Source: a virus. From it: 36,835 nt of DNA. The translations under genes and the position numbers were made by a program. Location of the stretch: the IMG/VR virus record IMGVR_UViG_3300037584_001599, positions 1 through 36,835 of that record; one strand, 5' to 3'. The notes beneath the pieces are model-generated. The model searched no databases, was not told the DNA's origin, and saw nothing but the letters and a program-made list of their open reading frames with translations. Below, in pieces: positions 1-36,835 of the stretch (positions are counted from its first letter, which is position 1; each line of letters opens with the position of its first letter).

Positions 1-1041
1 ACGTTTGCTAATGCTAGAATATCTGCGTCAAGTGTTACACAACACGTTACTGGTATATCATCTACGCAATCACAAAAATTAGGTTATATAACAGTAAATG
101 GGGCTGCAAATCTAGACACTATGCAGACTAATATATCGTCAAATGCAACCACTGCTGGTAATGCACTCCCAAAAGCTGGTGGTACAATGACAGGTAATAT
201 TGATATGGACAATAATAATCTTGTTGATGTAGGAGATTTTAATATTCCTAGCACACTAACAATACAAGCAGGTGGTGATATTACTGTTGCAGGCACAACA
301 ACATTCCAAGAAACAACTGATCATGAATCTCACAGCTCGTGGACAGATAATTCAAAAATAAGATTAGGTAGCTCAAATGATTTAGAAATATATCACGATG
401 GTAGTGATTCTTATGTTAGTGATACAGGAACTGGTGATTTAATTTTAAAAGGTAGCAGTAATGTTAAAATAGAAAGCGCAGATGGGAAAAAGATGTTTAT
501 GGGGAATGGCTCGCAATCCTTTTTATATCATGACAATAATATAAAACTACAAACAACAAGTATAGGTGTTAATATAACAGGTAAAATTGATGCAGACTCT
601 ATTCATAGACAACCTCATTTTATATCATTTATGATTCAAGGAAATCCATTTGCAGATACACCTGGAACAAATTTTAAACTATTACCTATATCAAGTAGCG
701 GCGGTAGTGCAGCGAATAATTTTTCATCTCCAAATACAGACGCCTATATAGTAGCACCTTATGGTGGAAGAATAAAATCACTTATTATAAGAAACGTTAG
801 GAATACACCTACTAGTGGGCCAACAAGAATAAGAGTTTATAAAAATGGAGCTACAAGTTCAACAACTGGTTACGTCACCCCAACTGGAACAGGTGTGGGT
901 ATGTATGCTAGATGGACGTTTAGTGATACATTTAGCCAATACGATAGAATTCAAATGGCTTTTAATTCTAGTAGTAGTACAACAGATTGGAAAGATTGTA
1001 CTGCAGTTTTAGAAATGCAATACGATAATTATAGTTATTAA
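1..1041 (+). CDS. Tail-fibre-like virion protein, C-terminal part (cut by the window edge)
   Basis: The reading frame is open from the first base, so the gene begins before the window; the ATG at 121 is probably internal. The visible 346 residues are rich in Ser, Thr, Asn and Gly. They include a 'GGTMTGNID' segment and, at about bases 355-480, the pattern 'RLGSSNDLEIYHDGSDSY' followed by 'GDLILKGSSNVKI'. These elements recur in tail fibres and tail-associated proteins of marine phages. The last ~140 residues have a more globular, beta-rich look with conserved aromatic residues and could be a receptor-binding tip. The role as a distal adhesin is inferred from composition and from its place beside the virion module. 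No enzymatic motif is visible. Confidence 0.7.
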   Translation, partial: TFANARISASSVTQHVTGISSTQSQKLGYITVNGAANLDTMQTNISSNATTAGNALPKAGGTMTGNIDMDNNNLVDVGDFNIPSTLTIQAGGDITVAGTTTFQETTDHESHSSWTDNSKIRLGSSNDLEIYHDGSDSYVSDTGTGDLILKGSSNVKIESADGKKMFMGNGSQSFLYHDNNIKLQTTSIGVNITGKIDADSIHRQPHFISFMIQGNPFADTPGTNFKLLPISSSGGSAANNFSSPNTDAYIVAPYGGRIKSLIIRNVRNTPTSGPTRIRVYKNGATSSTTGYVTPTGTGVGMYARWTFSDTFSQYDRIQMAFNSSSSTTDWKDCTAVLEMQYDNYSY

Positions 1042-1053
1042 AATTAATAAATT

Positions 1054-1539
1054 ATGAAAGAAAATCACGAATATAATATTATAACTGATGGTGATCAAAG
1101 ATATGTAAATGGAGATCTTATATTTGTACCGTACATGGAAGGCACTAATGATGAAATATATAAGCATTATATTGAAAAAGTTCTAGCATTAGATTGGAAA
1201 CATTATAAACTTTATTTAACAGGGGGTATTTTACATGGCTGGAAAACAACAGATATAGATATTTGTATTACAGGTGAAGTAGACGATGACTTACCTATAT
1301 TAATGGAAAAATGTCACGCTATAGGACCTATAGATATATATTACTGTTCAACTGTTGAAGATATTTTTAAAATTTCAACTGACGGAAAAGTATGGGAATT
1401 TGCAAAATCAAGGTCAGTATTAGAAGATGGTTTTACTCCATTAAGAGGCGTATGGAAAAAAGACGGTTTATTTTGGATGTCAGAAAAATTTAACGCAAAA
1501 GGAAAAACATACGATAAAGAACCTTTAGCATTAAATTAA
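1054..1539 (+). CDS. Nucleotidyltransferase-like protein (pol beta superfamily pattern)
   Basis: This 161-residue protein contains 'LTGGILHGWKTTDIDICITG' at residues 55-74. That matches the signature of the DNA polymerase beta-type nucleotidyltransferase superfamily: a Gly-Gly turn, a short helix, then Asp-x-Asp (D67, D69) to bind metal. A candidate third carboxylate lies at D94 in 'PIDIYYC'. Family members transfer nucleotides to tRNAs, proteins, antibiotics or other small molecules; the substrate cannot be told here. The protein is short for the family, so it may be a minimal nucleotidyltransferase. It starts 12 bases after the tail-fibre gene and reads the same way, so it is probably co-transcribed late. 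There is no Shine-Dalgarno; the leader is A/T-rich. Confidence 0.6.
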   Translation: MKENHEYNIITDGDQRYVNGDLIFVPYMEGTNDEIYKHYIEKVLALDWKHYKLYLTGGILHGWKTTDIDICITGEVDDDLPILMEKCHAIGPIDIYYCSTVEDIFKISTDGKVWEFAKSRSVLEDGFTPLRGVWKKDGLFWMSEKFNAKGKTYDKEPLALN

Positions 1540-1606
1540 TAAAAGTAAAAATTGCGTAAAATACGTAATGATATAAACATAGTAATAACAATTAAAATTA
1601 AATTTT

Positions 1607-1873
1607 ATGGCAAAGAAAACAGATGATTTAAAAATCACAGACGAAGAATTAAAACTAATTCAAGAACAAGTAAACGTTATCAATAATTTGCAAATGCAAA
1701 TTGGTGGTTTAGAAATGCAAAAACAAATTGCAGTACTTACAGTGCAAAAGTCACAAGGTGAGTTAAGTCAATTACAAAATACACTTGAAGAAAAGTACGG
1801 TAAAGTATCTGTAAATTTAACAGATGGTACTATAAAAGAAATTGAAGAAGATGAGCCTAGTAAGGAAGATTAG
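1607..1873 (+). CDS. Small coiled-coil protein, function unknown
   Basis: Eighty-eight residues, mostly charged and Gln-rich helix. Residues about 15-65 show regular spacing of Leu, Ile and Val with Gln and Glu between, as in a coiled coil, followed by an acidic tail ('EIEEDEPSKED'). It could be a chaperone or assembly cofactor, but nothing in the sequence fixes a function. The preceding 67-base gap is A/T-rich and contains AATACGTAAT, also found before the gene at 17798. The stop lies inside the next gene, suggesting translational coupling. Confidence 0.6.
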   Translation: MAKKTDDLKITDEELKLIQEQVNVINNLQMQIGGLEMQKQIAVLTVQKSQGELSQLQNTLEEKYGKVSVNLTDGTIKEIEEDEPSKED

Positions 1874-2069
1874 TATTGGACGAGATTATAAAAATGATGC
1901 AATGCACTATGCTGTAGGTCAAGAAGTTTACGGAGGGCACACTATATGTGATATAGTTGAACAAGATGATAAATTTTCTATTTTTATTAAAAAGAAAAAT
2001 GAAGTTTTACCTTGGAAAGATTTCAATAAAAATATGGCAATTGCAGTCGAATATAATTTGGAATATTAA
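1851..2069 (+). CDS. Small hypothetical protein
   Basis: I place the start at the ATG at 1851 (72 residues, beginning MSLVRKISIG). A TTG three codons earlier is possible but less likely. It overlaps the end of the upstream gene by 23 bases, and its TAA shares a base with the ATG of the next gene (TAATG at 2067-2071), so the three are probably translated as a coupled set. The sequence looks like a compact alpha/beta domain with 'YAVGQEVYGGHTICDI', but I recognise no family. Confidence 0.6.
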   Translation: MSLVRKISIGRDYKNDAMHYAVGQEVYGGHTICDIVEQDDKFSIFIKKKNEVLPWKDFNKNMAIAVEYNLEY

Positions 2070-2656
2070 TGCAAAGTGTATTTGATTTTATAATAAAACC
2101 AAAATCCAATAGATACGACAATACCAAACAAATCGGTGATTCAGAATTACTGTTAAACACAGAAATATCAGATCACCGGTATGTTAGTCGTGTTGGAATT
2201 GTTTTAGCCACACCTAAATACGAAAAAACTGAAATTAAAACTGGTGATGAAGTAATTGTTCATCATAATGTTTTTAGAAGATGGTATGATGTATACGGTG
2301 TAGAAAAAAACAGCAGGAGTTATTATAAAGAAAACCAATACTTTGTAAAGTCAGACCAAATTTTTCTTTACAAAAGAAATAATAAATGGCATGCGCCTAA
2401 GGGTTATTGTTTTATTAAACCAATTGAATCAAATAATATATTATTAGAAAAAGAAGTTCCATTAAGAGGTATTATCAAATATGTTGATAGTGAGCTTAAA
2501 GATATAAATAAAGAAGATTTAGTTGGATTTACGCCAAGCAGTGAATATGAATTTATTGTTGATGGCGAAAGATTATATAGAGTATTAACTAATTCAATAT
2601 CTATTAAGTATGAACGTCAAGGAAACGAAAAAGAATATAATCCAAGCTGGGCATAA
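2069..2656 (+). CDS. Tandem GroES-like co-chaperonin candidate
   Basis: This 195-residue protein reads as two consecutive GroES-type folds. In the first (about 5-103), 'FIIKPKSNRY' matches the opening 'IRPLHDRV' strand of GroES, 'VSRVGIVLATP' matches 'TRGEVLAVG', 'EIKTGDEVIVHH' matches 'VKVGDIVIF', and 'VKSDQIFLY' matches 'SESDILAI'. In the second (about 110-183), 'GYCFIKPIE', 'LRGIIKYVD' and 'EFIVDGERLYRVLTNSISI' repeat the same order, with the ending resembling 'KIDNEEVLIMSESDILAI'. Phage co-chaperonins such as T4 gp31 replace host GroES so that GroEL can fold the capsid protein. The position upstream of packaging and capsid genes fits that role. The family call is by eye; the tandem arrangement is unusual. 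A mobile loop is not obvious in the second half. Confidence 0.55.
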   Translation: MQSVFDFIIKPKSNRYDNTKQIGDSELLLNTEISDHRYVSRVGIVLATPKYEKTEIKTGDEVIVHHNVFRRWYDVYGVEKNSRSYYKENQYFVKSDQIFLYKRNNKWHAPKGYCFIKPIESNNILLEKEVPLRGIIKYVDSELKDINKEDLVGFTPSSEYEFIVDGERLYRVLTNSISIKYERQGNEKEYNPSWA

Positions 2657-2885
2657 AGCAGTTGAAGAACTGATTAAAGTTGCTAAAGAAAGAATTGTTG
2701 ATTCGGATGATGATGTTTCAGCAGATAGATTAAAGAATGCAGCGGCAACAAAAAAGCTAGCCATATTTGACGCTTTTGAAATACTTAATCGTATTGAAGA
2801 AGAAAAAAATATGTTAGAAGATAAGCCTAAAGAAATTAAAAAAGAAAAAGCTTTTAGAGGTTTTGCGGAAGGGAGGTCTAGGTAA
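2610..2885 (+). CDS. Putative small terminase subunit
   Basis: A 91-residue, almost wholly helical, charged protein directly upstream of the large terminase and joined to it by a TAATG stop/start overlap. It overlaps the preceding gene by 47 bases. The segment 'SADRLKNAAATKKLAIFDAF' and the following 'ILNRIEEEKNMLE' suggest a helical oligomerisation region. Small terminases are short helical proteins that recognise viral DNA and activate the large subunit, and are usually encoded just before it. The call rests mainly on position and size. Its last codons also contain GGAGGT, which may act as a ribosome binding site for the large terminase. Confidence 0.5.
   Translation: MNVKETKKNIIQAGHKAVEELIKVAKERIVDSDDDVSADRLKNAAATKKLAIFDAFEILNRIEEEKNMLEDKPKEIKKEKAFRGFAEGRSR
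2872..2877 (+). promoter_or_regulatory. Shine-Dalgarno-like site before the large terminase
   Basis: GGAGGT lies seven bases before the terminase ATG at 2885. It stands out because nearly every other gene here has an A/T-rich leader with no such site. It also encodes residues near the C-terminus of the upstream protein, so it may be coincidental. Confidence 0.45.
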
Positions 2886-5116
2886 TGTATAAACAAACAT
2901 TATATAACGTTATAGAGCCTATAAAAATTAATACAATAAAAAGGCTTAACAAATCAAAAAAGTGGAAATACGGCTATAATAAAGAGCATGACGTTGTTGT
3001 TATAAGCAAGTCTGGTCAGATTGGCGAAATATACCAAATACAAAACTTAAAAATAGCTTTACCTAAGCAAAAAAATATATATAAGTTTAAAACTAACAAG
3101 TGGAGTAGATTTGAATATCCAAAAGTTTTAGAAAAAATTAAAACTGTTTTTGATTTTAAACAATATCCACAAGACTTTAAAGAAAAATGGTATGATTACA
3201 TCGATAATGAATTCACTCGTAGAGAAGAAGGTTTTTGGTTTTACAATAAAGGCATTCCTACTTACATTAGTGGTACTCATTACATGTACTTGCAGTGGTC
3301 TAAGATTGACGTCGGGGCTCCCGAATTTAGAGAATCAAATAGATTATTCTTTATTTTCTGGGAAGCTTGTAAGGCAGATTCACGATCCTATGGGATGTGT
3401 TATCTTAAGAACAGGAGGTCCGGGTTTTCTTTCATGGCATCAGGAGAGGTTGTTAACTTGGCAACCATATCAAGTGACAGTAGGTATGGTATATTATCAA
3501 AGTCCGGTGCCGACGCCAAGAAGATGTTCACAGATAAGGTGGTTCCCATCTCTGTCAATTACCCCTTCTTTTTCAAACCGACCCAGGACGGAATGGACCG
3601 CCCAAAGACCGAGCTTGCCTACCGTGTCCCCGCAACCAAGTACACCCGTCGTAAACTTACCGCCGCCGCCACCGACGAAACCTTACAGGATGAATTACAG
3701 GGTCTCGACACCACCATCGATTGGAAAAACACCGGTGACAACGCCTACGATGGGGAGAAACTCAAACTCCTCGTACATGATGAATCGGGGAAGTGGGAAC
3801 GTCCGAACAACATCCTCAACAACTGGAGGGTTACGAAAACCACATTAAGATTAGGTAGTAGAATTATTGGTAAGTGTATGATGGGTTCAACAAGCAACTC
3901 GTCAGATAAAGGAGGTGAGGAATTTAAAAAATTATATAATGACTCAGACGTTACAAAAAGAAACCGCAATGGACAGACTCGCTCAGGATTATATTCTTTG
4001 TTCATTCCTATGGAATGGAATTTCGAAGGATTCATTGATTCTTATGGAGTACCTGTATTCGAAACTCCCAAAAAAGAAGTTAAAGATGTCCACGGATCAA
4101 TTATTGATGTGGGAGTTATTAGCCACTGGGAAAACGAAGTTGAAGGTTTAAAAGGAGATCAAGACGCTTTAAATGAATTTTATAGACAATTCCCGCGAAC
4201 CGAAGAGCACGCGTTTAGAGACGAAACAAAAAACAGCATATTTAATTTAACAAAAATTTACGAACAAATTGATTACAATGATGAAGTCGCAAATCTGTCA
4301 CAAATTACCGTCGGCAGTTTTACGTGGAAAAATGGAATTAAAGATACAAAGGTCCAGTTTACGCCAAATCCTAACGGAAGGTTTAAAATCAGCTGGGTTC
4401 CGAATGTAAAATTACAAAATAATATTATAATTAAAAACGGTATAAAATATCCTGGTAATGAGCATATGGGTGCGTTTGGATGTGATAGTTATGATATATC
4501 TGGGACTACTGACGGGCAAGGTTCTAAAGGTTCATTACATGGTTTAACTAAGTTTAGTATGGAAAACGCTCCTGCTAATATATTTTTTTTAGAATATATA
4601 GCTAGACCACAAACAGCGGAAATGTTTTTTGAAGACGTTTTAATGGCATTAGTATTTTACGGCATGCCTTTATTAGCAGAAAACAATAAACCAAGACTTT
4701 TATATTATTTAAAAAGAAGAGGCTATAGAGGTTATTCAATGAATAGACCTGATAAAGCCAGAAATAAATTATCAGTTACAGAAAAAGAAATAGGTGGAAT
4801 ACCTAACTCAAGCGAGGATATAAGACAAGCTCACGCTGCTGCAATTGAAACATATATTAACGATCATGTTGGTATTACTGGAGATGGAACATATGGAGGC
4901 ATATATTTTAATAGAACATTAAATGACTGGGCTAAGTTTGATATAAACAAAAGAACAAAATTTGATGCCGCTATAAGTTCTGGGCTAGCAATTATGGCTT
5001 GTAATAAAAATAAATACAAACCTAATGTTGAAAGAATAAAATCAAAAGTAAATATTAATTTTTCAAAATACGAAAATAAAGGAACTACATCAAAAATAAT
5101 AAAAAATTATGGCTGA
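2885..5116 (+). CDS. terL: Terminase large subunit (packaging ATPase and nuclease)
   Basis: This 743-residue protein is the motor that pumps DNA into the prohead and cuts the concatemer. The ATPase half shows a Walker A variant at 175-182 ('KNRRSGFS', Arg in place of the usual Lys, as in several phage terminases), a Walker B at about 295-300 ('LLVHDE', D299 and E300) and a coupling-motif-like 'GSTSN' segment just after. The nuclease half has 'GCDSYD' (D534, D537) and a late Asp in 'KFDAAISSG' (D694), consistent with RNase H-fold metal ligands. Length is near the top of the family range. The last eight bases overlap the portal start (ATGGCTGA). The ATPase half contains a block of much higher G+C and different codon use (see 3400-3840) without breaking the frame. 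Confidence 0.93.
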   Translation: MYKQTLYNVIEPIKINTIKRLNKSKKWKYGYNKEHDVVVISKSGQIGEIYQIQNLKIALPKQKNIYKFKTNKWSRFEYPKVLEKIKTVFDFKQYPQDFKEKWYDYIDNEFTRREEGFWFYNKGIPTYISGTHYMYLQWSKIDVGAPEFRESNRLFFIFWEACKADSRSYGMCYLKNRRSGFSFMASGEVVNLATISSDSRYGILSKSGADAKKMFTDKVVPISVNYPFFFKPTQDGMDRPKTELAYRVPATKYTRRKLTAAATDETLQDELQGLDTTIDWKNTGDNAYDGEKLKLLVHDESGKWERPNNILNNWRVTKTTLRLGSRIIGKCMMGSTSNSSDKGGEEFKKLYNDSDVTKRNRNGQTRSGLYSLFIPMEWNFEGFIDSYGVPVFETPKKEVKDVHGSIIDVGVISHWENEVEGLKGDQDALNEFYRQFPRTEEHAFRDETKNSIFNLTKIYEQIDYNDEVANLSQITVGSFTWKNGIKDTKVQFTPNPNGRFKISWVPNVKLQNNIIIKNGIKYPGNEHMGAFGCDSYDISGTTDGQGSKGSLHGLTKFSMENAPANIFFLEYIARPQTAEMFFEDVLMALVFYGMPLLAENNKPRLLYYLKRRGYRGYSMNRPDKARNKLSVTEKEIGGIPNSSEDIRQAHAAAIETYINDHVGITGDGTYGGIYFNRTLNDWAKFDINKRTKFDAAISSGLAIMACNKNKYKPNVERIKSKVNINFSKYENKGTTSKIIKNYG
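3400..3840 (+). other. High-G+C codon-shifted block inside the large terminase gene
   Basis: Counting by hand, 3541-3840 has 159 G or C in 300 bases (53%). The 60 bases just after it have 35%, and the rest of the window is about one-third G+C. Within the block, Arg is mostly CGT or CGC instead of AGA, and Ala, Thr, Asp, Asn and Leu codons mostly end in C (GCC, ACC, GAC, AAC, CTC). The right edge is abrupt at about 3840; the left edge is softer, at about 3400. The protein stays in frame and keeps terminase motifs from Walker A through Walker B. Confidence 0.9.
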
Positions 5117-7535
5117 ATCAGTTATGAAAAACTACTTTCCAAGTCAAACGGCTAGCGATGATAAAAAAATCTCGATGGAGTATGGCTTAGAAGTTGCTAA
5201 AGCTATAGAAAATGAGTGGTTTAAAAAATCATCTGGTATTAACAGATATTTACAAAATCAAAATAATTTTCATAAACTAAAGTTATACGCTAGAGGAGAG
5301 CAAAGCATACAAAAATATAAAGACGAATTATCTATTAATGGTGATTTATCATATCTTAATTTAGATTGGAAACCAGTTCCTATTATACCTAAATTTGTTG
5401 ATATAGTTGTAAATGGTATAGCTGAAAGAACATATGATATAAAAGCATATTCTCAAGACCCATATGGTGTACAAAAAAGAACCGCATATATGCAATCCTT
5501 AATGGTTGATATGGAAACTATATCAATAACCGATTATATACAACAAAATTTTGGAATAAATTTGTCTAATACTCCTAAAGAAAATTTACCAGCTAATGAT
5601 GAAGAATTGCAACTACATATGCAATTAAACTACAAGCAGGCTATTGAAATAGCTGAAGAACAAGCTATTCAAACAATATTTAATCAAAACAACTACGAAT
5701 TAACTAAGAAAAGATTCTATTATGATTTAGCCGTTATAGGTATAGGTTGTGTAAAAAATATTTTTACTCAATCAGAAGGTATTAAAATAGAATATGTTGA
5801 TCCCGCAAATATAGTTTATTCAAAAAGTGAATCACCTTATTTTGATGATTTATATTACATTGGCGAAATGAAATCAGTAAATTTAAATGAACTTAAAAAA
5901 GAATTTCCTGACTTAACTAATGAAGACATGGATCAACTGTTAAAAAATGGAGGTGGCAGTTATAATTTAACAAACAGATATACTCAGCAAGCAAGCAAAG
6001 CGGATAATAATACTATAGAGGTTTTATATTTTAATTATAAAACTTATATGAATGAAGTTTATAAAGTAAAAGAAACAGCAACAGGCGCCGAAAAAATTAT
6101 AAGAAAGTCTGATGCGTTTAATCCCCCTAATCATGTTAAAGGATTAAAATTTGAACGTATTGCTAAAAACATAGAGGTTCTTTATGAAGGTGTATATATA
6201 CCAGGAGCTAAAAAGCTTCTTAAATGGAATTTATGTGAGAATATGTTGCGAGAAAAGAGCGATGTTAATAAAGTAAAATTAAATTATTCTTTGGTTGCTC
6301 CTAGAATGTATAATGGGAATATTGAATCTTTAGTAGGGCGTATTACAGGCTTTGCTGATATGATACAACTAACTCATTTAAAAATACAACAAATATTAGC
6401 TAGAATGGTTCCAGATGGAGTTTATGTTGATGCTGATGGTTTGGCTGAAGTTGATTTGGGTAATGGAACAAATTATAATCCACAAGAAGCATTGAACATG
6501 TTTTTTCAAACTGGTAGTATAATTGGTAGATCATTTACATCTGACGGCGATATGAATCCAGGTAAAGTACCTATTCAGGAAATTAGTAATTCTGCAGGAA
6601 CAAATAAACTAGCGGCATTAATAAGCACTTATAATTATTATATGCAAATGATTAGAGATGCTACTGGGTTAAATGAAGCTAGAGATGCAAGCACACCTGA
6701 TAAACACGCTTTAGTTGGTATACAAAAATTAGCTGCCGCTAATAGTAATACAGCAACTAGACATATATTACAAGGAGGTTTATTTTTAACAGCTGAGACT
6801 GCTGAAAAAATATCATTAAGAATATCTGATGTATTAGAATATTCTCCAACCGCAAATGCTTTTATACAAAGTATTGGGGCACATAACGTTGCTACATTAG
6901 GAGAATTGTCAGAATTACATTTACACGACTTTGGTATATTTTTAGAATTAGAACCTGATGAAGAACAAAAACAAGTATTAGAAAATAATATTCAAGTTGC
7001 AATAGGTCAAAATAATATTGAATTAGAAGATGCTATTGATATAAGAATGATAAAAAATGTTAAGTTAGCTAATCAATTGCTTAAACTTCGTAGAAAGAAA
7101 AAAATACAAAGAGACCAGCAGTTGGCACAACAAAACATACAAGCACAGGCTCAGGCCAATGCTCAAGCACAACAAGTTGCGGCTCAAGCGGAGGTGCAAA
7201 AACAACAAGCGTTAACTCAAAGTAAAATTCAATTAGAACAAGCTAAGAATCAGATGGACATGAATAAATTAATGCAAGAGGCTGATTTGAAAAAGCAATT
7301 GATGATGTTAGAATTTGAAATGAACATGCAGTTACATAACGCAAAAAATAATATTGAAAAAGAAAAGGTAAAAGAAAAAGAAGATCGTAAAGATGAAAGA
7401 ACTAAAATACAGGCCTCTCAACAAAGCGAACTAATTAATCAACGTAAAAATAATTTACCACCTAAAAGCTTTGAATCTGGTGGGAATGATATTTTAAGCG
7501 GTGATTTTGGCTTAGGTGCATTTGAACCTAGGTAA
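5109..7535 (+). CDS. Portal protein
   Basis: This 808-residue protein is the dodecameric head-vertex channel through which DNA enters and leaves. The assignment follows from place (immediately after the terminase and before scaffold and capsid), size and layout. An alpha/beta N-terminal region with 'PKFVDIVVNGIAERTYDI' is followed by a long central wing/stem region. The C-terminal tail (about residues 660-790) is Gln/Ala-rich and then Lys/Glu-rich and should form a long helical barrel or coiled coil. Such extended barrels occur in short-tailed phages. Its ATG overlaps the terminase stop by eight bases, indicating translational coupling. Confidence 0.85.
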   Translation: MAESVMKNYFPSQTASDDKKISMEYGLEVAKAIENEWFKKSSGINRYLQNQNNFHKLKLYARGEQSIQKYKDELSINGDLSYLNLDWKPVPIIPKFVDIVVNGIAERTYDIKAYSQDPYGVQKRTAYMQSLMVDMETISITDYIQQNFGINLSNTPKENLPANDEELQLHMQLNYKQAIEIAEEQAIQTIFNQNNYELTKKRFYYDLAVIGIGCVKNIFTQSEGIKIEYVDPANIVYSKSESPYFDDLYYIGEMKSVNLNELKKEFPDLTNEDMDQLLKNGGGSYNLTNRYTQQASKADNNTIEVLYFNYKTYMNEVYKVKETATGAEKIIRKSDAFNPPNHVKGLKFERIAKNIEVLYEGVYIPGAKKLLKWNLCENMLREKSDVNKVKLNYSLVAPRMYNGNIESLVGRITGFADMIQLTHLKIQQILARMVPDGVYVDADGLAEVDLGNGTNYNPQEALNMFFQTGSIIGRSFTSDGDMNPGKVPIQEISNSAGTNKLAALISTYNYYMQMIRDATGLNEARDASTPDKHALVGIQKLAAANSNTATRHILQGGLFLTAETAEKISLRISDVLEYSPTANAFIQSIGAHNVATLGELSELHLHDFGIFLELEPDEEQKQVLENNIQVAIGQNNIELEDAIDIRMIKNVKLANQLLKLRRKKKIQRDQQLAQQNIQAQAQANAQAQQVAAQAEVQKQQALTQSKIQLEQAKNQMDMNKLMQEADLKKQLMMLEFEMNMQLHNAKNNIEKEKVKEKEDRKDERTKIQASQQSELINQRKNNLPPKSFESGGNDILSGDFGLGAFEPR

Positions 7536-7568
7536 TATATAAATTGTATAATCATATAATATTTTATT

Positions 7569-8819
7569 ATGGCAGAAAAAATTAAAGCAAAAGTTGTAGA
7601 GACTGAAGAAAAGTCTTTGCAAGAAAAAGAACAAGAAGTACAAAAAAATTCTGGATTCGACGAAGAATCTGGTATGTACAAAGTAGATTTAACACAACCA
7701 CCTAAAAAAGACGAAGATGCCGTTCAAGAACAAGAAACAGAAGATAGCTTGCCTAGCGGAAGCGTCAAGGCTGAAGAAGCTGGGGAAGAAACCGAAGTGG
7801 GATTGCAAGAAGTACGACAAGAAGAAGAAGTAGAAGAAGTATCTAAAGAAACTGAGGAAGAAACGATATTAGAAGAAATTACAAATGAAGAAGATACAAC
7901 TGACGATACAGGAGTGGATGGCAGCGATGAGGTTGCCGAGCCCGCACCGGAACAAGAAGAAATATTACAGGAAAACGAAACACAAGAAAAAATAGAATAT
8001 CCTGATAATATTCAAGATCTAGTAAAGTTCATGAATGAAACAGGTGGAACTTTAGAAGATTATGTTGCGTTAAATAAAGATTATGAAAAATTTGAGCAAA
8101 TGGATTTATTGCATGAGTACTACACTCAGGCAAAACCACATTTATCAGTTGATGAAATTGCATTTTTAATTGATGACAAATTTTCATATGATGAAGAAAT
8201 TGACGATCCAAAAGATATTAAAAGAAAAAAATTAGCTTTTAAAGAAGAGGTTGCGCAAGCAAAAAATCATTTAGAAAATCAAAAGGCTAATTATTATAAA
8301 GAAATAAAAGGCGGTTCAAGATTAACACCTGAAGCGCAAAAAGCTATGGATTTTTTTAGTAGATATACTGAAGAAACACAAGCTAATGAAAAAATAACAC
8401 AATCTCAAAGGAATGTGTTTAACAATAAAACCAATTCGCTTTTTAACGATAAGTTCAAAGGTTTTGAATACAATGTCGGAGATAAGAGATTTAGGTTTAA
8501 TGTGAAGAATGTAAATGAGGTTAGAGAGACCCAGAGCGACATCAATAACTTTACTAAGAAGTTCTTAGATAAAGAAAATAAGATGGCAGATGCTCCTGGT
8601 TATCATAAAGCTTTATTTACCGCGATGAATTCTGACGCTATTGCTCAGCATTTTTATGAGCAGGGAAAAGCAGATGCTATTAAAGAATCTGTTAAAACTG
8701 CAAAAAACATCAATATGAATCCACGATCAGGGCATCAAGAGGTTCAAGTTGGAGGCATAAAAGCGAGAGTTTTAGGAGAAGATTCATCTGGAATTAAACT
8801 AAAATTAAAAAACTATTAA
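7569..8819 (+). CDS. Capsid scaffolding protein
   Basis: A 416-residue protein between portal and major capsid genes. Residues about 1-145 are extremely rich in Glu, Asp, Gln and Thr and probably disordered. The middle and C-terminal parts are charged helices with a coiled-coil look ('KRKKLAFKEEVAQAKNHLE'), ending in a small, more basic region. This acidic-helical layout and the location are typical of internal scaffolds, which shape the prohead and then leave. No protease motif was seen in it. The 33-base leader is almost pure A/T with no Shine-Dalgarno. Confidence 0.78.
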   Translation: MAEKIKAKVVETEEKSLQEKEQEVQKNSGFDEESGMYKVDLTQPPKKDEDAVQEQETEDSLPSGSVKAEEAGEETEVGLQEVRQEEEVEEVSKETEEETILEEITNEEDTTDDTGVDGSDEVAEPAPEQEEILQENETQEKIEYPDNIQDLVKFMNETGGTLEDYVALNKDYEKFEQMDLLHEYYTQAKPHLSVDEIAFLIDDKFSYDEEIDDPKDIKRKKLAFKEEVAQAKNHLENQKANYYKEIKGGSRLTPEAQKAMDFFSRYTEETQANEKITQSQRNVFNNKTNSLFNDKFKGFEYNVGDKRFRFNVKNVNEVRETQSDINNFTKKFLDKENKMADAPGYHKALFTAMNSDAIAQHFYEQGKADAIKESVKTAKNINMNPRSGHQEVQVGGIKARVLGEDSSGIKLKLKNY

Positions 8820-8831
8820 AACTTTTGAAAA

Positions 8832-10268
8832 ATGGCAAACAATAATGTTTCATTTGCTGGCCCAGTGGCCGGCAGTATAGTTACTCCTGCAGCTCAGAAA
8901 ATGACGCTAACAAGTAACTATTTAAACTTTCATGGTTCAGGTGGTGCAAACTGGTCACAGCAGTATTTACCTGAATTATATGCTCAAGAAGTTGAAAGGT
9001 ACGGAAACCGTTCAGTTTCTTCTTTCTTGAGAATGGTAGGTGCTGAAATGCCTATGGCTTCTGATCAAGTTATTTGGTCTGAGCAGGGTAGATTACACCT
9101 AGCTTATAATGGTCAAATTAATCCAACTAATGGATTGGTTGATACTATTACAGGAATTGACTCTGGGGCAACAGAGGCTCATGCAATCAGAAAAGGAGCT
9201 ACGGTTGTAGCTGTTGTTGGTGGTGTTGTATTTAAAGCTTTTGTTAAAATTGGTGTTGAATCTTTTTCAGATAGATTAACAATTGTACCTTACGGTGCAG
9301 AAAATGTTAATGACTTATCTGGTATTGCAGACACTGATAACCAAGTTATTAAATTCTTTGTTTATGGTTCTGAATTTAACAAAGGTACTGACAGCATGAC
9401 TGAATCTGTAGAGCCTGTGTTCAAATCTTTCACTAACAAGCCAATGATTATCAAAGATCACTTTGAAATTTCTGGTTCTGATACTGCTCAAATTGGGTGG
9501 GTTGAAGTAAGTGGTGAAGCTGGACAAGCTGGTTACCTATGGTATATGAAAGCTGAAGGAGATACTAGAGTAAGATTTGAAGACTATTTAGAAATGACAA
9601 TGATCGAAGCAGAAAAATCTGCAGCTGCTGCTGACGCGGTGGTTCCAGCTGGATCTGAAGGTTTATTATCTGCAATTGCAAACAGAGGTATTGTAGCAAC
9701 GAATCAATTTGATTCTTCTACAACTGCTGGTGATAAACTTGCTGAGTTTGATTTATTATTAAAAGAATTAGACAAGCAAGGTTCAATTGAAGAAAATATG
9801 TTATTCTTAGATAGAGACGCTAATCTTTACATTGACGATTTACTTGCGGGATTGAACCCACACGTAACTGGCGGTGTAAATTACGGTGTATTTGAAAACT
9901 CTGCTGACATGGCTCTTAATTTAGGCTTTACTGGATTTAGAAGAGGTTCTTATGACTTCTACAAAACTGACTGGAAATATCTTAACGATGCTTCTACAAG
10001 AGGTTTAGTAGGTGGATTAAAAGGACTTTTAGTACCTGCTGGTACATCTTCAGTTTATGACCAACAATTAGGTAAAAACGTTAGAAGACCTTTCTTACAC
10101 GTAAGATATAGAGCTTCTGAAATGGATGATAGAAGAATGAAGTCTTGGATTACTGGATCAGTTGGCGGAGCTACTGCATCAGGTATTGACAAAATGGAGA
10201 TTCACTATCTTTCTGAAAGATGTTTAGTAACACAAGCTGCTAACAACTTTATCAGATTTGACTCTTAA
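8832..10268 (+). CDS. Major capsid protein
   Basis: This 478-residue protein follows the scaffold gene by 12 bases, the expected place for the main shell protein. 'YLPELYAQEVERYGNRSVSS' and 'FLRMVGAEMPMASDQVIWSE' near the N-terminus resemble capsid proteins of marine podovirus-like phages, and the length suits an HK97-fold subunit with an N-arm. Codon use is more even than in neighbouring genes (more GGT, GCT, GTT and TCT), as often seen in very highly expressed phage genes. A strong hairpin sits ten bases after the stop, which should end or stabilise the transcript. Confidence 0.85.
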   Translation: MANNNVSFAGPVAGSIVTPAAQKMTLTSNYLNFHGSGGANWSQQYLPELYAQEVERYGNRSVSSFLRMVGAEMPMASDQVIWSEQGRLHLAYNGQINPTNGLVDTITGIDSGATEAHAIRKGATVVAVVGGVVFKAFVKIGVESFSDRLTIVPYGAENVNDLSGIADTDNQVIKFFVYGSEFNKGTDSMTESVEPVFKSFTNKPMIIKDHFEISGSDTAQIGWVEVSGEAGQAGYLWYMKAEGDTRVRFEDYLEMTMIEAEKSAAAADAVVPAGSEGLLSAIANRGIVATNQFDSSTTAGDKLAEFDLLLKELDKQGSIEENMLFLDRDANLYIDDLLAGLNPHVTGGVNYGVFENSADMALNLGFTGFRRGSYDFYKTDWKYLNDASTRGLVGGLKGLLVPAGTSSVYDQQLGKNVRRPFLHVRYRASEMDDRRMKSWITGSVGGATASGIDKMEIHYLSERCLVTQAANNFIRFDS

Positions 10269-10277
10269 CAATTAATT

Positions 10278-10311
10278 TAAAGGAATGGGTGCTTCGGCAC
10301 CCTGCCCTTTA
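10278..10311 (+). terminator. Hairpin with UUCG tetraloop after the capsid gene
   Basis: A six-pair inner stem GGGTGC/GCACCC (10287-10292 with 10297-10302) closes a TTCG loop. After a 3x3 internal loop, a six-pair outer stem TAAAGG/CCTTTA (10278-10283 with 10306-10311) extends it. A/T-rich DNA with short T runs follows. It may terminate transcription or protect the 3' end of the abundant capsid mRNA. Confidence 0.75.
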
Positions 10312-10335
10312 TTATAACTTTTATTATATTATATT

Positions 10336-11124
10336 ATGGAAAAAACAAAAAAACAAGAACCTATAAAAAAGGTTGTTGAAAAACCTGTAGAGGTTAAAAA
10401 AGAAATTAAAAAAGAATACAAAGACAAAGTGTATGAATTAAATTTAAATAATACACCTATTGTATATGTATTAAAAAGCAGAGGTCTTTTTTGGTTTGAT
10501 GAAGAGTTAGGATATGAAAGAGAAATGAAATATTGTGAAAACCAAAGAACAGTATTTGTTGATGAAATGAAAGGGCCAGAAAGATTAAGTCATGTTATTT
10601 TTAGAGATGGACAATTATTTGTTCCAAAAGAAAAACAAACATTACAAAAATTTTTAGATTTACACCCTTGGAATGGCACTAAATTTACTGAATATAATCC
10701 TGTAGTAATTGCTGAAAATGATATGCAATATCTTGAAGCTGAAATTGAAGCATTAAATGCAGCTCAAAGCTTAGATGTTGATAGAATGGAAGCTATATTA
10801 AGATCAGAATACGGAAATAAGGTATCTAGCATGAGTTCTAAGGAGATTAAAAGAGATGGATTGCTATTTGCTAGGAAAAATCCTTATTTGTTCTTAGAAT
10901 TAGCAAATGATGAAAACATAAATATTAGAAATCTTGGAATTAAAGCTACTGAAATGGGTATTATAAAACTATCAAATGACCAAAGAACATTTATGTGGGG
11001 CACAAATGATAGAAAACTTATGACAGTTCCATTTGATGAAAATCCATATTCTGCTTTAGCACAATACTTTAAAACCGATGAAGGTGTAGAAGTATATCAA
11101 ACTATTGAAAAGAAACTAAAGTAA
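10336..11124 (+). CDS. Virion-module protein, possibly head-associated
   Basis: A 262-residue protein between the capsid gene and the ring/adaptor-like genes. The first ~35 residues are a Lys/Glu-rich, probably disordered tail. The next region ('YVLKSRGLFWFDEELGYERE') looks beta-rich, and the C-terminal half is helical with 'YLFLELANDENINIRNLGIK'. Position suggests a minor head or head-completion protein made late, but I do not recognise the family. Two hairpins flank the gene (10278-10311 and 11134-11166), so it could be a separately processed transcript segment. Confidence 0.6.
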   Translation: MEKTKKQEPIKKVVEKPVEVKKEIKKEYKDKVYELNLNNTPIVYVLKSRGLFWFDEELGYEREMKYCENQRTVFVDEMKGPERLSHVIFRDGQLFVPKEKQTLQKFLDLHPWNGTKFTEYNPVVIAENDMQYLEAEIEALNAAQSLDVDRMEAILRSEYGNKVSSMSSKEIKRDGLLFARKNPYLFLELANDENINIRNLGIKATEMGIIKLSNDQRTFMWGTNDRKLMTVPFDENPYSALAQYFKTDEGVEVYQTIEKKLK

Positions 11125-11133
11125 AACAAAATG

Positions 11134-11166
11134 TAGGTAAGGCCTGCTTTTGTGGGCCTTAACCTA
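11134..11166 (+). terminator. Intergenic hairpin before the adaptor-like gene
   Basis: TAGGTAAGGCC (11134-11144) pairs with GGCCTTAACCTA (11155-11166), with one bulged A and a T-rich loop that may add wobble pairs. It ends 13 bases before the ATG at 11180. No T run follows, so it may be an RNA-processing or translation-control element instead of a classical terminator. Confidence 0.6.
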
Positions 11167-11179
11167 TAATAAAAAAATA

Positions 11180-11869
11180 ATGGCAGTAAACGTAAACACA
11201 GTATACCAAAGGGTATTAGCTATAACAAATAAAGAGCAGCGAGGTTATCTTACGCCTCAGGAGTTTAATACCATTGCAAATCAAGCGCAGCTTGACATAT
11301 TTGAGCAGTATTTTTATGACTTAAATCAATTTAGCAGAATACCTGGCAACCAAACAGAGTACTCTGACATGGTTGAAATATTAGAAGAAAAAATAAGTTT
11401 ATTTGAAAAACAAGGCTCAGTAACTAATAACGGAACAACTCTACCATCAGATTTATACAGATTAGGGTCTGTTTTAACAAATTGCCCTTCTTGCCGAGAA
11501 GCAGAACAAATAACTCAAAGAGAATGGTTATATATAAAAACTTCACCAATTGCTACCCCAACAGACGAATATCCTATTTATATAAAAGATAATACTGGAA
11601 TAAAAGTATATGGCTCTAATAATTCTCAAATAACATCCGGGGTATATGCTAACTATATAAAAACACCAGCCACTGTTTCTTGGGTTGCAAATTCTACAAC
11701 AGGGCTATATCTTTCAAATAGCTCGGTAGATTTTGAATTACATGCTTCTGAAGAAACAGATTTAGTAATTAAAATATTAGCATTAGCGGGTATAATAATA
11801 AAAGACAACTCTATTTATGCTGTCGCTAGTGGAGAAGATACAAAAAGTGTACAACAAGAAAAAGCGTAA
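11180..11869 (+). CDS. Head-tail connector (ring/adaptor-like) protein
   Basis: I start this 229-residue protein at the ATG at 11180. An in-frame TTG at 11150 would lie inside the hairpin and is unlikely. The N-terminal third is helical, with 'LTPQEFNTIANQAQLDIFEQ', a pattern common in connector or tail-tube-A-like proteins of short-tailed phages; the C-terminal half is beta-rich. Together with the next gene it sits where ring proteins below the portal are encoded in podovirus-like genomes. Assignment is by position and general look; no enzymatic motif is present. Confidence 0.55.
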   Translation: MAVNVNTVYQRVLAITNKEQRGYLTPQEFNTIANQAQLDIFEQYFYDLNQFSRIPGNQTEYSDMVEILEEKISLFEKQGSVTNNGTTLPSDLYRLGSVLTNCPSCREAEQITQREWLYIKTSPIATPTDEYPIYIKDNTGIKVYGSNNSQITSGVYANYIKTPATVSWVANSTTGLYLSNSSVDFELHASEETDLVIKILALAGIIIKDNSIYAVASGEDTKSVQQEKA

Positions 11870-11872
11870 AAC

Positions 11873-12985
11873 ATGGCATTCATAACTCAAACAAATTATC
11901 AATATTATAATACGGGACAAAAGTTTACGGCAACTGCAAACCAAACTCAGTTTTTATTAACATTAGATCCTCTTCCAACAGCAAAATCAAAATTTAATGT
12001 TTTTATTAATGGAGTTGAAGTTGATGATAACTTATATACATATTCTCAATCTGGGAATAATGCTGGTAAAGTAATATTTTCTGCAGGTCGAACAGCAGGA
12101 GATATTATTCAAGTTACACTCTCCAACCCTATTATTGCCGGAAATTATAGATACATATCTTTAAATGACATAGTTGGTAACTTTATGGTATCTTATGTTG
12201 GTAAAGATAAAATAATACCTAGAATAAAAAGAACTGATGTTTTGTTTCATGCTAAAAGAGGCATACAGGAGTTTAGTTATGATATAAGCAAAGTTGAAAA
12301 AATACAAGAAATAGAAGTTCCTGATTCATTGGCTATGGTAATGCCGCAAGACTATGTTGATTATGTTCAAATATCTAGAATTGATTCTTTAGGTGTAGAA
12401 CATCATTTATACCCAGCAAGATTAACTTCAATACCTTCAGAATCTATTGCACAAGCTGGTGATTACTCATATTTATTTGACGATGACGATAGTCTTTTAA
12501 AGCAGACACCCGCAACTCAAACAAGATTTAAACAAGCAGATATGGATAATGTAACTGCTACATTTATTGACGATTCATTAGATGATATAGATAGTTTAAA
12601 TGCAAGAGCAAATGAATATGGCAGAAGATATGGAATAAACCCTGAGTTGGCAACAAGAAATGGTAACTTTGTTATTGATGAACTGAGTGGTCAGATACAT
12701 TTTAGTGCTGATTTAGTTGGAAAAGTAATAACATTAAAATATGTTTCTGACGGTATGGGAACTGATGCGGAAATGAGAGTTCATAAATTTGCAGAAGAAG
12801 CAATATATAAGCATATAGTGTATGCTGTTATGAGTGCTAGATCAAATTCCCCAGAATACGTAATAGCAAGATACAAAAGAGATAGATTTTCAGCAATGAG
12901 AAATGCTAAATTGAGATTATCTAATTTAAATCCACGTGAACTTGCACAAGTAATGAGAAATAAATCAAAAGTAATAAAACACTAA
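11873..12985 (+). CDS. Ring/tail-connector structural protein
   Basis: A 370-residue protein starting three bases after the previous stop. It opens with a small beta-rich domain (about 1-95, 'KFNVFINGVEVDDNLYTYS') like domains that decorate phage tails and fibres. A mixed middle follows, then a basic helical C-terminus (about 310-370) with 'MRVHKFAEEAIYKHIVYAV' and 'RYKRDRFSAMRNAKLRLSNL'. The helical end resembles connector proteins that pack against the portal or neighbouring rings. Its place between two other tail-complex genes supports a structural role; the exact position in the particle is unknown. Confidence 0.55.
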   Translation: MAFITQTNYQYYNTGQKFTATANQTQFLLTLDPLPTAKSKFNVFINGVEVDDNLYTYSQSGNNAGKVIFSAGRTAGDIIQVTLSNPIIAGNYRYISLNDIVGNFMVSYVGKDKIIPRIKRTDVLFHAKRGIQEFSYDISKVEKIQEIEVPDSLAMVMPQDYVDYVQISRIDSLGVEHHLYPARLTSIPSESIAQAGDYSYLFDDDDSLLKQTPATQTRFKQADMDNVTATFIDDSLDDIDSLNARANEYGRRYGINPELATRNGNFVIDELSGQIHFSADLVGKVITLKYVSDGMGTDAEMRVHKFAEEAIYKHIVYAVMSARSNSPEYVIARYKRDRFSAMRNAKLRLSNLNPRELAQVMRNKSKVIKH

Positions 12986-12988
12986 GAT

Positions 12989-15900
12989 ATGCCAGAAATT
13001 AAAAATGCTTTTATTAAAGGTAAAATGAACAAAGACCTTGATGAAAGATTGATTCCTAATGGTGAATATAGAGATGCTGTAAATGTTGACGTTGACTTTT
13101 CAGAAGGCAGTGACGTTGGGGCATTAAAAAGTATTTTAGGCAATACTCAAAGAGATACAATAAGTTTACAAGGTGCAAAATGTATTGGTACTGTAAAAGA
13201 TATTGAAAATAATAAAATATATTGGTTTATTACATCATCAGCAAAAGATTTAATAGCAGAGTGGGATTATCAAGCAAATACATACGATACAATATTAGTT
13301 GACCAAAGTAATATATTAAATTTTAATACTGCTAATTTTATAACTGGAGCAAATGTTATTGATGGTATTTTATTTTTTACAGATAATTTAAATGAGCCAA
13401 GACAAGTAGATATTGAATATTGGAGAGGCCAAACTTCTGGATCTGCGGGAACTAGCTCTGGGCTAAGTGCAGAAAGAATAACTGTTATTAAAAAATCTCC
13501 ATTAGCTGCGCCAACTTTAAAAATGAGTAGTTCAGCAAGAGGCGGTTTAGGTACTTCGGGAGATTCTGGTGGTACGGTAATTATGCAGGCTGATTTTGGG
13601 TCAACTTCAAGTGTTGGCAATTTAGTACCTTCTATAGATGCTGGGACTTCATTTAATAATGGGAGCTCTGATTTTAGTAAATTTTTAGTAGCAGGTAGTG
13701 CTGTAAATCCTAATTATCAAGTTGGAGATGTAATTGTATTAACACATAAATTTACAGAATCTGATGATACTGTAAAAACTATTAAAGCTAGAATAGAATT
13801 AACTACTTTTGACGCTACTCAAACTGGCAATAATGTTGGGACATATACAGCTACAGTATTAACTTTATCTGAAAAGGCCCCAGGTGGCACCGTAGCTTAT
13901 ACATGTTCATTAGAAGAAGACGAGCCCTTGTTTAAAGAAAAATTTCCTAGATTTGCTTATAGATATAAATATAATAATGGGCAATATTCTTGTTTTTCTC
14001 CATTTTCTAATGCCGCGTTTTTACCAGACCCAACAGTAGGGGGGTTAATAGATGAATCCGATCCTAGCCTTGGAAATACAGGGGTAGAGTATGACGTAAA
14101 AGCGGGGTCTAATTTAGCGATGGTTAATAGCCTAAGGTCACTAAAGCTAAGAGATTTAGATCACAATATACATGCTGATGTTGAAGAAATAGATATACTT
14201 TATAAAGACTCTGTAAGCACAAATTGTTATTTAGTTGACACTATTAAAAGAAATTCTAGCAATGCTTTCCCAAGTCCTTTAGAATTTGAAGTAAAAGATG
14301 ATCAAATATTTAAAACTTTACCATCAAATCAATTATTAAGATTATTTGATAGTGTGCCTAGAAAAGCTAAAGCACAAGAAATTACAGCAAACAGATTAAT
14401 ATATGGTAATTATACTGAAAACTTTAATTTAAAAGATTCTAGTAATCCACCAGCAAATGTAGAGCCTGTTTTTTCAGTAGGTATACATAATAGATATAAT
14501 CCTACTGATTCAAATTATGATAATGTTAAAAAAGAAAGACAATCTATAAAGTCAAAAAGAACATATCAATTTGGTGTTGTTTATATGGATGAGTTTGGTA
14601 GACAAACGCCTGTGTTAACAAGCAAAACAGGTATTGTAAAAGTTGGGCAAGAAGGAGCTTCTTTTTCGACTAGATTTAAAGCAGCTATAACTTCCAACCC
14701 ACCTTCATTTGCAAAAACTTATAAATATTTTATAAAAGAAATATCATCTAAAACACATAACTTTATAGGCGATAGTTTTTATCAAGATAAAGAAGGATTT
14801 ATATATGTTGCAATACCATCTGCAGATATCAACAAAGTAGACGTTGATGATAAAATAGTGCTTAAAAAGAAAAGAGGTAATGATATTTCAAATATTACAG
14901 AAGAATTTAAAGTATTAGATAAATATACTACCCCACCTCCGTTTTTAGCTAAACCTTTAAAAGAGGTGTATGTTCCAGACGTATTTGTATTTAGTAAAAA
15001 CCTTGAACAGGATAGAGATCTACATGTACTAAAGCCTGGATCCTCGCCTGTGCCGGGTAGAAATAGAATAACTGTTGCCGCAATGTATAAATTGCAGGAA
15101 ACAAATATTGATAGTAGTAACACAATTGGCGATGATACTAAAAGGGGTGTAAGTAGGGAGGCATATGCTTTTTTAAACCCAGGGGCAAGAGTAAAATTTG
15201 TTACTGGATCTGGAGAAACAAACGTGTATACAATAGCAAACAAAGAATTAGATTTAGGAGACGATAATGATTTTGAATTGCATTTCACACAGGAATTTGG
15301 AGATGATGTAAAAATTCTTTATGATGATTTTGACAGAGATAAACTACTTAATCCTAGTGGTAATGTAAATGTTGGGGCTACATTAGTTGGTGGTGACTCA
15401 TCTTTAAACGTAAGCACTACTAGCGGCGGAAAACATTATGGAGGCGGTATAAAAATGGTTGTTGTTGATACTGTTGATGAAAGCGGTAAAGAAGAATATC
15501 AAGGTAAATTTTTTATAAAAATAAGAAATAATACTAACTTATTAGCAGAATTAAAAGGTGAAGAAGATATAAATAATCTACAAGTATTAAGTACAATATC
15601 TTTAGATGGTAATCAGACTGATGATGACCCAAGACAATTTCATATGTACGGCGGTGGTAAAGCTAATACTGATTCATCTGTAACAAGATTAGGCGGCTCT
15701 AACCCTTTAACCCCAATGGATGGTGGTTTTAGAGGAGATACTAATCATGGTACTGGCCAAACTGCAACTGATGGTCAATCTTATAATCCTTCAAGAGGAT
15801 TTATTACTAACGCAGAACTAGATCAAGGGTATCATTTTTGTATAAGAACAGATTTAGCATACGCTAATAAAAGTTCAAAATATGCAACGCTTCCTTTAGT

Positions 15901-17764
15901 TACTGGTTTAGAAAAGTCTCCGTCTAATAAAAATAATTATAATACAGATAACCCAGTTTATTTAAAATTTGATAGATCAAGAACACAAATTGCGGCGGGC
16001 CAAGCGGCAGATAATAATATATATAAAATAACAAGAGTATTTAAATATCTTGAAAGAGGTGGGAGTCTTGCTCAGTTTAACGATGGAGATGCTGTTTATT
16101 TCATAAAGCTAGATAAAAATTTAGCCCAAGATTTAATTTTTAACGGAGATGTAGAGCCCGCAACAACTGGTACGGAAGCTAATATAATGCAAATATCAGT
16201 CCTCGAGTTTAGAAAAGATGACCAGCTTGTAGGTATACCAGAACCACCTATATTTGAGGTATTACCTAAAGATGATGTTGACATTGATATATATTTTGAA
16301 ACACAAGAAGTTTTTACAATAGCATCTGATGGCACAAATGATCATGGTAATGTTAATGTATTATCTTACTATAATTGTTTTTGTTTTTTAAATGGAGTTG
16401 AGTCTATGTCTATTGGAGATACTTTTAATGGCGCTTCATTAGGAAAAGGCGTTAGAGTATCAACTGTTTTTGAAGATAAACCATATATAGAAGAAAATCA
16501 TAAAAATAATTTAATATTTTCTCAAATATATAATAATAAAAACGGGTTAAATAGATTAAATCAATTTATTATTGCAGAAGATATTACTAAAGAAATTAAT
16601 CCAGATTATGGTAGTATACAGTTATTACATACTAGATATAATGATATAATTGCATATTGCGAAAATAAAGTTGTAAAAATATTAACTAATAAAGATGCAT
16701 TATTTAATGCCGACGGGAATGTTAATGTTACATCTAATAAAGCAGTTTTAGGGCAGGCAATACCTTACAATTCTAATTATGGTATAAGTAAAAATCCAGA
16801 AAGCTTTGCTTTTTATACACATAGAGCATATTTTACAGATAGAAAAAATGGCGTAGTTGTAAGGCACTCTATGGATGGTATGGAAGCTATATCGGATTAT
16901 GGTATGAAAGACTTTTTTAGAGATGCGTTACCGGCTAATACTGGTTATATGGTGGGATCTTATGATATTAGAAAGCATCAATATAATATTAGTACTCACC
17001 CTACGAATGCAAATAGCACTATTTCTTTTTCTGAATCAATAAATGGGTGGGTAAGTAAAAAATCATTTATTCCAGAGGCTGGGGAAAGTATACAAAATAA
17101 ATATTTTACTTTTAAAAATGGGCATATATTTGAACATCATGCAGGTAGTGTTTGTAATTTTTATGGATCAAAAGTAACACCGTATGTAGAACTTATTTTA
17201 AATGAGTCCCCTGCTAATATGAAGAATTTTAGAACATTAAATTATGAAGGGGATGATGGGTGGACATGCCCTAGTGTAACTACTGATCAGCAGAATGGCG
17301 CTGTAGACGCTTTTATTAATAAAGAAAATAAATATTTCAATTATATAAGAGGTAAAGGCGAAACAACTGCTACAATAGATTTTAAAGCTTTAAATACACA
17401 AGGAATTGGCACATATAGTAGTGTTACAGGTAATTCAGGTAATACAATTACATATGTTTTTGAAAACAATGTGCCTAATGATTTACAAGTTGGTGACACA
17501 TTATATTATCTATATCCATTTACAAATGTTGTAACCGCAATAGGTACTGTTACAATTGTTACATCAAATTCAGTTACGGCTGGATATTCAACAGTACCTC
17601 CTATTAGTGGATCTTTTTCGCCTTATTTTGTGTTTTATGTTAAAAATTCAAGATGGGAAACAAGTGGACTGTTAGGTTATTTTGCAACTGTAAAAATGCA
17701 GAACACTGCTAACACGGTTAAAGAAATATATGCTGTTGGAAGTGAAATTAGTATAAGTAGTTAA
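12989..17764 (+). CDS. Very large tail protein (nozzle/muzzle-like)
   Basis: A 1591-residue, mostly beta-strand protein. The N-terminal motif 'NAFIKGKMNKDLDERLIPNG' followed by 'EYRDAVNVDVDFSEGSDVG' is characteristic of a large structural protein found in many marine phages, where it precedes the internal virion genes. By position and size it is the best candidate for the tail nozzle (T7 gp12-like, or the muzzle of crAss-like phages). Middle parts have repeated Gly/Asp/Asn-rich turns. Residues about 1240-1420 ('YGSIQLLHTRYNDIIAYCEN', 'YFTDRKNGVVVRHSMDGME') resemble beta-propeller-like blades. The C-terminal ~150 residues may be a separate domain. No catalytic motif was seen. Confidence 0.7.
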   Translation: MPEIKNAFIKGKMNKDLDERLIPNGEYRDAVNVDVDFSEGSDVGALKSILGNTQRDTISLQGAKCIGTVKDIENNKIYWFITSSAKDLIAEWDYQANTYDTILVDQSNILNFNTANFITGANVIDGILFFTDNLNEPRQVDIEYWRGQTSGSAGTSSGLSAERITVIKKSPLAAPTLKMSSSARGGLGTSGDSGGTVIMQADFGSTSSVGNLVPSIDAGTSFNNGSSDFSKFLVAGSAVNPNYQVGDVIVLTHKFTESDDTVKTIKARIELTTFDATQTGNNVGTYTATVLTLSEKAPGGTVAYTCSLEEDEPLFKEKFPRFAYRYKYNNGQYSCFSPFSNAAFLPDPTVGGLIDESDPSLGNTGVEYDVKAGSNLAMVNSLRSLKLRDLDHNIHADVEEIDILYKDSVSTNCYLVDTIKRNSSNAFPSPLEFEVKDDQIFKTLPSNQLLRLFDSVPRKAKAQEITANRLIYGNYTENFNLKDSSNPPANVEPVFSVGIHNRYNPTDSNYDNVKKERQSIKSKRTYQFGVVYMDEFGRQTPVLTSKTGIVKVGQEGASFSTRFKAAITSNPPSFAKTYKYFIKEISSKTHNFIGDSFYQDKEGFIYVAIPSADINKVDVDDKIVLKKKRGNDISNITEEFKVLDKYTTPPPFLAKPLKEVYVPDVFVFSKNLEQDRDLHVLKPGSSPVPGRNRITVAAMYKLQETNIDSSNTIGDDTKRGVSREAYAFLNPGARVKFVTGSGETNVYTIANKELDLGDDNDFELHFTQEFGDDVKILYDDFDRDKLLNPSGNVNVGATLVGGDSSLNVSTTSGGKHYGGGIKMVVVDTVDESGKEEYQGKFFIKIRNNTNLLAELKGEEDINNLQVLSTISLDGNQTDDDPRQFHMYGGGKANTDSSVTRLGGSNPLTPMDGGFRGDTNHGTGQTATDGQSYNPSRGFITNAELDQGYHFCIRTDLAYANKSSKYATLPLVTGLEKSPSNKNNYNTDNPVYLKFDRSRTQIAAGQAADNNIYKITRVFKYLERGGSLAQFNDGDAVYFIKLDKNLAQDLIFNGDVEPATTGTEANIMQISVLEFRKDDQLVGIPEPPIFEVLPKDDVDIDIYFETQEVFTIASDGTNDHGNVNVLSYYNCFCFLNGVESMSIGDTFNGASLGKGVRVSTVFEDKPYIEENHKNNLIFSQIYNNKNGLNRLNQFIIAEDITKEINPDYGSIQLLHTRYNDIIAYCENKVVKILTNKDALFNADGNVNVTSNKAVLGQAIPYNSNYGISKNPESFAFYTHRAYFTDRKNGVVVRHSMDGMEAISDYGMKDFFRDALPANTGYMVGSYDIRKHQYNISTHPTNANSTISFSESINGWVSKKSFIPEAGESIQNKYFTFKNGHIFEHHAGSVCNFYGSKVTPYVELILNESPANMKNFRTLNYEGDDGWTCPSVTTDQQNGAVDAFINKENKYFNYIRGKGETTATIDFKALNTQGIGTYSSVTGNSGNTITYVFENNVPNDLQVGDTLYYLYPFTNVVTAIGTVTIVTSNSVTAGYSTVPPISGSFSPYFVFYVKNSRWETSGLLGYFATVKMQNTANTVKEIYAVGSEISISS

Positions 17765-17797
17765 TACGTAATAATAAATATATAAAAAATTAATAAT

Positions 17798-18601
17798 ATG
17801 GACACATTTGGTAGCAATTTTAGCGATAACGTTGACATGACAGGAATTGGGTTAAACTATGACGCAAATAATTTTGCTGGTAATGTTAGCCAAGGACAAA
17901 CAGGTTCAGGCGTTGCTAGCGCTGCAATAGGCGGTGCGGCACAAGTTGCTACTGCTGCTCTTACTGCAGCAAATCCCGCTGCAATGGCAGCAAAAGCTGT
18001 AGGTGGCGTTGTAAAAGCTGTTGGTAGTTTATTTGGTGGTGGTAAAAGAAGACGTGAGCAAAGACAAGCTAGACAAGAATTAGCAAGAAGAAAGGCTGAT
18101 TTTGAATCAACAGACACATCTAATCCTTATAAAAATCTTACAAATACATACGAAAATTTAACAGTTAATACACAAGCAGCCGATTTTGCTGCTCAACAAT
18201 CTTCACAGGGAGCTGCGAATATAATGGGTAATTTAGCTGCTGCCGCGGGTGGTGGTGGAATTGCTGCTTTAGCACAATCATTAGCTAATTCGCAAGCGCA
18301 AGCTGCTCAACAAGCATCTGCAAGTATTGCTCAACAAGAACAAAGAAATGCAATGTTAAGTGCACAAGGCGAAGCTTCAAGACAAAAAGCCGTTGCAACA
18401 GGTGAAAGACAAAGCCAAGTAATGGAATACAAAAAACAAAGTACATTATTAGGCATGGCACAACAAAGAAAAGCAGCAGCCGATCAAGCTAGAAAAGATG
18501 CAACAAACGCATTAGTTAGTGGTATTGGCGATATTGCAGGAGGGCTTGCAGGAGGCGGTGGATTTGCAAAGGGCGGCTTAAAAAATATGTTTGGAGGATA
18601 A
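17798..18601 (+). CDS. Internal virion (ejection) protein, Ala/Gln-rich
   Basis: A 267-residue protein made largely of Ala, Gln and Gly. Residues about 38-78 form a small-residue hydrophobic stretch that could be membrane-active, followed by a basic patch ('GGGKRRREQRQARQ'). The Gln/Ala-rich helix at about 130-235 resembles the internal core protein gp14 of T7-like phages, and the C-terminus is again Gly-rich and hydrophobic. Such proteins leave the head first and help form a channel through the envelope. It is followed by two larger candidate ejection proteins. The leader contains AATACGTAAT, also present before 1607. Confidence 0.62.
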   Translation: MDTFGSNFSDNVDMTGIGLNYDANNFAGNVSQGQTGSGVASAAIGGAAQVATAALTAANPAAMAAKAVGGVVKAVGSLFGGGKRRREQRQARQELARRKADFESTDTSNPYKNLTNTYENLTVNTQAADFAAQQSSQGAANIMGNLAAAAGGGGIAALAQSLANSQAQAAQQASASIAQQEQRNAMLSAQGEASRQKAVATGERQSQVMEYKKQSTLLGMAQQRKAAADQARKDATNALVSGIGDIAGGLAGGGGFAKGGLKNMFGG

Positions 18602-18615
18602 TAAAATAAATAATT

Positions 18616-19953
18616 ATGGCATCAGATAAAAATTTGATATTAGGGGCGGCAATGGCTGCGCCAAAATTTAACACTGGGTTTGTAGATATAATTGATAAAG
18701 AGGTTAAAGAATTTACAACTAGAGTAGAAAAAGAAGCTAAAGAAAAGCAAGCTAGAGCTGATGCTATAAGCGCAGATACTGCATCTTTTTTAGAAGGATT
18801 ACCTGCTAACCCCAATATAGAACTTCTTGATAGATCATTAAAGCCAGTTGTGGAATCTTTCCTTGCAAAAACTAGAATGAATCTTGCTGGATTATATAGA
18901 ACAAGAAGGGGTGACACGGTAACATATGCACCCGGAACAGAAGCTTATGATAAAATTACAAGAGAAATTGAGGCTGGAACACGCTCTATAAATAACGTAT
19001 TAAATCAATTAAAAATTCATCAAACAAATACCGCGGATTACATAAATGAAAATACTTTCATATCGGAGCATTGGAAAAAAGAAAATTTAAACATGTTTGC
19101 TGACATGAAAAATATATATTTAGATAAAACTTATGGTAGCACGATAGACGCAAACGGCAATATTACAATAAATGGTAAATATAAAATAAATGATTGGAGC
19201 TCAGGCGAAAATATTAAAAAATTAGATTGGAATGTAACTGATGCTGGTTATTCAGAAGCAATATTACAGCAAATGGATAAAGCAGCAAATGTTAGAGGGC
19301 AAAAAATAATAAAAGGAGATAGTTATGACCAGCTATTTAGCACTAGCTTAAAACAATATTTTACAGGAGCAAGTGGAATAGATAATTTAAAATCAGTTGT
19401 ATTTGATAATCCTAAAATATTAGGATTAAATTTATTACAAGGCGATGATAATTTAGAAGAATTACAAAATTTGGTAAAAAATGGCAATTATACAGAGGCT
19501 ATTGAAAAAGTTGTATCATCTTCTATGAATAGAGTTATAACTCATCAAAATAATTTATATGATAAAGCAAACAGTGATGATTATAGAGGCACTCAAACAG
19601 AAAGAGATAGACAAGCTATATTAGATTATCTAGCTAAAACCGATAGCACTAGGGTAGATATAGTGAGAGATTATAGCAAGTTAACAAAAATCAATCAAAA
19701 CGGTGTATTTGAATCATATATAGGTCTTTCAAATAAATTATCTCAATATGGTATAATTGTTAATCCTATAACAGATCAAAGTCAGAAGAATGTATTACAA
19801 TTAGAACTAATTAATCAAAGAAACGGAGTAAGAAGCTTACTTTCAGGTAATATGACACAAAATCAAATATTAAGCGCTTTAGATGGAGCTTTTGGTGGTT
19901 TTGCTAGAGGTATAGATTATGAGTCGTTGCCATTAGAAATGAGAATAAAATAA
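18616..19953 (+). CDS. Internal virion protein candidate
   Basis: A 445-residue, largely helical, charged protein between the Ala/Gln-rich protein and the giant virion protein. The N-terminal ~65 residues form a likely coiled coil ('EVKEFTTRVEKEAKEKQARA'). The rest alternates helices and short loops without a motif I can name. Gene order (small hydrophobic, medium helical, very large multidomain) parallels the three T7 ejection genes 14, 15 and 16, so I infer a gp15-like role in the ejection apparatus. It could equally be an internal cargo protein. Confidence 0.5.
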   Translation: MASDKNLILGAAMAAPKFNTGFVDIIDKEVKEFTTRVEKEAKEKQARADAISADTASFLEGLPANPNIELLDRSLKPVVESFLAKTRMNLAGLYRTRRGDTVTYAPGTEAYDKITREIEAGTRSINNVLNQLKIHQTNTADYINENTFISEHWKKENLNMFADMKNIYLDKTYGSTIDANGNITINGKYKINDWSSGENIKKLDWNVTDAGYSEAILQQMDKAANVRGQKIIKGDSYDQLFSTSLKQYFTGASGIDNLKSVVFDNPKILGLNLLQGDDNLEELQNLVKNGNYTEAIEKVVSSSMNRVITHQNNLYDKANSDDYRGTQTERDRQAILDYLAKTDSTRVDIVRDYSKLTKINQNGVFESYIGLSNKLSQYGIIVNPITDQSQKNVLQLELINQRNGVRSLLSGNMTQNQILSALDGAFGGFARGIDYESLPLEMRIK

Positions 19954-19963
19954 TATATTAAAC

Positions 19964-22900
19964 ATGTCTGATATTCAAAAATATATAACTGAATCAGGAG
20001 ATATTTATTATCTTTCTGAATTAGAGCGTTTTGCAGAAATGCAAAATGTTGAATTCGATGTTTTCATGCAAGCTATGGAAACAAAAGGTATGAAAAAATA
20101 TGAAGCACCAAAAGGAACTCAACAAGAGAATAGTGAAACACAATCAGGAGGTGTTTCATCTATATATCAAGACTTAGCAGAATCGCCTTTTGTTAGAAAA
20201 GTATTGTCTGGAGTAATACCTGAGCCTGCAAGAGGGGCTTTTGAGTTAGCTGTAGGTGGAGAAACAATTAATGAAACGTTAGGAATAGCTGGCAATTACG
20301 CAATGGTTGTTGGTGGAAATGTAATGCAAGCTAAAGATGATCCTATTGGTGTATTAAGTACATTATATAATGAAGGTTTAAAAAGAGGGGTAGCTAAAGG
20401 CATTGATACATCTTTAGAAATAACATTTGATAATACAAAAGACATAGAAGAGGCAGCAGCAACATCTTTTTTATTAATGAGTGGTCAAATCGGCGATAAT
20501 AAAGAAACAGCGAATAGTTTAGCAAAATCAATAATAGCTGCAAAAGACGCAGCATTTAACACTGGTATTGGTAAATTTGTTGAAGCATTATTACCTGAGC
20601 CAGCTAAGCTTTTAACAACTTCAAGAAAAGAAATAGAAGAAAAAAGAGAACCTTTTAAAAAATATATAACCGAATATGACACCACAATAACTGAGTCTCT
20701 TATAAATGCTAAAAATGGAAAAGAAACAGATTTTGCACAGTTAGGTGCAAGAATATTTTCTGATGCCGTAGGTAGTATGCCTTATACTATGATGTCTTTA
20801 AATCCTTATACGGCTGGTTATATGGGTGTTGGTATTGCAGGTGATAAATTTTTAGAAGAACTTGAAGAAGACCCTGAAAGAGCTCTTTGGCAATTAGGAT
20901 TTAATGCTGGTACAACAGGTATTATAGAAATTGCTGATGCATATTTAACAAGAAGATTTTTAAAATCTGGTGGTTATCTTAGTAGTGGTATGAGTAAAAA
21001 AGCTACTCAAGACGCTGTTAAGCAAATGAATAAAGGTATTAGCGGTAAAATATTAGATATATATAGTATTGCCGGTAAGGAAGGTTTAACAGAAATTGCA
21101 CAAGCTGTTTCAACTAGAATAAATGATAAAGCTTGGTTTGAATATGAAGATATACTAGAAAAAGGTATATATGCTGACTTTGGTATAATGAAAGATGCCT
21201 ATAGTATAATTGACGAAGGTATTATTGGTGCATTTAGTGGTGGTAAAATAACTGCTGTAGCAGCAGCAACACAAACAAAGTCTAAATTAAGAAATAGAGT
21301 TGAACAACTATTGATGCCTTCACATGTAAGAAAACAAAGACAAGACTTAGTTAACGAATATTTAGAAAGAAATAATCTAATAAAAGAAGCTAAAAAAGAT
21401 GGCAATAATAAAAGAGCAGCGGCTTTATTAGGTATAAACAGAAAAGTTTTAGCCAACATAAGAGAAATTAGCAATAGGAATAGACTTGTTTTAAATAATT
21501 TAGAAGGTAATGATTTATTAGAATATGCTAGAAATATAGATTCTATTAATCAATTAAAAGATGGTAAACAAGACAATGCTGTAGATAAAGAAATAGACAA
21601 TCTTAATAAACAAAATTCAGACATATTTGATAAAATAATAAAAGAAAAATATGGTAATAATGTTGATTTTGCAAAAGTTAGTGCAAAACAATTAGGATTA
21701 AAATTAAGAATTGCTAAAACAAATCAGTCCTTTAATAATATTATAAAAAAATTAACAGGTAGAGTTATAAAAGATTCTAATGGTGTAAATGGTGCGTTTA
21801 TTGGTAACGGTGTTATGGTTATTAATGAAAAAATAGCATTAAAGCAAGGCGCTGTAACAGTTGGTAGTCATGAAATATTACACCCTATATTAAACGCTAT
21901 GGTTGGTGATGTTAATGCACAAGAAACTATAGTAAAAGATTTTCAAAAAACAATGACGTCCGCACAAAAAAAATGGACTGATTTAGAAATAAAAAGAAAA
22001 GGTATACAAGAAGGAACTAGAGAATATTATACAGAATATATAAATGTTTTTTCAGAGGGTATTATTAACGATGAAATTAACTTTGATTTAAACTTTAGTG
22101 AACAAATGAAAGAATGGGTTACTAAATTATTTAAGGGCAAAGGATTTAATAATATTGATTTTAGAAGTGGCAGAGGTGTATATAATTTTATGAAAGCATA
22201 TAAACAAAGTGCTGATAAAGGTAAATTAAATCAAGATGTTTTAGGTGCTTTGGATATAGAAGCAATAAAAGAAGTTAATGTAGTTGGCAAAAATATACAA
22301 AAATCTGAAGAAGTACAGAAAATATATGATGAAAAAGGTGTTGATGGGGCCTTTGAAATATTAGAAAAGTACGCTCCTATGGCTAAAAAACTTGCTGCTA
22401 GATTTCAAAATGTTCCAGGATATACTACGTTATCTGACATACTTATTGATGAAATATTAACTGGTAAAAGAGGTGTTTATGATTTAATACAATCATATAA
22501 TCCTAATTCAGGAATACCAATAGCTGCGTATATAAATAAGTTTATAAAATCAAGATCGATAGAAGCTGCCAATAGAATATTAGATACAAAGTTTAAATTA
22601 GATATAACTGAGCTTACAGGTGTAACAGATACGCAAACACAAGAGGAAATTGACGAATCACAAACTAAAGAAGAAGCTCAAAGAAATAGTTTAAGAATAT
22701 CTTTAAGCTTAACTAATGACGTTATTAATAAAGTTAAAGATGCTGTTATAAAAACATTTGGAACTAAATTACCAGATGTTACTTCTAAAAAGTTTAAAAA
22801 AGCATTAACAGATAATTATAAAACATTTTTAAAACCTACTATAGCTAAAATGTTAGGTAGACAAGAATCATATAAAGATTTTCTTAATGAAAATTTTAAA

Positions 22901-25900
22901 TTAATATATGATATACTACCCCAATCCACAATAAACAAAAGGTTTAAAGATTTTGCAGAACCAATAATTGATGAAAACGGTAAGCAATTAAGAGAAAGAA
23001 CCCCTGAGGGAAATAAAATATTTAAGAAAAAACAAATAACAAGAAAAGAATTTGTAGATTATTTTATAGGTGAAACTGTAGGAAGATCTACACAAGGGAC
23101 TAGAAAAACAGCCTTAGCTGAAGCATTGGCAAATGAAATTGCATTTGATGCTACATTAGATGTATTAAGAAGTCCTGAAATATTTGAAAAAGTAAAACAA
23201 ATAGGTGCTGCGCAAGAAATTGATATTGCTGATAATTATTTGGCACAAGTTGCACAAAAAATAAATAGAGGTGTAGATTTTCAATTTAGCAAAGAGGCTA
23301 CTAATGCAGCTGATTTATATGCAATAAGAGACGCGATAATGAATGAAGTATTAGATGAAAAATTTCCTAATATATATAATGAAATAATTAGTGCGGCAAA
23401 AGGATTAGGCTTGAGTATTCCATATGCTTTTAAAGGTGTAACATTTGAAACATATGTAACAAATATTCAAAATAATAGAAAAAGCTTAAAATTAAAAGCT
23501 ATTGGTGACGGTTTAATGGGACCGACAGGCACTGATATTGTTTTTGAATTAACAAAAGATAACAATACAAAAACTTCTGTACCAACTGAAATTAAATATA
23601 ATGTAAAAGACCAATTTGGCAGCGCTACTTTTAAAACAAATAAAGAAGGTAGTTTAGAAACAACTAATCCTTTAATGGAGGACATGATACCGTTTTTAGC
23701 TGAAAAAATGGAAATATACGAAGAACTACATAGAAGAGCAGAAGAAATACAAGGAGAAAAAATACCATTTCGTTTTCCTCAAACTGGTTATCTTAAAAGT
23801 ACTTGGGATAAATTAAAATACGAATTTATAGCAAAAGAAAGAAATATACAGATTATTTTTGACAATGCTAATTTAATTGAAAAATATTACAACGACAAAG
23901 GTGTATATGCAATATATATTGGAAATAAAGGTCTATTTTATTTAGGAAAAAATAAAAACAATTTAAACGCTAAAAGACTGGAATCTAAAATGAAAACGTA
24001 TATGTCTTTAAGATCTAGCGGTACAAATTCAAATGGTTTTGTAACCTTAACATTAAGAGGCTTTAATGCGTTAGTAAATGGAAAAAAATTAACTAAAGAT
24101 GTATTAGTTTCAGAAGATAATTTTGAAGATCATTATTTTCAATTTAGTAAAGAAACAGGTAATCTTGATTTAGAATTTAATGAAATACTAGAGGATAAGT
24201 TTGATATTGATTCTAAAAAAAGATATTCACGTATAGAGGCTAGAAGAGTAGGTAAGGGCAAAGGCGGACCTAAAATTATATTGCCTTATGAAGCTGAAGA
24301 TTTCAAAGGTTTAATGTATAATTTATTACCAAAAGGAAAAAAAGGTAATAAAGCTATGGCTTGGATAGAACAAAATTTATTCAACCCTTTCAATTCTGGT
24401 ATAGAAAATATCAATAAAGATAGAATGCAATTGATGAATAGATTTAAGGAATTAAAAAAAGAAATTAAATCTGTTCCTGCAAAAATATCTAAAAATATAC
24501 CTAGTGGTAATGAAACATATGAAACAGCTATAAGAGTTTATATATGGGACACTCAAGGTATGGACATACCTGGATTAACCAATTCTGAAAGAATAGAAAT
24601 GGTTAATTTAGTTAAAAATGATAAAGATTTATTAAAATTTGCTAATGAATTAATAGCATTAAATGGAGATGTTAAGTATATAAAACCAGGTGCATCCTGG
24701 GACGCGGGAACTATTACAACTGATTTAATGCAAAATTTAAATGAAGGAATAAGAGCTAAGCATTTACAAAAATGGCAGGATAATGTTGATGAAATATTTA
24801 GCGAAGAAAATTTTAATAAAATTGAAGCGGCTAAAGGTCCTGAATATGTTGATGTATTAAAAAGAACATTAGCAAGAATGAAATCTGGTAGAAATAGATT
24901 TAATTCAGGAAGTAAAGCTATAGATAATTTATTAGATTGGTTAAATAATTCTGTCGGTGTTATTATGTTTTTAAATACTAGATCAGCAGTACTACAAACC
25001 ATATCTACTGTAAATTACATAAATTGGTCAGATAATAATCCTTTAAAAGCTGGTGTGGCATATGCTAATCAACCACAATATTGGAAAGATTTTACATACC
25101 TTTGGAATTCTGATTATTTAAAAGAAAGACGGGGTGGCTTACAAATAAATGTATCTGAATCAGAAATAGCAGATATGGCTAAAGAAAAAGGTGTAAAAGG
25201 GGCTATAAGTTATTTATTAAATAAAGGTTTTGTTTTAACAAGAATGGCAGATAGTTGGGCTATTGCAAATGGAGGAGCAACTTTTTATAGAAACAGAATT
25301 AGTTCTTATAAAAAACAAGGTTTATCCGAAAAAGAAGCCGAAGAAAAAGCGTTTTTAGACTTTAGAGAGTTAACTGAAGAAAGTCAACAATCATCTAGAC
25401 CCGATAAAATATCAGAACAACAAGCCGGTGGTGCTGGGCGTGTAATATTGGCTTTTGCTAATACCCCAATGCAGTACACTAGATTAATGAAAAGAGCTTC
25501 TCAGGATTTATTAGCAGGTAGAGGTGACTGGAAAACTAATCTTTCTAAATTAACATATTATGGATTTATTCAAAACTTTATGTTTAATGCAATGCAACAA
25601 GCTTTATTTGTATTAGGATTTAGTGATGAGGAAGATGAAAAAACACAATTAAAATATACAAGTACTATTAATGGAATGTTAGATTCTGTATTAAGAGGAG
25701 CTGGTTATTATGGAGCTGGAGTAACAGTTATTAAAAACTATATTGCAGATTTAGTTAGAAGAAAAGAATTACCTCGGCCTAATTATAGAGATGCGGCGTG
25801 GAAACTATTAGATATTTCTCCACCATTAGACGCTAAAATTGATAAAATTTATCAAGCAGGTAAAATAGTTGATTACGAAATGGACAATATAAAATCACAA

Positions 25901-26161
25901 CCATTTAATTTACAAAATCCAGCTGCAGAAGTTATAGGTAAAACAACAGCGGCATTAACTAATGTTCCGCTTGATAGAGCATTAAGATTATATAATAATA
26001 CAAGATATGCACTAGTAAGTGATGCAGAATATTGGCAAAAAGTAGCTCTTGCATTAGGTTGGACAAAATGGCAACTTGGTATTGAAGATACTGATACAAT
26101 AAAAACAATTAGACCAAGAAAGAAAAGAACAAAAACAATTAAACAAAAAACTATACAATAA
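19964..26161 (+). CDS. Giant multidomain internal virion protein
   Basis: At 2065 residues this is the longest gene in the window. Segments in order: a low-complexity N-terminus with hydrophobic patches (1-450); a metallopeptidase-like part with HEILH at 636-640 and a possible third ligand in 'NVFSEGII' about 60 residues later; a helical part at about 790-880 that reads like sigma-70 region 2 ('LEKYAPMAKKLAARFQNVPG', then 'YNPNSGIPIAAYINKFIKSR'); a PD-(D/E)XK-like pattern, D1191 then 'PTEIK' (E1209, K1211); and a C-terminal region with 'WLNNSVGVIMFLNTRSAV' seen in large marine-phage virion proteins. The hexapeptide FQFSKE occurs at 1106 and 1392, between segments. I infer an ejected protein comparable to T7 gp16 or crAss-like cargo. 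Domain calls are by eye. Confidence 0.65.
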   Translation: MSDIQKYITESGDIYYLSELERFAEMQNVEFDVFMQAMETKGMKKYEAPKGTQQENSETQSGGVSSIYQDLAESPFVRKVLSGVIPEPARGAFELAVGGETINETLGIAGNYAMVVGGNVMQAKDDPIGVLSTLYNEGLKRGVAKGIDTSLEITFDNTKDIEEAAATSFLLMSGQIGDNKETANSLAKSIIAAKDAAFNTGIGKFVEALLPEPAKLLTTSRKEIEEKREPFKKYITEYDTTITESLINAKNGKETDFAQLGARIFSDAVGSMPYTMMSLNPYTAGYMGVGIAGDKFLEELEEDPERALWQLGFNAGTTGIIEIADAYLTRRFLKSGGYLSSGMSKKATQDAVKQMNKGISGKILDIYSIAGKEGLTEIAQAVSTRINDKAWFEYEDILEKGIYADFGIMKDAYSIIDEGIIGAFSGGKITAVAAATQTKSKLRNRVEQLLMPSHVRKQRQDLVNEYLERNNLIKEAKKDGNNKRAAALLGINRKVLANIREISNRNRLVLNNLEGNDLLEYARNIDSINQLKDGKQDNAVDKEIDNLNKQNSDIFDKIIKEKYGNNVDFAKVSAKQLGLKLRIAKTNQSFNNIIKKLTGRVIKDSNGVNGAFIGNGVMVINEKIALKQGAVTVGSHEILHPILNAMVGDVNAQETIVKDFQKTMTSAQKKWTDLEIKRKGIQEGTREYYTEYINVFSEGIINDEINFDLNFSEQMKEWVTKLFKGKGFNNIDFRSGRGVYNFMKAYKQSADKGKLNQDVLGALDIEAIKEVNVVGKNIQKSEEVQKIYDEKGVDGAFEILEKYAPMAKKLAARFQNVPGYTTLSDILIDEILTGKRGVYDLIQSYNPNSGIPIAAYINKFIKSRSIEAANRILDTKFKLDITELTGVTDTQTQEEIDESQTKEEAQRNSLRISLSLTNDVINKVKDAVIKTFGTKLPDVTSKKFKKALTDNYKTFLKPTIAKMLGRQESYKDFLNENFKLIYDILPQSTINKRFKDFAEPIIDENGKQLRERTPEGNKIFKKKQITRKEFVDYFIGETVGRSTQGTRKTALAEALANEIAFDATLDVLRSPEIFEKVKQIGAAQEIDIADNYLAQVAQKINRGVDFQFSKEATNAADLYAIRDAIMNEVLDEKFPNIYNEIISAAKGLGLSIPYAFKGVTFETYVTNIQNNRKSLKLKAIGDGLMGPTGTDIVFELTKDNNTKTSVPTEIKYNVKDQFGSATFKTNKEGSLETTNPLMEDMIPFLAEKMEIYEELHRRAEEIQGEKIPFRFPQTGYLKSTWDKLKYEFIAKERNIQIIFDNANLIEKYYNDKGVYAIYIGNKGLFYLGKNKNNLNAKRLESKMKTYMSLRSSGTNSNGFVTLTLRGFNALVNGKKLTKDVLVSEDNFEDHYFQFSKETGNLDLEFNEILEDKFDIDSKKRYSRIEARRVGKGKGGPKIILPYEAEDFKGLMYNLLPKGKKGNKAMAWIEQNLFNPFNSGIENINKDRMQLMNRFKELKKEIKSVPAKISKNIPSGNETYETAIRVYIWDTQGMDIPGLTNSERIEMVNLVKNDKDLLKFANELIALNGDVKYIKPGASWDAGTITTDLMQNLNEGIRAKHLQKWQDNVDEIFSEENFNKIEAAKGPEYVDVLKRTLARMKSGRNRFNSGSKAIDNLLDWLNNSVGVIMFLNTRSAVLQTISTVNYINWSDNNPLKAGVAYANQPQYWKDFTYLWNSDYLKERRGGLQINVSESEIADMAKEKGVKGAISYLLNKGFVLTRMADSWAIANGGATFYRNRISSYKKQGLSEKEAEEKAFLDFRELTEESQQSSRPDKISEQQAGGAGRVILAFANTPMQYTRLMKRASQDLLAGRGDWKTNLSKLTYYGFIQNFMFNAMQQALFVLGFSDEEDEKTQLKYTSTINGMLDSVLRGAGYYGAGVTVIKNYIADLVRRKELPRPNYRDAAWKLLDISPPLDAKIDKIYQAGKIVDYEMDNIKSQPFNLQNPAAEVIGKTTAALTNVPLDRALRLYNNTRYALVSDAEYWQKVALALGWTKWQLGIEDTDTIKTIRPRKKRTKTIKQKTIQ

Positions 26162-26163
26162 TT

Positions 26164-26295
26164 ATGGCAAAAGATGCGTGTTATAAAAAAGTAAAAGCAA
26201 GGTATAAAGTGTTCCCGTCCGCGTATGCTAGTGGTGCAATCGCTAAGTGTAGAAAAGTTGGAGCAGCAAACTGGGGAAATAAATCAAAAAAATAA
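26164..26295 (+). CDS. Small basic protein with two Cys (43 residues)
   Basis: A short gene starting two bases after the giant protein's stop. The product begins MAKDACYKKVKARYK and contains 'VFPSAYASGAIAKCRKVG', a motif recurrent in small or fused marine-phage proteins. It has many Lys and Arg and two Cys (6 and 29). The conserved motif, tight spacing and position at the head of a run of four such genes support a real gene. The function is unknown; nucleic-acid binding or packaging inside the particle are possibilities only. Confidence 0.7.
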   Translation: MAKDACYKKVKARYKVFPSAYASGAIAKCRKVGAANWGNKSKK

Positions 26296-26320
26296 GTTAA
26301 ACAATTAAAAATTAAAAATT

Positions 26321-26521
26321 ATGCCACAAGGTAAAGGAACATACGGAACACAGGTAGGAAGACCTGCAAAGAAAATGGAAGGTAAAGATAAAGAAAACTT
26401 TAAACCACACATGATGTACTGTAAAGATGGTTCATCAAAAAAAGCTAAAACATATCAAGAGCATTTAAAACTTAAAAAGAAAGGTTGTGGGCATAAAAAA
26501 CCTAAAAATGGCAAAAAGTAA
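26321..26521 (+). CDS. Small Lys-rich protein (66 residues)
   Basis: A 66-residue, very basic protein with 'MPQGKGTYGTQVGRPAKK' at the start and a Lys-rich end. Two Cys in 'MMYCKDG' and 'KKGCGHKK' could bind metal together with nearby His, though the pattern is not a classical zinc finger. It is the second of four adjacent tiny basic proteins. Its 3' end overlaps the next gene by 14 bases. Confidence 0.68.
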   Translation: MPQGKGTYGTQVGRPAKKMEGKDKENFKPHMMYCKDGSSKKAKTYQEHLKLKKKGCGHKKPKNGKK

Positions 26522-26759
26522 AAGACCCTCGTGGAAAGACTCTGATGCCCCTGATGCTAACGGTAAGTTTAAAGAATTATCTTGCGGTGATTTAGCTAAA
26601 TGGATGATAAAGACTAGAAAAAGCAATATGAAAAAAATTGTTGGTAGTTTGAATCAACAATATGTTTTTAATAGAAAAAAGAATCCTAGTTATGCTAAAA
26701 AAATGGTATGCGCTAGAAATAAAGCAAAAAAAATATTAAATGGCAGTAAAGAAAACTAA
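26508..26759 (+). CDS. Small basic protein (83 residues)
   Basis: The start is the ATG at 26508 (MAKSKRPSWKDSD), in a good A-rich context; a TTG seven codons upstream is less likely. The protein is Lys-rich. It has 'ELSCGDLAKWMIKTRKSNMK' and 'FNRKKNPSYAKKMVCARNKA', a helical layout with two Cys. It overlaps both neighbours (14 and 20 bases), so the set is coupled in translation. Function unknown. Confidence 0.68.
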   Translation: MAKSKRPSWKDSDAPDANGKFKELSCGDLAKWMIKTRKSNMKKIVGSLNQQYVFNRKKNPSYAKKMVCARNKAKKILNGSKEN

Positions 26760-27015
26760 AAAAGGAGCAGCTCTTAAACGATGGTTTAAAGAAAGGTGGG
26801 TTGATGTAAGAACAGGAAAACCATGCGGTAGACGTAAAGGAGAAAAGCGTGGCACACCGTATTGCAGACCAAGTAAAAGAGTATCAAGTGAAACACCTAA
26901 AACTTCTGGCGAAATGTCCTCTTCAGAAAAAGCAAAAAAAATTAGAGAAAAAAAGAGATTAGGACAACCTGCGGGTAAACCAAGAAGAGTAAAAAGCGTT
27001 AAAAGACGTAAATAA
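26740..27015 (+). CDS. Small conserved Arg/Lys-rich protein (91 residues)
   Basis: The segment 'RWFKERWVDVRTGKPCGRRK' followed by 'GEKRGTPYCRPSKRV' is a pattern I recognise from small uncharacterised proteins of marine phages and large algal viruses; the exact family name would need a domain search. Two Cys separated by 13 residues and a strongly basic C-terminus ('KPRRVKSVKRRK') suggest nucleic-acid binding. It is the last of four tiny basic genes placed between the giant virion protein and the envelope/lysis cassette. Confidence 0.7.
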   Translation: MAVKKTKKGAALKRWFKERWVDVRTGKPCGRRKGEKRGTPYCRPSKRVSSETPKTSGEMSSSEKAKKIREKKRLGQPAGKPRRVKSVKRRK

Positions 27016-27049
27016 CAGGTAATTACATATATTATACAAACTTAACATT

Positions 27050-28246
27050 ATGAAACAAATTTTAACTATCTTAGCGATATTAATATCATTTAATATTACT
27101 GCACAAGATGAAAACAAAAAAGGTAAATTTTTTAAATCTATTTATGATGAATTATTTAAATATGGTACTTTTTATGTAGCTGGTAATATTGATAACCCAA
27201 AAGAAGAACCTAAAGATTATTTTGTAAGAACTAATCCAGACGGTAATTTATATGCACCACCTATAGTTGTAGATGGAACAGATTATTATGATTACGATTA
27301 TAGATATGGTTTTGGTATTCGTAAGATTGCTAGATTTGATTATGAAAGAAAAGCTAAAGATTATTATGATGGTACTGAATCTAACGTAGCTATGACAGCC
27401 CCTAACTCATCCGTTAAAGGTTTGGAATATGTATTTCATACAGAAAAAGAAAGATCCAGAGATGAGATATTTAAAAATCATAGATATTTTCTAAAACACA
27501 GTGGGAAATACCACATGGTGAAATTAGAAAGTAGGGCTCAAGGAAAAGTTGATTTCAAATATAAATCAGCAGAATTAAGAGCTAAGTTGCCTATTGGTAA
27601 AAAATTTAGTTTATCGGCGGGTGCAATGTATCGAACACATGAAAGACCCTATGGTTATAATCCTGTAGAAATATGGTTAAATGAAACCAATGAAGATGGC
27701 TGGGCTGTTAACCCTTGGTATTCGTTAGGCTTTTACTATGGATATGACGATATATATTACACATACGAAGATGAATACTCTGGAGAAACAGTATCTGATT
27801 GGTATTGGATAAATGAAGAAGGCGAAACAGTTGCTTATACGGATTTACAGTTTCGTGATACAGTTTTCGCTGACTTGATGAATCGTTATAATCACGAGGT
27901 TTGGGACACTATAGATGCGTTTGGTGTAGTATCACCTGTGGTTGGTTTTGATTTCTATCATTTTAAGTCAAATTTTTGGCTTCATGCTTATGGATCTTAT
28001 CTACCACCATTTCATAATTATGTAAAAGGGGATGAAGCTTTTAGTTATTTCAATAGAAACAACTGGGGTCTCGGAGGATTAAGAGAGGATGCTGATAAAG
28101 AACAATGGGAAGACTTCCAAGCCGGTATAAACTTTGGATGGAAATTAAATAGATCAATAGGAATATTCTTTGAAGGTGAATATACTAAGTTCTGGGACAG
28201 TAGAATATATAATGGATCTGTAGGATTAAATATAACACTTAGATAA
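27050..28246 (+). CDS. Secreted outer-membrane beta-barrel-like protein
   Basis: This 398-residue protein begins with a Sec signal peptide (MKQILTILAILISFNITAQ, likely cut after about residue 19), of the type usual in Flavobacteriia. The mature part is rich in alternating aromatic strands: 'GKVDFKYKSAELRAKLPIG', 'NPWYSLGFYYGYDDIYYTY', 'FGVVSPVVGFDFYHFKSNFW', 'SIGIFFEGEYTKFWDS' and the final 'NGSVGLNITLR'. This is typical of a Bacteroidota outer-membrane barrel, with a long acidic extracellular-type loop in the middle. A phage would gain from such a protein by blocking a receptor against superinfection or by altering the surface before lysis. The fold is my reading of strand alternation; function is inference. 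Confidence 0.65.
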   Translation: MKQILTILAILISFNITAQDENKKGKFFKSIYDELFKYGTFYVAGNIDNPKEEPKDYFVRTNPDGNLYAPPIVVDGTDYYDYDYRYGFGIRKIARFDYERKAKDYYDGTESNVAMTAPNSSVKGLEYVFHTEKERSRDEIFKNHRYFLKHSGKYHMVKLESRAQGKVDFKYKSAELRAKLPIGKKFSLSAGAMYRTHERPYGYNPVEIWLNETNEDGWAVNPWYSLGFYYGYDDIYYTYEDEYSGETVSDWYWINEEGETVAYTDLQFRDTVFADLMNRYNHEVWDTIDAFGVVSPVVGFDFYHFKSNFWLHAYGSYLPPFHNYVKGDEAFSYFNRNNWGLGGLREDADKEQWEDFQAGINFGWKLNRSIGIFFEGEYTKFWDSRIYNGSVGLNITLR

Positions 28247-28247
28247 G

Positions 28248-28532
28248 ATGGCAAAACAATTAGGTGAAGACACTAAAGTAACTTTAGATTTAAAAACAAT
28301 AGGATTAATAATTGGTGGAGCTGTTTCTTTAGCTACATTATATTTTACATTACAATCAGATATAGCTAGAGCAATGGAATTACCTGCGCCAGTTATTGAT
28401 AGAGTTGAATATGATTTGAAAGATGAATTAATTCGTCAAACAATTATGGACACTCAAGATGATGTAGAAGAAATAAAAGAAACTATTGATAAAATAGATC
28501 AAAGATTATACGAAATACAGCAAAGAAGATAG
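28248..28532 (+). CDS. Membrane-anchored coiled-coil protein (spanin- or holin-accessory-like)
   Basis: A 94-residue protein with one predicted membrane helix at about 17-36 ('TIGLIIGGAVSLATLYFTL') and a charged coiled coil at about 50-92 ('QDDVEEIKETIDKIDQRLYE'). It starts one base after the outer-membrane-like gene. Single-span proteins with a coiled coil next to holin and endolysin genes are often inner-membrane spanins. A partner lipoprotein candidate lies two genes downstream (28940-29284). The pairing is inference. Confidence 0.6.
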   Translation: MAKQLGEDTKVTLDLKTIGLIIGGAVSLATLYFTLQSDIARAMELPAPVIDRVEYDLKDELIRQTIMDTQDDVEEIKETIDKIDQRLYEIQQRR

Positions 28533-28533
28533 T

Positions 28534-28932
28534 ATGAAATACTTAAATATAATTTTACTATTAATTACATTTAATACTTTTGGACAAGAGTTTATTACTG
28601 ATAATAATTTTGATAGTAAAATAAATGAAAAGCAAGCGTTTGGTGATAATCAAACATTGCCAGTAATAGTTGAATTTTATGCGTCATTTAACGATGCTAA
28701 TAAATTTGATGATTGGAGTAAATTAGAAAATGTTATATATTATAGGGCGGATATAGCTAATTGCCCAACAGCAAAGAAAAAATACAAAGTGCGAATGGCA
28801 CCAACATTAATTATCTTTAAAGAAGGTATAAAAGAAATAGTATTTAAAGCAGGATTAGATTTAATGTTGCCTGCGGATTTAAATGAAATACAAGAATCTA
28901 TTAACGAAGTTAACCAAGCTTCACAATTTTAA
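28534..28932 (+). CDS. Secreted thioredoxin-fold protein without CXXC
   Basis: A 132-residue protein with a signal peptide (MKYLNIILLLITFNTFGQ). The mature part follows the thioredoxin order: strand 'LPVIVEFYAS' (42-51), then where the active-site CGPC should be there is 'FNDANKF', then 'VIYYRADIANCPTAKKKYKV' and the cis-Pro loop 'RMAPTLIIFKEG' (P90), ending in a helix. The only Cys is C77. So the fold seems intact but the redox centre is lost. It may act as a periplasmic binding or chaperone-like protein, or as an inhibitor that mimics a host thioredoxin. It lies one base after the coiled-coil gene, in the envelope/lysis cassette. Confidence 0.65.
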   Translation: MKYLNIILLLITFNTFGQEFITDNNFDSKINEKQAFGDNQTLPVIVEFYASFNDANKFDDWSKLENVIYYRADIANCPTAKKKYKVRMAPTLIIFKEGIKEIVFKAGLDLMLPADLNEIQESINEVNQASQF

Positions 28933-28939
28933 AATATGA

Positions 28940-29284
28940 GTGAGAAGAATACTTGTCCTTTTTGTGGCAATTACTGCGGGCTGTGCTAGCTCACAAGATA
29001 TAGGGAAAGATAAATATTATCATTTTGCAGCAGGTGCAACAACTGCAACAGTTGCAAATGAAATGGAATTACCAAGAGTAGCTTCTGCTTTTGCAGCAGG
29101 GTTTGCTAAAGAAACTTATGACTATATACGTTATGGTGGTTTTGATGCTAAAGACTTGGTAGCCACTACATTAGGTGGTATAGTAGTAAATTATATAATT
29201 AAATTATTAAAAAAGAAAAAAAATGTGGAAATTAACAAAAAAGTATTTGAAGGACATATGGGTCCTTCTATGGAGCAAAACTGA
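28940..29284 (+). CDS. Small lipoprotein (YfiM-like pattern)
   Basis: Translation probably starts at GTG 28940, since no ATG is in frame nearby. The 114-residue product has an N-terminal signal with a lipobox-like 'ITAGC' (Cys15). The body 'GKDKYYHFAAGATTATV' plus 'GFAKETYDYIRYGGFDAKDL' and 'TTLGG' matches the spacing of YfiM/DUF2279-type lipoproteins (Asp-Lys..His-Phe..Gly, Lys-Glu..Asp, Phe-Asp..Asp). In this cassette it might be the outer partner of a two-component spanin, but the conserved pattern suggests a separate membrane-associated role. Its end overlaps the next gene by 62 bases. Confidence 0.6.
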   Translation: MRRILVLFVAITAGCASSQDIGKDKYYHFAAGATTATVANEMELPRVASAFAAGFAKETYDYIRYGGFDAKDLVATTLGGIVVNYIIKLLKKKKNVEINKKVFEGHMGPSMEQN

Positions 29285-29513
29285 AGTAGACGAAAAAGCT
29301 ATAGCTACTTTAAAAGAAGTTCAAAAAAGATATAAACTTACAGCTCAAGAAATTGAAGATGTAGCTGCAGCAATGAAAGAAGTTGCAAATCAAATTGATG
29401 ATATACCTAATGCTTTAAAAGGTAATGGTCGTAAAGGCAGAAAAACAAAGGTTAAAATGCCTAAACCTACAAATATGGGTAAAGGTGCCAAGAACCCAAT
29501 AAATATGAAATAG
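29223..29513 (+). CDS. Small helical basic protein, function unknown
   Basis: Ninety-six residues. The N-terminus is amphipathic with Trp ('MWKLTKKYLKDIWVLLW'), the middle is a charged helix ('AQEIEDVAAAMKEVANQIDD'), and the C-terminus is a basic, probably disordered tail rich in Lys, Gly and Pro. It overlaps the lipoprotein gene by 62 bases. Position inside the lysis cassette suggests late expression. It might associate with the membrane through its N-terminus; no family recognised. Confidence 0.55.
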   Translation: MWKLTKKYLKDIWVLLWSKTEVDEKAIATLKEVQKRYKLTAQEIEDVAAAMKEVANQIDDIPNALKGNGRKGRKTKVKMPKPTNMGKGAKNPINMK

Positions 29514-29530
29514 TAAAAACTAAATAAATA

Positions 29531-29893
29531 ATGAATATGTTTAAAGATAAAGAATTAAGAGGCTATATAGGAGCCGCTACAGTATTTTTACTTGTGATGG
29601 GATTATTATTATTTCTAGCATTTTTTGAAATACCAGACACTAATAATGATATATTTAAAGTAATTGTCGGTATGTTAGTTGGGTCGCTTTCAGTTGTAAT
29701 TTATACTTTTATAGGCAAAAACCCAGAAGAGGTTGAAGCACTTAAAGCTAAAAATGATGCACTAGAAGATAAAGTATCTAGTATGGTTATTGAAAAAGAT
29801 AAATTAGAAAAGTTATTAAGAGATCTTCAAACAGAAGTTATAGACAAATTATCTATAACAGGTGAGAAGTTTGAATTTAAAAAGACTAAGTAA
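29531..29893 (+). CDS. Holin candidate (two membrane helices plus coiled coil)
   Basis: A 120-residue protein with two membrane helices at about 13-33 and 42-61, a short turn between them, and a charged C-terminal coiled coil at about 66-105. Small two-span proteins placed just before an endolysin are usually holins, which open the inner membrane at a set time. Its TAA shares a base with the ATG of the M15 peptidase gene (TAATG), which supports joint translation. The long coiled-coil tail is larger than in many holins, so another membrane-scaffold role is possible. Confidence 0.6.
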   Translation: MNMFKDKELRGYIGAATVFLLVMGLLLFLAFFEIPDTNNDIFKVIVGMLVGSLSVVIYTFIGKNPEEVEALKAKNDALEDKVSSMVIEKDKLEKLLRDLQTEVIDKLSITGEKFEFKKTK

Positions 29894-30348
29894 TGATAAG
29901 TGATCATATAAGCTATAAAGAAGGTGTGTATAGCATTACTGCTGATAGATTAGGTTTGGAAAATAAACCTAATGAGGAACAATTATCTAATATGAAAACA
30001 ATAGCAGAAGAGGTTTTTGAACCATTAAGAAAATGGGTAAATGGACCTATAAAAATTAATTCTTTTTTTCGTTCTCCAGAATTAAATAAAGCTATCGGAG
30101 GATCTACTAAATCGCAACATTGTCACGGGCAAGCAATAGACATTGACGATACTTTTGGCAAAAGGAGTAATGCAGAAATGTTTACTTATGTAAAAGAGAT
30201 GTTAGATTTTGATCAAATGATATGGGAATTTGGAGATGATAAAAACCCTAATTGGGTTCATATTAGTTATGTATCAAAAGATGAAAATAGAAATAGATGT
30301 TTGAAAGCCTATAAAGAAGGTGGAAAAACTAAATACATGGTAATATAA
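29893..30348 (+). CDS. Endolysin: M15-type peptidoglycan peptidase
   Basis: This 151-residue protein carries the M15 zinc-peptidase signature: 'SQHCHGQAID' (H76 and D83 as ligands, in the S-x-H-x-x-G-x-A-x-D pattern), 'IWEFGD' with E112 as likely catalytic acid, and 'WVHIS' (H123, third ligand). 'INSFFRSPELN' upstream is also typical. Enzymes of this kind (D-Ala-D-Ala carboxypeptidase-like, L-Ala-D-Glu peptidase) cut stem peptides of the cell wall. There is no signal peptide, so release depends on a holin, encoded directly upstream. The gene is joined by TAATG overlaps to both neighbours. Confidence 0.88.
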   Translation: MISDHISYKEGVYSITADRLGLENKPNEEQLSNMKTIAEEVFEPLRKWVNGPIKINSFFRSPELNKAIGGSTKSQHCHGQAIDIDDTFGKRSNAEMFTYVKEMLDFDQMIWEFGDDKNPNWVHISYVSKDENRNRCLKAYKEGGKTKYMVI

Positions 30349-30713
30349 TGTACGAATATAGAATAAAAATAGACCGTTGGGTTGATGGTGATACAGTAGA
30401 TGTTGATATAGATTTAGGGTTTGATGTCGTATTGAAAAAACAACGTGTAAGATTACATGGAATAAATGCACCTGAATCTAGGACTAGAAATTTAGAAGAA
30501 AAAGAAAAAGGATTAGCGGCGAAAGAATATTGCAAAAACTTTTGTAAAGAAGGAGAAGCCGCTATTCTTAAAACAAAAACCTATGACGCCAGCGGTAAGT
30601 ATGGTAGAATATTAGGTGAAATATGGTCAGCAGGAGAATATGCTGATAAATCATTAAACGAATACTTAATTGAAAAAGGACACGCTACTGAATATTTTGG
30701 CGGTAAAAGATAA
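30348..30713 (+). CDS. Thermonuclease-like (SNase) nuclease
   Basis: A 121-residue staphylococcal-nuclease fold protein. The residues that define the active site are present: 'VDGDTVDVDI' for calcium (D13, D15), R35 and E43 in 'RVRLHGINAPE', and R87 in 'KYGRILGEIW'. The pattern thus appears complete and the enzyme active. It lacks a signal peptide, so it should act inside the cell, perhaps in host DNA breakdown or nucleotide recycling. Its start overlaps the endolysin stop (TAATG), an unusual pairing of lysis and nucleic-acid functions. Confidence 0.87.
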   Translation: MYEYRIKIDRWVDGDTVDVDIDLGFDVVLKKQRVRLHGINAPESRTRNLEEKEKGLAAKEYCKNFCKEGEAAILKTKTYDASGKYGRILGEIWSAGEYADKSLNEYLIEKGHATEYFGGKR

Positions 30714-30717
30714 TAAT

Positions 30718-31041
30718 ATGGGATTTAGCTACAAAAAAAATATAGGAAAAGGTTATCAAATGAAACATGGCAATAGTGCATTTAAAATGTCAGTAGAGAA
30801 TAGTGTAAATTCTAACTCAAATATTAGAGATGCTTCTGAATTATTAAAAGATCAACCAGGCTACAATCCTGAATTAGGGACAATTGTTATAGGGGGTACA
30901 GTGCCTGTTGGCCCAAAAATTACAAAAGTAATGAAAGTTGCTAAGGTTTTAGGAAATATGCTTACTAATAGCAATCCGCCAAATGAAATAGTAAAACCTC
31001 TTGACACTGAACGTATTGCTTCTTATAAATTTAACAATTAA
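30718..31041 (+). CDS. Hypothetical protein at the end of the rightward unit
   Basis: I take the ATG at 30718 (107 residues, MGFSYKKNIGKGYQ), four bases after the nuclease stop; an upstream in-frame start at 30670 would overlap the nuclease gene. The protein has a basic N-terminus, a Gly/Pro-rich middle ('GTIVIGGTVPVGPKITK') and no recognised motif. Its stop TAA overlaps the stop of the converging nrdA gene within a TTAA at 31038-31041. Confidence 0.6.
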   Translation: MGFSYKKNIGKGYQMKHGNSAFKMSVENSVNSNSNIRDASELLKDQPGYNPELGTIVIGGTVPVGPKITKVMKVAKVLGNMLTNSNPPNEIVKPLDTERIASYKFNN

Positions 31042-32759
31042 CCATCGCAGGCTAAACAATTCTCATCCATAGCTTGTTGAGCAATATCTCCTCTTAGTAC
31101 AGACTCTGTACGAACATAATACAAAGTTTTAATACCTTTTTTCCACGCCTCTAAATGAACTTTATTAATCCATTTAGGTGTAGCTACAGAAGGAAATGCT
31201 AAATTTAAACTAACAGATTGGTCAATATATTGTTGACGTATACCTGCTTGGTTAACTAATTCTAGCTGATTAATTTCCTTGAAAGTTTTGAATATTTCTT
31301 TGACGGGTATGTCGTGACTTCCGTAGGTAATTTTGTCTAATGCTTTGATACCTTGGATTGACCCTCCGTCTTGAAGAATTTTGTTCCATATCTTTTCGTT
31401 ATCTAATTTATGTTTTCTTAATATCTTTTTTAATGTAGGATTTTTTCTTATAAAGGTTCCTTTCGCAGACTGCTCAGTAAAAATATTAGCGGCCCAAGGC
31501 TCAATGCCAGGACTAACGTTCCCACTAAGCTTACTATTAGACACAGTAGGAGCAATAGCCCGCAAATGGGTGTTACGCATGCCAGTACCACGACACCATA
31601 ACGGTTCACCATATGTTTCAGCCAACCCCCTACTCGCTCTTTCACTTTCAATTTTAATTTGTGAAAATATTCTACGAGTTTCAAACTGTGCGAGTAAACC
31701 TTCAAAAGGAATACCTTTGTTTTGTAAATAGGTATGCCAGCCAAGAACACCAAGTCCAAGAGCTCTACCCTTTTCAGCCGACCTAACAGCGTTTTCAAAT
31801 CCATATCTGTATTTTGCTCTTTGTATAAATTCTTCAAGTACTCCATCCAAGAACCAAATCGCGTCATGAATGATGTTAGTATTTTTCCATTCTTCATATT
31901 TTGCCAAGTTTAATGATGATAAACAACATACAAAACTGTGTGACTCATCTGTGTGTAGTGTTATTTCACTACAAATATTAGTCATATGTACTTTTAAAGC
32001 GTTGTCTTTGTACGCTGTTGGATTTTGTTTGTTAGTGTTTCCTTTAAAAAGTATATAAGGTTCTCCAGTCGCTTTACGTTTTTGCAATAACTTACTCCAT
32101 TTTTTTCTTGCGACTTTATCGCCTGCTTCAAGTCTTCGCATGAATTTATCGCCGACGACAGCGCATTGATGTAAGTTAAGCGATTGTCTGTTGATGTCTC
32201 CTTTAGGTTCTCTAATTTCGAGCCACTCTTCAAAATCATCGTGGTCAATATTAATATTAACGCTAGCTGCTCCTCTTCTAACGGATCCTTGATTTGTTGC
32301 AAGAATAGTTGAATCGTATATTTTACAGAAAGGCACCACTCCGTCGCTTGTTCCATTTCCAGTTATTTTTGCGCCAGCGGGTCTAATCATATTAATTCCG
32401 ATACCTACTCCACCGCCGTGCTTAGCGAGTAACATCATCTCTAAATTCTTTTTACCAATATCTTGTATACTATCAGCAACATCAATTCCAAAACAACTAA
32501 TAGGTAAACCTCTATCTATACCTGTATTAGAAAGCACTGGGGAAGCTAAACATAACCAACCTTTCCATATATATTCAAAAAAAGTTTCAGCTAATTCTGG
32601 GCGATATAAACGCTTAGCAACAGTTGTTGCAACACGTTCATAAGCATCTTTAGGTGACTCACCATTATATAAATAACCTCCTGTTATTGTTTTTTTATAA
32701 ACATCTGTATCACCCCAAGCAGGATAATCAACTCCTTTTTTCCAATCTTTATTCCACAT
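31038..32759 (-). CDS. nrdA: Ribonucleotide reductase, large (alpha) subunit, class I
   Basis: A 573-residue class I alpha subunit that reduces ribonucleoside diphosphates to deoxynucleotides. Active-site residues are all visible: C89 in 'GLPISCFGI', N261-x-C263-x-E265 in 'NICSEI', C278 in 'VCCLSSLNL', the radical-path pair Y547-Y548 in 'LYYVRT', and the C-terminal reducing pair 'CLAC' (C568, C571). There is no N-terminal ATP-cone, so the usual allosteric on/off switch is absent, as in short phage alpha subunits. It is downstream of nrdB with a small membrane protein between, all leftward. A segment at about 31480-31640 has higher G+C (47-50%) than the rest. Confidence 0.94.
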   Translation of the reverse strand: MWNKDWKKGVDYPAWGDTDVYKKTITGGYLYNGESPKDAYERVATTVAKRLYRPELAETFFEYIWKGWLCLASPVLSNTGIDRGLPISCFGIDVADSIQDIGKKNLEMMLLAKHGGGVGIGINMIRPAGAKITGNGTSDGVVPFCKIYDSTILATNQGSVRRGAASVNINIDHDDFEEWLEIREPKGDINRQSLNLHQCAVVGDKFMRRLEAGDKVARKKWSKLLQKRKATGEPYILFKGNTNKQNPTAYKDNALKVHMTNICSEITLHTDESHSFVCCLSSLNLAKYEEWKNTNIIHDAIWFLDGVLEEFIQRAKYRYGFENAVRSAEKGRALGLGVLGWHTYLQNKGIPFEGLLAQFETRRIFSQIKIESERASRGLAETYGEPLWCRGTGMRNTHLRAIAPTVSNSKLSGNVSPGIEPWAANIFTEQSAKGTFIRKNPTLKKILRKHKLDNEKIWNKILQDGGSIQGIKALDKITYGSHDIPVKEIFKTFKEINQLELVNQAGIRQQYIDQSVSLNLAFPSVATPKWINKVHLEAWKKGIKTLYYVRTESVLRGDIAQQAMDENCLACDG

Positions 32760-32760
32760 A

Positions 32761-33009
32761 TTATTTTAAAAAATGATTAATCCAAGCTGCTAAACCATTA
32801 AGATTTAGAGCTACTAAATTCCATTGCTTACGTGATGATACTTGTACTATCACGCAAATAAAACCTATTATAAATAATATAGGTTCTAATGTCCATTGAC
32901 CAGCCATCAAAAAAGCTGCACCCGCATATCCAACACGGGACGCAAACTTTTGATAGCTTGTTAATTTATTTGTATAGACTAGTAGTCTAAGTAGTTTTCT
33001 TTTTACCAT
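32761..33009 (-). CDS. Small membrane protein between nrdB and nrdA
   Basis: An 82-residue protein with one or two hydrophobic segments ('GYAGAAFLMAGQ' and 'EPILFIIGFICVIVQV') and a C-terminal 'NLVALNLNGLAAWINHFL'. The start overlaps the nrdB stop by seven bases (ATGGTAA), and its stop is one base from the nrdA start, so it is made together with the reductase. Position hints at a role in nucleotide or cofactor supply, but no family is certain. Confidence 0.6.
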   Translation of the reverse strand: MVKRKLLRLLVYTNKLTSYQKFASRVGYAGAAFLMAGQWTLEPILFIIGFICVIVQVSSRKQWNLVALNLNGLAAWINHFLK

Positions 33010-33962
33010 ATGTCTTCAAAATCTTCACCTTCATTAGCCTTGCTATAATCAGTTGGCCTGATTGCAAAAAAGTCGGTATGAGTGTGACCACCAGTAAGAT
33101 GATAAAACCAGTTAAGATTATTTGCACAGCCTTCATCATAAGTAAAAACACCGTTATAACCCAGTTCATTAAGTTTTTCATTTAATCTTTTCTTTATAAA
33201 GTGTTTTAAATCTTTTGCTTTTAGGTTTTCAATATCACCCATTTCAAACATTTTATCAATATATTTCATTTCAGCATCATGCATTAAACTAGCTGCTTCT
33301 ATTATATCTTTTTCAGCATCTTTTTTAAGTGTAGGCATTTCTTCACACATATGTCTAAATAATCTACAACCCATTTTACTATGCAACGATTCATCTCTTA
33401 CAGACCATTTCATTTGTTGGCCTATTCCTTTGAGAAGGTTTCGTAGCTGAAAAGAATATAAAACAGCGAAAGCACTATATAAACTAACGCCCTCTGCAAA
33501 GGCGGAAAAGATTGCCAAGCTACGACCGATACCCACAGGATCATTACCGTCATAACCAACCAAATTATCAAATCTTTCTGCCGTAGCAGGTTCGTGTAAA
33601 AACGCTTCAAAGTCTTCCAATCCAAGTGTTTCATTTAAATAACTATAAGCTACAGCGTGTATTGTTTCTTGTGAGCCGAACATCATAGCCATTTGCTGTA
33701 TCTCATGTTTTGGAAACCATGATACGACTTTTTGTGTCCAATAATCTGACACTGCACATTCAGTTTGTGCAAATCCTAATAAAATATTGCCTACTAAATG
33801 TTTTTCTTCTTTTGTTAATTTTTCATTCCAGTCTTTAACATCACCTGACATAGGTATTTCCGTGTGTAACCAAAACGCCTGAGCTTGTTTTAACCAGCCT
33901 TCTGTGTAGTACTCAGGATACTCAAAAGGTTTATAAGGTATTCTTTCATCAAATAATCCCAT
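33003..33962 (-). CDS. nrdB: Ribonucleotide reductase, small (beta) subunit, class Id-like ligand set
   Basis: A 319-residue ferritin-like beta subunit that generates the radical used by NrdA. Ligands by alignment with the family: E68 ('AQTECA'), E99 and H102 ('QETIHAVAY'), E157 ('AFAEGV'), E191 and H194 ('RDESLH'). Tyr106 occupies the place of the radical tyrosine. The first ligand is Glu, not the Asp usual in class Ia; Glu together with a retained Tyr is the pattern described for class Id dimanganese enzymes of Flavobacterium, whereas class Ic has Glu with Phe. The acidic C-terminus 'EGEDFEDIW' is the tail that docks to NrdA. The start is one base from the stop of the upstream 49-residue gene. 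Confidence 0.93.
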   Translation of the reverse strand: MGLFDERIPYKPFEYPEYYTEGWLKQAQAFWLHTEIPMSGDVKDWNEKLTKEEKHLVGNILLGFAQTECAVSDYWTQKVVSWFPKHEIQQMAMMFGSQETIHAVAYSYLNETLGLEDFEAFLHEPATAERFDNLVGYDGNDPVGIGRSLAIFSAFAEGVSLYSAFAVLYSFQLRNLLKGIGQQMKWSVRDESLHSKMGCRLFRHMCEEMPTLKKDAEKDIIEAASLMHDAEMKYIDKMFEMGDIENLKAKDLKHFIKKRLNEKLNELGYNGVFTYDEGCANNLNWFYHLTGGHTHTDFFAIRPTDYSKANEGEDFEDIW

Positions 33963-33963
33963 A

Positions 33964-34113
33964 TTAATTGTAAGGTATTGTAAGTGCTAAATCCATAAAA
34001 GGAATGTATAACACATAAGTTAATTGATTTTGTTCTTCATAAGCTCTACAACCGAATAATATACCGGGATAAAATCCCACGGATAAACTCCAGTTCCATT
34101 TTTCTTTTTCCAT
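33964..34113 (-). CDS. Small hypothetical protein (49 residues)
   Basis: A short leftward gene just upstream of nrdB (TAATATG junction). It encodes MEKEKWNWSLSVGFYP, then 'GILFGCRAYEEQ' and 'YVLYIPFMDLALTIPY'. The aromatic, hydrophobic make-up and the Tyr-rich end look like a small membrane-associated or beta-hairpin protein. Similar short proteins with 'GFYPGILFG' occur in marine phage genomes in my recollection, which supports a real gene. Function unknown. Confidence 0.65.
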   Translation of the reverse strand: MEKEKWNWSLSVGFYPGILFGCRAYEEQNQLTYVLYIPFMDLALTIPYN

Positions 34114-34117
34114 ATTA

Positions 34118-34249
34118 TTATTTTTCAGTAAATACAGCGTATACTTTTACTTTACCTGAAGCAATTAATTCTTTACGCTCTTTTGTTTCTTCCTCTTTAA
34201 CAGGATAATATTTAGGGTTATTACTGTTTAATTTTCTTTTTTTAGCCAT
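34118..34249 (-). CDS. Small Lys-rich hypothetical protein (43 residues)
   Basis: It begins MAKKRKLNSNNPKYYPV and ends 'KVKVYAVFTEK'. It starts in an A/T-rich context, its stop is four bases from the next start, and its ATG overlaps the stop of a possible upstream 56-residue frame by eight bases (ATGGCTAA). Compact spacing within the leftward unit supports a real gene. No function can be assigned. Confidence 0.6.
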   Translation of the reverse strand: MAKKRKLNSNNPKYYPVKEEETKERKELIASGKVKVYAVFTEK

Positions 34250-34412
34250 AACATTTTATTGAGTATTTATTATGTATAAACATTAAGTCCTTCCACCTTA
34301 AACCTCCTCTAGATTTAATGCTCCATTTAATAAACGTGTCTATTTTACGTTCTTTATACTTTCTCCTGGCAATATGTTTGGAGTTTGAAGTATTTCTATT
34401 ACTTTGTCGCAT
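34242..34412 (-). CDS. Possible small basic protein (56 residues)
   Basis: An open frame from the ATG at 34412 (MRQSDRNTSNSKHIARRK) to 34242. It overlaps the end of the endonuclease gene by 73 bases and the start of the next gene by eight (ATGGCTAA), the same overlap form seen at terminase/portal. The product is very basic, with 'WSIKSRGGLRWKDLMF'. Without this frame, 34250-34339 would be an unexplained gap in a tightly packed unit. The long overlap with a conserved gene leaves it uncertain. Confidence 0.4.
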   Translation of the reverse strand: MRQSNRNTSNSKHIARRKYKERKIDTFIKWSIKSRGGLRWKDLMFIHNKYSIKCYG

Positions 34413-34825
34413 TCTTTTTGATTTTGTGGTTTAAATAATTTGTAGTTAGGAAATTGTTGCATAACTAATCTTTTAAATAATTTCCATCTCATTGGAAATG
34501 ATTCGTTAGGTCTTCCTTTTGTTTCAATAATAAAGTCTTTACCAATAAAATCTGGTGTATATTTAATAGGCAATATTCTTTTTTCACCTCTATTCTTAAA
34601 CTCGCCTTTACTATTTGATTGTCTTTCCCAACATTCATTTTCAAAATGAAATCCATTTAATAATACAAAGGTTTCACCTTCATAACTAGATTTAATATGT
34701 GCTTTTTTCAAAGCTTGATACATATATTTTTCTAACCCGGAAGCGAAGGTGATACCATCGTATGTTACTTTTTTTGAAACTACAGGACCTCTTTTTTTAC
34801 TTTTTCTTTTATAGTTCCGTCTCAT
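34340..34825 (-). CDS. T7 endonuclease I-like Holliday-junction resolvase
   Basis: A 161-residue PD-(D/E)XK nuclease. 'FASGLEKYMYQALKK' (E32), 'YTPDF' (D92) and 'FIIETKGRP' (E101, K103) follow the order and residues of T7 endonuclease I ('FRSGLED', 'YTPDF', 'FVETKG'). That enzyme resolves branched replication intermediates and helps break host DNA. About 25 extra residues separate E32 and D92 compared with T7. A basic N-terminus (KRKSKKRG) may contact DNA. Its start overlaps the end of the MazG-like gene by 17 bases. Confidence 0.75.
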   Translation of the reverse strand: MRRNYKRKSKKRGPVVSKKVTYDGITFASGLEKYMYQALKKAHIKSSYEGETFVLLNGFHFENECWERQSNSKGEFKNRGEKRILPIKYTPDFIGKDFIIETKGRPNESFPMRWKLFKRLVMQQFPNYKLFKPQNQKECDKVIEILQTPNILPGESIKNVK

Positions 34826-35105
34826 CGTAGTGTTCTATATTAGATATGTTTTTGTTAAATTCTTCTTCACTAATTAACTCTACTCTTTTTAACATACATT
34901 CTTCTATTTCATCACATAATACAAGTTTAGCTTTTTCAATATAATTAACAGCATCCATTAATTCTTCTTGTATATGTGTTAGCCAAGTTTCAAGTGACTG
35001 ATCATCGTCTTGTAATGTAACGCCGTATTTTTTATAGCCTACATCTGAACGTGATTTAATCTTATTAATAACACGCTCAATTACTTTATCTCTGACTTTA
35101 TTCAT
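34809..35105 (-). CDS. Small MazG-like (all-alpha NTP pyrophosphatase) protein
   Basis: I place the start at the ATG at 35105, giving 98 residues. This creates an eight-base ATGAATAA overlap with the upstream stop; the alternative ATG at 35123 adds six residues but a 26-base overlap. The region 'SRSDVGYKKYGVTLQ' and 'SLETWLTHIQEELMDAVNYI' has the 'EELMDA' helix (E47, E48, D51) typical of MazG-type metal sites and resembles short phage pyrophosphatase-like proteins. The second acidic motif is weaker ('CDEIEE'). These enzymes hydrolyse dNTPs or NTPs to monophosphates; the substrate is unknown. Confidence 0.55.
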   Translation of the reverse strand: MNKVRDKVIERVINKIKSRSDVGYKKYGVTLQDDDQSLETWLTHIQEELMDAVNYIEKAKLVLCDEIEECMLKRVELISEEEFNKNISNIEHYDETEL

Positions 35106-35868
35106 CTTTAACAAATGTTCCATTAATCATCTTTCCGGTTCTGTCAGCTATTTGATTATATGCTGATGCTATACAAGTTTCAATTCTAACGTTTCTTTGT
35201 TCTGCTAAATTAGTTAATACAACTACCATATCACCAATCGCATCAACAAATTCTGCTTGATCATCTTTGAGCATTGCTTTAGCTAATTCACCAGCTTCTT
35301 CTTGTAATTTAATATATTGAGTCCTGGCATCTCCATTTTCATATATACCTCTTACTTTAGCCCAATTCCTAATTGAATCAAATATACTTTGTTTAGATTC
35401 AATATAGTCTTGTAAAACTTCTAAGCTGTTAAAATTGCTAAATGCTTCCCATAAAGCTTTATTATATACATAGCTTCTTTCGCTATTAAATCTTGAGGTA
35501 TGAGCATTGTCTTCAATCCATCTAGACATTTCTTCATCTAGTATAATTTTGCCAAACTCAGTTTCCCAAGTCATTCCTAAGCTATCCATTAATCTACCTT
35601 TAAGTTTATTAACGGGTACTGGGAATGTTGTGGTTTGTTCGGTTACGTTTATTTTCATTTTAAATAAATTTTTATAAAGTTTATTATCAATCTTATATCC
35701 ATAAGACTGTTGAAGTTCTATCTCTTTATCTGATATATAATCTATATCATCTGACTGATCAAGAACTTCGTACTCTCCAGGCTTGTAGCCCTGCATTAGC
35801 GTAACCCTGTTATTAAGATTACGTGTTACACCAATTTTTTTACCAGGTATATGATAAATATAATACAT
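35098..35868 (-). CDS. GIY-YIG-like / MazG pyrophosphatase fusion
   Basis: A 256-residue two-part protein. The N-terminal ~70 residues ('YYIYHIPGKKIGVTRNLNNR') resemble a GIY-YIG nuclease core: a variant first strand, 'GKKIGVT' in place of 'GK.YIG.T' (second Tyr missing), and the catalytic-type Arg in 'NLNNRV'; a Glu occurs in 'DKEIELQQ'. The C-terminal domain (about 180-250) is MazG-type: 'LQEEAGEL' (E190, E191, E194) and 'EFVDAIGDMVVVL' (E206, D209, D213). MazG enzymes strip pyrophosphate from (d)NTPs. The nuclease-like part may have lost activity. Its ATG shares a base with the stop of the thymidylate-synthase-family gene. Confidence 0.72.
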   Translation of the reverse strand: MYYIYHIPGKKIGVTRNLNNRVTLMQGYKPGEYEVLDQSDDIDYISDKEIELQQSYGYKIDNKLYKNLFKMKINVTEQTTTFPVPVNKLKGRLMDSLGMTWETEFGKIILDEEMSRWIEDNAHTSRFNSERSYVYNKALWEAFSNFNSLEVLQDYIESKQSIFDSIRNWAKVRGIYENGDARTQYIKLQEEAGELAKAMLKDDQAEFVDAIGDMVVVLTNLAEQRNVRIETCIASAYNQIADRTGKMINGTFVKDE

Positions 35869-36710
35869 TATTTTCCAACGTTTAGTTTTGCCTTTATTGG
35901 AGGCAAAGAATTATAATTAATTATTTTAAATTGTTTTTTATTTGGTATCTTTAATCCAGGATCACTTCTGTGACCACCTTCATATATAATACCATCACCA
36001 GTTATTTTCAATTTAGGTAATTCAATATTGCTTACATCTCTGTATACATATTCTTCTGCAGCCTCAATATGATTAAGATATAAATGGCAATCACCAAGTT
36101 GTGCAATAAGCTTACCTGGTTTATATTCTGTATTGTGACATAACAATTCAAGTAATATACCATACATTGCAATATCATAAGGTAAACCTAAGAATACATC
36201 TGCAGAACGTTGAATCCATATTAAATCCATTTTACCATTATTTATATTAACTTGTAAACCATAATGGCATGGTGGTAATACCATATTCTTTAATTTATCT
36301 GCTCTCCAAGCATTTATAATATGTCTTCTTGATGATGGATTAACACTAATATTATATATTAAGTTCATAAGTTGGTCATAGCCATTAAAGTCACGCCATT
36401 GTGCACCATAAACTGGGCCAAGCTTTCCGTCTTTACGACCAGACCTTGCATAATCATCATCCCAATAGTGAACCCCATTCTCATGTAAATAACCTAAGTC
36501 TGTTCTACCTTGTAGTATCCATAACAGTTCGGTAATAGCATGATTAAAATATATCTTCTTTCCAACTAATAAAGGAAAGCCTATAGACATATCATGCTCT
36601 AATTGTCTACCAAATAATGATTTAGTACCAACTCCGGTTCTATCTTCTTTTGTAGGGGCATGCAATAAACTTGCCATTAAAGCTCTATATTGATTTTCTA
36701 TATTTGTCAT
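35868..36710 (-). CDS. thyA: Thymidylate-synthase-family enzyme with dCMP-type specificity residue
   Basis: I start at the ATG at 36710 (MTNIENQYRA, 280 residues). An ATG 17 codons upstream would overlap the preceding gene far more. The fold is clearly ThyA: R24 ('EDRTGVGT'), E61 ('ELLWILQG'), R128-R129 ('SSRRHI'), catalytic C148 ('LPPCHYG'), R168 and D171 ('QRSADVFLG'), H209 and Y211 ('DCHLYLNH'). But the residue that selects dUMP is Asp179 ('LGLPYDIAMY'), where thymidylate synthases have Asn. Asp here is the hallmark of dCMP-specific relatives such as T4 dCMP hydroxymethylase. The C-terminus 'KAKLNVGK' also departs from the usual 'KAPVAI'-type end. I infer action on dCMP, with classical thymidylate synthase as the alternative. 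Confidence 0.9.
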   Translation of the reverse strand: MTNIENQYRALMASLLHAPTKEDRTGVGTKSLFGRQLEHDMSIGFPLLVGKKIYFNHAITELLWILQGRTDLGYLHENGVHYWDDDYARSGRKDGKLGPVYGAQWRDFNGYDQLMNLIYNISVNPSSRRHIINAWRADKLKNMVLPPCHYGLQVNINNGKMDLIWIQRSADVFLGLPYDIAMYGILLELLCHNTEYKPGKLIAQLGDCHLYLNHIEAAEEYVYRDVSNIELPKLKITGDGIIYEGGHRSDPGLKIPNKKQFKIINYNSLPPIKAKLNVGK

Positions 36711-36835
36711 AATAATATTTACACATTCTATAATATTCAGACCATATTGTATGTTTATCATAAATAGATGGCGATATATTTCCTCTCTCGCCTTTTTTAT
36801 ATGGTCCCATTCTAATTTCTATTTTCCAAGCCTGA
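36685..36835 (-). CDS. C-terminal end of a leftward gene (cut by the window edge)
   Basis: The leftward frame is open from the right edge to a TAG at 36685-36687, giving 49 visible residues including 'MGPYKKGERGNISPS' and 'WSEYYRMCKYYYDKYRKSI'. It overlaps the thyA-family start by 26 bases, as neighbouring genes do here. Basic and aromatic-rich; no family can be assigned from the fragment. Confidence 0.55.
   Translation of the reverse strand, partial: QAWKIEIRMGPYKKGERGNISPSIYDKHTIWSEYYRMCKYYYDKYRKSI

Follow-up and report, generated by a model that had tools for sequence, protein, structure and literature searches.

Gene Order and the Giant Last Gene

The window, by which we mean the whole 36,835-nt stretch of viral DNA analysed here, carried the terminase large subunit, the portal, a capsid-type structural protein, and large structural proteins in that order, followed by a trio of genes for proteins of 267, 445, and 2,065 aa. 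The order was the same as in Flavobacterium phage elemo (gp29 to gp18) and Cellulophaga phage phi38:1 (gp90 to gp101). The small member of the trio (17798–18601, + strand) was Ala/Gly-rich and gp14-like by position and composition, standing where elemo has gp20 and phi38:1 has gp99. The middle member (18616–19953, + strand) corresponded in position to elemo gp19 and phi38:1 gp100. The last and largest member (19964–26161, + strand), at the end of the morphogenesis (capsid) operon, encoded the giant multidomain protein P0001. It took the place of elemo gp18 and phi38:1 gp101, giant last genes annotated as structural, and was also syntenic with the giant ‘structural protein’ gene of Cellulophaga phage phi46:3.

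This synteny supports the view that P0001 would be a virion component, standing where podoviruses have their large ejection proteins, and makes it a candidate ejection (polyvalent) protein. From the synteny and from what is generally seen with such proteins in podoviruses, P0001 is probably injected into the host. The terminase relatives belonged to phages of Flavobacteriia, so a flavobacterial host is likely. The Bacteroidetes-type -33/-7 promoter pattern had 3 matches in the window vs. 2.9 expected, a number that carries no signal. By eye, the − strand between 31038 and 36761 encoded the large and small subunits of ribonucleotide reductase, a MazG-like protein, and thymidylate synthase. A 121-aa protein (30348–30713) had the look of a staphylococcal-nuclease-type domain, and a 132-aa secreted thioredoxin-like protein (28534–28932) had no obvious CxxC, both again judged by eye.

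Segments of the Giant Protein

P0001 was very large, multidomain, and mosaic, its segments differing in their sets of relatives (17, 102, 101, 36, 6, 9, 144, and 139). All features below lie on the + strand. The HEILH (HExxH) motif at residues 636–640 (21869–21883) marked a zincin-like metallopeptidase segment, and a motif scan found HExxH in 127 of 139 giant proteins. Beyond the motif, the domain matched weakly to M78/DUF5700 peptidases in Pfam with a consensus query. A sigma-70 domain 2-like module spanning regions 1.2–2.4 followed at residues 776–877 (22289–22594), as placed by profile–profile comparison, AlphaFold, and structural neighbours. Its core was best defined by profile and model at residues 783–875 (22310–22588). 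Column counts showed a conserved cap, ‘F..D[VI]TE’ (F877, D880, T882, E883; 22580–22615), where a disordered linker begins. The D[VI]TE after the module (22601–22615) was present in 80 of 85 carriers, and persisted in some remote versions with diverged helices, e.g., at loci L006 and L009.

Past the linker, residues 905–1100 (22676–23263) formed a helical domain in the model, with 36 relatives and without a family match; at this position other carriers had a diverged or a different domain. Residues 1105–1300 (23276–23863), with 6 relatives only, held a possible PD-(D/E)XK nuclease-like segment, for which the consensus match to PDDEXK_13 was very weak (E 0.056). The C-terminal region, residues 1400–2065 (24161–26158), was kept in nearly all giants (139–144 relatives). 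The HAD-phosphatase-like DFDDT motif occurred in 94 of 139 giant relatives, e.g., in the giant ORF of L001 (1149–10058), and P0001 was without it. Further weak matches in P0001 were to HTH_8 (residues 478–496) and phrog_7151 RpbA.

Relatives and Modularity of the Domain

A scan with the window sequence alone gave no relatives for the domain and one for the whole protein. With the C-terminal region as query, 80 virus contigs were recovered, about a quarter of them with a clear homologue of residues 771–1000. A profile of these residues found 80 more loci and brought the domain matches to 103, of which 101 were strong. The carriers were uncultivated marine virus contigs; their number, about 100, is an upper size, as some contigs were fetched twice, and the domain set contained 84 distinct sequences (48 left at 85% identity). 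An iterated search returned 111 of 138 giants as carriers at a lenient threshold and was not relied on. The module was undetectable in the cultured or named relatives Gundel, Panino, elemo, phi38:1, phi46:3, and MW202828. No relative turned up in the genome contigs, which leaves the family without a known prophage carrier.

The zincin-like segment had 102 relatives and the sigma module 101. Between the window and L089, the sigma module was 70% identical, compared with 29% for the zincin segment and 51–55% for the C-terminal region. By these comparisons, the module behaves as a unit that is swapped and is under its own selection.

Sequence Evidence for Sigma Homology

Single-sequence searches of Pfam, PHROG, and PDB with P0001 gave no sigma matches. 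The Pfam model Sigma70_r2 (PF04542) matched neither single sequences, nor 19 members of the family, nor the consensus; it was silent across the whole 36.8-kb window, which also indicated no separate sigma factor gene there. Profiles gave a different picture. When the 44-sequence profile was run against 177,635 PDB sequences, sigma factors ranked first and second and several RpoS chains also appeared, all matched at region 2.2–2.3 in the same register, each with a weak E-value (0.15–1.4). The top PHROG match of the family consensus was phrog_1025 ‘RNA polymerase sigma factor’ (E 0.0047), which was matched by 7 of the 19 members. A PDB match of the 19-sequence profile to Piwi AF1318 (E 0.0036) was gone with the broader 44-sequence profile and was put down to chance.

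In profile–profile comparison, the module ranked first among 310 control windows that came from the same protein set, both against housekeeping sigma (P 0.0037) and against a combined sigma profile that included phage sigma factors (P 2.3e-5). With the combined profile, the next-ranked control windows were also domain-bearing. Scores for the phage’s own sigma and for host sigma as the source of the module were similar. The hhalign alignment was gapless from D829 to S863. It placed D-E-I-x-T-G-x-R-G over D403-L-I-Q-E-G-N-I-G411 and Y-x-P-x-S-G-x-x-L-A-A-Y over F419-E-Y-R-R-G-Y-K-F-S-T-Y430, in what we take to be the residue numbering of E. coli sigma70.

The sequence-only reading had proposed a sigma region 2-like segment at 22330–22620, close to the domain delimited here (about 22289–22594). 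Both peptides quoted for it lie in frame in P0001, LEKYAPMAKKLAARFQNVPG at residues 800–819 (22361–22420) and SYNPNSGIPIAAYINKFIKS at residues 844–863 (22493–22552). The segment goes beyond chance likeness: it was kept in about 100 contig proteins, ranked best among the 310 control windows, and was predicted to have a sigma-2 fold. Profile comparison, as proposed there, gave sigma factor similarity in register, and structural superposition on sigma region 2 gave sigma-2 topology with sigma factors as neighbours. This was the opposite of the outcome named in advance as speaking against the idea, i.e., no sigma profile match and another topology.

Predicted Fold

The AlphaFold2 model built with 44 relatives had a pLDDT of about 94–98 over most of the core and a pTM of 0.78. 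Four helices were predicted. The first (residues 776–812, 22289–22399) corresponded to regions 1.2/2.1, and in VIA-align it was paired with sigma70 from residue 110 on. The second (residues 820–833, 22421–22462) formed the first part of region 2.2 in the hhalign register, and the third (residues 838–844, 22475–22495) was a short helix representing the second part of region 2.2. A Y845-x-P loop led into the long fourth helix (residues 853–872) for regions 2.3/2.4; model, hhalign, and columns agreed on this stretch, YxPxSGVPLAAYINKFxxxRAIEAxNRVL (22496–22579).

In Foldseek, the first-ranked PDB structure was the N-terminal domain of SigE (8b3z; probability 0.96, E 0.63), and E-values were weak overall (0.6–4). 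In VIA-align, all 50 of the PDB neighbours listed were sigma factors, with Z up to 8.7, where Z 7–9 is middling for helical domains and the tool itself cautions that values under 13 may carry no meaning for such folds. Superposition on E. coli sigma70 (6ca0) gave an rmsd of 2.7 over 90 residues. The neighbours listed for a longer 336-residue model were likewise all sigma factors. In the viral structure library, the top match was a giant uncharacterised protein from an uncultured virus; the named matches below it were mostly phage sigma factors. This giant protein (BFVD A0A218ML07) had a similar module in its model (TMq 0.75, 23% identity).

Z and E values taken alone were modest; the assignment to sigma domain 2 follows from neighbours that are uniformly sigma factors and that agree with the register found independently by sequence. 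On homology and predicted fold together, residues ~776–877 of P0001 very probably represent a divergent sigma-70 domain 2.

Residues Kept and Replaced

Residue counts refer to the columns of the 44 family sequences. The motif D829-E-I-x-T-G-x-R-G837 (22448–22474), gapless against sigma70 D403–G411, was near-invariant in the main family, with D, E, I, T, G, and G invariant. The equivalents of D403 (44 of 44), G408, and G411 were invariant, and that of Y430 was Y in 41 sequences and F in 3. The β′-contact residues of sigma70 region 2.2, which we take to be D403, Q406, E407, N409, and M413, were not kept as a set. E407 was replaced by T in all 44 sequences and Q406 by E or L; the N409 position was variable, mostly K, and the M413 position hydrophobic. 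At I410, R was found in 42 of 44. The promoter-melting aromatics of region 2.3, presumably Y430, W433, and W434, were not kept as a set either, and Y430 alone was retained. W433 was replaced by K in 40 of 44 and W434 by F, Y, or L, giving K859 and F860 in the window protein.

Several replaced contact positions carried different, equally invariant residues, and K859, R864, and R871 on the basic 2.3/2.4 face were near-invariant in the family. These column counts point to constraint on both faces of the module, though not through the canonical sigma contacts. The D-x-x-x-T-G-x-R-G motif was lost from remoter giants, which seemed to retain a similar helical frame. Loss of the 2.2 motif there counts against a single conserved polymerase contact. 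Region 4 was not recognised in family searches with the giant protein and the consensus. With Q406, E407, N409, W433, and W434 replaced and no region 4 found, the segment is a sigma-2-like module and not a complete sigma factor. Judged by its residues, it is homologous to sigma domain 2, and the name ‘sigma factor’ is unwarranted.

Sigma Factors and Polymerases in Related Records

The sigma region 2 model matched in 26 of 28 related records, 16 of them above the Pfam cut-off. These loci (L251–L277, records G001–G026) formed one family of ~250 aa, a few of them cut short, with starts of MKKYN or similar. The proteins had a region-2 segment and, by eye, a region-4-like C-terminus. They were without the WW pair of region 2.3 and had LKSFLSKRIKGAIRR there instead. 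One record, G012, had two separate sigma factors.

A search for T7-like RNA polymerase gave no match in the 28 related records, and its controls were equally silent. P0001 had neither a DxDGD nor a DxDxD polymerase motif, and DxDGD in the giants (6 of 139) was scattered and unconvincing. Since the relatives had a sigma factor of their own and no T7-like polymerase was seen in a search with a silent control, these phages probably rely on the host RNA polymerase together with their own sigma factor.

Proposed Role and Alternatives

We propose that the giant protein would enter the host cell together with the phage DNA. The zincin-like protease segment would perhaps free the sigma-2 module, which would dock on host RNA polymerase via its region-2.2 face. 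Once docked, the module would hold the polymerase at the incoming genome and/or keep host sigma off. It would act in the minutes before the phage’s own full sigma factor, encoded elsewhere in related genomes, is made. Promoter opening by the module alone is not expected, because it has no recognisable region 4 and no W433/W434 pair. A swappable sigma-2 module in an injected virion protein, docking on host RNA polymerase as homology and conservation suggest, has in our judgement a little less than an even chance of being correct as a whole. More tentative is the extension to a two-step sigma takeover, in which the injected domain would capture host RNA polymerase at genome entry and hand it on to the phage sigma in widespread marine, probably flavobacterial, podoviruses.

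The strongest rival is a retired sigma factor, i.e., a module that now serves the ejection apparatus as a helical part, structural or DNA-binding, and makes no polymerase contact. The altered polymerase and promoter contacts would fit such a part, as would its location, flanked by other domains in a long protein of the ejection type, and the remote versions that kept a similar frame after losing the region-2.2 motif. However, within the main family conservation is among the highest in the region-2.2 turn and the 2.3/2.4 helix, beyond the needs of a pure spacer, and swapping as a unit, at 70% identity while the neighbours diverge, suggests a specific partner. We regard this alternative as rather unlikely. 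The sequence-only reading had itself offered a helix bundle that was once a sigma factor; profile and fold agree with that ancestry, and the structural role is still a live rival. Its other interpretation, a virion-delivered sigma-like domain, gained the region 2 homology and fold, and the virion protein and its delivery are suggested by synteny only. The redirection of host RNA polymerase that it suggested is plausible: the D403, G408, G411, and Y430 equivalents are retained, but other positions for polymerase contact and promoter melting are replaced.

A second alternative keeps the polymerase as target and drops recruitment to phage DNA. As a decoy or inhibitor, the injected module would occupy the β′ clamp helices, block host sigma, and so switch off transcription of the host. 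With domain 4 and the melting aromatics missing, domain 2 would bind and not initiate, and a separate phage sigma factor could take over afterwards; the non-canonical β′-facing residues speak against it, and we consider it improbable. Convergence, i.e., chance sequence similarity of a common small helical bundle, could appeal to the weak individual E-values and to Z values in the range that may be meaningless for helical folds, but it has very little left in its favour: profile, fold, and register agree independently, the PDB neighbours listed were all sigma factors and the named viral ones mostly so, not assorted bundles, the D-x4-G-x2-G match was gapless and joined by the Y-x-P-x-x-G-x5-Y loop, and the profile ranked top of 310 controls. 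Equally hard to maintain is a sigma partner for a phage RNA polymerase carried by P0001 itself or by the virion. P23-45 and N4 offer the model, with such polymerases in giant ejected proteins (PMC10770324, PMC12633501); against it stand the absence of DxDGD from P0001, unconvincing instances in 6 of 139 giants, and a T7-like polymerase in 0 of 28 relatives with the control silent.

Relation to Known Systems

The docking module that we favour resembles sigma-70 domain 2 proteins (PF04542; SigE 8b3z, E. coli sigma70 6ca0, RpoS) in fold, helix order, the gapless 2.2–2.3 register, and the D403, G408, G411, and Y430 equivalents. It differs in being fused inside a giant virion-type protein, in having no region 4 found, and in lying below Pfam detection. 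Stand-alone sigma factors of phages, the ~250-aa one among them, share the region 2 ancestry, but they are separate proteins with a region-4-like C-terminus by eye.

For polyvalent proteins, processing by zincin-like peptidases has been suggested, and domains for jump-starting transcription have been foreseen among them (Iyer et al. 2017, PMC5512222). P0001 is similar to them in being very large, multidomain, and mosaic, with a zincin-like motif and probable injection. A sigma domain would extend their range of domain types, and the word ‘sigma’ is absent from the main text of that paper (PMC5512222). The nearest functional precedent is the virion RNA polymerase fused to a giant ejected protein, as in the vRNAP of N4/Schitoviridae (PMC12633501) and in Thermus phage P23-45, whose polymerase is fused to the tape measure and accompanied by a metallopeptidase (PMC10770324). 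These systems likewise place transcription machinery in a giant virion protein; here it is a specificity-factor domain, which would act on host RNA polymerase. T4 Alt and the polyvalent ART/GNAT domains (PMC7824862, PMC5512222) are alike in virion-delivered control of host RNA polymerase at the start of infection, but they are enzymes that modify the polymerase, whereas the module here would be a docking domain. In the literature covered, mostly outside subscription journals and preprints, no description of a sigma domain in a virion protein was found.

If the proposal is true, a sigma domain in an ejected protein would give direct access to host RNA polymerase without an enzymatic step, and a transcription-specificity domain would join the list of polyvalent-protein domains. 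To our knowledge, how phages without a virion polymerase capture host RNA polymerase early is understood for few systems, and most of these use covalent modifiers, T4 Alt being one. The module of ~100 residues is experimentally tractable, and about a hundred contigs of uncultivated marine viruses carry it. Should it no longer bind polymerase, it would still plainly exemplify the domestication of a sigma factor into a component of the virion. With such a domain, whose proposed function is plausible, these phages may seize the host transcription machinery at the onset of infection.

Follow-up and report, generated by a model that had tools for sequence, protein, structure and literature searches.

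The window, by which the whole stretch of DNA analysed is meant, comprises 36.8 kb and is a virus record. Its minus strand carries a ThyA-family gene in a run with several other genes, and the features concerned are as follows.

31038 to 32759, minus strand: ribonucleotide reductase large subunit (PF02867).
33003 to 33962, minus strand: ribonucleotide reductase small subunit, deoxynucleotide supply (PF00268).
34340 to 34825, minus strand: DUF1064 / Holliday-junction-resolvase-like protein (PF06356, phrog_190).
34809 to 35123, minus strand: small conserved phage protein in the same gene run (phrog_11184).
35098 to 35868, minus strand: fusion of GIY-YIG (T5orf172-like) and MazG/PRA-PH parts, 256 amino acids, probable dCTP pyrophosphohydrolase (PF01503, adjacency, model).
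35868 to 36710, minus strand: ThyA-family enzyme, 280 amino acids, predicted dCMP methylase forming 5-methyl-dCMP (PF00303, residues, clade).
36174 to 36176, minus strand: codon GAT for Asp179 (E. coli ThyA 177), the base-selecting residue (read directly; Asp in 21 of 21 relatives).

The ThyA-family ORF is a real one. It matches PF00303 at 256.7 bits (Pfam, cut-off 24.3), and an alternative in-frame ATG upstream, at 36761, would give a version of 297 amino acids. The motif LGLPYDIAMY with its Asp179 was read directly, the plus-strand letters ATC at 36174 to 36176 being GAT on the coding strand. The first-pass annotation had stated that Asp stands here at the position where thymidylate synthases (TS) select dUMP with Asn, that the other catalytic residues are intact, and that T4 dCMP hydroxymethylase (gp42) likewise has Asp179, which the alignment bears out. 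The window enzyme keeps E61, W83, Y101, R128, R129, C148, H149, R168, S169, D171, H209 and Y211, and all members of the TS family set (Glu58, Cys146, Arg126/127, Arg166, Ser167, Asp169, His207 and Tyr209) are present. It departs from a canonical dUMP-using TS at Asn177, which is Asp179 here. The same Asp occurs in 21 of 21 IMG/VR relatives with 76-98% identity to the window protein, and thus reflects neither chance nor a sequencing error.

The same annotation had described a C-terminus without the usual ThyA ending, and this was mostly wrong. The end of the window enzyme, NYNSLPPIKAKLNVGK, aligns with a normal TS end (NYVSHPPIKGKMA of T4 Td; T2 Td, used for comparison, ends in PIKGKMAV), and it is followed by a two-residue Gly-Lys extension beyond the TS tail (IKAKLNVGK) that is kept in 21 of 21 relatives. 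In the window enzyme, the residue three places ahead of the catalytic Cys is Leu145 (position 143 of E. coli TS, EcTS), where gp42 has Asp145, and Pro99-Val-Tyr101 stands where gp42 has Ser94/Tyr96. In EcTS numbering its class is defined by Leu143, His147 and the presence of the C-terminal tail. EcTS Trp83 is replaced (Asp in the alignment), which would suit a hydroxymethylase, but the same residue is lost in T2 Td, a TS.

The best sequence match among solved structures was 1tis (E 1.3e-58). Structure comparison gave Z 36.3 with 39% identity to an E. coli TS chain, and the 50 structure matches listed by VIA-align were all TS or DHFR-TS; T4 dCMP hydroxymethylase did not appear in the rows displayed, a fact that carries no weight. 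The best cultured-phage TS match had 42.9% identity to the window protein (best 60 of 3787 records) and 46.5% to another member of its clade (best 10 of 3942 records), with none at 60% identity or more among the matches listed. The lineage of this virus seems not to have been cultured so far.

Natural Asp enzymes are common in viruses. A motif scan of IMG/VR with Asp gave at least 119 stretches and 116 usable ORFs, and the scan with Asn gave at least 120 stretches and 114 usable ORFs; stretches without a motif-bearing ORF of 150 amino acids were dropped from both sets, and the 116 Asp contigs overlap with the 21 close relatives of the window protein in at least five cases. The scan pattern fixes Tyr or Phe before the Asp or Asn, so the YD/FN contrast is valid within that frame. 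The 114 Asn-type control ORFs were chosen for their Asn, so that they define the comparison and test nothing about position 177 itself; Leu143 was found in 114 of 114 of those listed and His147 in 113 of 114. Among the 116 listed Asp-type ORFs, 42 had Asp143, and 40 of these 42 had Thr147, as in T4 gp42. The window's own class, Leu143/His147, accounted for 37 of the 116, and 34 of the remaining 37 combined Leu143 with Tyr or Phe147 (Leu143 in 72 of 116 in all). Residues align at the TS tail in 13 of the 42 listed Asp143 enzymes, so that a missing tail is not a clean mark of a hydroxymethylase, and Ser at EcTS 92 is a weak mark, as it occurs in only 14 of the 116 listed Asp enzymes and also in the methylase-like AXL1. 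The choice of methyl rather than hydroxymethyl is therefore based mainly on position 143.

EcTS columns 143, 147, 176 and 177 were left out of both trees. In a quick tree of 140 rows, the window protein fell into an all-Asp group of 32 rows (SH-aLRT 100). A careful tree of 85 rows, picked after the quick-tree result and leaving out Asp rows outside three main groups, had Asp in 23 of 23 sampled rows of the window's group (support 100/100), with support of 99/99 for the Tyr/Phe147 group and 100/99 for the Asp143 group with gp42. The phylogenetic check against ThyA and gp42 that had been proposed earlier therefore yielded an all-Asp clade that sits among the TS, outside the gp42 group, in both trees, with AU tests that are not decisive. 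These tests rejected neither a joining of the window clade with the gp42 group (p 0.122) nor a single clade of all sampled Asp enzymes (p 0.131). The branch to the nearest Asn-type enzymes had a support of just 30/7 in the careful tree. Changes between Asn and Asp numbered 7 on the 140-row tree and 3 on the 85-row tree. Since the trees prefer several origins and the AU tests reject neither joint clade, several independent origins of the Asp enzymes are favoured rather than shown.

The start of the GIY-YIG-MazG gene and the ThyA stop share one base. The C-terminal half of its product matches PF01503 (27.7 bits, cut-off 21.3), with E190, E191, E194, D209 and D213 invariant in 32 sequences; the acidic motif EExGE...GD, which we take to be a mark of MazG/PRA-PH proteins, is present. 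The N-terminal part resembles GIY-YIG proteins: with E values allowed up to 0.5, 31 of 32 family members matched T5orf172 (7e-7 for the best, 0.16 for the window copy), and the 32 sequences all keep Tyr5, Arg21 and Glu49, presumably the catalytic positions of that part. The model of this protein had a pLDDT of 88 and a pTM of 0.43, which makes the arrangement of its parts uncertain. Foldseek matched the model, mainly its MazG half, to MazG folds including RS21-C6 and S-2L MazZ, with weak E values of 0.05-0.6 (none below 0.001) and probabilities of 0.97-1.00. The protein is probably a dCTP pyrophosphohydrolase, a prediction from its sequence family and position.

Neighbours were counted at loci from the listed Asp and Asn motif matches with at least 1 kb visible downstream, using a profile built from this MazG family, so that it may miss different MazG types among the loci compared. 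A MazG-family gene lay within about 0.4 kb of the Leu143/His147 Asp enzyme at 29 of 33 loci and beside the remaining non-Asp143 Asp enzymes at 32 of 34, against 0 of 34 for the Asp143 (gp42-like) enzymes and 1 of 94 for the Asn-type enzymes, that one upstream. Over all loci, the gene in Asp loci was always downstream on the same strand (30 + 34 cases), at a distance of at most 300 bases in 58 of 64 and within about 410 in the other 6. In addition, it was found in 23 of 23 further window-clade loci and in the 12 of 12 examined among the 21 close relatives, and PF01503 was found in all 19 long clade records, 16 of them above its cut-off. When bacterial and archaeal genomes were scanned for the motif, four contigs matched, and the TS-MazG pair is on L279 (binned as Flaviramulus) and L280 (binned as Rickettsiales). 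Contig L277, binned as Bacteroidetes, ends 173 bases past its TS gene, which puts the neighbour position out of view.

Exactly one TS-family gene was found in 30 of 30 clade records, which as virus records may be fragments, and neither ThyX nor dCMP deaminase was found in any of the 30. A second thymidylate synthase had been considered as proof of a non-TS role and was rejected on these counts, with one ThyA in each record. In the 19 long clade records DHFR, C5 DNA methylase and the carbamoyltransferase C-domain were found 0 times, as was Tet/JBP dioxygenase, for which the control likewise gave no match. No kinase for 5-methyl-dCMP was identified. The relative G002 (64.5 kb) encodes a primase-helicase, exonuclease, Erf, sigma-like factor, GroEL and RNR, and no DNA polymerase was among the ORFs scanned (10 of G002's 77 and 28 of the window). 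Of the 89 phage records matched by the terminase, 86 belong to phages that infect Flavobacterium, Cellulophaga, Tenacibaculum or Maribacter; by inference this supports the suggested flavobacterial host, namely Flavobacteria-like bacteria.

The most probable reading of this locus from its sequence, at roughly 0.7, pairs a dCMP methylase and a dCTPase that together would serve to replace cytosine by 5-methylcytosine in the phage DNA. The window enzyme has Asp177 with neither Asp nor Glu at 143, the combination that defines the dCMP methylase class. As a TS-type enzyme it would accept dCMP in place of dUMP, using methylene-tetrahydrofolate to give 5-methyl-dCMP and dihydrofolate. Cys148 would attack C6 of dCMP, the cytosine edge would be bound and protonated by Asp179, and after methylene transfer a hydride from the folate would reduce the methylene to methyl. 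The methylene would be reduced and not hydrated because the TS-type closed pocket, with Leu145 and the C-terminal tail, would exclude water. The GIY-YIG-MazG protein probably hydrolyses dCTP to dCMP, which would feed the methylase and exclude plain C from the DNA; host kinases would lift 5-methyl-dCMP to the triphosphate, and 5-methylcytosine in the phage DNA would shield it against host restriction enzymes. With an active site set for cytosine and a neighbour that likely destroys dCTP, the virus probably builds its DNA with 5-methylcytosine. This would probably be a known trick, cytosine replacement as a shield, in a seemingly uncultured lineage. The preference for dCMP and the modified cytosine suggested in the first-pass annotation are thus supported by inference, the latter as probable. 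Its alternative of hydroxymethylase or methylase narrows to a predicted methylase, with Leu145, the tail and the trees against hydroxymethylase as first choice.

Several points stand against the methylase reading, among them the failure to find a kinase for 5-methyl-dCMP, the unclean hydroxymethylase marks, the lack of discrimination by PF01503 and the AU tests. The DHFR and dCMP deaminase of the Xp12-like cassette were not found in the clade records (the long ones for DHFR), and without DHFR the dihydrofolate would need recycling by the host. His147 is kept, though position 147 is modification-associated in PMC8670742. The Tyr/Phe147 Asp class, which has the same MazG neighbour, is strongly depleted of palindromes. 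In favour of the methylase reading, C-containing palindromes are not depleted in the window clade. In counts over up to 40 kb per genome, with kinship and host differences uncontrolled, C-containing palindromic 4-mers in the clade were near expectation (mean ln observed/expected -0.10 to -0.30, the window's own -0.30 being the low end), and a strongly depleted 4-mer was found in 1 of 20 clade genomes. Of 7 terminase relatives in which the sequence read had no ThyA motif, 5 had strongly depleted sites (Mann-Whitney p 0.003). For example, GATC was seen 0 times with about 127 expected, and CATG 0 times with about 96 expected. The phages phi46:3 and phi13:2, with no ThyA motif in the 50 kb read, showed no depletion either. 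On loci of at least 9 kb, depletion was strong in 1 of 18 Leu143/His147 Asp loci, 28 of 61 Asn loci and 6 of 19 Asp143 loci. The 7 of 8 strongly depleted loci in the remaining Asp class (Tyr/Phe147) argue against a general rule.

It is doubtful that the locus is a self-contained cytosine-replacement operon of uncultured flavophages, with a TS turned dCMP methylase by a natural counterpart of the engineered Asn-to-Asp exchange and a second protein whose MazG half would destroy dCTP and whose GIY-YIG half would cut plain-cytosine DNA. The invariant Tyr5, Arg21 and Glu49 lend support to this reading. T4 splits the two functions between a dCTPase (gp56, annotated so) and a GIY-YIG nuclease, EndoII, which we take to be specific for cytosine DNA; such an operon would join both in one protein.

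A gp42-like dCMP hydroxymethylase, with the methylene hydrated and the DNA carrying 5-hydroxymethylcytosine or a derivative, is unlikely. It would share with gp42 the Asp at the base-selecting position and would need no DHFR, in keeping with the 19 long clade records, and the replaced Trp83 and the AU test leave it some room, but it is opposed by Leu in place of Asp or Glu at 143, by the C-terminal tail, by the grouping of the window protein among the TS and by the lack of any carbamoyltransferase C-domain in the 19 long records. We consider it very unlikely that 5-methyl-dCMP serves mainly as a route to dTMP via a deaminase, supplying thymidine for ordinary DNA. The TS-family gene is the sole one in the clade records, with no ThyX, and the passage through 5-methyl-dCMP is a guess; dCMP deaminase was found in 0 of 30 records, though the host may supply one, and the MazG neighbour fits pool cleaning better. 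Equally little credence is given to an ordinary or dual-specificity TS still using dUMP despite the Asp. The fold and sequence are those of a TS, His147 is kept and no other TS gene is present in the clade records, but Asp is fixed across the clade, Asn-type enzymes hardly ever have the MazG-family neighbour, and TS with Asn changed to Asp are reported to switch to dCMP (studies cited in PMC8670742). A CMP hydroxymethylase (MilA/BcmA-like) was rejected, as the ribose preference of MilA is marked by Ala and Lys for TS Ser167 and Arg126 (PMC5175136) and the window enzyme has Ser169 and Arg128/129.

A link between cytosine modification and phage ThyA enzymes of the Asp type has already been published (PMC8670742). 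The kind is therefore known, and the earlier remark that the trait is rarely described fits Flavobacteria within the reach of the literature search, which found no paper, and not such enzymes as a whole. The TS-like clade, the fused partner and the flavophage setting look new, with no description of them in the titles and abstract starts covered, which included few subscription journals or bioRxiv preprints. In the excerpts of the cited literature, no natural phage dCMP methylase is named apart from that of Xp12. If the methylase reading is true, the window clade would be a second type, one that is TS-like, with 30 virus records besides the window and a fused pool-cleaning partner. The clade lends support to the published rule that, given Asp177, Asp or another residue at 143 separates hydroxymethylating from methylating enzymes. 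This rule can be used on metavirome enzymes, and 5-methylated cytosine throughout a large group of Flavobacteriia phages becomes testable; if true, it would bear on host defence and on how methylation is called in metagenomes.

Among known systems, S-2L MazZ (7ody), which we take to be a MazG-type enzyme of a phage using an unusual DNA nucleotide, and the RS21-C6 core (2oie; 2oig with dm5CTP), presumably a dCTPase, share the MazG fold with the partner protein by weak Foldseek matches. Unlike both, the partner is fused to GIY-YIG, and its dCTP specificity is a prediction.

In T4 gp42, Asp179 is the reported dCMP determinant, the features named for hydroxymethylation are Asp145 (three before Cys148), Ser94/Tyr96 and a missing C-terminal tail, and the D145N enzyme made no 5-hydroxymethyl-dCMP (PMC6400193). 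The window enzyme shares with gp42 the Asp at the base-selecting position, and the chemistry would be common up to the methylene intermediate. It differs in overall sequence (27% identity over 137 residues), in having Leu and Pro for Asp145 and Ser94, and in the tail that gp42 lacks.

In phage Xp12, 5-methylcytosine is reported to replace all cytosine (PMC9206674, PMC7653180). The comparison with this type (Xp12, MT664984) was made via the relatives AXL1_63 and PaMx28 gp52, and the modification of AXL1 is itself just inferred, from restriction resistance and kinship (PMC9206674 / PMC7653180). The AXL1 and PaMx28 ThyA proteins have Asp177 in LPYD, Asn143 and an adjoining PF01503 pyrophosphohydrolase. 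The window thus resembles the Xp12 type in Asp177 within LPYD, no Asp143, an adjacent PF01503 pyrophosphohydrolase and the predicted 5-methyl-dCMP product. However, the window enzyme is 27% identical to AXL1_63, and the Xp12-type enzymes have Asn143/Pro147 and no IKAxLNV tail. The Xp12-like cassette also carries DHFR and dCMP deaminase, unlike the window clade records, and its pyrophosphohydrolase is upstream with no GIY-YIG family match, whereas the window's partner is downstream and GIY-YIG-fused.

The MetaGPA Asp177 TS homologues have, as far as the excerpted text describes them, the same residue change and the same co-occurrence of PF01503 with TS in cytosine-modified contigs (PMC8670742). 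There, the two EcTS positions with the strongest association to cytosine-modified phage contigs are 177 and 147, and position 177 is mostly Asp in metavirome contigs selected experimentally for modified cytosine (PMC8670742). PF01503 also accompanies carbamoyltransferases acting on hydroxymethylcytosine (PMC8670742), so that its presence supports cytosine modification and does not separate methyl from hydroxymethyl. By this description the window enzyme is set apart, as position 147 is also altered in the MetaGPA group and the window keeps His147.

The engineered E. coli and L. casei TS (Asn177/229 to Asp) resemble the window enzyme in TS architecture, Leu143, His147, tail and Asp. Compared with E. 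coli TS, the window enzyme is about 39% identical, has YD for FN and the GK extension, and has no Trp83. By this analogy, the window enzyme would in effect show in nature the Asn-to-Asp change that was made by engineering.

In the alignment of the ThyA family, position 176 (E. coli thymidylate synthase numbering), which immediately precedes the base-selecting residue at position 177, co-varies with that residue. The scan pattern admitted both Tyr and Phe at position 176. Among the matches listed, Tyr was present in 112 of 116 viral enzymes with Asp at position 177 and Phe in 110 of 114 with Asn. One Asp-type and one Asn-type enzyme (L033 and L177) formed a sister pair in the quick tree, from which columns 143, 147, 176 and 177 were left out (SH-aLRT 100), and this pair possibly represents a recent switch of the base-selecting residue.

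The motif of the window enzyme's all-Asp clade was also matched by two contigs, L278 and L280, of the Rickettsiales MAG MED657. L280 encodes a thymidylate synthase and MazG and, as judged by eye, a DUF1064-like protein, ribonucleotide reductase, primase and Erf, a content resembling that of these phages. L280 is probably phage DNA that was mis-binned into this MAG.

Other genes of the window and of its 64.5-kb relative, G002, are as follows.

Window 35098-35868, minus strand: GIY-YIG-like domain fused to a MazG domain
Window 32761-33009: 82-aa ORF between two ribonucleotide reductase genes
Window 2069-2656: GroES-like gene, shortly ahead of the terminase
G002, L144:8025-9590: phage GroEL gene

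Full-length matches to the GIY-YIG-MazG protein were found in both Asp classes that have the MazG neighbour; for some copies in the Tyr/Phe147 class, the match was confined to the MazG part. A Pfam search of the 82-aa ORF gave no match, and its counterpart in G002 is 98.8% identical.

GATC, CATG or similar palindromes were strongly depleted in seven of eight loci of the Asp class lacking both Asp143 and His147 (L042, L048, L049, L074, L089, L096 and L137). This depletion occurs although the MazG neighbour is mostly present in the class. Among the terminase relatives L281, L282 and L315, GATC and CCGG were both absent from 40 kb of MW202828 and of Maribacter phage Panino, and CATG and GGCC from 40 kb of Flavobacterium phage elemoF.
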